From Maribacter vaceletii (GTDB lineage: Bacteria; Bacteroidota; Bacteroidia; Flavobacteriales; Flavobacteriaceae), in the NCBI RefSeq assembly GCF_003634105.1, contig NZ_RBIQ01000011.1, forward strand, positions 62,001 through 126,000: 64,000 nt of DNA, read 5' to 3'. A model generated the notes under the pieces. It saw only the letters and a list, made by a program, of their open reading frames with translations. It did no database searches and had not been told where the DNA came from. How positions within the stretch are numbered: the stretch's first letter is position 1; every line of letters starts with the position of its first letter. Of the stretch, positions 1 through 64,000 are shown one piece after another. The position numbers and the translations under genes were made by a program.

Positions 1-62
1 TTACAAAGTCGGTATTATAAGATTTGAATTTTTTTATCAATTAACTAAAAAAATCAAAAATC

Positions 63-1334
63 ATGAGTGATCAAAAATTTTCAACAAACGCTTTACATGC
101 AGGGCATGACACAACACAAACAGGAGGAACTAGAGCAGTGCCTATTTACCAAACTTCTTCTTATGTTTTTAATGATACAGAACATGCAGCAAATTTATTT
201 GCATTAAAAGAATTAGGATTTATTTATACAAGATTAAATAATCCAACAAATCAAATATTACAAGATCGTTTAGCTGCTGTAGAAGGCGGTGTTGGTGCTG
301 TTGTTTTTGCATCGGGAACTTCTGCTATTGCAACAGGATTAATGACTTTGTTAAAAGCTGGAGATCATATTGTTGCCTCTAGTAGCTTATATGGAGGTAC
401 GTTTACTTTATTAAATGTTACACTACCAAGATTGGGGATTACTACTACTTTTGTAGATGCATCGAATCCAGAAAGTTTTGGAAAAGCAGTACAGGATAAT
501 ACAAGAGCCTTTTTTGTGGAATCTTTGGGTAATCCAAAATTAGACGTACTAGATTTAAAAGCAATTTCTAAACAAGCAAAAGCTGCGCAAGTACCTTTTA
601 TTGTAGATAACACGGTTGCTTCCCCAGCATTATTAAACCCAATTGAGCATGGAGCAAACCTTGTAATTCATTCACTTACTAAATATATTGGAGGTCAAGG
701 AACATCTTTAGGTGGTGCAATTATTGATGCAGGTACTTTTGATTGGACAAATGGAAAATTTCCTGAGTTTACAGAGCCATCAGCAGGATACCATGGTTTA
801 GTGTATAGCGAAGCTTTAGGGGCTGCAGCATTTACTTTTAAATTAATTTTAGAAGGATTGCGTGATTTTGGAGGAGCTTTAAGTCCTTACAACGCTTTTC
901 AGATTATTCAAGGTTTAGAGACTCTAAACGTAAGAATAAAACAACATAGTGCTAATGCATTAGAATTGGCAACTTGGTTAGAGGGTAGAGAAGAAGTAGC
1001 ATGGGTAAATTACCCAGGATTAAAGAGTAGTAAGTACTATGATTTAGCAAAAGAGTATTTGCCTAAAGGGCAAAGCGGGTTAGTTACATTTGGCTTAAAA
1101 GGAGGCTTCGAAGCTGCTAAAAAAGTTACAGATGCTACTAAAGTATTCTCTCTTTTAGCAAATATTGGAGATACAAAATCACTTATTATTCACCCAGCAA
1201 GTACAACGCACCAACAATTAACAGCAGAGCAACAAATAGATGCAGGAGTAGGAGCAGATTTAATACGTTTATCTGTTGGTTTAGAAGATATTGCAGATTT
1301 AAAAGCCGATTTAGAACAGGCTTTTGCGCAATAA
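63..1334 (+). CDS. metY: O-acetylhomoserine sulfhydrylase (MetY)
   Basis: Cytosolic PLP enzyme that makes homocysteine from O-acetylhomoserine and sulfide. At 423 residues it has the length of the MetY branch of the Cys/Met-metabolism PLP family, longer than ordinary gamma-synthases (about 390). The Schiff-base lysine is K207 in HSLTKYIGGQG, and the TRLNNPTNQILQDRLAA segment near residues 56-72 is the usual cofactor-phosphate region. The ATG at 63 follows an A-rich stretch with no Shine-Dalgarno, as is normal in this phylum. It lies 31 bases before the fusion gene that makes its substrate, so the two are probably one transcript. Only 62 bases upstream are visible, so a riboswitch or operator further upstream cannot be judged. 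Some MetY enzymes also accept O-acetylserine; that cannot be told from sequence here. Confidence 0.93.
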   Translation: MSDQKFSTNALHAGHDTTQTGGTRAVPIYQTSSYVFNDTEHAANLFALKELGFIYTRLNNPTNQILQDRLAAVEGGVGAVVFASGTSAIATGLMTLLKAGDHIVASSSLYGGTFTLLNVTLPRLGITTTFVDASNPESFGKAVQDNTRAFFVESLGNPKLDVLDLKAISKQAKAAQVPFIVDNTVASPALLNPIEHGANLVIHSLTKYIGGQGTSLGGAIIDAGTFDWTNGKFPEFTEPSAGYHGLVYSEALGAAAFTFKLILEGLRDFGGALSPYNAFQIIQGLETLNVRIKQHSANALELATWLEGREEVAWVNYPGLKSSKYYDLAKEYLPKGQSGLVTFGLKGGFEAAKKVTDATKVFSLLANIGDTKSLIIHPASTTHQQLTAEQQIDAGVGADLIRLSVGLEDIADLKADLEQAFAQ

Positions 1335-1365
1335 ACATAAAATTTAATAAAGTAAAAAATACCAG

Positions 1366-4300
1366 ATGTTACATCATCTTACAATTAATAAATACAAAAC
1401 ATATAGCGGAGTATCTCAGGATATTTCGCTATCCTATCAACTTTTTGGAAAGCCTTTGCATAGTGCGCCAATAGTGCTGGTAAATCATGCTTTAACAGGA
1501 AATTCTAATGTTACTGGTAAAGATGGTTGGTGGTCAGCTATAGTAGGAGAGGGAAAATGTATAGATACGGATACCTATACTATTCTGGCTTTTAACGTTC
1601 CAGGAAATGGATATGATAGTTTTGTAATTGAAAATTATAAAGATTTTATTGCAAGAGATGTTGCAAGAATATTTTTATTGGGACTTAAGGATTTAAAAAT
1701 TTCTAATTTATTTGCTATAATTGGAGGTTCTATGGGGGGTGGTATTGCTTGGGAAATGGCAGCACTAAACCCTAATTTAACAGAGCATTTAATACCTGTA
1801 GCATCGGATTGGAAATCTACAGATTGGTTAATAGGAAATTGCCAAATACAAGAGCAGTTTTTAATTAATTCTAAGCAACCTGTGCATGATGCTCGTATGC
1901 ATGCAATGCTATGTTATAGAACGCCAGAGTCTTTTAATGAGCGTTTTAAGCGTAGTACCAATGAAGAGTTACAGGTTTTTAATGTAGAGAGTTGGTTAAT
2001 GCATCACGGTGATAAATTGAAAGAGCGTTTTCAACTATCGGCGTATAAATTAATGAATCAACTTTTAAAGTCTATTGATATAACTAAAGGTAGAGAAGAA
2101 GCGTTCACTGAACTGCAAAATAGTGAAACTAATATTCATATTGTTGGCGTAGATTCTGATTTGTTTTTTACAGCTAAAGAAAATAGAGAAACGTTTAAGC
2201 AAATTGCACAGGCAAACAGTAATGTTACCTATGGCGAAGTACAATCTTTACATGGGCATGATGCTTTTTTGATTGAGTTTGATCAAATGCAAAAATTATT
2301 GAACCCTATTTTTAATAAAGAAGAGGAGGCTACTAAAGTTAAAGTTTTAAAATTTGGAGGTAAATCTTTAAGTAACGGAGAAGGTTTAGAACATGTTTTA
2401 GATATTATTTTAGATAAAGTAAAGGCAAAAGAAAAAGTTGCTGTGGTACTTTCTGCAAGAGAAAAAGCAACAGACCAATTAGAAGTTATTTTAGAAAAAG
2501 CTGCATCTGGTAAAAGTTATGCAAAAGATTTTGAAGCTTTTGAAAAATATCAAACACACTCTTATAAAAATGTAAATTTATCAAAAGAGTTTGCAAGTTT
2601 GTTTCAGTTGTATGAAGGAGTTGCTTTATTGGGAGATTATAGTTCCAAAATTAAAGATCAAGTTTTGGCTTATGGAGAATTAATATCTGCAAAACTAATA
2701 ACAAAACTATTAATAGGGAAAGGAGTAAAGGCAAAGTTAATGGACTCTAGAAGCCTTATTAATACCGATGATAATTTTGGAGATGCTAGTGTTTTAGAAA
2801 CCGTATCTAAAGAAAATGTATTAAGAGAATTTGGTTTGTTACCACAAGGAACTGTACCTGTTTTTACAGGTTTTATAGCGTCTACTTTAGACGGGGAAAC
2901 AACCACGTTAGGTAGAAACGGAAGTAATTATTCTGCGGCTTTATTAGCTAATTTTTTAGACGCAGCAGAGCTTCAAAATTATACACATGTAGATGGTATT
3001 TATACTGCAAATCCAGATTTTGTAGCAGACGCTAAACGTATTTCTGAACTCTCTTATAGTGAGGCTAATGAATTAGCAAATTTTGGTGCTACTATTTTAC
3101 ATGCCAAAACAATTATTCCTTTAATAGAAAAAAATATTCCTTTACGTATTTTAAATACTTTTAATAGTGATAATGAAGGAACTTTAATTAGTGCTAAAAC
3201 TAGTAAAGATGGTATTAAATCTATTTCTGTTATAGAAAAAGTAGCCTTAATTAATTTAGAAGGTAGAGGACTGCTAGGAAAAGTAGGGGTAGATGCTCGT
3301 ATTTTTAAAGCCTTAGGAGATAGTAATATTAGTGTTAGTATTATTTCTCAAGGTTCTTCAGAACGTGGTATTGGTTTGGTGGTAGATGCAGACATTGCAC
3401 AAAAAGCAAAGCAAGCACTGGATAGGGAATTTACACATGATTATACTTCTAAGGATGTTAATAGAATTACAGTAGTAGGCGATGTTTCTGTTATTTCTAT
3501 TGTAGGTCAAGATTTGAGTACTTTTCATAAGCCATACAATTCTTTAATTAAGAACCAGATAACACCTTTACTATTTAATAATACAGTTACAGGAAAAAAT
3601 GTGAGTTTGGTAGTAAAAAAGACCGATTTGCATAAGGCTGTAAATGTAATGCATGGACAAGTTTTTGGAATGAGTAAAAAGGTTAATATAGCTGTTTTTG
3701 GACATGGAAATGTTGGAGGAACCTTAATAGACCAAATACTAAAGTCTGCAAAAAATATAGAGAAAAGAAAGGGATTAGATTTAAGGGTCTTTGCGGTTGC
3801 AAATTCTAAAAAAGTAGTGCTAAATAAAAAAGGAGTCTCTAAAAATTGGCAATCGTTGCTAGAGAAAAAAGGAGAGTCTTATACCATAAATACTATTTTT
3901 GATTTTTCTAAAAGACATCATTTAGAAAATTTAATTGTGGTAGATAATACTGCGAGTGAAAATTTTGTTGCTAATTATTTCGATTTTGTAGAGAATGGTT
4001 TCGATATTGTCTCATCAAACAAAATAGCAAATACATTAGGGTTTGATTATTATCAACTTCTAAGAGAGGAATTAGCTAAAAATCAGAAGCAATATTTGTA
4101 TGAGACTAATGTAGGTGCAGGTTTACCGTTAATAGATACTATTAAACTTTTGCATTTATCAGGAGAAAATATAACTAGAATAAAAGGAGTTTTTTCTGGT
4201 TCCTTAAGTTATATATTTAATACTTTTTCTGAGGTAAATGCACCATTTTCATCTATTTTAAAAGATGCAATGCAAAAAGGATTTACAGAACCAGACCCTA

Positions 4301-4752
4301 GGGAAGATTTATCTGGAAATGATGTAGGCCGAAAGTTATTGATACTAGCTAGAGAGTTAGAATTACACAATGAGTTTTCAGATGTAAAAATCCAAAATTT
4401 AATCCCGGCTTTATTAGAAAAAGGAGACACTAAACATTTCTTAGATAATTTAGGAATGTTAGACGATACTTTTAACGAGATAAAGAAAAACCAAAAACCA
4501 AATCACGTATTACGTTACGTTGGCGATTTACATGGGAATTTACAAGAAGAAAAAGGAGAGTTAGATGTTAAACTGGTTTCTGTACCTAAAGAAAGCGCTT
4601 TAGGGCAAATAAAAGGCTCGGATTCTATTATAGAAATCTATACAGAATCCTATGGGGAAAATCCATTAGTAATCCAAGGAGCAGGAGCAGGAGCTGCAGT
4701 TACCGCAAGAGGTGTTTTTGGAGATATATTAAGAATTGTAGAAAAAAATTAA
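1366..4752 (+). CDS. thrA: Fusion: homoserine O-acetyltransferase-like domain + aspartate kinase + homoserine dehydrogenase
   Basis: Three enzymes in one 1128-residue chain. Residues 1 to about 320 are a MetX-like alpha/beta hydrolase: nucleophile S122 in GGSMGGG, acid D265 in the GVDSD segment and H298 in HGHDAF form a plausible triad. Residues about 325-590 are aspartate kinase beginning KVLKFGG, where the usual KFGGTS reads KFGGKS. ACT regulatory domains follow (about 600-765). Homoserine dehydrogenase starts near residue 769 with the Rossmann motif VFGHGNVGG and ends with the SGSLSYIFNTF and EPDPREDLSGNDVGRK catalytic segments. Together they take aspartate to aspartyl phosphate, aspartate semialdehyde to homoserine, and probably homoserine to O-acetylhomoserine, the substrate of the upstream metY. 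ThrA-type kinase/dehydrogenase fusions are well known; the extra N-terminal domain is the notable part. Acetyl donor specificity is inferred from the MetY neighbour. Confidence 0.9.
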   Translation: MLHHLTINKYKTYSGVSQDISLSYQLFGKPLHSAPIVLVNHALTGNSNVTGKDGWWSAIVGEGKCIDTDTYTILAFNVPGNGYDSFVIENYKDFIARDVARIFLLGLKDLKISNLFAIIGGSMGGGIAWEMAALNPNLTEHLIPVASDWKSTDWLIGNCQIQEQFLINSKQPVHDARMHAMLCYRTPESFNERFKRSTNEELQVFNVESWLMHHGDKLKERFQLSAYKLMNQLLKSIDITKGREEAFTELQNSETNIHIVGVDSDLFFTAKENRETFKQIAQANSNVTYGEVQSLHGHDAFLIEFDQMQKLLNPIFNKEEEATKVKVLKFGGKSLSNGEGLEHVLDIILDKVKAKEKVAVVLSAREKATDQLEVILEKAASGKSYAKDFEAFEKYQTHSYKNVNLSKEFASLFQLYEGVALLGDYSSKIKDQVLAYGELISAKLITKLLIGKGVKAKLMDSRSLINTDDNFGDASVLETVSKENVLREFGLLPQGTVPVFTGFIASTLDGETTTLGRNGSNYSAALLANFLDAAELQNYTHVDGIYTANPDFVADAKRISELSYSEANELANFGATILHAKTIIPLIEKNIPLRILNTFNSDNEGTLISAKTSKDGIKSISVIEKVALINLEGRGLLGKVGVDARIFKALGDSNISVSIISQGSSERGIGLVVDADIAQKAKQALDREFTHDYTSKDVNRITVVGDVSVISIVGQDLSTFHKPYNSLIKNQITPLLFNNTVTGKNVSLVVKKTDLHKAVNVMHGQVFGMSKKVNIAVFGHGNVGGTLIDQILKSAKNIEKRKGLDLRVFAVANSKKVVLNKKGVSKNWQSLLEKKGESYTINTIFDFSKRHHLENLIVVDNTASENFVANYFDFVENGFDIVSSNKIANTLGFDYYQLLREELAKNQKQYLYETNVGAGLPLIDTIKLLHLSGENITRIKGVFSGSLSYIFNTFSEVNAPFSSILKDAMQKGFTEPDPREDLSGNDVGRKLLILARELELHNEFSDVKIQNLIPALLEKGDTKHFLDNLGMLDDTFNEIKKNQKPNHVLRYVGDLHGNLQEEKGELDVKLVSVPKESALGQIKGSDSIIEIYTESYGENPLVIQGAGAGAAVTARGVFGDILRIVEKN

Positions 4753-4810
4753 CTTCGGCTACGCTCAGTTACCAGTTACATATTACTGTTGGCTGAGCGT
4801 AGTCGAAGCC
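4753..4810. repeat. Inverted pair of the 20-base GGCTGAGCG repeat
   Basis: The unit GGCTGAGCGTAGTCGAAGCC lies at 4791-4810 and its near-complement CTTCGGCTACGCTCAGTT at 4753-4770, only 20 bases apart, so the RNA can form a long hairpin directly after the fusion gene stop. It may act as a transcript end or stabiliser, but there is no following T-run. Further copies lie downstream of the nuclease gene. Confidence 0.8.
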
Positions 4811-4824
4811 ATAACATTTGTAAA

Positions 4825-5133
4825 ATGTCAGGATACATGTATATATTAAAATGTTCAGATGGTAGTTATTATACTGGCAGTACTAAAGATATAGATAGAC
4901 GATTTGTAGAGCATAATGAAGGTAGAGGAGCAAATCATACCAAAAAGAGATTGCCTGTAAAATTGATGTATGTAGAAGAGTATTTACGTATAGGAAATGC
5001 TTTTAAAAGAGAAAAACAAATACAGGGTTGGAGTAGGGCAAAAAAAGAAGCGTTAATTAATGGAGAGTTTGGAATATTACCAAATTTATCCGAATGTAAA
5101 AATGAAACTCATTATAAGTGTTTTAAAGAGTGA
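4825..5133 (+). CDS. GIY-YIG nuclease family protein
   Basis: Small single-domain GIY-YIG protein of 102 residues. The hallmark runs YMYILKCSDGSYYTGS near the N-terminus, followed by DRRFVEHN and then KREKQIQGWSRAKKEALING, which carries the catalytic-type Arg and Glu. The family hydrolyses DNA phosphodiesters; the cellular role of these stand-alone small members is unknown. An in-frame TTG at 4789 would add twelve residues (MAERSRSH...), but those codons are exactly the interspersed repeat at 4791-4810, so the ATG at 4825 is preferred; ATG 4837 is a second choice. The gene is bracketed by repeat copies on both sides and interrupts an otherwise methionine-only cluster, which suggests insertion as a unit. 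The last 20 or so residues after NGEFG look unconserved. Confidence 0.85.
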   Translation: MSGYMYILKCSDGSYYTGSTKDIDRRFVEHNEGRGANHTKKRLPVKLMYVEEYLRIGNAFKREKQIQGWSRAKKEALINGEFGILPNLSECKNETHYKCFKE

Positions 5134-5135
5134 AT

Positions 5136-5300
5136 TTCGACTACGCTCAATTACCCGATAGTATAAGCCAAATAAGTGGTTGCTTCGCGTAACCGAAATA
5201 ATGTTGGCTGAGCGTAGCCAAAATAAAGGTGGCTGAGCGTAGCCGAAGCCAAGAAATATAGAATTGTAGAATAAATGACGGCTGAGCGTAGCTGAAGCCA
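5136..5300. repeat. Cluster of four GGCTGAGCG-type repeats
   Basis: Between the nuclease gene and metZ are one reverse-oriented copy (5136-5153, TTCGACTACGCTCAATTA) and three forward copies at 5206-5220, 5231-5250 and 5280-5299. The last two are nearly perfect 20-mers ending GAAGCC. A degenerate piece (TTCGCGTAACCGAA) lies at 5183-5196. The ends GGCT and AGCC are complementary, so each unit is REP-like. A diverged copy also lies at 33276-33294. Confidence 0.85.
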
Positions 5301-5315
5301 AAGAATATAAGAAAG

Positions 5316-6476
5316 ATGAAAAAATTTGAAACAGAAGCGATAAGAACACAAACAGAGCGTACGCAATTTTTAGAACATTCTACGCCAATGTACTTAACTT
5401 CAAGTTTTGTGTTTGAAGATGCAGAGGATATGCGAGCTTCATTTGCAGAAGAAAAAGAACGTAATATTTATTCTAGATATTCAAATCCTACAAATAATGA
5501 ATTGGTAGAGAAGGTTTGTAAAATGGAGGGAGCAGATACTGGTTTTGCTTTTGCTTCTGGTATGGCAGCAGTATTTTCTACTTTAGCAGCGTTAGTAGAA
5601 ACGGGAGACCATATTCTTTCTGCAAGAAGTATTTTTGGTTCTACGCATACCTTATTTACTAAGTTTTTGCCAAAATGGGGCGTTACTAGTAGTTATTTTC
5701 CTATTGATGATTTAGATGCTGCTGAGACTATGATTACACCGCAGACGAAGATTATTTATGCAGAGTCCCCAACCAATCCAGGGGTAGATGTATTAGATTT
5801 AGAGAGGCTGGGGCAACTAGCAAAAAAACATAATTTAATATTTATTGTAGATAATTGCTTTGCGACTCCTTATATACAACAACCAATTAAGTTTGGTGCA
5901 GATTTGGTTATACATTCAGGAACCAAGTTAATGGATGGGCAAGGAAGAGTTTTGGCTGGTATTACTGTTGGGAGCGCGGCTTTAATGGATAAAGTATATC
6001 GTTTTTCAAGAATTACTGGTCCGGCATTGTCGCCATTTAATGCTTGGGTATTAACTAAAAGTTTAGAGACTTTGGCAGTACGCTTAGATCGTCATTGTGA
6101 AAATGCTTTAAAATTGGCTCAGTTTTTAGAGGGGCACCCTAAAGTTAGTTGGGTTAAATATCCGTTCTTAAAGTCGCACCCAATGTATGCGGTTGCTAAA
6201 AAGCAAATGAAAGCAGGTGGTAGTATAGTTGCTTTTGAGGTAAAAGGAGGAATAGAAGCAGGGAAACAATTTTTTGATAGCATTAAAATGTTATCCTTAT
6301 CGGCAAATTTAGGAGATTCTAGAAGTATTGTTACACACCCTGCATCTACAACACATAGTAAGTTGTCTGTAGAAGAGCGTTTGGAGTCTGGAATAACAGA
6401 TGGTTCAGTACGTGTTTCCGTAGGTTTGGAACATATAGATGATATTATTTCGGATATTAAGCAGGCTTTGGGGTAG
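5316..6476 (+). CDS. metZ: O-succinylhomoserine sulfhydrylase / Cys-Met metabolism PLP enzyme (MetZ-like)
   Basis: Second sulfhydrylase of the window, 386 residues, from the gamma-synthase branch of the Cys/Met PLP family. K204 in HSGTKLMDGQGRVLAG is the Schiff-base lysine; SRYSNPTNNELVEKV (about 45-60) and FVDNCFATPYIQQP (about 178-193) are family motifs. The GQGRVLAG context and overall length fit MetZ (direct sulfhydrylation of an acyl-homoserine) rather than cystathionine gamma-synthase, but a cystathionine-forming activity cannot be excluded. Starts at ATG 5316 just after the last repeat copy and ends at a strong terminator. Having both MetY and MetZ next to one acetyltransferase fusion suggests partly redundant homocysteine synthesis. 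Confidence 0.85.
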   Translation: MKKFETEAIRTQTERTQFLEHSTPMYLTSSFVFEDAEDMRASFAEEKERNIYSRYSNPTNNELVEKVCKMEGADTGFAFASGMAAVFSTLAALVETGDHILSARSIFGSTHTLFTKFLPKWGVTSSYFPIDDLDAAETMITPQTKIIYAESPTNPGVDVLDLERLGQLAKKHNLIFIVDNCFATPYIQQPIKFGADLVIHSGTKLMDGQGRVLAGITVGSAALMDKVYRFSRITGPALSPFNAWVLTKSLETLAVRLDRHCENALKLAQFLEGHPKVSWVKYPFLKSHPMYAVAKKQMKAGGSIVAFEVKGGIEAGKQFFDSIKMLSLSANLGDSRSIVTHPASTTHSKLSVEERLESGITDGSVRVSVGLEHIDDIISDIKQALG

Positions 6477-6484
6477 ATAAATAT

Positions 6485-6517
6485 AAAAAAACAGGAAGCT
6501 GCTTGCTTCCTGTTTTT
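6485..6517 (+). terminator. Intrinsic terminator after metZ
   Basis: Perfect stem AACAGGAAGC / GCTTCCTGTT with a five-base loop (TGCTT) flanked by A-run and T-run, so it can serve both metZ and the convergent lipoprotein gene. Confidence 0.9.
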
Positions 6518-6532
6518 ACTACTGATTTGGTA

Positions 6533-7555
6533 TTATTTTTTAGTAAATGTCGCGTAAAAGGTAATTTTTTCAATTTCACTTAGATCATTAATACCATAAT
6601 CTTTTGTATAAGGTATTTCAAGCTTTAAAGTGGTCTCTGTAAGCTCTAAAATTTCAGCTGCGCTACTGACTTCTAATGATCCATCGCGGTGATCATATAA
6701 TTCTGTGTCATTGTTTTCTAGTTTCCATCCACTCGCAAAATTAAAAAAATCTAACTCTCTATCCTCTTCAAAAGGTTCTTCCTCGTCTTCGTAAGTTATT
6801 TTATAGTGAAAATTCCCTTCTGTTTTAATTTCCTTTGGATTATCAGTAAAAGTTAAAGTTCCATTTAAATCACTTGCAATCCCTTCAAATTTTATTTCTT
6901 CATTAACATCTGGTAAGCTTAAAACTTCATCTTCAGATGTTAATTCTGTTAAATTCCAATCACCAATTATTAAAGAAGGAGTTGATGTATTACTGTTATT
7001 ATCTGAACTATCTCTTTCTAAGGTAATAGTTAATTTACCAGTAGTAGTAGCTGTTGCTCCTCCTTGTACTTCTAGAACTTCATTAAGTTCATAAGAAAGA
7101 ACTAATTTTTTGTCTGTAGATTCTAGTGTATTCATTTTTGTTTCTTTGCTGTCTTCATCAATAAAAATAAGATTACCATCTTTTATTTTCCATTCCGAAG
7201 ATTCAAATAAAGTATAAAGAGGAATTTCGGTTACTTGTGTTTGTCCTAATACAGTTATTTTAGTTTCAGAAATAAAAGAGCCATTACTGGTTACTGTATG
7301 TGTAGGTTCATTGTTAAAAATAACTTCCATATCAAAATCTTTACCAACGGAAGAATATTTTTGAGTAACAGCTCCTCCAGTTATTTTGGTTACGGTTTCT
7401 CCTTCTTCAACTTTATAATCAGTTAATTCCCAGTTTCCTAGTATTGCTTCTTCAGAAGTAGTTTTGTTATTGCTTTGGTCATCATTAGAATCTTTTTCAC
7501 AAGAAGTTAGGAAAATAGATGCGGATAAAAATAAAAATAAACTTAGTTTTTTCAT
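6533..7555 (-). CDS. Lipoprotein with two lipocalin-like domains
   Basis: 340-residue exported lipoprotein. The signal peptide MKKLSLFLFLSASIFLTSC carries a lipobox with lipidated C19, followed by an acidic, Asn-rich linker typical of Bacteroidota lipoproteins. Two similar halves follow, each opening with the lipocalin-like I(L/I)GxWxLT pattern: ILGNWELTDYK near residue 38 and IIGDWNLTEL near residue 197. Each half ends in a strand-rich region matching the short lipocalin-like barrels common in flavobacterial surface lipoproteins. No ligand or function can be assigned. It stands alone, convergent with metZ and divergent from the Rrf2 gene. A similar architecture recurs in the lipoprotein at 31806-32924. 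Confidence 0.75.
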   Translation of the reverse strand: MKKLSLFLFLSASIFLTSCEKDSNDDQSNNKTTSEEAILGNWELTDYKVEEGETVTKITGGAVTQKYSSVGKDFDMEVIFNNEPTHTVTSNGSFISETKITVLGQTQVTEIPLYTLFESSEWKIKDGNLIFIDEDSKETKMNTLESTDKKLVLSYELNEVLEVQGGATATTTGKLTITLERDSSDNNSNTSTPSLIIGDWNLTELTSEDEVLSLPDVNEEIKFEGIASDLNGTLTFTDNPKEIKTEGNFHYKITYEDEEEPFEEDRELDFFNFASGWKLENNDTELYDHRDGSLEVSSAAEILELTETTLKLEIPYTKDYGINDLSEIEKITFYATFTKK

Positions 7556-7653
7556 GGTTTTATTGTAACGGTTAATATATGAAAAGGGATAACGACTCGG
7601 TATTTTAATTAGTATATTAATAGGTGTTTTTTATTTCCCTATCTTCGTGCTAT

Positions 7654-8064
7654 ATGCTATCTAAGAAAACTAAATACGGCTTAAAAGCACTTTCCTTTTT
7701 GGCACTACAAAAGGAAAATGCTCCTGTGCAAATAGCAGAGATAGCTAAGCAAGAAAATATATCACAAAAATTTTTAGAAAGTATATTATTAACCCTTCGT
7801 AAAACAGGTTTTTTAGGTTCTAAGAAAGGAAAAGGAGGAGGGTACTACCTAATTAAAGAACCAAAAGATATTTTAATGACTGATGTTATGCGAGTTTTAG
7901 AAGGGCCAATTGCAATGGTGCCTTGTGTGAGTCTTAATTTTTATGAAAAATGTGACGATTGTCCAGATGAAAAAACCTGTTCTGTAAACAAGTTAATGCT
8001 TCAAATAAGAGACAGTACTCTGCAGGTATATAGGAATAATACGTTGGCAGATATTTTGGTTTAA
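7654..8064 (+). CDS. Rrf2-family transcriptional regulator, probable cysteine/sulfate assimilation repressor
   Basis: 136-residue winged-helix regulator. MLSKKTKYGLKAL at the start and SKKGKGGGYYL (about 56-66) are the Rrf2 DNA-binding signature. Cysteines at 91, 100, 103 and 109 (CVSLNFYEKCDDCPDEKTC) could bind a metal or Fe-S centre as in IscR/NsrR, though the spacing differs from C-x5-C-x5-C. The start is ATG 7654, not the upstream GTG at 7624, because the Rrf2 motif begins there. A one-mismatch -7 element TATCTTCG lies at 7640-7647, which would give a nearly leaderless mRNA. It sits directly before the sulfate reduction operon and its two operator-like sites, so control of that operon in the manner of CymR is the natural inference. 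Confidence 0.85.
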   Translation: MLSKKTKYGLKALSFLALQKENAPVQIAEIAKQENISQKFLESILLTLRKTGFLGSKKGKGGGYYLIKEPKDILMTDVMRVLEGPIAMVPCVSLNFYEKCDDCPDEKTCSVNKLMLQIRDSTLQVYRNNTLADILV

Positions 8065-8067
8065 CCT

Positions 8068-8094
8068 ACCAAATAGTTCTTTTTTGGTGTTTTT
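8068..8094 (+). terminator. Weak terminator-like hairpin after the Rrf2 gene
   Basis: ACCAAA (8068-8073) can pair with TTTGGT (8083-8088), followed by GTTTTT. The stem is short and AT-rich, so termination is only partial at best. Confidence 0.35.
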
Positions 8095-8167
8095 ATGGGT
8101 TCAAAATTTTTATAAAATCACATTATTAGCTTAATTATTCTCAATAAAACTTCTAAATATTTATTAA

Positions 8168-8188
8168 TCTACTAAATCGATAGGGTAA
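8168..8188. promoter_or_regulatory. Upstream operator-like site of the cys operon
   Basis: CTACTAAATCGATAGGGTAA matches the site at 8248-8268 at most positions, in the same orientation and exactly 80 bases upstream of it. The right half ATAGGGTAA is identical in both. Probable binding site of the adjacent Rrf2 protein. Confidence 0.6.
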
Positions 8189-8234
8189 AAGTAATTTTAG
8201 TTATTCTTTAACGTCTTAGGTTGTATAAATATAG

Positions 8235-8242
8235 TATTTTTG
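8235..8242 (+). promoter_or_regulatory. -7 promoter element of the cys operon
   Basis: TATTTTTG is an exact TAnnTTTG Bacteroidota -7 element, placing the transcript start near 8248, inside the downstream operator. No clear -33 TTG is seen at the usual distance, which fits a regulated promoter. Confidence 0.6.
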
Positions 8243-8247
8243 ATTAT

Positions 8248-8268
8248 CCTATTAAATCTATAGGGTAA
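8248..8268. promoter_or_regulatory. Operator overlapping the cys operon transcription start
   Basis: Inverted repeat CCTAT-N7-ATAGG (8248-8252 and 8260-8264) followed by GTAA. It begins six bases after the -7 element, the position expected of a repressor site. Its near copy lies 80 bases upstream. Size and symmetry suit an Rrf2 dimer; assignment to the neighbouring regulator is inference. Confidence 0.65.
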
Positions 8269-8285
8269 TAGATAAATAATAACAA

Positions 8286-8549
8286 ATGATTGCTGATCAA
8301 TTGATTTTAGATAAAAAAGCCACGAAAAGTAAGTATGAAGACGACAAGAAGTCTGAAAAACCTATTCGTAGTGTTGCAAAGGCATTAAGCTGGAGAGTAA
8401 TAGGTACACTAGATACTTTGGTGGTGTCTTATATATTAACTGGTGAAATGGCAGTGGCTGCATCAATAGCCTCTGTAGATTTTTTAACTAAGATGGTTTT
8501 GTATTTTTTCCATGAGCGTATTTGGAATGGTATAAAATGGGGTAAATAA
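8286..8549 (+). CDS. DUF2061 membrane protein
   Basis: 87-residue protein. Residues about 26-85 match DUF2061: SVAKALSWRVIGTLDTLVVSYILTG then IASVDFLTKMVLYFFHERIW, two membrane segments with a conserved Arg and the terminal HERIW. Function is unknown. It is the first gene of the sulfate assimilation operon, 11 bases before cysH and right behind the operators, so it is co-regulated with sulfate reduction. A role linked to sulfate or sulfite handling is a guess from position. Confidence 0.85.
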   Translation: MIADQLILDKKATKSKYEDDKKSEKPIRSVAKALSWRVIGTLDTLVVSYILTGEMAVAASIASVDFLTKMVLYFFHERIWNGIKWGK

Positions 8550-8560
8550 GATAAAGAGCG

Positions 8561-9184
8561 ATGAACTATACAGAAGAAAAAATTGCAGATTGGAATAAAA
8601 AGTTTGAGAAATCTTCTCCTGCTGAAATAATAGAGTGGGCACTACAACAAACTACAAATGCTGTTGTGACTACAAATTTTAGGCCATACGAAGTAAATAT
8701 TTTACATGCAGTTACTGCAGTAAATAAAGATATTAAAGTTATTTGGTGCGATACTGGTTATAATACCCCTAATACCTATAGACACGCAGAAGAGTTAATT
8801 GGGAAATTAGAATTAAATATTCATTTATATGTTCCTAAGCAAACTTCTTCTCATAGAGATGTAGTTATGGGAATCCCAGGAATAGAGGATCCAAACCATG
8901 CAATTTTTACAGAACAGGTAAAATTAGAACCCTTTGGTAGAGCAATGGCAGAGCATAAGCCAGAAGTTTGGTTTACAAACCTTAGAAAGGGGCAAACTGC
9001 TTTACGAAATAGTCTAGATATTTTTAGCGTAAGTAAAGATGGTGTCTTAAAAGTTAGTCCTTTTTACCACTGGGAAGATGCACAATTAGATGCTTATTTA
9101 GAAGAAAATAATTTACCAAATGAGCATAAATATTTTGACCCAACTAAGGTTCTAGAAAATAGAGAATGTGGGTTGCACACATAG
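8561..9184 (+). CDS. cysH: Phosphoadenylyl-sulfate / adenylyl-sulfate reductase (CysH)
   Basis: Cytosolic thiol-dependent reductase releasing sulfite from PAPS or APS. 207 residues: the VIWCDTGYNTPNTYRHAEEL segment (about 66-85), the WFTNLRKGQTALR substrate loop, and the C-terminal RECGLH with the catalytic cysteine. Only two cysteines exist in the chain, so the CC...CxxC ligand set of 4Fe-4S APS reductases is absent and the protein resembles the cluster-free PAPS type. However, no APS kinase gene accompanies it. Second gene of the operon, closely spaced after DUF2061. Confidence 0.88.
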   Translation: MNYTEEKIADWNKKFEKSSPAEIIEWALQQTTNAVVTTNFRPYEVNILHAVTAVNKDIKVIWCDTGYNTPNTYRHAEELIGKLELNIHLYVPKQTSSHRDVVMGIPGIEDPNHAIFTEQVKLEPFGRAMAEHKPEVWFTNLRKGQTALRNSLDIFSVSKDGVLKVSPFYHWEDAQLDAYLEENNLPNEHKYFDPTKVLENRECGLHT

Positions 9185-9231
9185 TATTTATAAATATATA
9201 AGGAGAAAATAAAAAGAATTAAAAAAATAAG

Positions 9232-10137
9232 ATGAGTACAAATACATCACATATAAATCCATTAGAAAACGAAGCCATCTATATCATGAGAGAAGTGGCT
9301 GCCCAGTTTGAAAAACCTGTGTTATTGTTTTCAGGAGGTAAAGATTCTATTACCCTAGTTCGTTTGGCACAAAAAGCATTTTGGCCTGCAAAAATTCCTT
9401 TTCCTTTAATGCATATAGATACAGGGCATAACTTCCCTGAAACTATAGAATTTAGAGATAGGTTAGCAAAAGAACTTGGTGTAGAACTTATTGTTCGTAA
9501 TGTACAAGACTCTATTGATGCTGGTAAAGTAAAAGAAGAATCTGGTAGATATGCTAGTAGAAATTCTTTGCAAACCACAACATTATTAGATGCTATTGAA
9601 GAGTTTAAGTTCGATGCTTGTATTGGTGGTGCCCGTAGAGATGAAGAAAAAGCAAGAGCAAAAGAACGTATTTTTTCTGTACGTGATGATTTTGGTCAGT
9701 GGGATGAAAAAAGCCAACGTCCAGAATTGTTTGATATGTTAAATGGAGATATAGAATTAGGACAAAATGTTCGTGTATTCCCAATATCTAACTGGACAGA
9801 ATTAGATGTTTGGTCATATATTCAGAAGGAAGAAATTGAAATTCCGTCTATATATTTTGCGCACAAGCGTAAAACATTTGTTAGAGATGGTATGATCTGG
9901 TCTGCAGAAGATGATATAGTTTTCCGTGATGCAGAAGAAGTGGTAGAAGAGCGTTTAGTGCGTTTCCGTACCGTTGGGGATATGTCTTGTACAGCCGCTG
10001 TGCTTTCAGATGCAGTTAGTATAGATAAAGTTGTAAGCGAAATTAGAGACTCTAGTATTTCTGAAAGAGGTGCTCGTATAGATGATAAACGTTCCGAAGC
10101 AGCAATGGAGAAACGTAAACAACAAGGATACTTTTAA
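9232..10137 (+). CDS. cysD: Sulfate adenylyltransferase subunit 2 (CysD)
   Basis: Catalytic ATP sulfurylase subunit that forms APS from ATP and sulfate, working with the GTPase CysN. 301 residues, the standard length. The PP-loop SGGKDS is at residues 34-39, followed by MHIDTGHNFPET; the C-terminus ends in the family motif KRKQQGYF. Downstream cysN starts 113 bases later, an unusually long gap within this operon that holds hairpin and spacer-repeat sequence. Confidence 0.95.
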   Translation: MSTNTSHINPLENEAIYIMREVAAQFEKPVLLFSGGKDSITLVRLAQKAFWPAKIPFPLMHIDTGHNFPETIEFRDRLAKELGVELIVRNVQDSIDAGKVKEESGRYASRNSLQTTTLLDAIEEFKFDACIGGARRDEEKARAKERIFSVRDDFGQWDEKSQRPELFDMLNGDIELGQNVRVFPISNWTELDVWSYIQKEEIEIPSIYFAHKRKTFVRDGMIWSAEDDIVFRDAEEVVEERLVRFRTVGDMSCTAAVLSDAVSIDKVVSEIRDSSISERGARIDDKRSEAAMEKRKQQGYF

Positions 10138-10246
10138 AATTTTCTTTAGAAAATTTTGCCTTTAGCTTATGGCTCTTAGCCATTAGCAAACTTTAAAAAT
10201 AATATTTAAAAAGGCTAAATGCCAAAAGCAAATAGCCAACAGCTAA
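10136..10246. repeat. Hairpin plus TTAGC-type inverted repeat in the cysD-cysN gap
   Basis: AAAATTTTC (10136-10144) pairs perfectly with GAAAATTTT (10149-10157), starting at the cysD stop codon. Then an arm with TTAGCTTATGGC... (10162-10187) faces a loosely complementary arm GGCTAAATGCC...AACAGCTAA (10213-10246). Similar TTAGC-rich spacer sequence is found near 11555-11590 and 16612-16640. Function unknown; could tune cysD versus cysN message levels. Confidence 0.5.
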
Positions 10247-10250
10247 TAAA

Positions 10251-11498
10251 ATGGAAGTACTAAAAATAGCAACAGCAGGTAGTGTAGATGATGGTAAAAG
10301 CACCTTAATTGGTAGAATACTATACGATACAAAATCTCTTACAAGTGATAAGTTAGAAGCTATAGAAAAAACTAGTAAGCAAAAAGGATATGATTATTTA
10401 GATTTTTCTTTAGCAACAGATGGTTTGGTAGCAGAACGTGAGCAAGGTATTACAATAGACGTTGCACACATATATTTTTCAACAGCAAAGAAAAGTTACA
10501 TTATAGCAGATACTCCAGGCCACGTAGAATATACGCGTAACATGGTAACTGGTGCCTCTACATCACAAGCGGCAATTATTTTAATAGATGCTCGTAAGGG
10601 TGTTATTGAGCAAACCAATCGTCATTTTTTTATAAACAATTTACTTCGTGTAAAAGAAGTAGTTGTAGCTATTAATAAAATGGATTTAGTAGATTATTCT
10701 GAAGAAACATACAATGCTATTAAGGCAGATTTTTCTGAATTAATGGGAAAAAGAGATTATGAAAATCAGAATATTACATTTATACCCGTAAGTGCACTTA
10801 AAGGAGATAATGTAGTAAATAAGACAAGTGCTATGCCTTGGTATAACGGTGAAACTATCTTAGAGCATTTAGAAGGTTTAGATTTAGCTGCCGTTTCAAA
10901 TGTAGGAACACCACGTTTTCCTGTACAATATGTAGTGCGCCCTAAGACAGAAGAATTTCATGATTTTAGAGGCTTTGCAGGTAAAGTTTATGGTGGCGAG
11001 TTAAATGTTGGGGATGCTGTTGTTGCATTACCATCACAAACAAAATCTAAGATTAAAGAAATTTATGCTTACGATAAAAAATACCAGACTGCATCAAGAC
11101 GCTCATCGGTAACTATTACGCTAGAAGATGAGATAAATGTTAGTAGAGGAGATATGATTGTTAAAGAAGGAGATTTACCTACTATTGATAAGCAATTTAC
11201 TGCTACAATTGCTTGGATGGATTCGAATCAACTTACCTCTGGTGCTAAATATGTAATACAGCATGGAGTAAATAAAGTTTTAGCCAAAGTAGATAAAATT
11301 CATCATAAAATTAATCCAGATTATTCCGGGATAGTAGAAGGGGTAGATGGTTTAGGAATGAATGATATTGCTAAGGTTACTTTTAAATTAAATAAGCCAA
11401 TTTTCTTTGATGCTTTTAAAAATCATAGAACAAATGGTTCTTTTATAGTGATAGATACTAAGAATAATAATACAGTAGGCGCTGGATTTATCCAATAG
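10251..11498 (+). CDS. cysN: Sulfate adenylyltransferase subunit 1, GTPase (CysN)
   Basis: GTPase partner of CysD, related to EF-Tu; GTP hydrolysis drives APS formation. 415 residues with G1 GSVDDGKS (10-17), G3 DTPGH (87-91) and G4 NKMD (142-145), followed by beta-barrel domains. The chain stops after the barrels: there is no C-terminal APS kinase (CysC) domain as seen in CysNC fusions, and it is shorter than the roughly 475-residue E. coli protein. Start ATG 10251; the next gene begins 97 bases downstream after spacer-like AT-rich DNA. Confidence 0.94.
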   Translation: MEVLKIATAGSVDDGKSTLIGRILYDTKSLTSDKLEAIEKTSKQKGYDYLDFSLATDGLVAEREQGITIDVAHIYFSTAKKSYIIADTPGHVEYTRNMVTGASTSQAAIILIDARKGVIEQTNRHFFINNLLRVKEVVVAINKMDLVDYSEETYNAIKADFSELMGKRDYENQNITFIPVSALKGDNVVNKTSAMPWYNGETILEHLEGLDLAAVSNVGTPRFPVQYVVRPKTEEFHDFRGFAGKVYGGELNVGDAVVALPSQTKSKIKEIYAYDKKYQTASRRSSVTITLEDEINVSRGDMIVKEGDLPTIDKQFTATIAWMDSNQLTSGAKYVIQHGVNKVLAKVDKIHHKINPDYSGIVEGVDGLGMNDIAKVTFKLNKPIFFDAFKNHRTNGSFIVIDTKNNNTVGAGFIQ

Positions 11499-11595
11499 TT
11501 ATAGCGTATTAAAAAATAAAAAATAGTAGTAAGCCATAGTAAATAAGAGTAAGTATTCTCAATACTAAATGCTAACTATTTAATACTAGAAGAGT

Positions 11596-13686
11596 ATGCA
11601 AAGTTTTAGAACAGAAATAGAGAATCCAATTGTAGAAAAAGATATTATCGATTTAGCAAATAAAATTGATATGTTCCACAATGGAAAAATTGATGAAGAA
11701 AAATTTAGAAGTCTTCGTTTAGCTCGTGGGGTTTACGGTCAGCGTCAAGAAGGCGTACAAATGATACGTATAAAATTACCTTATGGTAAAGTTTCCTCTG
11801 AGCAATTAAGAAGAATATGTGATGTTTCTGAAGAATATTCTAGAGGTCGTTTGCATATTACTACACGTCAAGATATTCAAATTCACTATGTAGATTTAGA
11901 TAGAACTCCAGAATTATGGGCAGAGCTAGAAAAATCGGACATTACTTTGCGTGAAGCTTGTGGTAACACGGTACGTAATGTAACAGCAAGTGAAACAGCA
12001 GGTATAGATGTAGAGGAACCTTTTGATGTTTCTCCTTATGCACATGCTTTATTTGAGTATTTCTTAAGAAACCCAATTAGTCAAGAATTGGGAAGAAAAT
12101 TTAAAGTTTCATTCTCTTCTAGTGATGCAGATACAGGACTTTCTTATATGCACGATTTAGGTTTTATAGCTAAAATAGAAAACGGAGTAAGAGGTTTTAA
12201 AGTAATGCTTGGTGGTGGCTTAGGTTCACAACCTCGTCATGCAGATGAGTTGTATTCTTTTTTGCCTACAGATAAAATAATTCCATTAATGGAAGGTGTT
12301 GTTCGTGTTTTTGATAGATACGGAGAGCGTAAGAGTAGAGCAAAAGCACGTTTAAAATTCTTATTAAAAGATTTAGGACTAGATGGTTTTAAAGCTTTGT
12401 TGGAAGAAGAACAAATTGCTGTGCCAATAAAATCTTTCCCTATTGATGCAGAGGCATATCCAAAACCACAAATTGCTGAGGTTGCGGTACCAAATGTAAC
12501 TATTGAAGACCAGAAAGCTTTCAATGCTTGGAAGGCTATAAATGTAATTCCTCAAAAACAAGAAGGGTATGTTGCAATTGGAGTAAAAGTTTTATTAGGA
12601 GATTTTTACCTTAAAGAAGCTCGTGCATTAGCAGATTTAGTTCAAAAATATGCTGCAGATGAAATTAGATTAAGTTTGCGTCAAAACATACTAATCCCTT
12701 ACGTTAAAGAAGAGTTGCTTCCTTTCTTTTATGCCGAGTTAAGTAAATTAGGATTTACAGAAGTTGGGTATGACAAGGCGATAGATATTACTGCATGTCC
12801 GGGTACAGATACTTGTAATTTAGGTATAGCAAGTAGTACAGGTATTGCAGAAGAGTTAGAAAGAATAATGAAAATTGAATATCCAGATTATATTAATAAT
12901 CCAGATGTGGTTATTAAAATTAGTGGATGTATGAATGCTTGTGGACAACACAATATGGCAAATATTGGTTTCCAAGGAATGTCTGTTCGTACAAAAGATA
13001 AATTAGTAGCACCTGCATTACAAGTTTTGTTAGGTGGTGGTAATATTGGAAATGGAGAGGGTAGATTTGCGGATAAAGTGGTAAAAATACCAAGTAAAAG
13101 AGGGCCAGAAGCATTGCGTTTAATCTTAAATGATTTTGATGCAAATGGTAATGGAGCATCTTTCCCAGAGTACTATGCAGAAAAAGGAGAACACTATTTT
13201 TATGATTTCTTAAAAGATTTAACTGCAGTAGATAATTTAACTGCAGATGATTTTATAGATTGGGGAAATTCCGAAGAATATGTAAAAGCAATTGGTGTTG
13301 GTGAATGTGCTGGTGTAGTTATAGATTTAATTGCAACTTTATTATTTGAGAGTGAAGAAAAAATAGAAACAGCAGAAGCTACTTTTACAGAGGGTAAATG
13401 GGCAGCTAGTATTTATCACTCTTATTCTTCTATGGTTAATACGGCAAAAGCAATATTAACGGCAGAAAATGTAAAAACAAATACACACGCTGCAATTATT
13501 AAAGATTTTGATGAAAAATTTGTTTCAAATAATAGAATATCTTTGAATACTGGTTTTGAAGAGTTTATTTTACAGATTAATAAAAAAGAGCCAACAGAAG
13601 AATTTGCTAAAAACTATTTAAAAGACACAAAAGAGTTTTTAAATAAAGTGCAAGCTTTTAGAGAAGCAGATTTAGCTAATGCGTAA
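11596..13686 (+). CDS. sir: Ferredoxin-type sulfite reductase (siroheme) with C-terminal HEPN-like domain
   Basis: Reduces sulfite to sulfide by six electrons. 696 residues, about 110 longer than ordinary ferredoxin-type enzymes. Two ferrodoxin-like and two siroheme/4Fe-4S repeats: GRLHITTRQDIQIHYVDL (about 85-102), cluster ligands C401 and C407 (CPGTDTC) and C445 and C449 (CMNAC, siroheme bridging). From about residue 600 there is a helical tail (SIYHSYSSMVNTAKAIL, then THAAIIKDFDEKF) resembling a HEPN fold without the RxxxxH RNase motif. Nitrite reductase activity is the main alternative, but the cysDN/cysH context argues for sulfite. Overlaps cobA by eight bases, so the siroheme methyltransferase is translationally linked to the enzyme that needs it. 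Confidence 0.88.
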   Translation: MQSFRTEIENPIVEKDIIDLANKIDMFHNGKIDEEKFRSLRLARGVYGQRQEGVQMIRIKLPYGKVSSEQLRRICDVSEEYSRGRLHITTRQDIQIHYVDLDRTPELWAELEKSDITLREACGNTVRNVTASETAGIDVEEPFDVSPYAHALFEYFLRNPISQELGRKFKVSFSSSDADTGLSYMHDLGFIAKIENGVRGFKVMLGGGLGSQPRHADELYSFLPTDKIIPLMEGVVRVFDRYGERKSRAKARLKFLLKDLGLDGFKALLEEEQIAVPIKSFPIDAEAYPKPQIAEVAVPNVTIEDQKAFNAWKAINVIPQKQEGYVAIGVKVLLGDFYLKEARALADLVQKYAADEIRLSLRQNILIPYVKEELLPFFYAELSKLGFTEVGYDKAIDITACPGTDTCNLGIASSTGIAEELERIMKIEYPDYINNPDVVIKISGCMNACGQHNMANIGFQGMSVRTKDKLVAPALQVLLGGGNIGNGEGRFADKVVKIPSKRGPEALRLILNDFDANGNGASFPEYYAEKGEHYFYDFLKDLTAVDNLTADDFIDWGNSEEYVKAIGVGECAGVVIDLIATLLFESEEKIETAEATFTEGKWAASIYHSYSSMVNTAKAILTAENVKTNTHAAIIKDFDEKFVSNNRISLNTGFEEFILQINKKEPTEEFAKNYLKDTKEFLNKVQAFREADLANA

Positions 13687-14473
13687 TTTTATGAAAGACA
13701 TAAAGCAACATATAAACAATAGAGAAGGTTTGCTTACGGTAATAGGAGCGGGTCCTGGAGATCCAGATTTAATTACAGTAAAAGCTATTAAAGCATTACA
13801 ATCTGCAGATGTTGTTTTGTACGATGCTTTAGTAAATCCTGTGTTGCTAGATTATGCAGAAAATGCAGAACTTATTTTTGTAGGAAAAAGAAAAGGTTGT
13901 TACGCATATCAGCAAGAACAAATAAATGAATTAATTGTTAGTCGTGGTAAAACACAACATGTGGTTCGTTTAAAAGGGGGAGACCCATTTGTTTTTGGTC
14001 GTGGAGCAGAAGAAATGGAATATGCTGCAGCTTATGGTATAAATGTGGCAATGGTTCCGGGAATATCATCATCGGTAGCTGTACCAGCATCTCAAAATAT
14101 ACCAGTTACTAAGAGAGGTTCAGCAGAAAGTTTTTGGGTAATAACAGGGACTACAAAAGAGCATAAATTATCTTCAGATGTTGCTTTAGCAGCAAAATCT
14201 AATGCAACGGTTATTGTTTTAATGGGTATGAGTAAATTGGCAGAAATTGTTACTCTTTTTAAGAAAGAAGATAAGACAAATTTACCAATTGCCATAATAC
14301 AAAATGGTACACGTACTAATGAACAGGTAGCAGTTGCAACTATAGGAACAATAGTAACGCAAGTAGAAGAAAAAGGATTAGCAAATCCGGCAATAATAAT
14401 AATAGGAGAAGTTGTAAAACATAGAGCAACTTTAAAGGAAGCAATAAATAAGTATAGTAAAGAATTAAGTTAG
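13679..14473 (+). CDS. cobA: Uroporphyrinogen-III C-methyltransferase (siroheme synthesis)
   Basis: SAM-dependent methyltransferase converting uroporphyrinogen III to precorrin-2, the first step toward siroheme for the adjacent sulfite reductase. 264 residues: TVIGAGPGDPDLITVKA near 19-35, KGGDPFVFGRGAEE near 99-112, and MVPGISSSVAVPA near 125-137 are the SUMT motifs. It is the methyltransferase alone: the CysG dehydrogenase/ferrochelatase part is not in the window. ATG 13679 overlaps the sir stop; ATG 13691 (MKDIKQH) is an equally sensible start. Confidence 0.93.
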   Translation: MRNFMKDIKQHINNREGLLTVIGAGPGDPDLITVKAIKALQSADVVLYDALVNPVLLDYAENAELIFVGKRKGCYAYQQEQINELIVSRGKTQHVVRLKGGDPFVFGRGAEEMEYAAAYGINVAMVPGISSSVAVPASQNIPVTKRGSAESFWVITGTTKEHKLSSDVALAAKSNATVIVLMGMSKLAEIVTLFKKEDKTNLPIAIIQNGTRTNEQVAVATIGTIVTQVEEKGLANPAIIIIGEVVKHRATLKEAINKYSKELS

Positions 14474-14479
14474 ATTAAA

Positions 14480-15541
14480 ATGATAGAGACAGATATATTA
14501 ATAATTGGCGCGGGACCAACAGGTTTGTTTACCGTATTTGAAGCGGGATTATTAAAATTAAAATGCCATTTAATAGATGCACTCCCGCAAACAGGAGGGC
14601 AGTGTTCGGAAATATACCCAAAGAAACCAATTTACGATATTCCAGCTTTTCCAGAAATTTTAGCAGGAACATTAGTAGATAATTTAATGGAGCAAATAAA
14701 ACCTTTTGAAGCTGGTTATACTTTAGGAGAGCGTGCAGAAACTTTAGATAAGCAAGAAGATGGTTCTTTTATTGTTACAACAAACAAAGGAACAAAACAC
14801 CATGCACCTGTAGTAGTTATTGCAGGAGGTTTGGGGTCTTTTGAACCAAGAAAACCACCTTTAGAAAACATAGTAAACTTTGAAGATAAAGGAGTTGCCT
14901 ATATAATTAAAGACCCAGAAGTTTATCGTGATAAAAAAGTGGTAATAGCTGGTGGAGGAGATTCTGCATTAGATTGGTCTATTTTCCTTGCAGATGTAGC
15001 TTCAGAAGTATCTTTAGTACATAGAAGAAACGAATTCCGTGGTGCGTTAGATTCTGTAGAAAAAGCAGCAGAATTAGCGAAATTAGGTAAGATTAAATTA
15101 TTTACAGAGGCTGAGGTAAAAGGATTAAACGGGGATGATAAATTAGAATCTGTTCTTATTAAGCATAAAGATGCCGATAAAGAGGATACTATTTTAGAAG
15201 TAGATAATTTTATTCCTTTATTTGGTTTGTCTCCAAAATTAGGACCTATAGGAGATTGGGGCTTAGAAATAGAGAAAAATGCAATTAAGGTAAATAACGC
15301 TAAAGATTACCAAACTAACATTCCGGGTGTTTTTGCTATTGGGGATGTTAATACCTATGAAGGAAAATTAAAACTTATTCTTTCTGGTTTTCATGAAGCA
15401 GCAGTTATGTGTCAGTATGCATATCAAATTATAAATCCTAATAAACGCTTTGTTATGAAGTATACTACGGTGGGTGGTGTAGAAGGTTTTGATGGAAGTA
15501 AAAAAGAAGCTAAAAAAGAAGTTGTACAAAGTATAGCTTAA
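14480..15541 (+). CDS. Ferredoxin--NADP(+) reductase, thioredoxin-reductase-like (YumC type)
   Basis: FAD/NAD(P) flavoprotein of 353 residues. N-terminal FAD motif GAGPTG (10-15), GGQCSEIYP (about 41-49), a central NADPH motif GGGDSALDW (about 157-165) and the C-terminal AIGDVNTYEGKLKLILSGFHEA. It lacks the redox CxxC of thioredoxin reductase, which together with the QCSEIYPKKPIYDIPAF segment points to the type-2 ferredoxin reductase subgroup. Last gene of the sulfate operon, six bases after cobA and just before a terminator. Inferred role: feeding NADPH electrons through ferredoxin to sulfite reductase. Confidence 0.87.
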   Translation: MIETDILIIGAGPTGLFTVFEAGLLKLKCHLIDALPQTGGQCSEIYPKKPIYDIPAFPEILAGTLVDNLMEQIKPFEAGYTLGERAETLDKQEDGSFIVTTNKGTKHHAPVVVIAGGLGSFEPRKPPLENIVNFEDKGVAYIIKDPEVYRDKKVVIAGGGDSALDWSIFLADVASEVSLVHRRNEFRGALDSVEKAAELAKLGKIKLFTEAEVKGLNGDDKLESVLIKHKDADKEDTILEVDNFIPLFGLSPKLGPIGDWGLEIEKNAIKVNNAKDYQTNIPGVFAIGDVNTYEGKLKLILSGFHEAAVMCQYAYQIINPNKRFVMKYTTVGGVEGFDGSKKEAKKEVVQSIA

Positions 15542-15566
15542 GAAAAGTTTATTTTAATTAGTCAGG

Positions 15567-15603
15567 AAAACCTCCTTTATCTTTATAGATTGGGAGGTTT
15601 TTT
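15567..15603 (+). terminator. Terminator of the sulfate assimilation operon
   Basis: AAAACCTCC (15567-15575) and GGAGGTTTT (15593 onward) form the stem, followed by a T-run. Confidence 0.88.
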
Positions 15604-15691
15604 ATTAGTAAAAGACTGGAGTTAGAGTAATTTTTTTATTTTTAATACGTTTTAGAAATTCAATAATTAACAATAACCTAAAAATAAAAGT

Positions 15692-16060
15692 ATGGAATGG
15701 TTTACAATGGTACTTAAAAAGTACGCAGAATTTAAGGGAAGATCTAGAAGAAAAGAATACTGGATGTTCTATTTGTTTAGCACAATTATTAGTGTAGTAT
15801 TAAGTATTGTAGATGCATCTGTTTTAGGCTTAGAAGGCTTTGGAATAAACACTTTGTATAGTTTAGGTGTATTAGTGCCAACAATAGCTGTAGGTGTAAG
15901 AAGAATGCATGATGTAGGTAAGAGTGGTTGGTTTTTGTTAATACCATTTTACAACTTATACTTGTTATGTACCAACGGAGATGAAGGAACAAATGAATAT
16001 GGTCCAGATCCTAAAAATCCAGATAATGAGCTTAATGAAATAGGAGTTTCAGAAGCTTAA
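15692..16060 (+). CDS. DUF805 inner membrane protein (first copy)
   Basis: 122 residues with the DUF805 signature: MEWFTMVLKKYAEFKGRSRRKEYWMFYLF at the N-terminus and VGVRRMHDVGKSGWFLL followed by CTNGDEGTNEYGPDPK at the C-terminus. Three to four membrane segments; the charged RSRRKEYW and RRMHD motifs face the cytosol by the positive-inside rule. Family function is unknown. Closely related to the next gene; the pair is a tandem duplication separated by a perfect hairpin. Confidence 0.88.
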   Translation: MEWFTMVLKKYAEFKGRSRRKEYWMFYLFSTIISVVLSIVDASVLGLEGFGINTLYSLGVLVPTIAVGVRRMHDVGKSGWFLLIPFYNLYLLCTNGDEGTNEYGPDPKNPDNELNEIGVSEA

Positions 16061-16077
16061 TTTAATAATAATTTTAT

Positions 16078-16117
16078 AAAAAGAGATAAAACGTAACCTA
16101 CGTTTTATCTCTTTTTT
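16078..16117 (+). terminator. Perfect hairpin with T-run between the DUF805 copies
   Basis: An 18-base arm (16078-16095, AAAAAGAGATAAAACGTA) is exactly complementary to 16099-16116 around a three-base ACC loop, followed by T-run. A strong intrinsic terminator, so the second copy is probably expressed separately or only by read-through. Confidence 0.85.
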
Positions 16118-16141
16118 TATTTCAATTAAAAGAAATAAGAT

Positions 16142-16540
16142 ATGAAGTGGTATATAAAAGCAATGAAGCAGTATGCAGATTTTTCTGGAAGATCCAGGAG
16201 AAAAGAATATTGGATGTTTAATCTTTTTAATGCAATTATTATAATTAGTATTGTAGGTGTAATAGCTTTATTAGGAATAGAGGATTATGCAGTTATGATT
16301 CCAGTAGGTTTGTATATGTTGGCAATTGTGATACCTTCATTAGCATTAACAGTAAGAAGGTTACATGATCAAGGTAAAAGTGGTTGGTATATGTTTGTGC
16401 GTTGTATTCCTTTTATTGGTGGAATTTGGTTTTTGGTTTTAATGTGTACAGATGGGGAAAATAACGCTAACCAATACGGATTAAACCCTAAGAAACCTGT
16501 AGATAATGAGATTAATGATATTGGAATTTCTGAAGTGTAA
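16142..16540 (+). CDS. DUF805 inner membrane protein (second copy)
   Basis: 132 residues; same signature as the preceding gene (MKQYADFSGRSRRKEYWMFNLF, LTVRRLHDQGKSGWYMF, CTDGENNANQYGLNPK) and an almost identical C-terminal end (DNEINDIGISEV versus DNELNEIGVSEA). Slightly longer membrane region. The paralogues share motifs but differ in the hydrophobic core, so the duplication is not recent. No function is known for the family. Confidence 0.88.
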   Translation: MKWYIKAMKQYADFSGRSRRKEYWMFNLFNAIIIISIVGVIALLGIEDYAVMIPVGLYMLAIVIPSLALTVRRLHDQGKSGWYMFVRCIPFIGGIWFLVLMCTDGENNANQYGLNPKKPVDNEINDIGISEV

Positions 16541-16724
16541 TCTTAAGATTCTAGTTTTAATTTGCCTCTTTTTTAAATCTAAAGTCTAAAAGTCGAATGT
16601 CCAAAGTTTTTTAGCCCTTAGCTCTTGGTTTTTAGTTCTTCGTAAATGGATTATAACTTTTTTTTTATAAACACGTGTTTTTGTTGTGATTTTATTTTTT
16701 CTTGCCATTAACCACATAGAAAAC

Positions 16725-17483
16725 TTACATGTTTTTCGTAAAATGGTTATAATCTTTTAGCACACACTTAATAAAATTTTCGGCGGTTACGTCAGCATGT
16801 GGTTCTTCTTCAATTACACCAATTATTTTTTCTTTTAAAATAAGGATGGTTTTATGGTCATCTGCTTTTTTAGCGCGAATAAAATTTTCTTTAATAATAC
16901 GCATGTCATTATCAGATAGTTTAATAACAGAAAGATAGGTAGGTTTATAATTATCTGCTACTTCTTGGAGTATGGTGTGGCTAATGTTTACTTTGTTTTT
17001 TAAGGTAATAACACCGGTACCAGAAGCCATGCCTCCTAATCTTTGATGGTTTTTAGAACTGCCAATACTTACTAAAGCAACCACGCCAGAAAAAATGTTA
17101 ATATCTACAAAGCGCATTGCCCAACGTATAAAAAAATCTAAAAAGGTAGCACGGTAACCATCAATTTTTACAACTTGTATTTTAGCTATTTTTTTACCTA
17201 TGGTTTGGCCTAACATTAAAGATTCTGAAACTATAGTATAAAAAATAACAGGAGAACCTAAAATTATAATAATAGCCATAACACTCCATGGGTCTGTGTC
17301 AAAATTATCTTCAAAACCTATACCTCCAGTACTAGAAACAGCTCTTATAGTGGCAATAACAACACTTACGTAAGCTATTTTAATAAGTAGGTCAATAAAG
17401 TAAGCTAAAATACGTTCTCCTACTTCAGCAGCAGTAAAAGCTATTGTTACATTTTGAGTAGTCGTAATTTGTATTTCTGCCAT
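16725..17483 (-). CDS. RDD-family membrane protein
   Basis: 252 residues. The RDD domain occupies about 15-160: GERILAYFIDLLIKIAYVSVVIA (first membrane segment with the Arg and Asp), a second segment AIIIILGSPVIFYTIV, then GQTIGKKIAKIQVVKIDG and a third segment near FIRWAMRFVD. The C-terminal 90 residues are soluble and end in a charged helical region. Often found beside SpoIIM/MoxR/DUF58 genes, as here, but on the opposite strand with only 22 bases to the SpoIIM start. Transport of osmolytes or ions has been proposed for some RDD proteins; nothing here tests that. Confidence 0.82.
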   Translation of the reverse strand: MAEIQITTTQNVTIAFTAAEVGERILAYFIDLLIKIAYVSVVIATIRAVSSTGGIGFEDNFDTDPWSVMAIIIILGSPVIFYTIVSESLMLGQTIGKKIAKIQVVKIDGYRATFLDFFIRWAMRFVDINIFSGVVALVSIGSSKNHQRLGGMASGTGVITLKNKVNISHTILQEVADNYKPTYLSVIKLSDNDMRIIKENFIRAKKADDHKTILILKEKIIGVIEEEPHADVTAENFIKCVLKDYNHFTKNM

Positions 17484-17505
17484 TATATGATTTTATTTGT
17501 TAAGC

Positions 17506-18483
17506 ATGAGAGAAATTGCCTTCATTAGACAAAATAAGGAAAAATGGTTGGAGTTTGAAAGAGCCATTGAACAAAAAAAAATTGATAACCCAGATGATTT
17601 GTCTAATTTATACATGCACTTAATTAATGATCTAGCATACGCCCAAACTTACTACAAAAAAAGCAAACTTGTAACCTATCTTAATAATCTTGCGGTTCGG
17701 GTTTATCAAAAAATTTATCAGACTAAAAGAGAAGAGTCTAACGTATTTGTTCATTTCTTTAAAGTAGAAGTTCCTCTTTTATTGTATCAGTATAAAAGAT
17801 ATATACTGTATTCTTTTTCTTTTTTCTTAATTGCGGTTTTAATGGGTGTAGTTTCTGCTGCTAATGACGATACTTTTGTGCGTTTAATTTTAGGGAATAG
17901 CTATGTTAACGAAACATTGCAAAATATTGAAAACGGTGACCCAGTTGCTATTTACAAAAGTGGTAGTAATTGGGGGAGTTTTATAGGAATTACATTTAAT
18001 AATTTAAGAGTAGGTCTCATGAGTTTTGCTTATGGGGTAACTGGTGGCATAGGAACAGGGTATGTACTTTTACAAAACGGAATTATGCTTGGAGCTTTCC
18101 AATATTTCTTTGAACAAGAAGGTGTTTTGTGGAAAAGCGCTAAAGGAATATGGATCCATGGGGCAATGGAAATTTTTGCTATTGTAATAGAAGGTGCGGC
18201 AGGTTTTCTTTTAGGTGCTAGTATTTTATTTCCTAAAACTTTCTCTAGACTAAATTCTTTTAAAAGAGGAATGCGAGACAGTATTAAAATTGTTATTAGT
18301 ACATTTCCGTTTACAATTGCCGCAGGTTTTTTAGAAGGTTTTGTTACCCGGTATTCTAATATTATGCCTAATTATGTGGCATTATTTATAATTTTAGGAA
18401 CCCTTAGTTTAATCTCTTATTACTATTTAATATACCCATTTAAGGTGTATAAGAAAACAATTCCAGGAAGTGTTAAAAAATAA
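17506..18483 (+). CDS. Stage II sporulation protein M family membrane protein
   Basis: 325-residue SpoIIM-like integral membrane protein. The soluble N-terminus (MREIAFIRQNKEKWLEFE) resembles the family start, so ATG 17506 is chosen over the TTG at 17497. Membrane segments include RYILYSFSFFLIAVLMGVVSA (about 105), FNNLRVGLMSFAYGVTGGIGTGYVLLQNG (about 165-195), and IHGAMEIFAIVIEGAAGFLLG (about 220-240), with family motifs NNLRVG and HGxxEI. The organism does not sporulate as far as the window shows; SpoIIM homologues in this module are common in Bacteroidota, with unknown role. Overlaps the DUF4129 gene by 14 bases. Confidence 0.85.
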   Translation: MREIAFIRQNKEKWLEFERAIEQKKIDNPDDLSNLYMHLINDLAYAQTYYKKSKLVTYLNNLAVRVYQKIYQTKREESNVFVHFFKVEVPLLLYQYKRYILYSFSFFLIAVLMGVVSAANDDTFVRLILGNSYVNETLQNIENGDPVAIYKSGSNWGSFIGITFNNLRVGLMSFAYGVTGGIGTGYVLLQNGIMLGAFQYFFEQEGVLWKSAKGIWIHGAMEIFAIVIEGAAGFLLGASILFPKTFSRLNSFKRGMRDSIKIVISTFPFTIAAGFLEGFVTRYSNIMPNYVALFIILGTLSLISYYYLIYPFKVYKKTIPGSVKK

Positions 18484-19195
18484 GAGAATCCCATATTTTT
18501 TTTGTTATGTGTTCTATTTTGTAATAGGCACTTTTTTGGTTGTGGCGCAAGAAGGTGTTGTTCCAAACAAACCAGAAGAGTTTCGTACGTTACCCAATAC
18601 CTTTAAGGAAGAATATAAAGGGGCAGATTATGACTATAAAGAAACTATTTCTTGGATAGACAAGTTTAAAGCCTGGTTAACAGATTTACTTACGAGCTGG
18701 TTTAGTGTAAAAGATGAAGGAGCTAGGAATATAATTGAGAATCTAAAACTTTTGTTTTTTATTGTAATAATAGCGGGTGTAGTCTATATTATTGTAAGAG
18801 TAATTTTAAACAAAGAAGGGCGTTGGTTTTTTAGGAAGAAAAAAGAAGAGGCTAGTGAGCTTAATTATGAAATAGGAGAAAATATTCAAGAAGTAAATTT
18901 TGAAGTTTTAATTCAAGAAGCCTTAGTTAATAAAGACTATCGTTTAGCGGTACGTTATAATTACTTATTACTTCTTAAAAAATTAGACCAGAATAATATT
19001 ATTACGTATGATTCTCAAAAAACCAGTTATGATTACCAAGTAGCATTAGAAGGTACTTCCTATGCCACAGGCTTTAATAAAGCTACGTATTACTTCACCT
19101 ATATATGGTACGGGGAATTTTCTATAGACGAAAAAGAGTATACAACGGCATCAACAGTTTATTCGCAAATTTTAAAATCATTTAAAAATGCGTAA
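18470..19195 (+). CDS. DUF4129-type membrane protein
   Basis: 241 residues from a GTG start at 18470. Signal-like hydrophobic N-terminus (PYFFCYVFYFVIGTFLVVAQ), a periplasmic stretch, one membrane anchor (LLFFIVIIAGVVYIIVRVIL, about 88-107), and a cytosolic C-terminal domain with ALVNKDYRLAVRYNYLLLLKKL and a final FTYIWYGEFSIDEKEY, matching DUF4129 (the tail found in transglutaminase/DUF58 clusters). Overlaps the next gene by eight bases. Partner of MoxR/DUF58 by synteny; biochemical function unknown. Confidence 0.78.
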   Translation: MLKNKRIPYFFCYVFYFVIGTFLVVAQEGVVPNKPEEFRTLPNTFKEEYKGADYDYKETISWIDKFKAWLTDLLTSWFSVKDEGARNIIENLKLLFFIVIIAGVVYIIVRVILNKEGRWFFRKKKEEASELNYEIGENIQEVNFEVLIQEALVNKDYRLAVRYNYLLLLKKLDQNNIITYDSQKTSYDYQVALEGTSYATGFNKATYYFTYIWYGEFSIDEKEYTTASTVYSQILKSFKNA

Positions 19196-20369
19196 AAAAC
19201 AAATACTTATTCTTGGAGCAGTATTGCTAGTATTTATTCTATTGGTTACAAACCAAAGCAATAAGATAGATTGGTCACCTACTTTTGATGAAACCCAAAC
19301 AAAACCTTTAGATACTAAAGTTTTCTTTGATCAAATACCATTTTATTTTAAGGGAGAATCTTCTAAAAAAGTATACACAACTTTTTATGAATACGATCAG
19401 CATTTGCGAATGCAAGAAAAAGAGACTTTAAAAAATTATGTTAGTATTTCTGGCAGATATGATATAGATGAAACTTCTTTTAATTCTTTATTAGAGTATG
19501 TAGAATATGGTAATGAGGCTTTTATATCGGCCTATTATTTCCCTAAATATGTACAAGATACTTTAGGGTTTAAAATGGAATATGATAATGTAGAAATAAA
19601 ACAAGAAGAAAAGACACTGTTTTTAAATTATGTTATAGATACATTAAAATATACTCCAAAGGTTCCTTTTGGTACTAGTTATTTTTCCGATTCTATCTCG
19701 AAAGGAAAAAAACTTGGTTATGTAAGGTCATTGGAAAATAAAAAACATTCTAATTTTATAGGGGTTCCCTACGGAGATGGCGTATTTTATATTCACACAA
19801 CGCCAGAAGTTTTTACAAACTACCAAATGTTAGAAGCAAAAGATGCTGGTTATGTTAGTAGTGTAATATCCTATTTGCCAACGCTACCAATATTAGTAGA
19901 TAAAGCAGTTAAGTTAGACCCAGAAATTAGCAGAAGTCCGTTGCGATATATTCTATCTAAAGAACCGTTAAAATGGGGTTGGTATTTGTTGTTAACCTCT
20001 ATAGGCTTGTTTATGTTGTTTAATGCAAAACGTAGGCAACGAATAATTCCTATAAAAGACCCTTTAAAAAATACAACCACAGAGTTTGTGCAAACAGTTA
20101 GTAATTTGCATTACGAGGCGCAAGATTATAATGGTATTATACAAAAAGTAATTGTTCATTTTTTAGAGCATGTTCGTAGTAAATTCCATTTATCTACAGA
20201 TAAGTTAAATGAAGATTTTGTAACAAAATTAGCATTACGTTCAGGTAAACCTGTAGAAGAAATACAGCAGTTAGTGAGTTTAATTATAAAGATGAAATCG
20301 CATCAATTTAGTACAAAAGAACCATTAAAAGCATTGAACAAGGAAATAGAAAAATTCTATAAACAATAA
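19188..20369 (+). CDS. DUF4350-type membrane protein
   Basis: 393 residues. N-terminal anchor (ILILGAVLLVFILLV), a large periplasmic domain, a second membrane segment WGWYLLLTSIGLFMLFNAKRRQR (about 262-285) and a cytosolic helical C-terminus (DFVTKLALRSGKPVEEIQQLVSLI). This layout and its place between DUF4129 and MoxR match the DUF4350 component of these modules. No catalytic motif is visible. Ends 28 bases before the MoxR gene. Confidence 0.75.
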   Translation: MRKKQILILGAVLLVFILLVTNQSNKIDWSPTFDETQTKPLDTKVFFDQIPFYFKGESSKKVYTTFYEYDQHLRMQEKETLKNYVSISGRYDIDETSFNSLLEYVEYGNEAFISAYYFPKYVQDTLGFKMEYDNVEIKQEEKTLFLNYVIDTLKYTPKVPFGTSYFSDSISKGKKLGYVRSLENKKHSNFIGVPYGDGVFYIHTTPEVFTNYQMLEAKDAGYVSSVISYLPTLPILVDKAVKLDPEISRSPLRYILSKEPLKWGWYLLLTSIGLFMLFNAKRRQRIIPIKDPLKNTTTEFVQTVSNLHYEAQDYNGIIQKVIVHFLEHVRSKFHLSTDKLNEDFVTKLALRSGKPVEEIQQLVSLIIKMKSHQFSTKEPLKALNKEIEKFYKQ

Positions 20370-20397
20370 ATCCGCCAGTAGGATAAAACAATATAGT

Positions 20398-21381
20398 ATG
20401 GAAGAAAACAACGATATTGAATTTAATAGTAGGTTAAATTTAGAAGAGCTTAAAATAAGCGTAGCTCAGATAAAAACAGAACTTGCAAAAGTAATTGTAG
20501 GTCAAAAACATATAGCAAATTTGTTAATTACTGCACTACTTGCAGAGGGGCATGTTTTGTTAGAAGGTGTTCCCGGTGTTGCAAAAACAATAACAGCAAA
20601 GTTGTTGGCAAAGTCTTTAGAGGTAGATTTTAGTAGAGTGCAGTTTACACCAGATTTAATGCCGTCGGATGTTTTAGGAACATCTATATTTAATTTAAAA
20701 ACTTCCAATTTTGAATTTAAAAAGGGACCAATTTTTTCTAACATTATTTTGGTTGATGAAATAAATAGAGCGCCAGCAAAAACACAAGCCGCTTTGTTTG
20801 AAGTGATGGAAGAAAGGCAAGTAACTATGGATGGTGTAAAATACCCACTAGAAGCTCCTTATATGATTTTAGCAACACAAAACCCAATTGAGCAAGAGGG
20901 AACCTACCGTTTGCCAGAAGCACAATTAGACCGTTTTTTGTTTAAAATAACTATAGATTATCCTAATTTAGAAGATGAGGTAGAGATTATTACCAGAGAG
21001 CATCAATTAAAAACAACAAAGCTTGCCCAGATAACCAATAGTTTAAGTAAAGATAAAATAGTACAGTACCAAAGTTTAATATCGCAAGTAATTGTAGAGC
21101 CGCATTTAATAAAATATATAGCAGAAATTATTCTAAATACCCGTAATAACCCATTTTTATATTTAGGAGCTTCTCCAAGAGCATCTATTGCAGTTCTTAA
21201 AGCAAGTAAAGCATTTGCAGCTATAAATGGTAGGGATTTTGTTACTCCAGAAGATATTAAGCAAATTGCTATTCCTGTGTTGCAGCACAGAGTTATAATT
21301 ACTCCAGAAAGAGAAATGGAAGGAATAACATCGGTACAGATTATTAATGATATTTTACAAAGTGTAGATATTCCTAAATAA
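20398..21381 (+). CDS. MoxR-family AAA+ ATPase
   Basis: 327-residue cytosolic AAA+ ATPase of the MoxR group. Walker A GVPGVAKT (about 59-66), Walker B LVDEINRAP (about 115-123), sensor-type ATQNPIEQEGTYRLPEAQLDRFLFK (about 160-184) and a lid domain with ASPRASIAVLKASKA. MoxR ATPases are thought to act as chaperones for partner proteins, typically the DUF58/VWA protein encoded next door, here 9 bases downstream. Function in this organism is not known. Confidence 0.93.
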   Translation: MEENNDIEFNSRLNLEELKISVAQIKTELAKVIVGQKHIANLLITALLAEGHVLLEGVPGVAKTITAKLLAKSLEVDFSRVQFTPDLMPSDVLGTSIFNLKTSNFEFKKGPIFSNIILVDEINRAPAKTQAALFEVMEERQVTMDGVKYPLEAPYMILATQNPIEQEGTYRLPEAQLDRFLFKITIDYPNLEDEVEIITREHQLKTTKLAQITNSLSKDKIVQYQSLISQVIVEPHLIKYIAEIILNTRNNPFLYLGASPRASIAVLKASKAFAAINGRDFVTPEDIKQIAIPVLQHRVIITPEREMEGITSVQIINDILQSVDIPK

Positions 21382-21390
21382 GGAAAGTTA

Positions 21391-22764
21391 ATGTCGGAGA
21401 ATAAAACATCAGAATTTTCTAGAATGCCGATAGTTCGGTTTTTTAAAGACTTGTTTCTAAATAATCGTTTTTTTTATGCGATGTTTGGAATCATAGTTCT
21501 ATTTATATTAAGTTTTGTTTTTCCAAGTATATTACTATTGGCTAAACTTTTATTCTTTGTTTTTATAGCACTTGTTCTTGTAGATATACTAATTCTGTTT
21601 GGAAATAAAAACGGAATAGAAGCACAGCGAGAATTACCAGAGAAATTTTCTAATGGCGATGAGAATAAAGTACCAATTTCCATTACTAATAAATATTCTT
21701 TAAAAACGTATTGCACTATTCTGGAAGAGCTTCCAATGCAATTTCAGCAAAGAGATTTTAATATAACAGCAAGTATAGCTGCAAATAAAAAAGAGCAATT
21801 AAGTTATACCGTTAGGCCAACAGAAAGAGGAGAATACATTTTTGGAAAATTACATGTATATACCGCTACAAAAATAGGTTTTGCAATGCGTAGATTTTCT
21901 TTTGGAGAATCGCAAATGGTAAAAACATACCCTAGTTTTTTACAATTAAAAAAGTACGATTTAATTTCTTTAAACCAGAGTAGTTTACAATTTGGAATAA
22001 AAAAGATAAGACGTATTGGAAATTCTTTTGAATTTGAGCAAATTAAAGAATACGTACAAGGAGATAATATAAAAGATATAAACTGGAAGGCAACTGCAAA
22101 GCGTAACCATTTAATGGTGAATCAGTTTCAGGATGAAAAATCGCAACAAATTTATTCCATCATAGATAAAGGTAGAGTAATGAAAATGCCTTTTGAAAAT
22201 CTTAGTTTGCTAGATTATGCTATAAATGCAGCCTTAGTTATTAGTAGTGTTGTAGTTCGCAAACATGATAAAGCGGGGATGTTCTCATTTTCTAAAAAGC
22301 CAGAAAATTTTGTAGTCGCAGAGCGTAGAAATTCCCAGATGAATTTAATTCAAGAATCCCTTTATAATGTGAATACTGATTTTAGCGAGTCGGATTTTGG
22401 AAATTTATATGGGCATATAAAAAGAAAAATAACCACAAGAAGTTTATTGTTATTATACACTAATTTTGGAAGTTTAGATGCTGTTCATAGGCAAATGAAC
22501 TACTTAAGAGCAATTAATAAAAGTCATATGCTAGTAGTAGTTTTCTTTAAGAATACGGAGCTAGAACAGTTAAAAGGACAAGTAGCAAAAAATACACAAG
22601 AAATTTTTGACAAGACCATAGCCGAAAAATTTAGTTATGATAAAAAATTAATAGTGGCAGAGTTAAATAAGTTTGGGATACAAACCATTCTTACCAAACC
22701 CCAAAATTTAACAATAGATACTATAAATAAATATCTAGAGATTAAGGCAAAAGGATTATTATAG
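21391..22764 (+). CDS. DUF58 domain protein, MoxR partner
   Basis: 457 residues. Two adjacent N-terminal membrane segments (FFYAMFGIIVLFILSFVF and SILLLAKLLFFVFIALVLVDILILF), then the DUF58 core near 195-250 (IRRIGNSFEFEQIKEYVQGDNIKDINWKAT), and a VWA-like C-terminal fold (SIIDKGRVMKMPF, LLLLYTNFGSLDA). The GdxxRxIdWk-type motif appears as GDNIKDINWKATAKR. The protein presumably displays its VWA-like domain to the cytosol for MoxR action. Last gene of the module. Confidence 0.88.
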   Translation: MSENKTSEFSRMPIVRFFKDLFLNNRFFYAMFGIIVLFILSFVFPSILLLAKLLFFVFIALVLVDILILFGNKNGIEAQRELPEKFSNGDENKVPISITNKYSLKTYCTILEELPMQFQQRDFNITASIAANKKEQLSYTVRPTERGEYIFGKLHVYTATKIGFAMRRFSFGESQMVKTYPSFLQLKKYDLISLNQSSLQFGIKKIRRIGNSFEFEQIKEYVQGDNIKDINWKATAKRNHLMVNQFQDEKSQQIYSIIDKGRVMKMPFENLSLLDYAINAALVISSVVVRKHDKAGMFSFSKKPENFVVAERRNSQMNLIQESLYNVNTDFSESDFGNLYGHIKRKITTRSLLLLYTNFGSLDAVHRQMNYLRAINKSHMLVVVFFKNTELEQLKGQVAKNTQEIFDKTIAEKFSYDKKLIVAELNKFGIQTILTKPQNLTIDTINKYLEIKAKGLL

Positions 22765-22813
22765 TCTTTTTTTTAACATCTGTTTTTATTCCTGTTGTAT
22801 CCTGTTTCTATTC

Positions 22814-22844
22814 TTGGTAAAGAATAGCCTATAGTCTACCTTTG
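22814..22844 (+). promoter_or_regulatory. Promoter of the metH operon
   Basis: TTG at 22814-22816 and an exact TAnnTTTG element (TACCTTTG, 22837-22844) are separated by 20 bases, the normal Bacteroidota -33/-7 layout. Confidence 0.7.
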
Positions 22845-22850
22845 TACTTC

Positions 22851-22873
22851 CTAAAAAGCAAAGTAATTTTTAG
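22851..22873 (+). promoter_or_regulatory. 5'-end hairpin in the metH leader
   Basis: CTAAAAA and TTTTTAG can pair around a nine-base loop at the predicted 5' end of the mRNA. There is no T-run, so not a terminator; it may stabilise or regulate the leader. It does not match any SAM, SAH or cobalamin riboswitch I can recall. Confidence 0.45.
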
Positions 22874-22896
22874 GTGTTTCGGGAGACTTATATGCT

Positions 22897-23895
22897 ATGA
22901 AAAAGAATATTCAAGATATTTTAAAGGAACGTATTTTAGTGTTAGATGGTGCTATGGGAACTATGCTGCAACGCTATAAATTTACAGAAGAAGATTTTCG
23001 AGGAGAACGCTTTAAAGATTGGAAATCTCCAGTACAAGGAAATAATGATTTATTGTCTTTAACCCAACCAGAAGCTATTGCAGAAGTACACAGAAAATAT
23101 TTTGCTGCAGGAGCAGATATTGTAGAGACCAATACATTTTCTAGCACAACCATTGCCATGGCAGATTATGACATGGAGGAGTTGGTTTATGATTTAAATT
23201 ACGAATCTGCTAGAATAGCAAAAATGGTTGCTGATGAGTTTACAGAAAAAGAACCTCATAAGCCACGTTATGTTGTTGGTAGTATTGGACCTACGAATAA
23301 GACCGCTAGTATGTCTCCAGACGTAAATGATCCTGGTTATAGAGCTGTTTCTTTTGATGAGTTGCGTATAGCTTACAAGCAACAAGTAGAGGCTTTGTTA
23401 GATGGGGGCTCAGATATGTTAATGGTAGAAACAATTTTTGACACCTTAAACGCTAAAGCTGCTTTGTTTGCTATTGAAGAAGTTAAAGAAGAACGTAATA
23501 TTGAAGTCCCAATTATGGTAAGCGGAACTATTACAGATGCCTCGGGTAGAACATTATCTGGGCAAACCGCAGAAGCATTTTTAATTTCTGTTTCTCATAT
23601 TCCAATTTTATCGGTAGGTTTTAATTGTGCATTAGGAGCCAACCAGTTAGTGCCGCATTTAGAAGTTTTATCCGCTAAAACTAAGTTTGCAGTATCAGCA
23701 CATCCAAATGCAGGATTGCCAAACGCCTTTGGTGAGTATGATGAGACTCCAGAGCAAATGGCATCACAAATAAAAGAATACGTAGAAAAGAGTTTGGTAA
23801 ATATTGTTGGTGGTTGTTGTGGTACAACGCCAGAGCATATTACTGCCATAGCGAATTTAGTTAAGGGTATAAAGCCAAGGTCGTTAAACGTTTAA
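22897..23895 (+). CDS. metH: Methionine synthase, homocysteine-binding part (split MetH N-terminal half)
   Basis: 332-residue homocysteine methyltransferase barrel, equal to the first domain of cobalamin-dependent Met[13 protein letters not shown] opens the barrel (about 15-26); the zinc ligands are C244 (GFNCALG) and C307/C308 ([11 protein letters not shown]). The chain ends right after the zinc site, where one-piece MetH continues into the folate domain. The remaining domains are encoded at 24269-26980, so the enzyme works as two polypeptides. The real promoter lies upstream (22814-22844). A four-helix-bundle gene separates the halves. Confidence 0.93.
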
Positions 23896-23930
23896 CGTTA
23901 ATCATTTTCGTTGTTTTTAAATTATTTAAG

Positions 23931-24272
23931 TTGGACTATAAAGAATTAGATATTTGGGTACAGGCACGTAAATTGGTAAAATCTGTTTATGTTTTTCCTA
24001 AGGATGAGCAATATGGCTTAACTTCTCAGATAAGAAGATGTGCTATTTCAGTGTCCTCAAATATAGCGGAGGGTTGCGGTAGAAGAACGTCTGCAGATAC
24101 TATTCGTTTTTTGCACATAAATAAAGGTTCTTTATATGAATTAGAAACACAATTAATTTTAGTTAACGATTTAGAGTTTCTAGAATCAGACATAAATATT
24201 ATTTTAAAAGAAGTGGAAAGAGTAAAAAAGTTGTTAAGTGGTTTTATTAATTATCAAAGGAAAATAGGATGA
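23931..24272 (+). CDS. Four-helix-bundle protein (23S rRNA intervening-sequence family)
   Basis: 113 residues with the S23/IVP hallmark: [14 protein letters not shown] at the start, [21 protein letters not shown] (about 28-48), and a C-terminal helix ending ISGF-like [11 protein letters not shown]. The start is TTG 23931, fitting the family beginning; no in-frame ATG is available. Such genes are found inside rRNA intervening sequences and, in Bacteroidota, scattered in intergenic spots. Here it sits between the two parts of methionine synthase, its stop overlapping the second half's ATG (ATGA). Function unknown; insertion into the operon is inferred. Confidence 0.88.
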
Positions 24273-26980
24273 ACATCGAACAACAAACAACGAAGAACGA
24301 AGAACGAAGATACCTGAAACTTTCGGGCTTAGAACCTTTAGTTCTCTCTGAGAATACAAATTTTATAAATGTAGGAGAAAGAACCAATGTTGCAGGGTCA
24401 AAAAAATTCCTTCGATTAATAAAAGAAGAAAATTTTGAAGAAGCGCTTAGTGTAGCAAGAGAACAAGTAGATGGCGGAGCTCAGATTATTGATATTAACA
24501 TGGATGATGGACTTATAGATGGTAAGCAAGCCATGGTTAAGTTCTTAAATCTTGTTATTGCAGAACCTGATATTGCTAGGGTTCCTATTATGATAGATAG
24601 CTCTAAGTGGGAAATTATTGAGGCAGGGTTACAAGTTGTTCAAGGAAAATGTGTTGTAAATTCTATTAGTTTAAAAGAGGGTAAAGAGCAATTTATTCAT
24701 CAGGCTAAACTTATAAAAAGATATGGTGCTGCTGTAATTGTGATGGCTTTTGATGAGGTTGGGCAGGCCGATAATTATGAGCGTAGACTAGAAATTGCAA
24801 AACGTTCTTATGACGTTTTGGTAAATGAAGTAAATTTTGCTCCAGAAGATATAATTTTTGATTTAAATATTTTTCCTGTTGCTACAGGTATGGATGAGCA
24901 TAAGCTTAATGCTATAGATTTTATTGAAGCAACAAGATGGGTAAGAAACAATTTACCACATTGTAGTGTAAGTGGAGGAGTAAGTAATGTCTCGTTTAGT
25001 TTTAGAGGGAATAACCCGGTGAGAGAGGCTATGCACTCGGTGTTTTTATACCATGCAATCCAAGCTGGTATGAATATGGGAATTGTAAACCCTAGTCTTT
25101 TGGGTGTTTATGATGACATTCCTAAAGATTTATTAGAACGTGTTGAAGACGTTGTTTTAAATAGGAGAGATGATGCTACCGAAAGGTTATTAGATTTTGC
25201 AGAAACCGTAGTTGGTACAGCAAAAGAAAGTAAGATAGATTTATCTTGGAGAGAAGAGCCTTTGCAAAACCGTATTACTCGGGCTTTAGTAAAAGGAATA
25301 GATAAGTATATTGTAGAAGATGTAGAAGAGGCTCGTACAAATGCAGAAAAACCTATAGAAGTTATTGAAGGAAATTTAATGACTGGGATGAACGTTGTTG
25401 GAGATTTATTTGGTAGCGGAAAAATGTTTTTACCACAAGTAGTAAAATCTGCCAGAGTAATGAAAAAGGCAGTTGCATATTTATTACCATATATAGAAGA
25501 AGAAAAGCTAAAAAATCCACAAGTAGGAGATTCTGATAACAATGGAAAAATATTAATGGCAACTGTAAAAGGCGATGTTCATGATATTGGTAAAAATATT
25601 GTAAGTGTTGTTCTTGCTTGTAACAATTATGAGATAGTAGATTTAGGAGTAATGGTTCCGCCAGAGAAAATTATTAATGCTGCTATAGAGCACAATGTAG
25701 ATATTATAGGCCTTAGTGGATTAATTACTCCGTCTTTAGATGAGATGGTTTTTTTAGCAAAAGAAATGGAACGCCAGAATTTTAATGTTCCTTTATTAAT
25801 TGGTGGCGCAACAACAAGTAAAGCACATACAGCAGTAAAGATAGATACGCAATATAGCAATGCAGTAGTGCATGTAAATGATGCCTCTAGAGCAGTTACG
25901 GTGGTTGGCGATTTATTACAGAAAGAAACCTCTTTAGATTATAAGAAAAATATAAAGTTAGATTATGAATCTTTCCGAGATAAGTTTTTAAGCAGAACAA
26001 AGAAAAAAGAATATAAAACAATAGAAGACGCTCGTAAAAATAAATTCCAAATAGATTGGGAAACATCAAATATTGTAAAACCAAATAAATTGGGAGTACA
26101 GGTTATAAAAGATGTTTCTTTAGAAAAATTAGAACCATATATAGATTGGTCTCCGTTTTTTAGAGGATGGGAATTACATGGTAAATTTCCAGATATTCTT
26201 ATGGATGAGGTGGTTGGTAAACAAGCAAAAGAGTTGTTTGACGATGCACAACAAATGCTTAAGAAAATTTTTAAAGAGAAGCTTTTTACAGCAAAAGCTA
26301 TTTTTGGATTATTTCCTGCAAATGCAATTAGTGATGATGATATTGCTTTAGATCATAACGGGAAAGAGTACTTTTTTAGAACATTAAGACAACAATTAAA
26401 ACGTAGAGAAGGAGTAGCAGATTATGCACTTGCAGACTTTATAGCACCTAAAAGTACAGGTAAACAAGATTATATTGGTTGTTTTTGTGTAAGTACAGGT
26501 TTTGGGGTAGATGAAATTGCAGACGCTTATAGGGCAGACTTAGATGATTATAATTCTATTTTAATAAAAGCATTAGCAGACCGTTTAGCAGAGGCTTATG
26601 CAGAATATTTACATAAAGAGGTGCGTATAAATCATTGGGGATACGCAGCTAATGAATCTTTAGAAAATGAAGATTTAATAAATGAGACCTATAAAGGAAT
26701 ACGTCCTGCACCCGGGTACCCTGCATGTCCAGACCACTTAGAAAAATTAACTATTTGGGAACTTTTACAAGTAGAAGAAAAGATAGGAGTAAAGTTAACC
26801 GAAAGTTTGGCAATGTGGCCAGCATCTAGTGTTAGTGGTTACTATTTTGCTAATGAAGAAGCGCGTTATTTTGGATTAGGAAAAATAAAAGAAGATCAGG
26901 TTGCAGATTTTGCAAGCCGGAAAGGAATGCCTTTAGAAGAAGCAACTAAATGGTTGGTAACAAATATATCAGACGAGTAA
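24269..26980 (+). CDS. metH: Methionine synthase, folate-, cobalamin- and SAM-binding part (split MetH C-terminal half)
   Basis: 903 residues. Methyl-folate (pterin-binding) domain from about 30 ([30 protein letters not shown]), cobalamin cap and binding domain with the GDVHDIGKN motif in which H438 is the lower B12 ligand, [13 protein letters not shown] and the [11 protein letters not shown] loop, then the reactivation domain with SAM-binding [12 protein letters not shown] (812-823). Complements the 22897-23895 barrel. The first 15 or so residues ([10 protein letters not shown]) are encoded by a repetitive GAACAA/GAAGAACGAAG stretch at 24277-24311, unlike the rest. Translation is coupled to the preceding gene by an ATGA overlap. 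Confidence 0.95.
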
Positions 26981-26981
26981 T

Positions 26982-27221
26982 ATGAAAAAATTTATAGAAG
27001 TTTCTTTAGGTAGTTATAGTATTAGTCATGGATATGATACTAATAATAAAGAGATAACTGAAAATTTTAAAGTAGAAGGTTTTTTTAAGAAAATCGTAGC
27101 ACTAGAACGTATAAAATCGGTTAGTGAAAAATACATTTTGACAGATTATTTGGATGGAAGATGGATATATTGGGAGTATAAAGAGACGTATAATGATGTA
27201 AAATTAATGTTGGGTTTGTAA
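26982..27221 (+). CDS. Small hypothetical protein
   Basis: 79-residue protein, two bases after the metH stop, on the same strand as metF. Not recognised. Mixed alpha/beta composition with many aromatic residues near the C-terminus (YLDGRWIYWEYKETYNDVK), no signal peptide and no membrane segment. Its tight spacing suggests co-transcription with metH. The reading frame has ordinary codon usage for the region, so it is probably real. Confidence 0.6.
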   Translation: MKKFIEVSLGSYSISHGYDTNNKEITENFKVEGFFKKIVALERIKSVSEKYILTDYLDGRWIYWEYKETYNDVKLMLGL

Positions 27222-27241
27222 CTATTTTTATTTTGTAAATT

Positions 27242-27718
27242 ATGGAGATAGAAAATTATTGTTCTACCATTAATGAAGTTTTTAATGGAGAACCTTGGTT
27301 TGGAAATTCATTAGTTGGATCTTTACAAAACATTCCACTTAAAAATTGGAATGTAAAACCTAAAAACACTTCTAACTCTATTGCAAGTATAGTTTGTCAT
27401 GTAATAGATTGGAAGTATTTTGTAATTGAAAAATTAAAAGGAAATACTTCTTTTGATATAGAGCTAAATACTAAAGCAGACTGGAGAGAAAATGTAGTAG
27501 TATCTTCGGAAGAGGAAAGAGATAAAATAGTATTAGAATTAAAAGTGTCACAAGAGGAGCTTATCAAATTAGTAAAAGAAAAAAAGGAAACTTGGTTACG
27601 TGAAAAAACAGTGGGTAAACAATATATAAATGATTTTATGTTGCATGGTGTCTTACAGCATGATGTATACCACTTAGGACAAATCAACTTAATCAATAGC
27701 CAATTAAATAGCCTTTAA
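27242..27718 (+). CDS. DinB-like metal-binding protein
   Basis: 158-residue four-helix protein of the DinB/YfiT type. The three metal-ligand histidines can be assigned to IVCHVIDW (about 51-58) and LQHDVYHLGQINLI (about 140-153), the usual HxxxH pair near the C-terminus. DinB-like proteins include thiol-dependent transferases (for example bacillithiol- or mycothiol-dependent S-transferases) but also many of unknown activity. Placed between the metH part and metF, so a sulfur or one-carbon link is possible, but only by position. Confidence 0.8.
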   Translation: MEIENYCSTINEVFNGEPWFGNSLVGSLQNIPLKNWNVKPKNTSNSIASIVCHVIDWKYFVIEKLKGNTSFDIELNTKADWRENVVVSSEEERDKIVLELKVSQEELIKLVKEKKETWLREKTVGKQYINDFMLHGVLQHDVYHLGQINLINSQLNSL

Positions 27719-27740
27719 GAAAGGAAATAAGTTTAGAGTA

Positions 27741-28694
27741 ATGAAAGTAACAGATCACATTAAAAAAGCGAACGGAGAAACATTATTTTCTTTTGAAATA
27801 GTGCCTCCTGTTAAAGGGAAAAATATTCAGCAATTATATGATAATATAGACCCCTTAATGGAGTTTAATCCTCCTTTTATTGATGTTACAACCTCTAGAG
27901 AAGAATATGTTTATATTAAAAAATCAGGTCTTTTAGATAAACAAATAACTCGTATGCGACCAGGAACAGTTGGTATTTGTGCTTCTTTAAAACATAAATA
28001 TAATGTAGATACTGTACCACATGTGCTTTGTGGAGGTTTTACAAAAGAAGAAACAGAATACATGTTGGTAGACTGCCAGTATTTAGGAATAGATAATATT
28101 ATGGCTTTGCGTGGCGATGCTATGCGAGAAGAACAATATTTTACACCAACAAAAGGCGGACACCCTTACGCAGCAAGTTTAGTCTCTCAAATTCAGAATT
28201 TAAATACAGGAAAGTATTTGCATGACGATACTCCTATGGAGAATAATGCTAATTTTTGTATTGGAGTAGCAGGATATCCTGAAAAACACTTAGAAGCACC
28301 TTCGTTACAATCGGATTTAAAACGATTAAAAGAAAAGGTAGATGCTGGGGCAGATTACGTGGTTACGCAAATGTTTTTTGATAATCAAAAATATTTTCAG
28401 TTTGTAGAGGCTGCAAAAGAAATAGGAATTAATGTACCTATTATTCCAGGAATAAAGCCAATTGCTGTAAAAAGGCATTTACAATTGTTACCACAAGTAT
28501 TTAAAATAGATTTACCGCAAGATTTAATTGATGCTGTAGATGGTTGTGAAAATAATAAAGCGGTAAGGCAAGTAGGTATAGAATGGGCAATACAACAGTC
28601 TAAAGAATTAAAAGAAGCAGGGGTGCCGGTATTACATTATTATTCTATGGGAAAATCTGATAACGTATATTCTATAGCTAAAACATTATTTTAG
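27741..28694 (+). CDS. metF: Methylenetetrahydrofolate reductase (MetF)
   Basis: FAD enzyme that reduces 5,10-methylene- to 5-methyl-tetrahydrofolate, the methyl donor for the upstream MetH. 317 residues; FSFEIVPPVKG near the start, DVTTS (about 49-53), ALRGDAM (the MxLRGD-type folate motif near 128), DAGADYVVTQMFFDN (about 208-222) and IPGIKPI (about 235-241). Final gene of the methionine synthesis group. Confidence 0.95.
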   Translation: MKVTDHIKKANGETLFSFEIVPPVKGKNIQQLYDNIDPLMEFNPPFIDVTTSREEYVYIKKSGLLDKQITRMRPGTVGICASLKHKYNVDTVPHVLCGGFTKEETEYMLVDCQYLGIDNIMALRGDAMREEQYFTPTKGGHPYAASLVSQIQNLNTGKYLHDDTPMENNANFCIGVAGYPEKHLEAPSLQSDLKRLKEKVDAGADYVVTQMFFDNQKYFQFVEAAKEIGINVPIIPGIKPIAVKRHLQLLPQVFKIDLPQDLIDAVDGCENNKAVRQVGIEWAIQQSKELKEAGVPVLHYYSMGKSDNVYSIAKTLF

Positions 28695-28744
28695 AGAATA
28701 TTTTTTTGTTAAAAATAAAAGAATTAAGACTAGTCTATAATCCC

Positions 28745-28752
28745 TATTTTTG
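28745..28752 (+). promoter_or_regulatory. -7 promoter element of the PagL-like gene
   Basis: TATTTTTG is an exact TAnnTTTG. It ends six bases before the ATG at 28759, so the message would be leaderless or nearly so. No -33 TTG at standard distance. Confidence 0.5.
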
Positions 28753-28758
28753 TGGTTT

Positions 28759-29859
28759 ATGAGACTAGTTTTTTTTATAGCCCTATTTTTTTCATTTTCT
28801 TTTTGTTTTTCACAAGAAGCTATAGTTGCAAAAAAGTATACCATTGATGCTAATCAATTTTATGGTTCTGTCTTAAAACATAATCCAAGTATATCGCACT
28901 TAATTAAAGAGCACCCTGGTGGTGTTATTTTGAGCTTAAATAAAAAAACTTTTGGGCAAGAAGAGTGGGAGCAGGCTTATAATTATCCAGATTTGGGGTA
29001 TTCTTTCATATATCAAAATATGAATAATAGTACACTTGGGGAACATTATGGTGTTTTTCTTCATTATAATTTTTATTACTTAAAAAGAAACTTGCAATTA
29101 AGGTTTGGGCAGGGGGTATCTTACAATACAAACCCTTACGATAAGGAAACTAATTTTAGGAATAATGCCTATGGAACCTCCATTATGGCATCGGTTTATT
29201 TTATGCTTAATTACCATAAAGAAAATATTTATAAAGGCTTAGGGTTTAAAGCAGGGCTTTCTTTAATTCATTACTCTAACGGAAGTTTTAAATCGCCAAA
29301 TACATCTACCAATACATTGGCTTTTAATGCAGGGCTTGTGTATGATTTAGATGGCGGAAAAGAGATAGCTTTTAAAGTAACCGCAGAGAAAGAAAATTTT
29401 AAAGAACCTGTAAAGTATAATTTAGCTTTACGAGGCGGAATTAATAGTAGTGATGTGGAGGGTATGGGGCAATATCCTTTTTATATTATATCTGCATACG
29501 CAGATAAGCGTATAGGAAGAAAAAGTGCCTTTCATGTAGGAACCGATGTTTTCTTTTCTAGGTTTTTAAAAGAGTTAATACGTTTTAGGAGTATATCTTT
29601 TCCAGAGGATACTATTTCTGCGGATACAGACTATAAAAGAATTGGTGTATTTGTAGGACATGAATTATTTATAAATAAACTGTCCATAACTACGCAATTA
29701 GGGTACTATGTGTATTATCCTTTTGATTTTGAAGGTAGAATATATAATAGGCTAGGATTAAAAAGATATGTAGGAGACAAGGTCTTTGCGGTAGTGTCTT
29801 TAAAATCTCATGCAGCAAATGCCGAAGCTATTGAGTTTGGAGTAGGAATTCGGTTTTAA
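28759..29859 (+). CDS. Acyloxyacyl hydrolase / PagL-like outer membrane protein
   Basis: 366-residue outer membrane beta-barrel precursor. Signal peptide MRLVFFIALFFSFSFCFSQ is cleaved before EAIV; the rest alternates amphipathic strands and ends with F (GVGIRF). The HYSNGS segment at 171-176 corresponds to the His-Ser pair of the lipid A 3-O-deacylase PagL, which hydrolyses the 3-position acyl chain of lipid A. Longer than Pseudomonas PagL (about 170), as is usual for the Bacteroidota acyloxyacyl hydrolase group. The ATG at 28759 is chosen over TTG 28750 because the signal peptide starts there. Enzymatic activity is inferred only from this motif. Confidence 0.72.
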   Translation: MRLVFFIALFFSFSFCFSQEAIVAKKYTIDANQFYGSVLKHNPSISHLIKEHPGGVILSLNKKTFGQEEWEQAYNYPDLGYSFIYQNMNNSTLGEHYGVFLHYNFYYLKRNLQLRFGQGVSYNTNPYDKETNFRNNAYGTSIMASVYFMLNYHKENIYKGLGFKAGLSLIHYSNGSFKSPNTSTNTLAFNAGLVYDLDGGKEIAFKVTAEKENFKEPVKYNLALRGGINSSDVEGMGQYPFYIISAYADKRIGRKSAFHVGTDVFFSRFLKELIRFRSISFPEDTISADTDYKRIGVFVGHELFINKLSITTQLGYYVYYPFDFEGRIYNRLGLKRYVGDKVFAVVSLKSHAANAEAIEFGVGIRF

Positions 29860-29868
29860 AATAGACAA

Positions 29869-30627
29869 GTGAAAAAAATAAAGCACATATATTTTTTAGT
29901 AGTACTACTAAACTTTGCATGTAGTAGTACCAATGCTCCAGATTGTTTTCAGGCAGCTGGAGATTTATCTATAGAAGAAATAACTGTACCTGTCTTTAAT
30001 AAAATTACAGTTTTTGAAAATATAGAATTAATATTAAAAGAAGGAGAGCAAAAAGTAGCGATAGAAACTGGGGAGTTTTTAAGAGAGGAAGTAACTGCAG
30101 TTGTTAAAGACAACAGATTAATTTTAAGAGACGAGAATAATTGCAATTTTGTAAGAGATTATGGGGTAACAAAAATCTATGTAACAGCACCTAATATTAC
30201 AGAAATACGAAGCAGTACCAGTTGGCCTGTTCGCAGCGATGGTGTGTTGTCTTATGGTGGTTTAACATTATTATCTGAAAGTTATGGGGAGCCAGAAGCA
30301 GAAACAACAGATGGAGAATTTAATTTGATGTTAAATTCCAATACTATTTCTATAGTAGTAAATGGTAATTCATATTTTAAACTTTCTGGAACAACAAATA
30401 ATTTAAATGTGGTTATAGCAGCAGGGGATTCTAGGATAGAAACAGAAAGTCTTATTAGTAACAATGTAACATTTAACCATAGAGGGTCTAATGATTTACT
30501 TATATCTCCCCAAGAAACTTTAAATGGAGTTTTGCGGGGGCCGGGAGATGTTAGGAGTTTTAAAAAACCACCTATAGTTTCTGTAGAAACTTTATATACA
30601 GGGCAATTAATTTTTGAGGTCAATTAA
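29869..30627 (+). CDS. GIN-domain (DUF2807) lipoprotein
   Basis: 252 residues from a GTG start, 9 bases after the PagL-like gene. Lipoprotein signal MKKIKHIYFLVVLLNFAC with lipidated C18. The rest is a right-handed beta-helix type head GIN domain: VPVFNKITVFENIELILKEGEQKVAIETGE is the standard opening (about 40-69), followed by periodic short strands (NTISIVVNGNSYFKLSGTTNNLNVVIAAGDS). Surface or periplasmic adhesive/scaffold roles are assumed for the family, none shown. Likely co-transcribed with its neighbour. Confidence 0.85.
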   Translation: MKKIKHIYFLVVLLNFACSSTNAPDCFQAAGDLSIEEITVPVFNKITVFENIELILKEGEQKVAIETGEFLREEVTAVVKDNRLILRDENNCNFVRDYGVTKIYVTAPNITEIRSSTSWPVRSDGVLSYGGLTLLSESYGEPEAETTDGEFNLMLNSNTISIVVNGNSYFKLSGTTNNLNVVIAAGDSRIETESLISNNVTFNHRGSNDLLISPQETLNGVLRGPGDVRSFKKPPIVSVETLYTGQLIFEVN

Positions 30628-30637
30628 TTAATGTACC

Positions 30638-31705
30638 ATGAAAAATCCTATTATTCGATATTTAAAAAAAGTATTTTTGTCAGAGAATGTGATAGGAGAT
30701 AATACTTCCTTGCAAGGGTTAGTAAAGGCAGATGTTCTTTTGCAAAATTTAATTGAAGAGAAAAAGATACCAGGCCTGGCAATAACCGTTTTAGAAAAAG
30801 GAAACACTATTTTTCAAAAAGGATATGGTTATGCAAATATTGAAGAGAAAAAACAGATAAATCCAGTAAAAACGCAGTTTAGAATTGCAAGCGTATCTAA
30901 ACCCATTGCAGCAACGGCTTTAGCACATATGGTTGCTGACGGATTAATAAATTTAGATGCTTCTTTTTATGATTATGTGCCATATTATCCTAAAAAAGAA
31001 TGGGATTTTACCATCCGTCAACTAGCAAGCCATACCGCAGGAATAAGAAGTTATGAGGGAATGGAGTATGCCTTAAATAAGCCCTATACTATAAAGGAGA
31101 GTATAGCTATTTTCAAGGATGATGTTTTGTTATTTAAACCAGGAACAGATTATTTATATAATAGCTATGATTGGGTTTTAGTCTCTCTTGCAATGCAAGA
31201 AGCTAGCGGAATACCATTTGAAGAGTATGTAAAAGAGAAGGTTTTAAAGCCTTTGAATATGAAAAAGACGGTTGCAGAAATTCAGGAACACGTATATCCA
31301 AATGCCACTTCTTTTTATGTAAAAAACAGAGGGGGTTTTAGAGAGGCTATTCCGGTAAATAATTTCTATAAGTTAGCCGGGGGAGGGTTCCTCTCTACCA
31401 CAGTAGATATAGCAAATTTTGGAAAAGCATTTTTAGAGAATAAAATTCTTTGCAAAGAGACTATAAGTCAATTTTTAACTTCAGCAAGTATAAAGGGCAA
31501 ATTAACGTATTATGGACTAGGTTGGCAGGTTAGCCAAGATAGTAAGGATAGAGATTATTTTGGGCATATAGGTAATGGTGTAGGGGGGTATTCTAACTTT
31601 TATGTGTACCCTAAAGAACAACTAGTGTTTTCTATTTTAACAAATGGTACCAATCCTAAAATACAAGATGTTTTAGATGAGGTTATTTCTTCCATTATAG
31701 GTTAA
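30638..31705 (+). CDS. Serine hydrolase, class C beta-lactamase family
   Basis: 355 residues. S85-V-S-K88 (ASVSKPIAAT) is the catalytic SxxK; LYNSYDW (about 169-175) provides the Tyr of the YxN motif; and HIGNGVGGYSN (about 309-319) stands in for the third box, as in penicillin-binding-protein-related esterases. There is no obvious signal peptide, only a short basic N-terminus, so location is uncertain. True beta-lactam hydrolysis is unlikely from sequence alone; D-aminopeptidase or esterase activity is as likely. 10 bases after the GIN lipoprotein gene. Confidence 0.85.
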   Translation: MKNPIIRYLKKVFLSENVIGDNTSLQGLVKADVLLQNLIEEKKIPGLAITVLEKGNTIFQKGYGYANIEEKKQINPVKTQFRIASVSKPIAATALAHMVADGLINLDASFYDYVPYYPKKEWDFTIRQLASHTAGIRSYEGMEYALNKPYTIKESIAIFKDDVLLFKPGTDYLYNSYDWVLVSLAMQEASGIPFEEYVKEKVLKPLNMKKTVAEIQEHVYPNATSFYVKNRGGFREAIPVNNFYKLAGGGFLSTTVDIANFGKAFLENKILCKETISQFLTSASIKGKLTYYGLGWQVSQDSKDRDYFGHIGNGVGGYSNFYVYPKEQLVFSILTNGTNPKIQDVLDEVISSIIG

Positions 31706-31805
31706 ACATAATATTCCTTTTTTTTAGGTTGTAAGTTGTTACAATAAAGTAAGAAGGTTCTTCGTTTCTGCTAAGGAATCAACCATAAAACCAAAAATTA
31801 AAATT

Positions 31806-32924
31806 ATGAAAAAAGTAAACGTATTCTTAATGGGCTGTTTAGCAGTTGCGGCATTATCATGTTCTAAAGATGATGAAAAGAAATTAGATGAGAACTCAGA
31901 TCCAGACGGGGTTAACAAACAAGAAGAAGTTTTACTAGATGTTAACGCGGTAAGTAGTGGCGTAACTATAGAAGGAGCTACTAAGGTTCAAGGAAGCCCA
32001 GTACCTAGCGGAGATATAGAATTTAGTTTAGATTATGAAAAGCAAACTGCTTTTCAAACCAATGGCTTTAACATAGAATTTAAGGCTCCAGCGGGTTTTG
32101 CAGGTGCGTATGTGCAATTGAAAGATGAAAACGGAATGGCCGATTCTTATTTTGATATTCCTGTAGGAGCTACTTCTGGAGTATATAATAAAGCTGCAAA
32201 AACTTTTGAAAGAGGACTTTTTGCAAATAAAAAATCGGCTAAAAGTAATTTAGCAGGAAAAGGTGAAGACACTTCTATAGATGTAAACTTTGAAGCAGAA
32301 GTTACAGCAGGTACTTTTTGTTATCTAATTTGTGTGTATGATGGTCAAGGAAATATTAGTGAACCAGAAGAGGTTTGTGTAACTGTAGAGTCTTGGGGTG
32401 GTAATACTAACCTTGTTGCAGACTGGGATTTTACAAAAGAGATAGATAATGGAGAAACAATAAATAAAGGAGATGAGTATTGTGATGAAGATAGTTATAC
32501 AACTACTTTAGATTGCGCAAGTGGAGAAGCTAAAGAGATTACAATAGAATATTGTTATACTACAGATAGTTTACTAATGACTTTTAATAGTGATGGTACT
32601 TACGAGTATACTTATAACGATACTGATAGAGATTTTGATTGGGACGCTTCAGAGGAATCTTGTGAAGCAGTTTATGAGGATGAGGAAGAAATATATACCT
32701 CTAAAGGTAATTGGGCGTATAATGAAGAGGAAAGTAAATTAACCTTAGTAGAGTTTGAATACACTGAAACGTATAATGGCGAAACTGAAACGGGAGTAGA
32801 AGAAGAAGGTTATTTAGCTTTTGACGGAGAAATAACTCTTACTGCAGATAAATTAGTTATTATAGAAAAAGATACATACGAAGGAGAAGAAGAAGTGTAC
32901 GAGTATCATTTCAATAAAAAATAA
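31806..32924 (+). CDS. Acidic lipoprotein with lipocalin-like C-terminal domain
   Basis: 372 residues. Signal MKKVNVFLMGCLAVAALSC with lipidated C19, then an acidic linker. Residues about 45-195 form a beta-sandwich-like domain with a regular strand pattern (VNFEAEVTAGTFCYLICVYDGQGNISEPEEVCVTVESW). From about 202 a lipocalin-like segment begins (LVADWDFTKE), with paired cysteines (EYCDEDSYTTTLDC, IEYCYTT, ESCEAVY) that may form disulfides. Very rich in Asp/Glu. No function can be given. Architecture resembles the lipoprotein at 6533-7555. Confidence 0.72.
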   Translation: MKKVNVFLMGCLAVAALSCSKDDEKKLDENSDPDGVNKQEEVLLDVNAVSSGVTIEGATKVQGSPVPSGDIEFSLDYEKQTAFQTNGFNIEFKAPAGFAGAYVQLKDENGMADSYFDIPVGATSGVYNKAAKTFERGLFANKKSAKSNLAGKGEDTSIDVNFEAEVTAGTFCYLICVYDGQGNISEPEEVCVTVESWGGNTNLVADWDFTKEIDNGETINKGDEYCDEDSYTTTLDCASGEAKEITIEYCYTTDSLLMTFNSDGTYEYTYNDTDRDFDWDASEESCEAVYEDEEEIYTSKGNWAYNEEESKLTLVEFEYTETYNGETETGVEEEGYLAFDGEITLTADKLVIIEKDTYEGEEEVYEYHFNKK

Positions 32925-32946
32925 GATAAAAACATATCTTTACTTT

Positions 32947-32977
32947 AAAAGCTCTCCAAACGGAGGGCTTTTATTAT
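32947..32977 (+). terminator. Terminator after the acidic lipoprotein gene
   Basis: AAAAGCTCTCC and GGAGGGCTTTT pair with one mismatch around AAAC, followed by TTATTATTTT. Confidence 0.8.
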
Positions 32978-33117
32978 TTTAATAATTCGCAACAATATTT
33001 GATAAATATAAAATTATTGTTATTTATTGTTGTATAAATTTAAAAATAAGTAAAAATAGAGATTAAAGCTTTTGTTTTTGAATATAATGATTACATTAGC
33101 CAAAGTTTTACAAGAAA
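32978..33117 (+). other. AT-rich region upstream of the Phe/Tyr leader; promoter not identified
   Basis: Part of the 389-base stretch between the lipoprotein gene and pheA. The promoter of the aromatic operon should lie here, but no exact TAnnTTTG with a well-spaced TTG was found. The nearest is TAAATTTA at 33035-33042, 7 of 8, with a poorly spaced TTG. The rest of the stretch holds the leader ORF, the attenuator and one diverged repeat. Confidence 0.5.
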
Positions 33118-33189
33118 ATGACAAATAAATATTTCTTTAACAGTTTTACATTCTATTTCTTTTTTAAAAGAAGTACGGGACTGTTCTAG
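33118..33189 (+). CDS. Phe/Tyr-rich leader peptide of the aromatic amino acid operon
   Basis: 23-codon ORF, ATG to TAG, upstream of pheA. Eight residues are Phe (positions 6, 7, 10, 12, 14, 15, 16, 23) and two are Tyr (5, 13), with the run FTFYFFF at 10-16. This resembles the enterobacterial PheL leader in design, not in sequence. The start lies in an A-rich context (CAAGAAAATG) as for other genes here. It is followed by an intrinsic terminator and then prephenate dehydratase. By analogy to classical attenuators, ribosome pausing at Phe/Tyr codons would sense charged tRNA levels. It is too short to appear as an ordinary gene. Confidence 0.82.
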   Translation: MTNKYFFNSFTFYFFFKRSTGLF

Positions 33190-33245
33190 CATATTTTAAA
33201 ACATATATAGAGTAAAGTTCCGATACATATCGGAACTTTTTTTTT
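33139..33245 (+). promoter_or_regulatory. Transcription attenuator (1:2, 2:3, 3:4 structures) controlling pheA
   Basis: Four segments can pair alternately. Segment 1 AACAGTTTT (33139-33147) pairs with segment 2 GGGACTGTT (33177-33185), six Watson-Crick pairs plus three G-U. Segment 2 CGGGACT (33176-33182) pairs with segment 3 AGTTCCG (33216-33222), including one G-U: an antiterminator. Segment 3 AAAGTTCCGAT (33214-33224) pairs perfectly with segment 4 ATCGGAACTTT (33229-33239), then T-run to 33245: a terminator. Segment 2 spans the end of the leader ORF, and segment 1 lies within it just before the Phe cluster, as attenuation requires. Confidence 0.8.
33214..33245 (+). terminator. Attenuator terminator before pheA
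   Basis: Eleven-base perfect stem with a four-base loop, followed by at least six T. Lies 25 bases after the leader stop codon and 68 bases before pheA. Confidence 0.9.
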
Positions 33246-33275
33246 GATTAAAGTTCAAAGAATTAGCTTTAATAA

Positions 33276-33294
33276 AGCTGAGCGAAGTTGAAGG
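33276..33294 (+). repeat. Diverged copy of the GGCTGAGCG repeat
   Basis: AGCTGAGCGAAGTTGAAGG matches the 20-base repeat family of 4753-5299 with several changes; lies in the pheA leader after the terminator. Confidence 0.6.
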
Positions 33295-33313
33295 ATATTA
33301 GTATATAGCGTAA

Positions 33314-34141
33314 ATGAAATTAAATATAGCCATACAAGGAATAAAAGGGTCTAACCACCACCAAGTAGCAAAAGACTATTTTGGAGAGGATGTAAACTTG
33401 GTAGAATGTTTGTCTTTTGATTTTCTTGTAGATCAGTTATTACAAGGTACAGCAGATAAAGGGATTATGGCCATAGAAAATTCTATTGCAGGTTCTATTA
33501 TTCCTAATTACGCTTTAGTTTACCACAACAATTTGCATATAATAGGGGAACAGTACCTAAATATTCATCATAACCTTATGGTGTTAAAAGGGCAAAAAAT
33601 TGAAGATATTGATGAAGTTAGATCACACCCTATGGCATTGTTACAGTGTAAGGATTTTTTTAGAGCCTATCCCCATATAAAAATGGTAGAAGATGTAGAT
33701 ACGGCAGAAACTGCAAAACAAATACAAGAAAAGCAGTTAAAAAATATTGCGGCTATAGCCCCTAATGTAGCAGCAGAGCTATATGGTTTAGATATAATAG
33801 CACCGGAAATACAAACTATAAAAAATAATTCTACCAGATTTATTATAGTAAAAACAACCAATAAAGAATTACCTAAACAAGAAATTAACAAAGCGTCTAT
33901 ACGTTTTGTAACAGACCATAAAAGAGGAAGCTTAGCAGCCGTTTTAAATGTAATGAGCGATTGTAGGTTGAATTTAACTAAAATACAATCTCTCCCAATA
34001 ATAGAAACACCATGGAAGTATGCTTTTTTTGTAGATATTACTTTTGATAATTATAGTAATTTTGACAAAGCAAAATCGCTCTTAGAGATTATGGCAGAAG
34101 ATTTTAAAGTATTAGGAGAATATAAAAATGCAAGAGCATGA
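33314..34141 (+). CDS. pheA: Prephenate dehydratase (PheA)
   Basis: Converts prephenate to phenylpyruvate. 275 residues: catalytic PDT domain with MAIENSIAGSIIPNYALV (about 52-69) and the STRFIIV motif (about 173-179), then a C-terminal ACT domain (GSLAAVLNVMSDCRLNLTKIQSLP, about 200-223) that binds Phe for feedback inhibition. No chorismate mutase domain is fused to it; that activity sits on the DAHP synthase at the end of this operon. First enzyme gene after the attenuator; its stop overlaps the aminotransferase ATG by four bases. Confidence 0.95.
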   Translation: MKLNIAIQGIKGSNHHQVAKDYFGEDVNLVECLSFDFLVDQLLQGTADKGIMAIENSIAGSIIPNYALVYHNNLHIIGEQYLNIHHNLMVLKGQKIEDIDEVRSHPMALLQCKDFFRAYPHIKMVEDVDTAETAKQIQEKQLKNIAAIAPNVAAELYGLDIIAPEIQTIKNNSTRFIIVKTTNKELPKQEINKASIRFVTDHKRGSLAAVLNVMSDCRLNLTKIQSLPIIETPWKYAFFVDITFDNYSNFDKAKSLLEIMAEDFKVLGEYKNARA

Positions 34142-35283
34142 TTACTACTGCAGATAGATTAAAAACAGTTGAAGAATACTACTTTTCAAAAAAATTAAGG
34201 GAAGTACGTGGCTTAATAGCAGATGGTAAACCTATTATAAACATGGGTATAGGCAGCCCAGATTTGGCACCTTCTAAAGAAGTTATTACTGCGGTGACTA
34301 ATTCTTTAGAAGACGCAAATGCGCACCAGTACCAAAGCTACCAAGGGTTGCCAGAATTGCGTGAGGCAATTGCGGATTTTTATAATGCTAAGTTTAAAGT
34401 AGCGCTAAATCCTGTAAATGAAATTTTACCTTTAATGGGCTCTAAAGAAGGTATAATGCATATTTGCATGGCCTTTTTAAATCCTGGAGATCAAGTTTTA
34501 ATTCCAAATCCAGGATATCCAACCTATACTTCTGTAACTAAATTAGTTGGGGCAGAAGCAAAGCAATATAACTTATCTGCTAAAAATGGTTGGTTTCCAG
34601 ATTTAAAAACATTGGCAAAAGAAGATTTATCTAAAGTTAAACTAATGTGGGTAGGTTATCCGCATATGCCTACAGGAGCAACAGCATCTAAAGAACAGTT
34701 AAAAGAGCTTGTTCAATTTGCAAAGGAACATTCTATTTTGTTGGTAAATGATAACCCATATAGTTTTGTGTTGGGTACTAACCCTACCAGTATTTTGTCA
34801 ATTAAAGGCTCTAAAGAAGTAGTTCTGGAATTAAATTCTTTAAGCAAAACATTTAATATGGCTGGTTGGCGTGTAGGAATGGTTATGGGGAGTGCAGAAA
34901 ATATTAATGCTATTTTAAAAGTAAAGAGTAATATGGATTCTGGAATGTTTTACGGAATTCAAAAAGGAGCAATTGCAGCATTACAAAGCGGGGACGAATG
35001 GTTTAGTGGGTTAGATCAGGTATATACTTCGCGTAGAAATTTAATGTATCAATTAGCAGATAAGTTAAATTGTGAATATGATAAGAGCGCAGTAGGTATG
35101 TTTGTCTGGGCAAAACTTCCGTTGGGCATTGTATCTTCAGAAGATTTTGTAAATGAAGTTTTATACGATAAAGATATATTTATAGCCCCAGGAACTATAT
35201 TCGGTAGTAATGGTGAAGGCTACATTAGATTTTCATTATGCGTAACGGAAGAAAAAATAAAAGAAGCAATAGCAAGATTTTAA
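34138..35283 (+). CDS. Class I/II aminotransferase, probable aromatic aminotransferase
   Basis: 381-residue PLP aminotransferase. The lysine that binds PLP is in SLSKTFNMAGWRVG (about 240-253), with NMGIGSPDLAPS (about 36-47), YQSYQGLPELREAI (about 62-75) and the C-terminal IRFSLC Arg. Placed between pheA and tyrA, it is most likely the transaminase that makes Phe and Tyr from phenylpyruvate and hydroxyphenylpyruvate. Sequence alone resembles the LL-DAP/aspartate aminotransferase-like subgroup, so substrate choice rests on context. ATG overlaps the preceding stop; next gene follows after four bases. Confidence 0.88.
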   Translation: MITTADRLKTVEEYYFSKKLREVRGLIADGKPIINMGIGSPDLAPSKEVITAVTNSLEDANAHQYQSYQGLPELREAIADFYNAKFKVALNPVNEILPLMGSKEGIMHICMAFLNPGDQVLIPNPGYPTYTSVTKLVGAEAKQYNLSAKNGWFPDLKTLAKEDLSKVKLMWVGYPHMPTGATASKEQLKELVQFAKEHSILLVNDNPYSFVLGTNPTSILSIKGSKEVVLELNSLSKTFNMAGWRVGMVMGSAENINAILKVKSNMDSGMFYGIQKGAIAALQSGDEWFSGLDQVYTSRRNLMYQLADKLNCEYDKSAVGMFVWAKLPLGIVSSEDFVNEVLYDKDIFIAPGTIFGSNGEGYIRFSLCVTEEKIKEAIARF

Positions 35284-35287
35284 TAAA

Positions 35288-36154
35288 ATGAATGTATTTG
35301 TAATTGGTATAGGATTAATAGGTGGTTCCATGGTAAAAGACATTAAGCGCTTAATGCCTAATGTTACTATTTATGGGATTGATGCAAAACAGGAGCATAT
35401 AGATGAGGCATTGTCGTTAGGAATAATAGAAGAGCAAGCAAATTATAGTCAATTACCAATTGCAGATGTAGTAATTGTAAGTATTCCAGTAGACGCAATG
35501 ATTAAAGAGCTTCCAAAAATACTAGATGCAGTTAATGATGATTGTGTTGTTTTTGATGCAGGTTCTACTAAGCTACAAATATGTAAAGTATTAGATGAGC
35601 ACCCAAAAAGAAGAAATTTTTTGGCATGCCACCCTATTTCGGGGACGGAATTTTCAGGGCCATCAGCAGCAATTAATGGGTTGTATGAAGGGAAAACAAA
35701 TATTATTTGCGAAGTAGAAAAAACAGCTTTTAAATTACAAGAAAGAGCATTAGAGCTTTTTCAGACTTTAGGAATGCGTATTAGGTATATGAATCCAGAA
35801 GCGCATGATAAACATATAGCATATGTATCACATTTGTCACACATAAGTTCCTTTATGTTAGGAAAGACGGTTATTGAGAAAGAAAGAAATGAACGTGATA
35901 TTTTTGACATGGCGGGAAGTGGTTTTGAGAGCACAGTTCGTTTAGCAAAAAGTTCACCAGCTATGTGGACACCTATTTTTAAACAAAATAAAGAAAATGT
36001 GGTGGAAACTTTAGAAGGGTATATTAAGAACCTAACCGAATTTAAAAAGATGTTGTTGGCAGACGATTATGATGGAATTTATAATGAAATGAATAACACC
36101 AATAAAATAAAAGAAATATTAAACGGAATACCACAAACAAAGAATAAAGTATAA
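35288..36154 (+). CDS. tyrA: Prephenate dehydrogenase (TyrA)
   Basis: 288-residue NAD(P)-dependent enzyme giving 4-hydroxyphenylpyruvate. Rossmann start VIGIGLIGGSMVKDIKR (about 4-20), the substrate segment ACHPISGTEFSGPSAA (about 115-130) with the conserved His, and AYVSHLSHISSFMLG (about 179-193) with catalytic His. No ACT domain is present, so Tyr feedback may act at DAHP synthase or through the operon's attenuator. Confidence 0.93.
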   Translation: MNVFVIGIGLIGGSMVKDIKRLMPNVTIYGIDAKQEHIDEALSLGIIEEQANYSQLPIADVVIVSIPVDAMIKELPKILDAVNDDCVVFDAGSTKLQICKVLDEHPKRRNFLACHPISGTEFSGPSAAINGLYEGKTNIICEVEKTAFKLQERALELFQTLGMRIRYMNPEAHDKHIAYVSHLSHISSFMLGKTVIEKERNERDIFDMAGSGFESTVRLAKSSPAMWTPIFKQNKENVVETLEGYIKNLTEFKKMLLADDYDGIYNEMNNTNKIKEILNGIPQTKNKV

Positions 36155-36159
36155 GTAAA

Positions 36160-37242
36160 ATGAAGAATTCAAAAGAAATGAGAACATGGTTGGATGACAT
36201 GCAGCTAGATCATCCACTAGTAATAGCAGGGCCATGTAGTGCTGAAACAGAAGAGCAAGTTTTAAAAATTGCTCATGAATTAAAGGATACCGATGTAAGT
36301 TATTACAGAGCAGGTATCTGGAAGCCAAGAACTCGTCCAGGGAATTTTGAAGGCGTAGGTATTTTAGGGCTTAAATGGCTACAAAAAGTAAAAGCAGAAA
36401 CAGGTATGAAAACCTGTACTGAAGTTGCAAATAGAGCACACGTAGAACTGGCTTTAGAACATGATATTGATTTATTATGGATTGGTGCTCGTACTTCTGT
36501 AAGTCCGTTTATCATGCAAGAAATTGCAGATGCACTAGCAGGTACAGACAAAATAGTTCTAGTAAAGAATCCAATTAACCCAGATTTATCATTATGGTTA
36601 GGTGGTATAGAGCGTTTGCATACTGCGGGTATTAAAAATTTAGGAGCAATACACAGAGGTTTCTCTACCTATGAGAAAACTAAATATAGAAACATTCCGG
36701 AATGGCAATTAGCTATTGAGTTTAAAAACAAATTTCCAGATTTACCATTAATAAACGATCCATCGCATATTACAGGTAATAGAGAAATGATTTTTGATGT
36801 TTCGCAAACTGCATTAGATCTTAATTTTGATGGACTAATGATAGAAACACATTTTGATCCAGATAATGCTTGGAGTGATGCTGCGCAGCAGGTTACACCA
36901 ACAAAACTAGTTCAAATAATGAAAGATTTAAAAATTAGAAAAGAATCTGATCCAGAAGCAGAGTATAATAAAGAGTTAACAAATTTACGTGCACAGATTG
37001 ATGTTATTGATAATCAATTAATAGAATCTTTAGGGAAGCGTATGAAGATTTCTGATAGTATTGGAAAACTTAAAAAAGAGAAAAACGTTGCAGTATTACA
37101 AAGCAATCGTTGGAACCAGATTTTAGGCGCTATGATTTTAGAAGGAGAATCTAAAGGATTAAGTGAGGAGTTTGTTTTAAGAATGTTTAAAGCAATTCAC
37201 CAAGAGTCTATCAATCATCAAGAGAAGATTGTAAATAACTAA
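36160..37242 (+). CDS. Bifunctional DAHP synthase / chorismate mutase
   Basis: 360 residues. N-terminal type I-beta DAHP synthase (VIAGPCSAETEEQVL at about 21-35, GIWKPRTRPGNFEGVG at 48-63, DPSHITGNREM at 207-217, GLMIETHFDP at 226-235) condenses erythrose-4-P with PEP. From about residue 268 a fused AroQ chorismate mutase follows (LRAQIDVIDNQLIESLGKRMKISDSIG, then LQSNRWNQIL). The order is synthase-mutase, as in the Porphyromonas gingivalis enzyme and opposite to the Bacillus mutase-synthase. It gives the operon both the entry step and the branch step to prephenate. Last gene before a strong terminator. Confidence 0.93.
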   Translation: MKNSKEMRTWLDDMQLDHPLVIAGPCSAETEEQVLKIAHELKDTDVSYYRAGIWKPRTRPGNFEGVGILGLKWLQKVKAETGMKTCTEVANRAHVELALEHDIDLLWIGARTSVSPFIMQEIADALAGTDKIVLVKNPINPDLSLWLGGIERLHTAGIKNLGAIHRGFSTYEKTKYRNIPEWQLAIEFKNKFPDLPLINDPSHITGNREMIFDVSQTALDLNFDGLMIETHFDPDNAWSDAAQQVTPTKLVQIMKDLKIRKESDPEAEYNKELTNLRAQIDVIDNQLIESLGKRMKISDSIGKLKKEKNVAVLQSNRWNQILGAMILEGESKGLSEEFVLRMFKAIHQESINHQEKIVNN

Positions 37243-37248
37243 ACAATT

Positions 37249-37284
37249 AAAATCCCGACTTAATTAAGTCGGGATTTTTTTTTT
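37249..37284. terminator. Terminator of the aromatic operon
   Basis: AATCCCGACTTA and TAAGTCGGGATT form a near-perfect palindrome followed by ten T; A-run on the other side makes it usable by the convergent gene. Confidence 0.92.
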
Positions 37285-37723
37285 ACTTCTTAAAAATATA
37301 ACGAGTAATAAAAATACCTTGTCCATCTTTATCTCCAGCATCACTCTCAACTGCGCTAACCACATGTATTAGTTGCCAACCTTCCTCAGACATTTTGTTA
37401 AGCTTAGAAGATATAACAGCATCATTAGCAGCAATGTTCTGAAAACGTATTCCGGTAATATTGTAAAAATTCAGCAATTTTGTTTCTTCAAAATTCTTTA
37501 CTCTAATATCCTTCCTTTTAGATTTATTCCGAGTATTATCTTCCTCTGTTTGGGTAGAAGTATATTCTTTATAATTTTTTTCTTCTTTTGCCTCAATAAT
37601 CCTAGAACGCCCCATACCACTTGGAACAATAGACTCTACACTTGTAATTACTTTAAATTCCTGCGCATTAGTTTCTATAAAACATGTTAAAGCTAATGCA
37701 ATACCTAATATTATTTTTTTCAT
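37283..37723 (-). CDS. Secreted hypothetical protein
   Basis: 146 residues from the ATG at 37723; the frame extends upstream to 37768 but the signal peptide MKKIILGIALALTCFIETNAQ starts here. After cleavage the rest is charged and lysine-rich, ending with LNKMSEEGWQLIHVVSAVE, which is like the DUF4177-type pattern of small GWxxV proteins, and GQGIFITRYIFKK. No lipobox. Monocistronic, convergent with the aromatic operon. Function unknown. Confidence 0.7.
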   Translation of the reverse strand: MKKIILGIALALTCFIETNAQEFKVITSVESIVPSGMGRSRIIEAKEEKNYKEYTSTQTEEDNTRNKSKRKDIRVKNFEETKLLNFYNITGIRFQNIAANDAVISSKLNKMSEEGWQLIHVVSAVESDAGDKDGQGIFITRYIFKK

Positions 37724-37953
37724 TGTATTGTTTATTTTAAAGACAAAATAAATTCTAATGGGTTGCATCTTAAGAATAGTTTTTTATTTATGTGTAAAAA
37801 AATTGGAGTATACTTTGGGTAAAATAAACTTAAAAAGCAGTCAATTATGTAATAAAGCATACAAGCTATACATTACTAAGTGTATAAATACTTTATAATA
37901 AATATTTTCGTTTGCTATAAACAACAAGGCATTATGCCAATAAAAAACCAAAA

Positions 37954-38298
37954 ATGAAACCACAAAACAACCAAGCTGTGAGTAAGTTAATTTTTAAATC
38001 AATCTTAAGCATGCTTTTTTTAATGCTATTTGTTAATTGTTCTAAGAACCCAATAAAATGTTTAAATGGTAGCTGGGCGCAAGATGTAGCTTCAGATTTA
38101 GAAGCTTGGACAGATGCATTTAACAAATATGAAGAAAACCCTACAGTAGAAAATTGTAATAGTTATAAAGGTGCTCTTAATAATTATATAAATGCACTAG
38201 AAGATGTTGAAGATTGCTATGGAGGTCTTGCCGATTTTGATGGAGACTTTGATGATGCCAAAGAGGAACTAAATGATATTGACTGCACAGAAAATTAA
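37954..38298 (+). CDS. Small cysteine-containing lipoprotein
   Basis: 114 residues; signal region ending LMLFVNC with lipidated C29 (a rather long n-region of 15 residues). The mature part is acidic with four further cysteines (KCLNGSW, ENCNSY, EDCYGGL, DIDCTEN) spaced to allow two disulfides, and looks helical (SDLEAWTDAFNKYEENPTVENC). Not recognised beyond that. Followed by a terminator. Confidence 0.65.
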   Translation: MKPQNNQAVSKLIFKSILSMLFLMLFVNCSKNPIKCLNGSWAQDVASDLEAWTDAFNKYEENPTVENCNSYKGALNNYINALEDVEDCYGGLADFDGDFDDAKEELNDIDCTEN

Positions 38299-38347
38299 AA
38301 CTTTACCAAAGAGAAATAACTTTCTTTTAAATAAGTAATGCAATAGG

Positions 38348-38387
38348 GCGACCAATTATAATCTAAACAATTATTGGTCGCTTTTTT
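38348..38387 (+). terminator. Terminator after the small lipoprotein gene
   Basis: GCGACCAAT (38348-38356) and ATTGGTCGC (38373-38381) pair, followed by TTTTTT. Confidence 0.88.
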
Positions 38388-38480
38388 GTTTAAGTTCTTA
38401 GAGTTTATGAAATAGAAAAATTAGGAATGTAAAACAATTTAAAAACTAATATTGTTTCTTTGCAGCTCTAATTACTATTA

Positions 38481-39434
38481 ATGAAAGGAATTGTTTATAA
38501 ATCTACAGGGAGCTGGTTTACCATTAAAGCAAAAGATGGTACGTTCTATGATTGTAGAATAAAAGGAAAATTCCGAATTAAAGGTATAAAAAGTACCAAC
38601 CCTGTTGCCGTTGGCGATTCTGTAGAATTTTCAATAGAAAATATAGGAGATGAAACTGTTGGTATAATTACGGAGATTAAAGACCGTAAGAATTATATAA
38701 TTAGAAAATCGGTAAACCTATCTAAGCAAACACATATAATTGCTGCAAATTTAGATCAGGTTTTTTTAATGGTTACCTTAAATAACCCCCCGACGCATAC
38801 AGCATTTATAGACCGTTTTTTGGTAACTGCAGAAGCTTATGATGTTCCTACGGTATTATTATTTAATAAGATAGATACGTATAATGAAGAGGAACTACTA
38901 GAAATAAAATATTTAGCAGCTTTATATCGTAAAATAGGCTACACTTGTATTGGTATATCGGCAAAAACAGGAAAAAACATTGATAAAGTAAAGGCATTAA
39001 TGCAAGGAAAAATATCTATGTTTTCAGGGCATTCTGGTGTAGGTAAATCTACATTGGTAAATGTTATAGAACCAAACTTAGCTATAAAAACTACCGAAAT
39101 ATCTAAGCAACATTTACAAGGGCAACATACAACAACATTTGCAGAAATGTTTGATTTAAGTTTTGATGCTCAGATAATAGATACTCCAGGTATTAAAGGT
39201 TTTGGAATTGTAGATATGGAGAAAGAGGAAATTGGAGACTACTTTCCTGAGATTTTTGAGAATAAGGGTAATTGTAAATTCAATAATTGCTTACATATAG
39301 ATGAGCCTAAGTGTGCAATAAAAGAAGCTTTAGAAAAAGATGAAATTGCATGGAGTAGATACAGGAGTTATGTACAAATGGTTTCAGGAGAAGACGAGAA
39401 TTATAGAGTAGATATTCATTCCGTGAAAAAATGA
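38481..39434 (+). CDS. rsgA: Ribosome small subunit-dependent GTPase A (RsgA)
   Basis: 30S maturation GTPase with circularly permuted G domain. 317 residues: N-terminal OB-fold (about 1-70), G4 NKID (about 132), P-loop GHSGVGKST (about 188-196), G3 DTPG (about 234), and a C-terminal zinc motif NCKFNNCLHIDEPKCAIK (Cys, Cys, His, Cys). Overlaps dtd by four bases, so the two are co-translated. Confidence 0.95.
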   Translation: MKGIVYKSTGSWFTIKAKDGTFYDCRIKGKFRIKGIKSTNPVAVGDSVEFSIENIGDETVGIITEIKDRKNYIIRKSVNLSKQTHIIAANLDQVFLMVTLNNPPTHTAFIDRFLVTAEAYDVPTVLLFNKIDTYNEEELLEIKYLAALYRKIGYTCIGISAKTGKNIDKVKALMQGKISMFSGHSGVGKSTLVNVIEPNLAIKTTEISKQHLQGQHTTTFAEMFDLSFDAQIIDTPGIKGFGIVDMEKEEIGDYFPEIFENKGNCKFNNCLHIDEPKCAIKEALEKDEIAWSRYRSYVQMVSGEDENYRVDIHSVKK

Positions 39435-39883
39435 GAGCAATTGTACAAAGAGTTTCTAGAGCTAGTGTAACGGTAGAGGAACAAAAAATAGCTTCTATAA
39501 ATAAAGGGGTGTTAATTCTTTTGGGTATAGAAGATTCCGATAGTAAGGAAGATATAGATTGGCTCTCTAGAAAAATAGCAAATCTTAGAATTTTTAACGA
39601 TAGTGAAGGAGTAATGAATAAATCTTTACTTGATATTTTAGGAGATGCAATTGTAGTTTCTCAATTTACCTTATTTGCTGCAACAAAAAAAGGAAACAGG
39701 CCGTCTTATATAAAAGCTGCAAGACCAGAAGTAGCAATACCAAAATATAAAACATTTATTGCTGCCTTAGAATTAAATCTTGGAAAAAAAGTAGGAACAG
39801 GCGTTTTTGGTGCAGATATGAAAGTAGACCTACTAAACGATGGCCCTGTTACTATAATTATGGATACAAAAAATAAAGAATAA
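39431..39883 (+). CDS. dtd: D-aminoacyl-tRNA deacylase
   Basis: 150-residue editing enzyme that removes D-amino acids from tRNA. MRAIVQRVSRASVTVE at the start, SQFTLFA (about 77-83) and the cross-subunit NDGPVTIIMD (about 136-145) with Gly-cisPro are diagnostic. Shares bases with both neighbours: overlap four with rsgA, one with the next gene. Confidence 0.96.
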   Translation: MRAIVQRVSRASVTVEEQKIASINKGVLILLGIEDSDSKEDIDWLSRKIANLRIFNDSEGVMNKSLLDILGDAIVVSQFTLFAATKKGNRPSYIKAARPEVAIPKYKTFIAALELNLGKKVGTGVFGADMKVDLLNDGPVTIIMDTKNKE

Positions 39884-40209
39884 TGAGTATAGCTGTAGCC
39901 CAAAAAGAAGTAGATAATTGGATAAAAGAACACGGAGTTCGTTATTTTAATGAGCTTACTAATATGGCACAACTTACGGAAGAAGTAGGGGAAGTTGCTC
40001 GTATAATTGCTCGTAGGTATGGAGAGCAAAGCGAAAAGGAGTCAGACAAAAGCAAAGATTTAGGCGAAGAATTGGCAGATGTTATGTTTGTAGTACTCTG
40101 TTTGGCAAACCAAACAGGAGTAGATTTACAACAAGCTTTTGATAAAAAGTTAGAATTAAAAACAAAGCGCGATCATGACCGCCATCACAACAATAAAAAG
40201 CTTAAATAG
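39883..40209 (+). CDS. MazG-like nucleotide pyrophosphohydrolase
   Basis: 108 residues, all-alpha MazG/dUTPase-type fold. Metal-binding EEVGEVARIIARRYG (about 30-44) and EELADVMFVVLCLANQ (about 62-77) give the ExxE...ExxD pattern. Hydrolyses non-canonical or surplus nucleoside triphosphates; exact substrate unknown. Third gene of the rsgA-dtd set. Confidence 0.88.
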   Translation: MSIAVAQKEVDNWIKEHGVRYFNELTNMAQLTEEVGEVARIIARRYGEQSEKESDKSKDLGEELADVMFVVLCLANQTGVDLQQAFDKKLELKTKRDHDRHHNNKKLK

Positions 40210-40212
40210 TAC

Positions 40213-40220
40213 TATCTTTG
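40213..40220 (+). promoter_or_regulatory. -7 promoter element of aroA
   Basis: TATCTTTG, exact TAnnTTTG, three bases after the MazG-like gene stop and 27 bases before the aroA start; no clear -33. Confidence 0.5.
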
Positions 40221-40246
40221 ACGCTCGTTTTTAACACACTTTAGTT

Positions 40247-41476
40247 TTGAAATTACATATCTCCAAACCAGTATCTAATTTAATAAAAGAAAGCATAAAA
40301 ATTACAGGCTCCAAGAGTGAGTCTAACCGTTCTCTTTTATTAAAAGCCCTGTATTCTTCAATAAATATTAGCAACATATCTAATTCAGATGATGCAATTG
40401 TAATGGAAAAAGGATTGCAAATAACTACTGGTGAAGTAGATATTCATCATGCAGGTACAGCAATGCGTTTTTTAACTAGTTATTTTGCTACGCAAGAAGG
40501 CAAAGAGATTACTTTAACGGGGTCGCAACGTATGACGGAGCGTCCTATAAAAGTTTTGGTAGAAGCATTACAAAGCTTAGGAGCAGATATTTCTTATGTT
40601 AAAAATGAAGGATACCCTCCAATACATATCAAAGGAAAAAAAATAACAAAGAATAAGGTTAGTTTACCTGCAGATATTAGTAGCCAGTATATATCTTCTT
40701 TATTACTTACAGCGCCTAGTTTAGAAAACGGTATAGAGTTAGAGTTAGTTGGTAAAATAACTTCTGTACCTTATATTAAAATGACACTAGCGCTTTTAAG
40801 TCAAATAGGGGTAGAGAGTAGTTTTGTAGGTAATACAATTACAGTTTCGTCTAAAAAAGAAGTAGCGACCACAAATTTGGTTGTAGAATCAGATTGGAGC
40901 TCGGCATCTTATTACTATGGTTTAATTGCTTTAAGTGATGTAGGTTCACAAATAACCTTATCGGCTTACAAAGAAAATAGCCTCCAAGGAGACAGTGTGT
41001 TAGCAAAAATATATACAGATTTTGGTGTACAAACTACATTTAAGGAAAATCAAATTGTATTAGAAAAAATACAGAAAGAACAATTACCAAAAGTTATTAT
41101 AGATTTAGCAAATGCACCAGACATAGCACAAACTATAGCGGTTACATGTTTTGGATTAGGGGTAGCATGCCATTTAACAGGCCTGCATACATTAAAAATT
41201 AAAGAGACAGACCGTTTAGAAGCGTTACATACAGAGCTATCTAAGCTTGGTGCTAATATAACGGTTACTAATGAAGCATTATCACTAGAACCTTCAGAAA
41301 ATATAATTCCTGATGTGGCTATAGATACCTATAATGACCATAGAATGGCAATGGCGTTTGGTCCTTTAGCATTAAAAACTAGCTTGTTTATAAATGATGC
41401 AGGGGTAGTTTCTAAGTCTTATCCAGATTATTGGGAAGACTTTAAGCGCTTAGGAATAGTAATAAAAGAAGCATAA
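40247..41476 (+). CDS. aroA: 3-phosphoshikimate 1-carboxyvinyltransferase (EPSP synthase)
   Basis: 409-residue shikimate pathway enzyme making EPSP. From a TTG start: ITGSKSESNRSLLLKAL (about 20-36) is the shikimate-phosphate/PEP loop, HHAGTAMRFLTSYFA (about 65-79) follows, then ERPIKVLVEALQSLGA, ALANAPDIAQT-type segment and the KETDRLEAL motif near the C-terminus with NDHRMAMAFG. Slightly shorter than the E. coli protein (427). The LTSYFA loop lacks the usual GNAGTxxR wording (here HHAGTAMR). Supplies the aromatic pathway though separate from the pheA operon. Confidence 0.93.
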   Translation: MKLHISKPVSNLIKESIKITGSKSESNRSLLLKALYSSINISNISNSDDAIVMEKGLQITTGEVDIHHAGTAMRFLTSYFATQEGKEITLTGSQRMTERPIKVLVEALQSLGADISYVKNEGYPPIHIKGKKITKNKVSLPADISSQYISSLLLTAPSLENGIELELVGKITSVPYIKMTLALLSQIGVESSFVGNTITVSSKKEVATTNLVVESDWSSASYYYGLIALSDVGSQITLSAYKENSLQGDSVLAKIYTDFGVQTTFKENQIVLEKIQKEQLPKVIIDLANAPDIAQTIAVTCFGLGVACHLTGLHTLKIKETDRLEALHTELSKLGANITVTNEALSLEPSENIIPDVAIDTYNDHRMAMAFGPLALKTSLFINDAGVVSKSYPDYWEDFKRLGIVIKEA

Positions 41477-41498
41477 TACTATTTAATTACGGTTTTAC

Positions 41499-41530
41499 TT
41501 GACAACCCCTCCCTTGAGGTTGTATATTTG
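41499..41530 (+). promoter_or_regulatory. Promoter of queA
   Basis: TTG (41499-41501) and TATATTTG (41523-41530, exact TAnnTTTG) with 21 bases between. Start about 28 bases before the ATG. Confidence 0.7.
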
Positions 41531-41564
41531 CCGTCTTGAAAAATCGCTAATAAAAACTTTATAG

Positions 41565-42614
41565 ATGAAATTATCAAACTTCAATTTTGAATTACCAGAG
41601 GAGTTACTAGCAGAGTATCCTGCAGAACACAGAGACGAATCTAAATTAATGGTAGTTCATAGAGAAACCGGTAAAATTGAGCATAAAATGTTTAAGGACC
41701 TTATTAATTATTTTGATGAGGGAGATGTAATGGTGCTTAATAATACAAAGGTTTTTCCTGCTAGATTATACGGAAACAAAGAAAAAACTGGCGCAAGAAT
41801 AGAAGTGTTTTTATTACGCGAACTTAATGAAGAACAGCGTTTATGGGATGTTTTAGTAGATCCTGCTCGTAAAATACGTATTGGAAACAAATTGTATTTT
41901 GGAGATGATGAAACTCTAGTAGCAGAAGTTATAGATAATACTACATCTAGAGGAAGAACATTACGTTTTTTATATGATGGTTCTTATTTAGATTTTAGAA
42001 GAAAACTTAGAGATTTAGGAGAAACACCACTTCCTAAATATATAAAAAGAGAAGTAGAGGAGAATGATGAAGAAAGATACCAGACCATATATGCTAAGCA
42101 CGAAGGTGCTGTTGCAGCTCCAACTGCAGGTTTGCATTTCTCTAAACACTTATTAAAACGTTTGGAGATTAAAGGGGTAGACTTTGCAGAATTAACATTA
42201 CACGTTGGTTTAGGTACTTTTAACCCAGTAGAGGTAGAAGATTTGTCTAAACATAAAATGGATAGCGAAGAGTTAATTATAGATGAAAAAGCTACAGAAG
42301 TAGTTAACAATGCTAAGACCAATAAAAGAAAAGTTTGTGCGGTAGGTACTACTGCAATGAGAGGTTTAGAAAGTGCAGTATCATCGAACCAAACATTAAA
42401 TACGTATGAAGGTTGGACAAATAAATTTATTTTTCCTCCTTATGACTTTAGTATTGCAAACTGTATGATAACTAACTTTCATTTGCCAAAATCTACCTTA
42501 ATGATGATGGTGTCTGCATTTGCAGGTCATGATTTAATGAAAAAAGCATATAAAGAAGCAATCTTAGAAAGCTATAAGTTTTATTCTTATGGTGATGCTA
42601 TGCTTATAATATAA
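41565..42614 (+). CDS. queA: S-adenosylmethionine:tRNA ribosyltransferase-isomerase (QueA)
   Basis: Builds epoxyqueuosine in tRNA from 7-aminomethyl-deazaguanine using the ribosyl group of SAM. 349 residues: [22 protein letters not shown] near the start, [12 protein letters not shown] (about 59-70), [14 protein letters not shown] (about 180-193) and LHVGLGTF (about 217-224). It has its own promoter and terminator, thus a single-gene unit. Confidence 0.96.
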
Positions 42615-42642
42615 GTATATTCCTTTTAAAAGGAATAATTAG

Positions 42643-42685
42643 AATCCCTCTTTACATTGTAATATATTTAAAGAGGGATTTTTTA
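42643..42685 (+). terminator. Hairpin with T-run between queA and rlmN
   Basis: AATCCCTCTTTA (42643-42654) is exactly complementary to TAAAGAGGGATT (42669-42680), then TTTTT. It ends only 11 bases before the rlmN TTG start, so no room remains for a separate promoter after it. Confidence 0.88.
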
Positions 42686-42695
42686 TCTACTAAAC

Positions 42696-43733
42696 TTGGA
42701 CAAGAAAAAAGACATACGAGCACTTACAAAAGAGCAACTAAGAGAATTCTTTGTTAAAAACGGAGATAAAGCTTTTAGAGGTAACCAGGTATACGAGTGG
42801 TTATGGCAAAAATCTGCACATTCTTTTGAGGTAATGACTAATATATCTAAAGAAACAAGAGATATGTTAGAGGCAAATTTTGTAATAAATCATATTAAAG
42901 TAGACCAAATGCAGCGTAGTAGCGATGGTACTATAAAAAATGCAGTACGCTTGCATGATGATTTAATTGTAGAGTCTGTTCTTATTCCAACAAAAACAAG
43001 AACAACAGCATGTGTTTCTAGCCAAGTAGGTTGTAGTTTAGATTGTAAGTTTTGTGCAACAGCAAGGTTAAAGCGTATGCGAAATTTAAATCCAGATGAG
43101 ATTTACGATCAAGTTGTTGCAATAGATAATGAAAGTAGATTATATTTTGATAAACCTTTAAGTAATATTGTTTTTATGGGTATGGGAGAGCCTTTAATGA
43201 ACTATAATAATGTTCTTAAAGCGATTCAGAAAATAACATCTCCAGAAGGCCTAGGAATGTCTCCTAAAAGAATAACGGTATCTACATCTGGTGTACCAAA
43301 GATGATTAGAAAAATGGCAGACGAGGAAGTTAAATTTAAATTAGCTGTATCGTTACACTCTGCAATAGATAAGGTTAGAACATCAATAATGCCATTTAAT
43401 GCAACTTTTACATTAGCAGATTTAAGAGAAGCACTACAATATTGGTATGCAAAAACTAGTAGTAGAATAACCTATGAGTATGTGGTTTGGGAAGGAATAA
43501 ATGATACAAAGAAAGATATTGATGCTCTTGTTTCTTTTTGCAAATTTGCGCCATCTAAGGTAAACCTAATAGAATACAATCCTATTGATGATGGTATTTT
43601 TCAACAAGCAGAAAATAGCGCTATAGAAATGTATGTTTCTACCTTAGAAAAAAATGGAATTGTAGTTACTGTTCGTAGATCTAGAGGAAAAGATATAGAT
43701 GCTGCATGTGGACAATTAGCAAATAAATCATAA
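42696..43733 (+). CDS. rlmN: Dual-specificity 23S rRNA/tRNA methyltransferase RlmN
   Basis: Radical-SAM enzyme methylating C2 of A2503 in 23S rRNA (and A37 of some tRNAs). 345 residues from TTG 42696. Cluster ligands C113, C117 and C120 (CSLDCKFC), FMGMGEPLMN for SAM, and the C-terminal catalytic Cys region (RGKDIDAACGQLA). The start matches the usual opening KKKDIRALTKEQLREFF. A terminator hairpin sits immediately upstream. Confidence 0.95.
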   Translation: MDKKKDIRALTKEQLREFFVKNGDKAFRGNQVYEWLWQKSAHSFEVMTNISKETRDMLEANFVINHIKVDQMQRSSDGTIKNAVRLHDDLIVESVLIPTKTRTTACVSSQVGCSLDCKFCATARLKRMRNLNPDEIYDQVVAIDNESRLYFDKPLSNIVFMGMGEPLMNYNNVLKAIQKITSPEGLGMSPKRITVSTSGVPKMIRKMADEEVKFKLAVSLHSAIDKVRTSIMPFNATFTLADLREALQYWYAKTSSRITYEYVVWEGINDTKKDIDALVSFCKFAPSKVNLIEYNPIDDGIFQQAENSAIEMYVSTLEKNGIVVTVRRSRGKDIDAACGQLANKS

Positions 43734-43867
43734 ATAACAATTTATTTGTAATTAATATCTTACAAATTTATTTTTACCTCGTTGTAATTCTGTTTATCAC
43801 GTTATTAGGCATGTATTTTTCCCTAATTTAGAGGCGTATTATTTAATATATAAGAAAACCGAAGTAC

Positions 43868-44845
43868 TTGAAAATAGTAGCACAAATTAAAGAGCCTATA
43901 AATAAAGAAATGGAACTTTTTGAAGAAAAGTTTCGGGACTCTATGACCTCTAAAGTAGCGCTATTAAATAGAATAACATATTATATAGTAAATAGAAAAG
44001 GAAAACAAATGCGTCCAATGTTTGTTTTCTTAACCGCTAAATTATTAAATAATGGTGCTGTTAATGAGCGAACTTATCGAGGTGCTTCTGTTATAGAGCT
44101 TATTCATACCGCTACTTTGGTACATGATGATGTTGTAGATGAGAGTGATAAAAGGAGAGATTTTTTTTCTATAAATGCACTTTGGAAAAATAAGATAGCA
44201 GTTTTAGTAGGCGATTATTTACTTTCTAAAGGACTTTTACTATCTATAGATAATGATGATTTTGATTTACTCAAAATTATTTCTGTAGCTGTTCGTGAAA
44301 TGAGCGAAGGGGAATTGCTTCAAATAGAAAAAGCTAGAAGATTAGATATAACAGAAGATGTTTATTATGATATTATAAGAAAAAAGACAGCAACGCTTAT
44401 TGCAGCTTGTTGTAGTCTAGGTGCTTGTGCAGTAAAGCCAAATACTGAACACGTAGAAATTTTTAGAAAATTTGGGGAGTTGTGCGGTATGGCATTTCAA
44501 ATAAAAGATGACCTTTTTGATTATGGTAGTACAGCAATAGGGAAGCCAACAGGGATAGATATTAAAGAGCAAAAAATGACACTTCCGTTAATTTATGCTT
44601 TAAATAATTGTTCTAAAGAAGAAAAAAAATGGGTAATTAATTCTGTTAAAAACCATAATAAAGATAAAAAAAGAGTAAAAGAAGTAATTGCTTTTGTGAA
44701 GAATAAAGGCGGATTAGAATATGCTGTTACTAAAATGTTGGCATTTAAAGAAGAAGCCCTGAAGTTATTGGACTCTTACCCAGAATCAGAATATAAAAGT
44801 GCGCTACAACTTATGGTTAATTATGTTGTAGATAGAAAAAAATAA
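43868..44845 (+). CDS. Polyprenyl (all-trans) diphosphate synthase
   Basis: 325-residue isoprenoid chain-elongating enzyme from TTG 43868. First aspartate-rich motif LVHDDVVDESDKRR (about 78-91), second FQIKDDLFDYG (about 212-222), with GKQMRPM (about 44-50) near the substrate pocket. Probably makes the octaprenyl-type tail for quinones; the two residues before DDxxD (VH) fit a long-chain enzyme, but chain length cannot be settled by reading. Stands alone; a 26-base palindrome follows. Confidence 0.9.
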   Translation: MKIVAQIKEPINKEMELFEEKFRDSMTSKVALLNRITYYIVNRKGKQMRPMFVFLTAKLLNNGAVNERTYRGASVIELIHTATLVHDDVVDESDKRRDFFSINALWKNKIAVLVGDYLLSKGLLLSIDNDDFDLLKIISVAVREMSEGELLQIEKARRLDITEDVYYDIIRKKTATLIAACCSLGACAVKPNTEHVEIFRKFGELCGMAFQIKDDLFDYGSTAIGKPTGIDIKEQKMTLPLIYALNNCSKEEKKWVINSVKNHNKDKKRVKEVIAFVKNKGGLEYAVTKMLAFKEEALKLLDSYPESEYKSALQLMVNYVVDRKK

Positions 44846-44871
44846 AACCTTAAAGTGTACACTTTAAGGTT
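44846..44871. repeat. Perfect 26-base palindrome after the polyprenyl synthase gene
   Basis: AACCTTAAAGTGT joined directly to its complement ACACTTTAAGGTT. Lacks a good T-run, so a weak terminator or protein site. A second pair (CGCCTTG 44884-44890, CAAGGCG 44923-44929) lies beyond it. Confidence 0.6.
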
Positions 44872-44960
44872 CTAATAAAGAAACGCCTTGCCTTAGAAAC
44901 ATGGACACTATTACCAAGTATACAAGGCGCTCTAACAATTAACCAACCAAAGTAATTGTA

Positions 44961-45566
44961 TTATAAAAGCTCAAAAGTTACTGTAATATGGTACTCTAAA
45001 GAATCTGTAGGTACAGTATAGTACCATGTTGTATTTCTTTTTAAGGTGTTGTTGTCATTAAAATAAGTTACATCTCCTACTTTTTTACCAATTTTATATG
45101 CAATATTAATTGCCTTTTGTTTAGCGTTATCAAAAGCTTTTTTTGCATACGCAGCAGCTTGTTCTTCTGTGAATTCTGTCTTATAGGTATATTCTAGTTT
45201 AGACACGCCAAGGGAACGTACATTTAAAAATTTTTGCATGGCTTCTTCAGATGTTGTGGTAAATTCTATAATAGTACCATCTTTTTCATATCCCATTAAA
45301 TCGTAATGCAAATGGTTTTCTTTTAGGTTTGTTTTAGAAATCCCAGCTTTTGTTAATTTAGTAAAGTAACCAGATTTTATTTCTTCTAACGTCATAGTTT
45401 GAGAATCGTAATAAACATTATTAAGACTAACCATCATCCTTGCATGGAAAACAGGTTTTGTTTGTACGGTATGTAAACCATTTACGTTAATAGTATTTCT
45501 TTTTTCCTGTGAATAACTTTTTATGGTAGTCATAATTACTAATAATGCTATAAATAATCTTTTCAT
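44961..45566 (-). CDS. SIMPL (DUF541) domain secreted protein
   Basis: 201 residues. Signal peptide MKRLFIALLVIMTTIKSYSQ followed by a DUF541-type domain: NVNGLHTVQTKP, alternating strands, and the C-terminal helix AAAYAKKAFDNAKQKAINIAYKIGKKVGDV, the hallmark AxxxAxxKAxxIAxxxG of SIMPL proteins. These periplasmic proteins form oligomers in some species; function unknown. Downstream of the membrane protein gene at 45587 and probably co-transcribed (20-base gap). Confidence 0.8.
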   Translation of the reverse strand: MKRLFIALLVIMTTIKSYSQEKRNTINVNGLHTVQTKPVFHARMMVSLNNVYYDSQTMTLEEIKSGYFTKLTKAGISKTNLKENHLHYDLMGYEKDGTIIEFTTTSEEAMQKFLNVRSLGVSKLEYTYKTEFTEEQAAAYAKKAFDNAKQKAINIAYKIGKKVGDVTYFNDNNTLKRNTTWYYTVPTDSLEYHITVTFELL

Positions 45567-45586
45567 TTTATATTTATTTTATGTCG

Positions 45587-46012
45587 TTATACAACTGAAA
45601 ATAAGAAAGAAGCTGCAATCATCCACCCACCAACAATTAGTCCTAGAACACCTAATTTACCTTGTTTGGGAGCAATTTTAGCTCTTAATTCTTCTGCTTT
45701 TGCTTGTGCTGTTTCATTTTTACCTAAGAATAATTTGTTTATTAAACCAGAGCCAAGCATAAACCCTAATGTTGCAGAAACTATGTTTCCTGCAAGTAAA
45801 GTAATCCACCATATTGGTGCACTTGTAAGCCAGCCTAAGTTTAGAATGGCAGTAATAATTCCCCAAACCCCCCAAAAGCAAAATACTAAACCAATCCATC
45901 CTTGGTATGGTTCTACTTTTGCTAATAATTCTTTGGCATTTGGCTTTTTTGCAAGTATTAAAGAAGGTACTGCAATAAGGCTTAGTAAAATAAGTGTAAT
46001 TCCCCAGATCAT
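45587..46012 (-). CDS. Small membrane protein with internal repeat
   Basis: 141 residues with four hydrophobic segments. Two soluble stretches repeat each other: [21 protein letters not shown] (about 23-43) and [20 protein letters not shown] (about 104-123), each followed by a glycine-rich membrane segment with GxW (FCFWGVWGI versus IVGGWMIA). This gives a pseudo-twofold arrangement. No family name comes to mind. Divergent from dnaG. Confidence 0.65.
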
Positions 46013-46132
46013 AATTTTTTGTTTTTAAAAGGTTATTAATTGTGTTATTTTGTTTGATACAAAGATCTAGAGAATGTAAAGTTTATTTTTCCCTTGATGT
46101 AGCTAAAATGCACTCCCTGTAAACAGGTATAG

Positions 46133-46162
46133 TTGTTACTTTTGTTATTTAAATTATCTTTA
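46133..46162 (+). promoter_or_regulatory. Promoter of dnaG
   Basis: TTG (46133-46135), 19-base gap, then TATCTTTA (46155-46162; 7 of 8 to TAnnTTTG). Start expected near 46169, 26 bases before TTG 46195. Confidence 0.6.
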
Positions 46163-46194
46163 CAGAATATCAAAAAATAAAACCATTTTTAAGA

Positions 46195-48174
46195 TTGATT
46201 TCTAAAATAACCATAGATAAAGTATATGAGACTGCTCGTTTAGAGGAAGTTATTGGTGATTTTGTACAATTAAAAAAATCGGGCACTAACTTTAAAGGAT
46301 TTAGTCCGTTTAGTGATGAACGCACACCAAGTTTTATGGTATCTCCTGTAAAGCAAATTTGGAAAGACTTTAGTAGTGGTAAAGGAGGTAATGTAGTTGC
46401 ATTTTTAATGGAACATGAACATTTTACGTATCCAGAGGCAATAAAATTTTTAGCCAAAAAGTATAATATAGAAATAGAAGAAACCGAACGTACAGAAGAG
46501 CAAAAAGAAGAAGCTAGTGAGAGGGAAAGTATGTATTTGGTTTCAGAATTTGCACAAAAGCATTTTTCAGAAATGGCTTGGGAAACCGAGTTAGGAAAAG
46601 CTATTGGGTTATCTTATTTTAAGGAAAGAGGTTTTACAGAGGAAACTATAAAAAAGTTTAAACTAGGCTATTGTTTAGATAAATGGGACGGTTTTACCCT
46701 TGCAGCTCTAGATAAAGGGTATAAGCTAAAGTATTTAGAGAAAACAGGATTAACTATTGTAAAAGAAGATACACAGAATCCTGGAAATTCTAAAAAGTTT
46801 GATAGGTTTAAAGGTAGGGTTATGTTTCCTATCCATTCTATGAGTGGTAGAGTGTTAGGGTTTGGTGGCCGTATTCTTAGTAATGATAAAAAAGCTGCCA
46901 AATATTTAAATTCTCCAGAGAGCGATATTTATCATAAAAGTAAAGTTCTCTATGGTATTTATTATGCAAAGCAGGCCATTGCCAAAGAAGATAATTGTTA
47001 TTTGGTAGAAGGGTATACAGATGTTATTCAATTTCACCAAAGAGGAATACATAATGTAGTAGCATCTAGTGGTACGGCTTTAACTCCGGAACAAATACGT
47101 TTGGTAAATAGACTTACAAAAAATATTACTGTTTTGTTTGATGGGGATGCAGCAGGATTAAGGGCATCACTTAGAGGTATAGATTTAATTTTAGAACAAG
47201 GGATGAATGTAAAAGTATGTACATTCCCAGAAGGAGAAGACCCTGATAGTTTTTCTAAGAATAATTCTTATGAGGAAGTAGTTGCTTATTTAAAAGACAA
47301 CTCTCAAGATTTTATACAATTTAAAGCCTCTCATTTAATGAAAGAGGCAGATAATGATCCAATAAAAAGAGCAGATACAGTAAGAGATATAATAAATAGT
47401 ATTTCTAAAATTCCAGATCGTATTAAAAAGGAAATTTACATTCAAGAGTGTGCACAAATCATGAATGTTTCCGAAGCAGTACTTTTTAATACGCTTGCTC
47501 AAATTGGAAAAAAAGACCAGAAAGAAGCTGTAAGTAAACAAAAAGAGGAGCAAAAAGCTTTTTCTGTTGTTAAGAATACCGAGGTACAAGAAAAAGTAGA
47601 TGTGCAATATGTACTTGAAAAGAAAATTATTGAACAACTGTTATTATACGGTAATGAAGTACATTCTTTTGAAGATTTGGTGTTAAAAGAAAATGAAGCT
47701 GGAGATTTAGAGTTAGAGCCAGAATTATCAGAAATTAAAGTCTACGAGAAAATATATTTAGACTTACAGGACGATGAAATAGAATTGGCAAATGAAGGTT
47801 TTAGAGCTATTTATTATAAATTAATCGAGGAACTTAATGAGAAGGAAGATTTTGCGATAAATACTTTTATAGCAAATTTAGAACAAGATACAGTTTCAGA
47901 AATTTCTTCTATCTTAATGGAAGAGGAAAAGTATACACTACATAATTGGGAGCGAAAAGATATATACCCAAAAGATAGAAAAACAGAAATAGCGCAATTA
48001 GTAAGCGAAACTATTTTAACCTTACGGTGTTATTTAATAAAGAAAAGAATGGAAGCCTTACAGGGTAAAACTGCAGATCATACAGAAGATAATAGTGAGG
48101 TTTTAGAAGAAATTCTAAACTATCTAAATTTAAATAAGTTGTTGAGTAAAAAATTAAATAGAGTTTTTTCATAA
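46195..48174 (+). CDS. dnaG: DNA primase (DnaG), zinc ligands substituted
   Basis: 659 residues from TTG 46195. N-terminal CHC2-like domain (1-100), TOPRIM catalytic core with YLVEGYTDVI (about 267-276) and LFDGDAAG (about 316-323), then a C-terminal helicase-interaction part. The zinc motif normally C-x2-H...C-x2-C is S37/S40/D58/S61 here (GFSPFSDERTPSF and KDFSSGKGGN), so zinc binding is lost while TPSF and the GKGGN turn are kept. Otherwise complete and probably functional. Confidence 0.93.
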   Translation: MISKITIDKVYETARLEEVIGDFVQLKKSGTNFKGFSPFSDERTPSFMVSPVKQIWKDFSSGKGGNVVAFLMEHEHFTYPEAIKFLAKKYNIEIEETERTEEQKEEASERESMYLVSEFAQKHFSEMAWETELGKAIGLSYFKERGFTEETIKKFKLGYCLDKWDGFTLAALDKGYKLKYLEKTGLTIVKEDTQNPGNSKKFDRFKGRVMFPIHSMSGRVLGFGGRILSNDKKAAKYLNSPESDIYHKSKVLYGIYYAKQAIAKEDNCYLVEGYTDVIQFHQRGIHNVVASSGTALTPEQIRLVNRLTKNITVLFDGDAAGLRASLRGIDLILEQGMNVKVCTFPEGEDPDSFSKNNSYEEVVAYLKDNSQDFIQFKASHLMKEADNDPIKRADTVRDIINSISKIPDRIKKEIYIQECAQIMNVSEAVLFNTLAQIGKKDQKEAVSKQKEEQKAFSVVKNTEVQEKVDVQYVLEKKIIEQLLLYGNEVHSFEDLVLKENEAGDLELEPELSEIKVYEKIYLDLQDDEIELANEGFRAIYYKLIEELNEKEDFAINTFIANLEQDTVSEISSILMEEEKYTLHNWERKDIYPKDRKTEIAQLVSETILTLRCYLIKKRMEALQGKTADHTEDNSEVLEEILNYLNLNKLLSKKLNRVFS

Positions 48175-48184
48175 AAATTACCAT

Positions 48185-48218
48185 AAAAAAAGCCTGATAT
48201 GAATATCAGGCTTTTTTT
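48185..48218. terminator. Bidirectional terminator between dnaG and the response regulator
   Basis: AGCCTGATAT and ATATCAGGCT pair with A-run before and T-run after; serves both convergent genes. Confidence 0.92.
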
Positions 48219-48234
48219 ATTCGTAAAAAATATT

Positions 48235-48864
48235 TTAATACAACTCTAGCGCTTTGGCTTGTTGTAGTAAATCTACCATATTATCTACGTTTAATTTTTT
48301 CATTAAACGAGCTTTATAGGTGCTTACAGTTTTTTCATTAAGATTTAAACCAATTGCAACATCTTTATTCCTTTTTCCACTAGCTAAAAGTTTAAGAACT
48401 TCTATTTCTCTTGTAGATAATTTTCTAAAGAATCTTCTTGGTTTTTGTGTACCTTCATCAAAAGCTAAACGTTGTGCAAGTTCATTGGTAATAAACATGC
48501 TACCTTCACTAACTTTACGTACTGCAGTGATTATATAATCTACATCAGAAGATTTAGATAAATATCCAAATGCACCAGCTCTAATTGAGCTTAACGCATA
48601 AACATCTTCAGATTGACCACTGTACATTAATACCTTAACTTCAGGGTATTCTTTCTTTATTTTTCTTAATGTAGCTATACCGTTTATTTCTGGTATATCC
48701 ATTTCTAACATAATTACATCTGGAGATACTTCTTCTAACTTTTGAAAAAGCTCAGCTGTAGTTGATGCATCAGCAATAACTTCAAATTCTGAAGTAGAAT
48801 CTAATACACTTTTAACGCCCATGCGGATAATGGGGTGGTTGTCCGCGATAAGTACTTTAATCAT
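48235..48864 (-). CDS. NarL/FixJ-type response regulator with Glu at the phosphoacceptor site
   Basis: 209 residues: receiver domain (1-120) plus LuxR-type helix-turn-helix (LSTREIEVLKLLASGKRNKDVAIGLNLNEKTVSTYKARLMKKL, about 148-191). The aligned phosphorylation position, normally Asp in xDLxMP, is E54 (VIMLEMDIPEING); the acidic pair near residue 8 reads DN instead of DD. The conserved Lys (GYLSKSS) is kept. No histidine kinase gene is adjacent. The Glu codon GAA at 48703-48705 is clear. Possibly constitutively active; an alternative is that D56, two residues later, is used. Confidence 0.85.
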   Translation of the reverse strand: MIKVLIADNHPIIRMGVKSVLDSTSEFEVIADASTTAELFQKLEEVSPDVIMLEMDIPEINGIATLRKIKKEYPEVKVLMYSGQSEDVYALSSIRAGAFGYLSKSSDVDYIITAVRKVSEGSMFITNELAQRLAFDEGTQKPRRFFRKLSTREIEVLKLLASGKRNKDVAIGLNLNEKTVSTYKARLMKKLNVDNMVDLLQQAKALELY

Positions 48865-49037
48865 TTCTTTTTTTTTCTAAATTAACCTCAATCAAGGTAT
48901 GCTCTGTCTAAAATGACTGACATGCAATGTAAGGCATAAAAATTTAATTATGAAGTTAAAGGTTAACTATTTTTTTAAAACTAACGTTATTTTTGTAAGA
49001 ATATTCGATTTGTTAGTGTTTTAATCTGTTAAACTAC

Positions 49038-49826
49038 TTATTTTAACAAATCAGGAATCACGCAAACAGGTATTGGTTTCATTTTGTGTTGGTTAGCAGT
49101 ATTTAATCTTTTAAATATTTTAAACACTTCTTTTTCTCTACCAGAAAAATCGGTTTCTTTTTTTTCTTCATCGTTCATTTTCATAGCCCATTCTAATTCT
49201 GGATAAGATGCTCCAATTTGGTCCTCATCTGTTCTGTCATCTCCCCATAAACCATCAGTAGGTGCGGCAATTTGTATGTCATTATTCACATTTAAAACTT
49301 TGGCAATTGCATAAACTTCAGTCTTCATTAAATCTGCAATAGGGCTTAAATCTACACCTCCATCTCCATATTTTGTATAAAAGCCAACGCCAAAATCTTC
49401 TACTTTGTTTCCTGTTCCTGCTACCAAATATCCTTTTAATGCTGCAAAATAGTATAGTGTAGTCATACGTAACCTGGCTCTTGTGTTGGCTAAGGACATA
49501 AAACGTTCTTCCTCTGACTCTACTGGAGGGAGAACAGCAATTAAATTATCAAAAACAGGAGTAAGGTTAACAGGTTGTCTACTAACGTTTGGAAAATTAT
49601 TTTGTAACCATTCTATATGTTTAGAAGCTCTATCTTCTTGACTTTCGGCTTGGTGTATTGGCATTTCAACACATAATAATTCTAGGCCTGTTTTTGCGCA
49701 TAAGGTAGAAGTTACGGCAGAATCAATCCCCCCGGAGATACCTATAACAAAACCTTTTATATTTGCTTTTGTTGCGTAGTCTTTTAACCAGCCTACAATG
49801 TGGTCTATTACTTTTTCTGTTTGCAT
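49038..49826 (-). CDS. nadE: NAD(+) synthase (NadE)
   Basis: 262-residue ammonia-dependent NAD synthetase. PP-loop GISGGIDSAV (about 28-37), ANTRARLRMTTLYYFA (about 128-143), GTGNKVEDFGVGFYTKYGDGGVDLSPIADL (about 152-181) and the C-terminal domain ending with the HKMKPIPV. No glutaminase domain, hence ammonia as nitrogen donor. Shares its upstream region with gldB, transcribed the other way. Confidence 0.95.
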   Translation of the reverse strand: MQTEKVIDHIVGWLKDYATKANIKGFVIGISGGIDSAVTSTLCAKTGLELLCVEMPIHQAESQEDRASKHIEWLQNNFPNVSRQPVNLTPVFDNLIAVLPPVESEEERFMSLANTRARLRMTTLYYFAALKGYLVAGTGNKVEDFGVGFYTKYGDGGVDLSPIADLMKTEVYAIAKVLNVNNDIQIAAPTDGLWGDDRTDEDQIGASYPELEWAMKMNDEEKKETDFSGREKEVFKIFKRLNTANQHKMKPIPVCVIPDLLK

Positions 49827-49855
49827 AGAAATATTATTATTTGATTTAAAACTAC

Positions 49856-49863
49856 TAACTTTG
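49856..49863 (+). promoter_or_regulatory. -7 promoter element of gldB
   Basis: TAACTTTG, exact TAnnTTTG, 56 bases before the preferred ATG; -33 not clear. Confidence 0.5.
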
Positions 49864-49919
49864 CCTCTAAAATTAAGACCTAGTTCTTGAATATTAAAAT
49901 GTATCTTAAATTACTTTGT

Positions 49920-50876
49920 ATGCAAAAACATATTTTTGCCTTATTCTCTATTATTTTCTTGTTTTTTGGTTGTAAAGAGGAAGATAAATTAGAAAAAGAG
50001 ATTTCTAAATTAGAGGTAAGTTTGTCTATTTCTCGTTTTGATAAAGAGTTTTCAGAAGCAAAACCCAATGATTTACCTGAGTTAAGAGTTAAATATCCTT
50101 ATTTATTTCCTGCACCGGATAGTGTTTGGGTTAAAAAAATGCAAGACACTATTCAACAAGAGTTAATGCAAGAGGTTAGTTCGGAGTTTTTAGATTTTAA
50201 GGTAGAATCGTTACAATTAGCAGATTTTTACAAACACGTAAAATATTACTTTCCAAAATATAAAATCCCACATATTATTACAGTAACAAATGATGTGGAT
50301 TATAATAATAGAATTATTTTGGCCGATAGTTTGTTATTCATTGGTTTGGATAACTATTTAGGGCAAGATCATAGATTTTATAGTAGTATTCAGCGTTATA
50401 TTTCTCAAGGAATGGATAGGAGTTATATAGTTAGTAACATAGCAAGTGTTTTTGCAAATAAAGCAGTTCCAAAGCCCAGAGATCGTACTTTTTTAGCACA
50501 AATAATATATTATGGTAAAGAATTATATTTAAAAGATAAGTTGTTGCCTAATGCTACAGATGCAATAAAAATAGGATATACAGAAGAGCAGTTGAATTGG
50601 GCAATAGCAAATGAAGAGCCTATATGGCGAAATTTTGTAGAACAAGAATATTTGTATAGTACTAATAATAATTTAAGGAAACGTTTTTTAGACCCAGCTC
50701 CATTTTCAAAATTTGGATTAGAGCTGGATAAAGAATCCCCAGGGCGTATAGGACGTTATATTGGTTGGCAGATTGTAAAATCCTTTATGGAGAAAAATGA
50801 TTTATCACTTGTGCAATTAATGCCTGTAACAGCAGAAGAAATTTTCAAAAAATCGAATTACAAACCAAAAAAATAA
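49920..50876 (+). CDS. gldB: Gliding motility lipoprotein GldB
   Basis: Lipoprotein needed for gliding and linked to the type IX secretion apparatus in Flavobacterium. 318 residues from ATG 49920, where the signal peptide MQKHIFALFSIIFLFFGC gives lipidated C18; upstream starts at 49899 and 49887 are possible but add a hydrophilic piece. Mature part contains LPELRVKYPYLFPAPDSVW (about 50-68) and the GRIGRYIGWQIVKSFM C-terminal motif of GldB. Stop overlaps gldC start by one base (TAATG), tying the two together as in other Flavobacteriia. Confidence 0.92.
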   Translation: MQKHIFALFSIIFLFFGCKEEDKLEKEISKLEVSLSISRFDKEFSEAKPNDLPELRVKYPYLFPAPDSVWVKKMQDTIQQELMQEVSSEFLDFKVESLQLADFYKHVKYYFPKYKIPHIITVTNDVDYNNRIILADSLLFIGLDNYLGQDHRFYSSIQRYISQGMDRSYIVSNIASVFANKAVPKPRDRTFLAQIIYYGKELYLKDKLLPNATDAIKIGYTEEQLNWAIANEEPIWRNFVEQEYLYSTNNNLRKRFLDPAPFSKFGLELDKESPGRIGRYIGWQIVKSFMEKNDLSLVQLMPVTAEEIFKKSNYKPKK

Positions 50877-51214
50877 TGGCAGAATTGCATACATCAGAAA
50901 TTACACTTAAAGTTGGGTTAGATGAAAATCGTGTACCTGAAAAATTAAATTGGTCCGCAGAAGATGGCGGCGTAGAAAACCAAGAAATAAAAGCAATGTT
51001 ACTTTCTGTATGGGATAGTAAAAATCAAGAATCTTTAAAAATAGATTTATGGACAAAAGATATGCCTGTAGATGAGATGAAAGTTTTTTTTCATCAAACC
51101 TTAGTTGCTATGTCTGATACGTTTATGAAGGCAACACAAGATGAAAAAATGACAGCTACCATGAAAGATTTTTGTGAGTACTTTGCAGAGAAATTAGAAT
51201 TAAAAAATAAATAG
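50876..51214 (+). CDS. gldC: Gliding motility protein GldC
   Basis: 112-residue cytosolic-looking protein, no signal peptide. LHTSEITLKVGLDENRVPEKLNWSAEDGG (about 3-31) and the KDMPVDEMKVFFHQTLVAMSDTF (about 61-83) are the GldC pattern. Partner of GldB by operon; molecular function unresolved in the literature I know. A terminator follows. Confidence 0.92.
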   Translation: MAELHTSEITLKVGLDENRVPEKLNWSAEDGGVENQEIKAMLLSVWDSKNQESLKIDLWTKDMPVDEMKVFFHQTLVAMSDTFMKATQDEKMTATMKDFCEYFAEKLELKNK

Positions 51215-51236
51215 TAGTAGTACTATTTCTAAAAAG

Positions 51237-51264
51237 AAAAAACCGCTTTATGCGGTTTTTTCTT
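51237..51264 (+). terminator. Terminator of gldB-gldC
   Basis: AAAACCGC and GCGGTTTT pair around TTTAT, followed by T-run. Confidence 0.9.
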
Positions 51265-51318
51265 TTTTATGTAATTCTTGTTATGTTTTTAAGACTCATT
51301 AAGAGATAAAAATTAAAA

Positions 51319-51672
51319 ATGAAGAAATTAATCTTAGTTTATAATGCTAACTCGGGTTGGCATAATAGTGTAATAGATAGTTTTCATAAAGTAATGAGTC
51401 CAAAAACATATAATTGTAATTTGTGTGCTATTACTTTTGGTATTTTTTCTGAAAATGAAATTTGGAAAAAGTTTAGAATAGAAACAAATATAGAGATGCA
51501 ATTTCTGCATAAAAATGAGTTTCTAAAGGCGTATAAAACGAAAGAAAAATATGATTTTCCAATGGTTTTTAAAAGTGAGGATAATGAAATAGAGATAGTG
51601 TTAAAATCACAGGAATTGAATGCTTTAAAAACTCCTCAGGATTTAATAAACTTAATTAAAAGTAATATTTAA
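51319..51672 (+). CDS. Conserved hypothetical protein
   Basis: 117 residues, no signal peptide. Opens LILVYNANSGWHNSVIDSFHKVMSP and then YNCNLCAITFG with a CxxC, and closes with ELNALKTPQDLINLIKSNI. Small alpha/beta protein, possibly redox- or metal-linked through NCNLC; no catalytic motif of a GTPase is visible despite occasional database naming of similar proteins that way. Its stop overlaps the convergent engB stop by four bases. Confidence 0.65.
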   Translation: MKKLILVYNANSGWHNSVIDSFHKVMSPKTYNCNLCAITFGIFSENEIWKKFRIETNIEMQFLHKNEFLKAYKTKEKYDFPMVFKSEDNEIEIVLKSQELNALKTPQDLINLIKSNI

Positions 51673-52292
51673 ATAGAATCTTTTTGCCTTTTAAAATAAT
51701 CAAGATTTATGGTTTCTATAAAATTTAATACTGCATCCCTTCCTAATCTTTTGCTAGAAGAGGTAACAAAATGCATAGGAGCTTCTTCCCAAATATCTGC
51801 AAGTAATACATCTAAATAGCTTTGTACTTGTTTTTCAATAGCTTTAGGTTTAAGCTTATCTGCTTTAGTAAATATGATACAAAAAGGTATTCCATTTTGC
51901 CCCATCCATTCCATAAATTCCATGTCAATTTTTTGAGGTGTATGGCGAACATCCACTAAAACAAAGGAACAAACAAGCTGTTCTCTTTGCGTAAAATAAT
52001 TAGTTATATATTTTTGAAAAGTGTTTTTATCTTTTTTAGATACTCTAGCGTAACCATAGCCAGGTAAATCTACCAAAAACCAATTTTCATTTATTTTAAA
52101 ATGATTAATTAGTTGTGTCTTTCCTGGTCTTCCAGATGTTTTTGCTAAACTTCTACGCTCTGTGAGCATATTTATTAAAGAAGATTTTCCAACATTAGAC
52201 CTTCCAATAAATGCATACTCCGGCAAAGGTTCTTTAGGGCACCTAGAAACCTCGGTATTACTAATTACAAAGTCGGCCGACTTTATTTTCAT
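51669..52292 (-). CDS. engB: Ribosome biogenesis GTP-binding protein YihA/EngB
   Basis: 207-residue TRAFAC GTPase for 50S assembly. G1 GRSNVGKSS (about 31-39), G2 GRPGKTQ (about 55-61), G3 DLPGYGYA (about 75-82), G4 TKADK (about 142-146), G5 TSSSK (about 177-181). Situated 11 bases downstream of a hydrolase gene on the same strand. Confidence 0.95.
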   Translation of the reverse strand: MKIKSADFVISNTEVSRCPKEPLPEYAFIGRSNVGKSSLINMLTERRSLAKTSGRPGKTQLINHFKINENWFLVDLPGYGYARVSKKDKNTFQKYITNYFTQREQLVCSFVLVDVRHTPQKIDMEFMEWMGQNGIPFCIIFTKADKLKPKAIEKQVQSYLDVLLADIWEEAPMHFVTSSSKRLGRDAVLNFIETINLDYFKRQKDSI

Positions 52293-52303
52293 TAAAATAG
52301 GTG

Positions 52304-53068
52304 TTAGAAATTACGTTTCTTTAGCCAAGAATCTAAAATTGTATTAAATTCTTCTGGATGTTCCATCATTGGTGCATGACCACATTTTTTTATCCAAAAT
52401 AAATCAGAATCTGGTAGCAATTCATGAAATTCATTTGCAACATTCGGGGGTGTTACATTATCGTTTTCTCCCCAAATAATACAAGTAGGTGTAGGCATTT
52501 TGGCTAAGTCCTTAGACATATTATGTCTAATAGCACTTTTTGCAATTGCTAAAGTTTTTACAAGTTTCATACGATCGTTTACCGTTTCAAAAACTTCATC
52601 AACTATTTCTTTAGTAGCTACAGCAGGGTCATAGAAAACACCTTCGGCTTTTTTCTTTATAAACTCATAATCTCCTCTTCTTGGATAGCCATCACCCATA
52701 GCACTTTCATAGAGCCCAGAGCTACCTGTTATTACAAGAGCTTTAACATTTTGAGGGTATAATTTTGTATATAAAAGTCCAATGTGGCCTCCTAAAGAAT
52801 TGCCCAAAAGAATAACATTGGTAAGTCCTTTAAATTTTATAAAGCTATCTAGATATTTAGCAAAGTTTTTTACAGTGGTTTTAATCATGGGCATATCATA
52901 GATAGGCAATTCTGGAATTAAAACTTTATACCCTTTTTTTGGGAAATGTTCTGTTACACCATGAAAATTGCTTAAACCGCCCATTAGACCATGTAGTATA
53001 ATTATAGCAGTACCTTCTCCTTTCTCTATATACTTAAATTTTCCTTCCGTTATTATTTCTTCTTCCAT
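52304..53068 (-). CDS. Alpha/beta fold hydrolase
   Basis: 254 residues, cytosolic. Nucleophile Ser in LLGNSLGGHIGL (about 84-95), oxyanion HG in IIILHGLMGG (about 22-31), acid in IIWGENDNVTP (about 192-202) and His in KKCGHAPMMEHPEEF (about 227-241). All triad parts are present; substrate unknown. Neighbour to engB; conserved next to mraZ in flavobacteria as I recall. Confidence 0.88.
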   Translation of the reverse strand: MEEEIITEGKFKYIEKGEGTAIIILHGLMGGLSNFHGVTEHFPKKGYKVLIPELPIYDMPMIKTTVKNFAKYLDSFIKFKGLTNVILLGNSLGGHIGLLYTKLYPQNVKALVITGSSGLYESAMGDGYPRRGDYEFIKKKAEGVFYDPAVATKEIVDEVFETVNDRMKLVKTLAIAKSAIRHNMSKDLAKMPTPTCIIWGENDNVTPPNVANEFHELLPDSDLFWIKKCGHAPMMEHPEEFNTILDSWLKKRNF

Positions 53069-53094
53069 TCAAGGATGCTTGTGGTCTTAGTCGG

Positions 53095-53102
53095 CAAATA
53101 TA
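53095..53102 (-). promoter_or_regulatory. -7 element for the hydrolase-engB transcript
   Basis: Minus-strand TATATTTG, exact TAnnTTTG, ending 26 bases before the hydrolase ATG. Confidence 0.5.
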
Positions 53103-53260
53103 GGGAATTATATAGAATAGTTTTTCATCCTTTTTTGGTTAAGGAATAGACTCTGTAATCTAATTGGTCTTCAAAACATTAGCTCTATTTTTTTAAAAAC
53201 AACTCTTTTTTGACTTTTTGGGTCCTCTTTTTTTCAAAAAAGCTAAAATTTATTAACAAA

Positions 53261-53304
53261 GTGGTATTTTGTGGTAAATTGTGGTAATAAAATATATATA
53301 TTTG
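53261..53304 (+). promoter_or_regulatory. MraZ-type triple box and promoter of the dcw cluster
   Basis: Three direct repeats GTGGT start at 53261, 53271 and 53281, a strict 10-base period, matching the helical phasing of MraZ boxes (TGGG-type in other bacteria, here TGGT). The -7 element TATATTTG lies at 53297-53304, seven bases beyond the last decamer, so MraZ bound there would block the -33 region. Autoregulation is inferred. Confidence 0.75.
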
Positions 53305-53329
53305 AGTTGTAAAAAGTAAATACAGCGCT

Positions 53330-53803
53330 TTGGATATATTTTTCTTTGGGGTTTTTAATTGTAAAGCTGATGCTAAGGGTCGGGTAATGTTGCCTGTGAG
53401 TCTTAGAAATCAGATTGCGCCTGTATTGAATAATGGTTTTGTAGTTAAGCGCTCTTATTATGAAGATTGTTTGGAGTTGTATCCTATGAATGAGTGGAAC
53501 ACCGTTATGCGGGAGCTAAATGAATTAAGTAGATATGAGGAAGAGAATATAGACTTTATAAGAAAATATACAGCCAGCTTAAGGCAAGTAGAGATTGATG
53601 CTAATGGTAGGTTGTTAATTCCTAAAGATGTTATAACAGCAGTAGGTATTACAAAAAACGTTGTGTTAGCGCCAATAGGAAAACGTATTGAAATTTGGGA
53701 TAAAGACCTTTATGATGCTAGAATATCGGCATCTAAAGAAGAAAAAGTTAGTCTAGCAAAAAAAGTAAGAAATACAGGTAAGTCCAACAATGAGTTATCA
53801 TAA
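53330..53803 (+). CDS. mraZ: Transcriptional regulator / division protein MraZ
   Basis: 157 residues from TTG 53330, two AbrB-like half domains: NCKADAKGRVMLPVSLRNQ (about 10-28) and EIDANGRLLIPKDV (about 89-102) each with the DxxGR(V/L)xxP signature. Represses the dcw cluster in other bacteria by binding direct repeats, which are seen just upstream. Overlaps rsmH by 14 bases. Confidence 0.95.
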   Translation: MDIFFFGVFNCKADAKGRVMLPVSLRNQIAPVLNNGFVVKRSYYEDCLELYPMNEWNTVMRELNELSRYEEENIDFIRKYTASLRQVEIDANGRLLIPKDVITAVGITKNVVLAPIGKRIEIWDKDLYDARISASKEEKVSLAKKVRNTGKSNNELS

Positions 53804-54686
53804 CCCAGTTTTATTGAAGGAGTCTGTAGATGGGCTTAATATTAAAGAAGACGGTGTTTATGTAGATGTAACTTTTGGAGGAGGAGGGCATTCTAGAGAA
53901 ATATTAAAAAGATTAGGAGGTAATGGGAAGTTGTTTGCATTTGACCAAGACGAGGATGCTTTAGCTAATGTAATAGAGGATGATAGGTTTAATCTTATTA
54001 ATGAGAATTTTAGGTATATAAAGCAGTTCTTAAAGTTCTATGGCATTCGGAAAGTAGACGGAATTTTAGCAGATTTTGGAGTTTCATCGCATCAATTTGA
54101 TAAAGCAGAAAGAGGTTTTTCAACTCGGTTTAATGCAGACTTAGATATGCGTATGAGTAAAAAGAATATGGTCTCTGCATATAGTGTGGTAAATGAATAT
54201 TCTTTTGATGATTTAAGAAAGGTTTTGTTTCAGTATGGCGATTTGCGTAATGCAAATGCAATGGCAAATAAAATTATTGAAAAAAGAGAAGAAGCTAAAA
54301 TAAAGACAACTGAAGGTTTAAAAGAGGTTTTAAAGCAGTTTTTGCCACAACATAAGGAGCATAAAATATTAGCACAAATATATCAGGCAATTAGAATAGA
54401 AGTAAATCAGGAGGTGCAAGTATTAGAAGAATTTTTGTTACAAACGCCAGATTTGTTGGAGACAGGAGGAAGGTTAAGTGCGATAAGTTATCATTCTTTA
54501 GAAGATAGATTAGTAAAAAGATTTATAAGAGCAGGGCAATTTGAAGGGGAGCCAGAGAAAGATTTTTACGGTAATGTAGATGTTCCATTTAAAAAAGTAG
54601 GAGGACTTATAGTTCCATCTAAAGAAGAGATAAAAGAAAATAATAGAGCAAGGAGTGCTAAGCTTAGAATAGGGGTAAAGCTATGA
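53790..54686 (+). CDS. rsmH: 16S rRNA m4C1402 methyltransferase RsmH
   Basis: 298 residues. YHNPVLLKESVDGL at the start, SAM motif YVDVTFGGGGHSREIL (about 24-39), FAFDQDEDAL (about 50-59), LADFGVSSHQFD (about 90-101) and the late SYHSLEDRLVKRF (about 231-243). Overlaps ftsL by four bases. Confidence 0.96.
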   Translation: MSYHNPVLLKESVDGLNIKEDGVYVDVTFGGGGHSREILKRLGGNGKLFAFDQDEDALANVIEDDRFNLINENFRYIKQFLKFYGIRKVDGILADFGVSSHQFDKAERGFSTRFNADLDMRMSKKNMVSAYSVVNEYSFDDLRKVLFQYGDLRNANAMANKIIEKREEAKIKTTEGLKEVLKQFLPQHKEHKILAQIYQAIRIEVNQEVQVLEEFLLQTPDLLETGGRLSAISYHSLEDRLVKRFIRAGQFEGEPEKDFYGNVDVPFKKVGGLIVPSKEEIKENNRARSAKLRIGVKL

Positions 54687-55018
54687 AAGTAAAGAAAGGC
54701 ATATTAGATATTTTGAAGGGTAAATTTTTGGTGAGTGGTGATGCTCCTAAAAATTGGCTTTTTATCATTTTTGCTTCTTTTTTAGCAACTATAATGATTG
54801 GTAGTTCACATAGCGCAGATACTAAGGTGCATAAAATTGCAGCATTAAATGAGCAAGTACGTGAGCTAAGAAGTGAGTTTGTGGATGTGCGTTCTGATGT
54901 GCAAAGACTTAAGTTAGAGTCTAAAATTACAGAGATATTGGCAGAAGAAGATTTATATCCTTCAGAGACGCCTCCAAAAAAAATAATGGTAAAATCTTTA
55001 AATAAAGAAATGCAATAA
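54683..55018 (+). CDS. ftsL: FtsL-like cell division protein
   Basis: 111-residue bitopic protein: a cytosolic head, a membrane segment NWLFIIFASFLATIMIGSS (about 24-42) and a periplasmic coiled coil (KIAALNEQVRELRSEFVDVRSDVQRLK). Identified by its place between rsmH and ftsI plus this layout; sequence conservation of FtsL is low. One-base overlap with ftsI (TAATG). Confidence 0.85.
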   Translation: MKVKKGILDILKGKFLVSGDAPKNWLFIIFASFLATIMIGSSHSADTKVHKIAALNEQVRELRSEFVDVRSDVQRLKLESKITEILAEEDLYPSETPPKKIMVKSLNKEMQ

Positions 55019-57027
55019 TGCCAGTAACAGATAAAGGTATTTTAACAAGATTATACTTTGTAGCAGGAGGGCTTTTCCTTTTTGCTGCCGCTGTTATGTT
55101 TAAACTGGTAAGCATACAAATGGTAGATGGGGATAAGTATAAAGATTTAGCAGATAAGCGTACATCTAAAATGTTTACCATAGCGCCTAATCGTGGTAAT
55201 CTATATTCTGATGATGGTAGTTTGTTGGCTACATCGGTTTCTAGGTATACTATTCGTTTTGATGCGGTTACTGTAAAGGATAAAACATTTAATGAAAATG
55301 TAAAGCCTTTGGCAAATTCATTAGCAAAATTATTAGGGAAAACACCTTCTCATTACCAACAAGTATTACGTAAAGCAAAGGCTAATAAAAACCGGTATAC
55401 ATTATTGGCTAGAAATCTGGATTACTCAGATTATATGGCTGTAAAGGAATTTCCTTTATTAAAGTTGGGGCCATATAAAGGAGGGTTAATTGTAGAGCAA
55501 AAAACGGTTAGAGAGCATCCATTAGGAAAAATAGCAGAACGTAGTGTTGGGTACGAGCGTATAGATGAAAATGGATATTACACAAGAGTAGGTTTAGAAG
55601 GTGCTTTTGGGCAGTATTTAGGTGGAGTAGAAGGTAAACGTTTAAAGCAGAAAATTGCAAAAGGACAATGGAAACCTATTGGTACAGATAATATTGTAGA
55701 GCCACAAGACGGGTACGATGTTATTTCTACTATAGATGTTAATATACAAGATATAGCGCACCATGCTTTATTAAAACAGCTAGATTATTACAAAGCCGAT
55801 CACGGTTGTGTAATTGTAATGGAGACTAAAACAGGCGAAGTAAAAGCAATATCTAATTTAGGAAGAACTAAAGAGGGTAAATATTACGAACGCCTTAATT
55901 ACGCAATTGGAGAATCTCATGAGCCTGGATCTACCTTTAAATTAATGAATATTGTTGCTGCTTTAGAAGATGGTATAATAGATACAAGTTCTGTAAAGGA
56001 TACAGAAAAAGGATATTGGAAAATTTATAAGCATAGGGTAAGAGATTCTAAGCATGGAGGATATGGTAAAATTACTATGTCTAAAGCTTTTGAGGTGTCT
56101 TCTAATACTGCTTTTGCTAAAATGATTCATAACGGTTATAAAGAAAACCCAGAACGCTATGTTAATAGGTTAATGAATATGGGATTGCATAAAGAGTTGG
56201 GTATGCCTATAAAAGGAGAGGGAAAACCAGTAATTCGTTATCCAGGAGATAAAGGTTGGTCAGGACTTTCTTTAGCACAAATGGCTTATGGTTATGAGGT
56301 GTCGGTAACACCTATGCAAACATTGGCTTTTTATAATGCTATCGCAAATGATGGGGAGATGGTGAAGCCTAGGTTAATTAAAGAGGTAAAAGAATGGAAT
56401 AGAACCGTGGAGGTTTTTGATAAGGAAGTTCTTAATCCATCTATATGTTCTAAAGAGACTATATCAAAAGTAAAGCAATTGTTAAAAAATACGGTAGAAA
56501 AGAAGCATGGTACAGGCCACGGTTTATATTCTCCTAACTTTTCTATGGCAGGGAAAACGGGTACCTGTCAAAAAGACTATGTTTCTAAAGATCCAGACAA
56601 ACTAAAATATATATCCACTTTTGCAGGTTACTTTCCGGCAGATAATCCTAAGTACTCTTGTATAGTAGTTATTCATGAGCCAGATAAAAGTGTAGGGTAT
56701 TATGGTGCAGATGTTTCTGGACCAGTATTTAAATCTGTAGCTCAAAAAGTATATGCAACTTCTCCTTTAGTAGATGAAATTAACATGGAAGATGTTAAGG
56801 ATGGGAATTTAGATTCTTCGTATCAAAAATATTACGTGCAAGCACAGAAAAAACAAACTACAGTGCCAAATGTTAAAGGTATGTGTGGTATGGATGCTGT
56901 TGCAATTCTAGAAAATCTAGGACTTAATGTAGAGATACAAGGAAACGGAAAAGTAAAAAAGCAATCTGTGACAAAAGGAACAGAAATAAGTAAAGTAAAG
57001 AATAAAATAGTATTAGTGCTTTCATGA
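55018..57027 (+). CDS. ftsI: Division-specific penicillin-binding protein (FtsI/PBP3) with PASTA domain
   Basis: 669-residue septal transpeptidase. N-terminal membrane anchor (LYFVAGGLFLFAAAVMFKLV), dimerisation domain, transpeptidase with S305-T-F-K308 (EPGSTFK), SSN (about 361-363) and KTGT (about 514-517), then a C-terminal PASTA domain (TTVPNVKGMCGMDAVAILENLGLNVE). The PASTA tail is usual for Gram-positives but also for Bacteroidota FtsI. Overlaps murE by four bases. Confidence 0.95.
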   Translation: MPVTDKGILTRLYFVAGGLFLFAAAVMFKLVSIQMVDGDKYKDLADKRTSKMFTIAPNRGNLYSDDGSLLATSVSRYTIRFDAVTVKDKTFNENVKPLANSLAKLLGKTPSHYQQVLRKAKANKNRYTLLARNLDYSDYMAVKEFPLLKLGPYKGGLIVEQKTVREHPLGKIAERSVGYERIDENGYYTRVGLEGAFGQYLGGVEGKRLKQKIAKGQWKPIGTDNIVEPQDGYDVISTIDVNIQDIAHHALLKQLDYYKADHGCVIVMETKTGEVKAISNLGRTKEGKYYERLNYAIGESHEPGSTFKLMNIVAALEDGIIDTSSVKDTEKGYWKIYKHRVRDSKHGGYGKITMSKAFEVSSNTAFAKMIHNGYKENPERYVNRLMNMGLHKELGMPIKGEGKPVIRYPGDKGWSGLSLAQMAYGYEVSVTPMQTLAFYNAIANDGEMVKPRLIKEVKEWNRTVEVFDKEVLNPSICSKETISKVKQLLKNTVEKKHGTGHGLYSPNFSMAGKTGTCQKDYVSKDPDKLKYISTFAGYFPADNPKYSCIVVIHEPDKSVGYYGADVSGPVFKSVAQKVYATSPLVDEINMEDVKDGNLDSSYQKYYVQAQKKQTTVPNVKGMCGMDAVAILENLGLNVEIQGNGKVKKQSVTKGTEISKVKNKIVLVLS

Positions 57028-58487
57028 AATTACTTAAAGACATATTATTTGGAGTAAGCCTATCGGCAGTTAGTGGAGATACTAATTGTCTGGTTAATGC
57101 GGTATGTTTTGATTCTAGAAAAGTAAGTTTAGATGATGTATTTGTGGCTATTAAAGGAACAATTACAGACGGGCATAACTATATAGAAACTGCTATTAAT
57201 TCCGGAGCAAAGGCAATAGTTTGTGAAACAATGCCAGAAGTTTTGGTAAATGGAGTAACCTATGTAGAAGTGCGTAATGGTAATAGTGCTTTGGCTATCA
57301 TGGCTTCTAATTTTTATGATACCCCATCAAAAAACTTAAAATTAGTTGGAATTACAGGGACAAATGGGAAAACAACTATTAGTAGTCTTCTTTTTCAATT
57401 ATTTAAAAAGGCAGGGTTTAAGGTTGGACTAATATCTACTATAAAAATTATGGTAGATGAGGTTGAACATAAAACAACACATACAACCCCAGATGCTTTG
57501 ACAATAAATAAGCATTTAAGTTTAATGAGTGATGCCGGTGTAGAATATTGCTTTATGGAAGTAAGTTCGCACGGTATTCATCAAAAAAGAACAGAAGGGT
57601 TGGTTTTTGAAGGAGCAATTTTCACAAATCTTTCACATGACCATTTAGATTATCATAAAACTTTTGCTGAGTACAGAGATACTAAAAAAGTACTATTTGA
57701 TAATTTGAGTAAAAAGGCATTTGCACTTACCAATTTAGATGATAAGAATGGCGAGGTAATGCTCCAGAACACCAAAGCAAAAAAATATACATATGCTTTA
57801 AAGTCTTATGCAGATTATAGAGCGCAAATATTAGAAAATAGGTTTGATGGTCAGCTACTTAAGGTAAATGAACAAGAGTTGTGGACTAAATTAATTGGTC
57901 ATTTTAATGCCTATAATATGCTTGCAATATTTGCTACGGCAGAATTATTGGGATTAGAAAATCTGGAGACTTTACGCTTATTAAGTGAGTTAGATAATGT
58001 AGATGGTAGATTCCAATATTATATATCTAAAGAAAAAATTACGGCAATAGTTGATTATGCCCATACGCCGGACGCCTTGAAAAATGTACTTGAGACAATC
58101 AATACATTGAGGACTGGAAATGAAAACGTCATCACCGTTGTGGGGTGTGGTGGCGATAGAGACAAGTCTAAGCGTCCGGTAATGGGTAATATTGCTGCCG
58201 AAATGAGTAATAAGGCCATTTTTACATCAGATAACCCTAGAACAGAAGTAGCTAGTGTTATAATTGAAGAGATGGAAGCAGGTGTGGAACCTCAAAATTT
58301 TAGAAAAATTCTTTCTATAGAAAATCGTAAACAAGCTATAAAAACAGCTTGTCAATTTGCGGAGGCTAATGATATTATTTTGGTAGCAGGCAAAGGACAT
58401 GAAACCTACCAAGAAACGAATGGGGAGCGTGTAGATTTTGATGATTTTAAAATAGTTAAAGAGCTTTTAACAGACCTAAACAAATAA
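57024..58487 (+). CDS. murE: UDP-MurNAc-tripeptide synthetase (MurE), meso-DAP adding
   Basis: 487 residues. P-loop GITGTNGKTT (about 110-119), HTTPDAL (about 153-159), and the meso-diaminopimelate-specific DNPR motif at 403-406, so the cell wall is of the DAP type. KGHE (about 456) near the end completes it. Adds the third residue of the stem peptide in the cytosol. Confidence 0.96.
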   Translation: MKLLKDILFGVSLSAVSGDTNCLVNAVCFDSRKVSLDDVFVAIKGTITDGHNYIETAINSGAKAIVCETMPEVLVNGVTYVEVRNGNSALAIMASNFYDTPSKNLKLVGITGTNGKTTISSLLFQLFKKAGFKVGLISTIKIMVDEVEHKTTHTTPDALTINKHLSLMSDAGVEYCFMEVSSHGIHQKRTEGLVFEGAIFTNLSHDHLDYHKTFAEYRDTKKVLFDNLSKKAFALTNLDDKNGEVMLQNTKAKKYTYALKSYADYRAQILENRFDGQLLKVNEQELWTKLIGHFNAYNMLAIFATAELLGLENLETLRLLSELDNVDGRFQYYISKEKITAIVDYAHTPDALKNVLETINTLRTGNENVITVVGCGGDRDKSKRPVMGNIAAEMSNKAIFTSDNPRTEVASVIIEEMEAGVEPQNFRKILSIENRKQAIKTACQFAEANDIILVAGKGHETYQETNGERVDFDDFKIVKELLTDLNK

Positions 58488-58502
58488 GATAAAAAGAGAG
58501 TA

Positions 58503-59723
58503 ATGCTGTACTATTTATTTGAATATTTAGAGAAACAATACCAATTTCCTGGAGCAAGTTTGTTCCAGTTTACGACGTTTCGTGCTGCAATGGCTATTCT
58601 TTTTTCTTTAATTATTGCTACCGTTTATGGGAAACGCGTAATAGTGTTTTTGCAAAAACAGCAAATAGGAGAAACGGTTAGAGATTTAGGTTTAGATGGG
58701 CAAAAGCAAAAAGCAGGAACGCCAACAATGGGGGGGCTTATAATAATTATGGCAACCCTTATTCCTGTATTGTTATTTGCAAAATTAAATAACATCTATA
58801 TTATTTTATTACTAGTAACCACGGTTTGGATGGGCATTATTGGTTTTATAGATGATTATATAAAGATTTTTAAGAAAGACAAGGAAGGTTTAAAAGGGCG
58901 TTTTAAAATTTTAGGACAAGTTGGTTTAGGGTTAATTGTTGGCGCAACTCTTTATTTTCATCCAGAAGTAACTATGCGTGAGCATAATAAAACAATGATT
59001 ACCGAAAATTTTACGGTAGAAGAGGTTCGTGGGCAGGATATAAAATCTACCATGACAACAGTGCCTTTTTTTAAGAATAATGAGATGGATTATAGCACTT
59101 TTATTTCTTGGATGGGAGAAGGGGCTAAAGAATATGCATGGTTACTGTTTATTCCTATTGTAATCTTAATTGTTACAGCAGTTTCTAATGGCGCTAACCT
59201 TACAGATGGTATTGATGGTTTAGCAGCAGGAACTTCTGCTATAATAGTTTTTGCGTTGGGCATATTTACATGGGTTTCTGGTAATTATATTTTTTCAGAA
59301 TACCTAGACATAATGTTTATTCCTAGAGCAGGAGAATTGTTGGTTTTTGTAACCGCTTTTATGGGGGCATTAATTGGTTTTTTATGGTATAATACATTTC
59401 CTGCACAAGTGTTTATGGGAGATACTGGTAGTTTAACAATAGGAGGTGTAATTGCTGTTATAGCTATTGTAATACGTAAAGAATTATTAATACCAGTGTT
59501 GTGTGGAATTTTCTTTGCGGAGAATATTTCGGTCATATTACAAGTAGGATATTTTAAATATACAAAGAAGAAAACAGGAGAAGGAAAACGTATTTTTTTA
59601 ATGGCGCCATTACATCACCATTATCAAAAAAAAGGCTATCACGAGAGTAAGATAGTTACTCGTTTTTGGATTATAGGAATCTTGCTAGCTATTATAACTA
59701 TAGTTACACTAAAAGTAAGATAG
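58503..59723 (+). CDS. mraY: Phospho-MurNAc-pentapeptide transferase (MraY)
   Basis: Integral membrane enzyme that makes lipid I. 406 residues, about 45 longer than E. coli Mra[11 protein letters not shown] (about 73-82), GFIDDYIK (about 117-124), [12 protein letters not shown] (about 231-242), GDTGSL (about 310-315) and [12 protein letters not shown] are intact. The extra part is a soluble loop at about 157-215 ([22 protein letters not shown]...), present in Bacteroidota MraY as I recall. Confidence 0.96.
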
Positions 59724-59725
59724 TA

Positions 59726-61060
59726 ATGCAAAGGTTAGTAATACTAGGAGGAGGAGAAAGTGGTGTTGGAACCGCAATTCTAGGGAAAAAAGAAGGATAT
59801 GAAGTTTTTGTATCTGATAGAGGAAAAATAAAAGAAGAATATAAAAACGTTCTTAAACATTTTGAGATTAATTGGGAAGAAGAGGTTCATACAGAATCTA
59901 AGATATTAAATGCCAATGTAGTAATGAAAAGCCCTGGTATACCAGACAAAGTTGCTTTAATACAAAAACTACATACAAAAGGTATTCCTGTTATTTCGGA
60001 AATAGAGTTTGCATCAAAATATACCAATGCAACAATTATTGGTATAACTGGCAGTAATGGAAAAACTACCACTACAATGCTTACAAACTATATTTTTAAA
60101 GAGGCCGGTTTGCATGTTGGTATGGCAGGTAATATTGGTGATAGTTATGCTAAAATGGTTTCGGAAAATTCCTATGATTACTATGTTTTGGAGATTAGTA
60201 GTTTTCAGCTAGACGGTATTGTGGATTTTAAACCGCACATAGCTATTTTAACTAATATAACACCAGACCATTTAGATAGGTATGATTATAAGTTTGAAAA
60301 TTATATGGCTTCTAAATTTAGGATAGCAAAAAATCAAGAACCAGAAGACTATTTAATTTATGATGCAGATGACGAAGTAATAGTACAATGGTTACAGGAT
60401 AACCCAGTTAAATCACAATTAATTCCTTTTTCTATAAAAGAACAATTAGAAGAAGGAGCATTTATTCAGGACGAAAAAATAATAATAAAGACACAAAATA
60501 ACACTATAGAAATGACAACAGAGACCTTGGCCTTAGAAGGAAAACACAATCTTAAAAACACAATGGCAGCATCTACTGCTGCAAAATTGGTAAGCATAAG
60601 AAAGGAAACTATACGTAATAGTATTGCTACTTTTCAGGGTGCAGAACATCGTTTAGAGAAGGTGTTAAAAATTAATCATGTACAGTATATAAATGATTCT
60701 AAGGCTACCAATGTAAATGCAACGTATTATGCTTTGGATAGCATGAAAACGGCTACGGTTTGGATTGTTGGTGGTGTAGATAAAGGGAATAATTATAAAG
60801 AATTAATGCCTTTAGTAAGAGAAAAGGTAAAGGCAATTATTTGTTTAGGTGAAGATAATTCTAAAATTATTGATGCCTTTGGTAATGTTGTGGATTTAGT
60901 AGTGGAAACATATGCAATGGAAGAAGCGGTAAAAGTGGCTTATAAAATAGCAGGTCGTGGAGAAACGGTATTATTATCCCCTGCATGTGCTAGTTTCGAT
61001 TTATTTAAAAATTACGAAGACAGAGGTAATCAATTTAAAAATGCAATTAAAAATTTATAA
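59726..61060 (+). CDS. murD: UDP-MurNAc-alanine--D-glutamate ligase (MurD)
   Basis: 444 residues from ATG 59726, two bases after the mraY stop; an earlier in-frame start at 59666 would lie inside mraY and add an unrelated tail. LVILGGGESGVGTAIL (about 4-19), P-loop GITGSNGKTTTT (about 107-118), TPDHLDRY (about 189-196) and DSKATN (about 326-331). Adds D-Glu in the cytosol. Confidence 0.95.
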   Translation: MQRLVILGGGESGVGTAILGKKEGYEVFVSDRGKIKEEYKNVLKHFEINWEEEVHTESKILNANVVMKSPGIPDKVALIQKLHTKGIPVISEIEFASKYTNATIIGITGSNGKTTTTMLTNYIFKEAGLHVGMAGNIGDSYAKMVSENSYDYYVLEISSFQLDGIVDFKPHIAILTNITPDHLDRYDYKFENYMASKFRIAKNQEPEDYLIYDADDEVIVQWLQDNPVKSQLIPFSIKEQLEEGAFIQDEKIIIKTQNNTIEMTTETLALEGKHNLKNTMAASTAAKLVSIRKETIRNSIATFQGAEHRLEKVLKINHVQYINDSKATNVNATYYALDSMKTATVWIVGGVDKGNNYKELMPLVREKVKAIICLGEDNSKIIDAFGNVVDLVVETYAMEEAVKVAYKIAGRGETVLLSPACASFDLFKNYEDRGNQFKNAIKNL

Positions 61061-61062
61061 GA

Positions 61063-62268
61063 GTGCTTAAGTTATTTAAAAATATTAGTGGAGATAAAGC
61101 TATTTGGGCAGTTGTTGCTCTTTTGGCGTTATTCTCATTTTTGCCAGTATATAGCTCTAGTAGTAATTTAGTATATGTTGTTGGTAATGGTACTACTATG
61201 GGGCATTTGGTAAAGCACGCTTTGCTTTTATTTTTAGGTTTCGGAATTATTTATGGGGTGCATAAAATTCCATCTCATTTTTTTAAGGGCTTGTCTTTAA
61301 TAGCTATGCCAATTGTATTAATATTATTAATATTCACTTTAGCACAAGGAACAACTAGTGGTGGTACAAATGCAAGTAGGTGGATTCGTTTACCATTAGT
61401 AGGTTTAGGTTTTCAGCCATCTAATTTGGCAGCTGTTGTTTTAATGATTTATGTAGCTCGTTACCTTACTAAAATAAAAGACAAGGTGGTCACATTTACT
61501 GAGAGTATACTTCCTTTGTGGGTTCCTGTTTTTTTAACGATTGTGTTAATTTTACCGGCAAATTTTTCTACTGCAGCAATAATTTTCTCGATGGTTTTAA
61601 TGTTGTGTTTTTTAGGAGGATATCCCATTAAATATTTATTAGGAATTATAGGAACAGGAATAGCCTTTTTAGCAATTTTTATACTTACAGCTAAGGCCGC
61701 ACCAGACTTGTTTCCAAATAGGGTAGATACTTGGATGAGTAGAGTAGATAATTTTACAAATCCAGAAGATACAGATGCAGATTATCAAATAGAAAGAGCT
61801 AAAATTGCCATAGCTACCGGTGGATTTTTGGGTGAAGGAGCTGGTAAGAGTGTGCAAAAGAATTTTTTACCGCAGAGTTCCTCCGATTTTATTTATGCTA
61901 TTATAGTAGAAGAATATGGGCTTGTTGGCGGATTTGTGGTGATGTTTTTTTATTTATTACTGCTTTTTAGAATCATAGTAGTAGCAAATGGTAGTGCCAC
62001 AATTTTTGGAAAATTATTGGTTTTAGGAGTTGGGTTGCCTATTGTTTTTCAGGCATTAATTAATATGGCTGTAGCTGTAGAGTTATTCCCAGTTACAGGT
62101 CAAAACTTACCTCTAATAAGTATGGGAGGTACTTCAAGCTGGATGATATGCTTAGCTATAGGTATTATATTAAGTGTAAGTAATAAAGATGCGGAGATAG
62201 AAGAAAGTGATAGTAGTGAAAATATAGATGAGACAAATCCTTTAGAAATATTAAGTGGACAATTATAA
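61063..62268 (+). CDS. ftsW: FtsW lipid II glycosyltransferase (SEDS)
   Basis: 401 residues from GTG 61063; about ten membrane segments. SEDS motifs [24 protein letters not shown] (about 99-122) and [14 protein letters not shown] with the ending [12 protein letters not shown] (about 347-358). Septal peptidoglycan polymerase partner of FtsI. Acidic cytosolic tail. Overlaps murG by 14 bases. Confidence 0.95.
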
Positions 62269-63346
62269 ATTTATTCTTTCTGGAGGAGGTACAGGGGGAC
62301 ATATTTATCCGGCAATTGCTATTGCAAATGAGTTAAAGAAAAGATACCCTAATGCGGAGTTTCTTTTTGTTGGAGCAAAAGATAGGATGGAGATGGAGAA
62401 AGTGCCAGAAGCAGGATATAAAATTGAGGGTTTGTGGATAACAGGATTACAACGAAAGTTGACTTTAAAGAATTTAATGTTTCCTTTTAAACTAATTAGT
62501 AGTTTGTTAAGAGCAAGAAAAATAGTATCGCAGTTTAAACCTAATGCCGTAATTGGTACTGGGGGGTTTGCTAGTGGGCCGTTGCTTAAAATTGCATCAG
62601 GGAGAAAAGTGCCTTGTTTATTACAAGAGCAAAATTCGTATGCAGGGGTTACAAATAAACTTTTAAAAGATGCTGTAGCTAAAATTTGTGTTGCTTATGA
62701 TGGAATGGAGAAGTTTTTTCCAGCACATAAAATTGTAAAAACAGGAAACCCTGTTCGTGAAGATTTAATTGCGCTTACTGGAAATAAGAAAGAAGCTTTA
62801 AGTTTTTTTGAGTTACAGGAAAATAAGCAAACATTAGTTGTTTTAGGAGGTAGTTTAGGAGCTCGTAGAATAAATAAACTAATAGAAAAGAAAATAGGCT
62901 TTTTTAAAGAAGCTGGTTTACAAATTATTTGGCAGTGTGGTAAACTATATTTTGAGGAGTATAAAAAATACAATTCAGATACTGTAAAAGTAATGGCTTT
63001 TATTAATAAAATGAATTATGCTTACGCTAGTGCAGATGTTATTATCTCAAGAGCAGGTGCAGGTTCTGTGTCCGAGTTAAGTATTGTTGGAAAACCTGTG
63101 GTTTTTATACCATCACCAAATGTAGCAGAAGACCATCAAACAAAAAATGCAATGGCTTTAGTGAATAATAATGCCGCTATACTAGTAAAGGAGAAAGATT
63201 TAGATGCTGATTTTGATACTGTTTTTTCGGGTTTAATTGCATCAAAAGAAAAGCAAGAAGAAATTTCAAAAAATATAAAGAATATGGCATTACCAAATGC
63301 TACAAAAGATATAGTAGACCAAATAGAAATATTGTTGAAAAAATAA
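62255..63346 (+). CDS. murG: UDP-GlcNAc:lipid I transferase (MurG)
   Basis: 363 residues from GTG 62255 within fts[20 protein letters not shown] (about 9-27), [11 protein letters not shown] (about 104-114), [13 protein letters not shown] (about 129-141) and the [11 protein letters not shown] (about 265-275) UDP-GlcNAc site. Peripheral inner membrane enzyme converting lipid I to lipid II. Confidence 0.96.
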
Positions 63347-63347
63347 A

Positions 63348-64000
63348 ATGGATTTAAAACAAATACATAACGTATATTTTATTGGCATAGGGGGCATAGG
63401 AATGTCTGCTCTAGCGCGTTATTTTAAATTCATAAATAAAAATGTAGCAGGGTATGATAAAACAGAAACGCCGTTAACACAAGAACTTCAGGGAATTGGA
63501 ATAACAATACATTATAAAGATGCTGTTGGAAGCATAAATACAGAGTATTTAGATTCTGCAAAAACACTTGTAGTTTATACACCTGCAGTACCAAATAGTC
63601 ATGGGGAATATCAATATTTTCTGAATAATGGTTTTACAATAAAAAAACGTTCAGAAGTACTAGGAATAATTACAAAAGACACGTTTTGTTTTGCAGTTGC
63701 AGGAACCCATGGAAAAACTACAACCTCTAGTATATTAGCTCACTTGTTAAAAGAAACAGGAACGCCAATTACAGCTTTTTTAGGAGGAATATCAGAAGAC
63801 TTTAATAGTAATTTTCTATTAGAAGGGACAGCGTATTCTGTTGTGGAGGCCGATGAGTTTGACCGTTCGTTTTTACAATTATCACCCAATATGGCCTGCA
63901 TAACCTCTATGGATGCTGACCATTTAGATATTTATGGAACAGAAGAAGAATTGCAAAATTCTTTTAAAGAATTTACAAAACGTATAAAGCCAAATGGAAA
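63348..64000 (+). CDS. murC: UDP-MurNAc--L-alanine ligase (MurC), 5' part
   Basis: Open frame from ATG 63348, one base after the murG stop, continuing off the end of the window (217 codons seen). HNVYFIGIGGIGMSALARYF (about 7-26), YTPAVP (about 83-88), P-loop AGTHGKTTT (about 117-125), VEADEFDRSFL (about 166-176) and MDADHLDIYG (about 188-197). First step of stem peptide assembly. The remainder, and whether ftsQ-ftsA-ftsZ follow, cannot be seen. Confidence 0.95.
   Translation, partial: MDLKQIHNVYFIGIGGIGMSALARYFKFINKNVAGYDKTETPLTQELQGIGITIHYKDAVGSINTEYLDSAKTLVVYTPAVPNSHGEYQYFLNNGFTIKKRSEVLGIITKDTFCFAVAGTHGKTTTSSILAHLLKETGTPITAFLGGISEDFNSNFLLEGTAYSVVEADEFDRSFLQLSPNMACITSMDADHLDIYGTEEELQNSFKEFTKRIKPNG

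Follow-up and report, generated by a model that had tools for sequence, protein, structure and literature searches.

The window, by which is meant the whole 64,000-nucleotide stretch of DNA that was analyzed, carries a four-gene operon in which pheA is followed by genes for an aminotransferase, a prephenate dehydrogenase (tyrA), and a DAHP synthase fused to a chorismate mutase (DAHPS/CM), with Pfam domains PDT, Aminotran_1_2, PDH_N/PDH_C, and DAHP_synth_1 plus CM_2 across the four products. The genome is that of a marine Maribacter-type bacterium, and the closest named PheA loci, at 96% identity, are from uncultured Maribacter. Ahead of pheA lies a short leader ORF and a set of alternative RNA pairings, and the features are as follows.

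33071 to 33074, + strand: probable -33 element TTTG, at a position that suits a start near 33104
33092 to 33099, + strand: probable -7 box TACATTAG (Bacteroidota consensus TAnnTTTG), with one mismatch and conserved spacing
33118 to 33189, + strand: leader peptide ORF MTNKYFFNSFTFYFFFKRSTGLF including the stop, read directly and kept in 152 of 170 loci
33130 to 33165, + strand: control codons Y5 F6 F7 ... F10 T F12 Y13 F14 F15 F16, as tabulated codon by codon for the 73 distinct leaders in the 23-codon clade
33139 to 33147, + strand: segment 1 (partner 33177 to 33185), from the MFE structure, with its own 1:2 pairing stronger than permuted pairings over 76 loci
33176 to 33185, + strand: segment 2, within the last leader codons, from the swap test, fixed-register pairing, and ribosome masking
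33214 to 33224, + strand: segment 3, the 5' arm of the terminator and also the partner of segment 2, from swap and fixed-register pairing and the terminator scan
33229 to 33245, + strand: segment 4, the 3' arm of the terminator (33229 to 33239), then the T-run to 33245, from the sequence and the terminator scan
33314 to 34141, + strand: pheA, prephenate dehydratase (PF00800)
34138 to 35283, + strand: class I/II aminotransferase (PF00155)
35288 to 36154, + strand: tyrA, prephenate dehydrogenase (PF02153, PF20463)
36160 to 37242, + strand: DAHP synthase fused to chorismate mutase (PF00793 and PF01817)

The leader ORF runs from an ATG at 33118 to a stop codon at 33187-33189 and codes for a peptide of 23 residues with 8 Phe and 2 Tyr (10 of the 23 codons). 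The core of the 1:2 pairing is AACAGT (33139-33144) with the complementary ACTGTT (33180-33185), the 2:3 pairing joins CGGGACT (33176-33182) to AGTTCCG (33216-33222) with one G-U, and the 3:4 pairing joins AAAGTTCCGAT (33214-33224) to the complementary ATCGGAACTTT (33229-33239), with a T-run at 33237-33245; the operon begins 68 nt past the end of this run. The antiterminator (2:3) and the intrinsic terminator (3:4) are mutually exclusive, and the terminator (33214-33239) is one of two terminator-like sites in a stretch of 500 nt, where 0.1 is expected. Folding of the leader RNA, which the initial annotation had suggested as a check, gives -29.8 kcal/mol (z of -3.2), more stable than every one of 200 dinucleotide shuffles. 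The same annotation had claimed the gene order, the 23-codon ORF with its 8 Phe and 2 Tyr codons, and the three pairings with the T-run; Pfam confirms the genes, direct reading bears out the ORF, and the pairings prove exact to the base at all coordinates.

A strong intrinsic terminator at 32946-32973 ends the upstream gene (31806-32924), and the pheA leader is therefore transcriptionally separate. In 52 of 76 representatives, compared with 4% in shuffles, the box TAnnTT[TA]G is present 18 to 40 nt ahead of the leader start, and its spacing peaks sharply at 25 to 29 nt, giving a conserved box at a fixed distance from the leader ORF that is consistent with a promoter. PMC9723704 places the sigma-A consensus TAnnTTTG at -12 to -5. 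Transcription is predicted to start at about 33104, which would put 14 untranslated nt ahead of the leader ATG. A separate feature of the neighborhood is a short repeat, GAGCGNAGTYGAAGG, with six matches in the window (at most 2 mismatches; 0.27 expected), five of which are clustered at 4752-5298 behind the gene at 1366-4752, with the sixth at 33280-33294, between the putative attenuator and pheA.

Conservation of the leader and its stems

The pheA-upstream regions of 170 loci were compared, 110 from close to moderately distant relatives (with seven or so genomes counted twice) and 60 others, mostly sampled from the class Bacteroidia. A leader was scored where at least 5 of 8 residues are F, Y, or W and a terminator precedes pheA, with at least 6 of 8 as a stricter density. 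The Phe/Tyr-rich ORF is conserved, as the initial annotation had anticipated, with aromatic-rich leaders and terminators at 152 of the 170 Bacteroidia loci, or 145 at the stricter density, counts that, with the loci related by descent, are not independent. All 152 leaders have a terminator with a T-run; they extend down to about 40% PheA identity, and some use G+C-richer codons. No aromatic leader was detected at L022, L212, L218, L261, L262, and others among the 170 loci. The spread in leader length and sequence shows much turnover with the design retained. A phylum-wide search found a leader at one of the 30 loci scanned (L354, itself of the class Bacteroidia) and none at the other 29, nearly all of which are from non-Bacteroidia classes.

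Because the region is A+T-rich and TTT and TAT are common, the Phe/Tyr codons could be a by-product of composition, with the stem being an ordinary terminator of upstream transcription. Among 850 dinucleotide-shuffled upstream regions, however, 65 reach 5 of 8 aromatic residues and just 6 reach 6 of 8, none of the latter with a terminator, and a control of 1.3 Mb of real sequence contains 16 aromatic-dense ORFs, several of them pheA leaders themselves. The single Bacteroidia leader among the 30 phylum-wide loci and the separate terminator of the upstream gene also speak against this explanation, which is contradicted by conservation and covariation and is scarcely credible. The ORF and its stems are not due to chance.

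Selection on the leader is evident at the codon level. Codons 5, 6, 7, 10, and 12 to 16 are almost always aromatic (F, Y, or W) in the 73 distinct leaders of the 23-codon clade, codon 11 is aromatic in most of them, and third bases vary while the aromatic positions persist; among single-base codon variants at the aromatic positions of this clade, 13 of 19 are still aromatic, compared with 20 of 99 possible changes. A short ORF rich in codons for the operon's products is found class-wide.

The stems covary. Near-duplicates were removed to give 76 representatives for swap tests, in which the mean 2:3 energy is -13.7 kcal/mol with a leader's own partner and -9.7 ± 0.26 with permuted partners (none of 5,000 permutations falls below -10.6), and the corresponding 1:2 energies are -18.4 and -13.6 ± 0.36. 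Joint changes of segments 2 and 3 include CGGGAC/GTCCCG, CGAGAC/GTCTCG, GAGGCTT/AAGCCTC, and AGCGGTC/GACCGCT. When codon number sets the register of segment 2 and the terminator that of segment 3, the 2:3 core positions of the 23-codon clade are paired in 43 to 49 of 49 distinct combinations, with two-sided G-C to A-T changes among the core pairs; exceptions come mainly from six loci with a differing terminator base (an A before the T-run), which shifts the register by one. Covariation was counted by fixed registers and swaps and not by an alignment pair counter because a MAFFT alignment of 47 leaders shifted the arms of the terminator by 1 or 2 bases from one clade to another. By both measures, the compensatory changes that had been proposed as a check are present. 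Amino acid-level conservation would also suit a functional, hydrophobic small protein with a hairpin that merely ends its own small transcript, but this is very unlikely, as the C-terminal part covaries with segment 3, the peptide shows little conservation from clade to clade outside the aromatic run, F, Y, and W are interchangeable, and the conservation of 2:3 would be left without a role.

Ribosome position and the putative attenuation mechanism

In the 76 loci, segment 2 typically begins 11 to 14 nt downstream of the first base of the last aromatic codon, counted with this codon in the A site, which is about where the front edge of a stalled ribosome is expected from its footprint. When the ribosome is modeled in the window as masking A-15 to A+12, all seven 2:3 pairs are free up to and including codon 16, which is the run's final Phe, four are free at codon 17, and none from codon 18 onward; a ribosome that has reached the stop covers segment 2, and the terminator alone forms. 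Segment 2 is thus free on stalling at the control codons and covered at the stop, and the geometry initially proposed, with segment 2 in the last codons and a stall releasing 2:3, fits both the masking and the spacing. Equilibrium folding of the full-length RNA favors the terminator at most stall positions, including F16, so read-through must depend on 2:3 forming first; classical attenuators likewise rely on the order of synthesis.

The pheA leader is, with high confidence, interpreted as a putative ribosome-mediated transcription attenuator. Its parts, covariation, geometry, and codon-pathway match are established at the level of sequence and comparison, and the promoter start, ribosome-polymerase coupling, and the response to Phe and Tyr are predicted. 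Transcription would begin near 33104, with immediate translation of the leader ORF. When charged tRNA-Phe and tRNA-Tyr are plentiful, the ribosome would pass the aromatic codons to the stop and cover segment 2, and the 3:4 terminator would form. In a shortage, it would stall on one of the aromatic codons no later than F16, where it covers segment 1 and leaves segment 2 free to pair with segment 3 before segment 4 is made, and the polymerase would enter pheA-aminotransferase-tyrA-DAHPS/CM. Were the leader not translated, 1:2 and 3:4 would form and transcription would stop. Tight coupling of ribosome and polymerase in Bacteroidota is an assumption of this scheme.

Control could instead act through translation or through protein or small-molecule binding, for which the sequence leaves room in some relatives and for which the Thr-rich thrA leader of this genome, with no obvious terminator, offers a parallel. 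At pheA such control is very improbable, since a terminator with a T-run accompanies every one of the 152 leaders and the switch point matches ribosome occupancy.

Amino acids probably sensed and genes probably served

Operon content was compared for 59 operons, with the closest relatives set aside. Of the 47 that include DAHPS/CM, 43 have the leader, versus 1 of the 12 that lack it, and this one leader-bearing operon without DAHPS/CM (L245) lies where the stretch that was read stops at a contig end; in four DAHPS/CM operons (L212, L218, L261, and L262) no leader was found. Leaderless loci of the class sample mostly lack DAHPS/CM in the operon. Leader presence has no association with tyrA among these 59 operons, and the idea that the Tyr codons reflect an operon-borne tyrA was rejected, the Tyr fraction being 0.151 with tyrA and 0.176 without it. 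On the simplest interpretation, the leader serves the DAHP synthase/chorismate mutase, which feeds Phe and Tyr together. The enrichment of both codons, originally ascribed to an operon needing both amino acids, therefore stands, although it is explained better by DAHPS/CM than by tyrA.

Codon 7 is Trp in 53 of the 73 distinct leaders of the 23-codon clade and Phe or Tyr in 19, and the species of the window has F7 where most of its close relatives carry Trp; across the representatives, Trp is present in 39 of 76 leaders. These counts, together with the tracking of DAHPS/CM by the leader, hint that the leader, in an operon that holds the shikimate-entry DAHP synthase, reads Phe, Tyr, and Trp, which would extend the best explanation and not oppose it. 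We advance this only tentatively, as there is a single Trp codon, early in the run, Trp is missing from the window and from about half of the representatives, and TGG may be retained for 1:2 pairing with segment 2 or the stop region. By the same token, a Bacteroidia-wide attenuator family that senses Phe and Tyr (and Trp in most close relatives) and controls shikimate entry via DAHPS/CM is conceivable, if still rather speculative. If true, such a class-wide aromatic-sensing family would mean that ribosome and polymerase are coupled closely enough to allow attenuation in the Bacteroidota, a phylum largely without Shine-Dalgarno initiation.

Other amino acid leaders and known systems

Leaders of other operons were sought on both strands in this genome and its relatives. 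The same genome has a His-rich leader, MRNKTTHHHFHTGCQAR (with HHHFH), followed by a terminator before hisG (L122:1200-1253, + strand), and His-rich leaders are present in 15 of 15 searched genomes having hisG. A trpE leader of the same genome, MRNNKTNIWWWSNLRKTS (L179:2027-2143, - strand), contains WWW and has a terminator; it is matched by RF01692 Bacteroid-trp at 57.7 bits (cut-off, 49). This genome also has an Ile/Val-rich ilvD leader, MKITKTLVSIIIVPLLG, which is followed by a strong terminator, AAGCCTGTATCATATAATTATGATACAGGCTTTTTT (L133, minus strand), and similar ilvD leaders are present in several relatives. Upstream of thrA there is a Thr-rich ORF, MYDKITDILFSTLTNGTTTIGTTTPLG (L264:256-339, + strand), with Thr-rich counterparts in L265, L266, and L270; the thrA leaders have a conserved CCCC-GGGG hairpin that sits on the stop codon or directly ahead of it, with no obvious terminator, and perhaps represent another kind of leader control.

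Because leader codons match the product across four pathways, the attenuation mechanism, itself textbook, is strongly supported. The matching His, Trp, and Ile/Val leaders suggest that attenuation is one of the main controls of amino acid operons in Flavobacteriia, and jointly with the pheA leader they would allow transcription-translation coupling in Bacteroidota to be tested on a genome scale.

No Rfam family scores above its cut-off at the pheA leader site. RF01859 Phe_leader, from enterobacterial pheA, shares the Phe-rich ORF, the 2:3/3:4 alternatives, the terminator before prephenate dehydratase, and the working principle, but the site in the window reaches 26.8 bits where the cut-off is 55 (E of 0.019), and it differs in having Tyr and often Trp codons mixed in, an operon with tyrA and DAHPS/CM, and a Bacteroidota-type promoter. 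In E. coli, Phe is the only amino acid read by the pheA leader. RF01692 Bacteroid-trp is a leader-peptide RNA family of the same phylum, differing in that it reads Trp before trp genes, and it has no gathering-level match anywhere in the window, the pheA leader included.

Little literature on flavobacterial attenuators was found, and the initial annotation knew of none described for pheA. That holds in part: the excerpted text of a 2021 transcriptome study of Flavobacterium psychrophilum (PMC9723704) points to a structured element in the 5' region of pheA that has no match in Rfam and is conserved in other genera of the Flavobacteriaceae, and to "strong clues" for leader-peptide attenuation of amino acid operons. 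Attenuators of this kind are known, and those excerpts note the pheA case, for the same gene in the same bacterial family, in passing; they describe the element with no account of its segments or codons and no range wider than the family. The present analysis adds the anatomy, the covariation, the ribosome geometry, the class-wide spread, and the tie to DAHPS/CM, giving a precise model of aromatic amino acid regulation with base-level predictions for a large and little-studied class.
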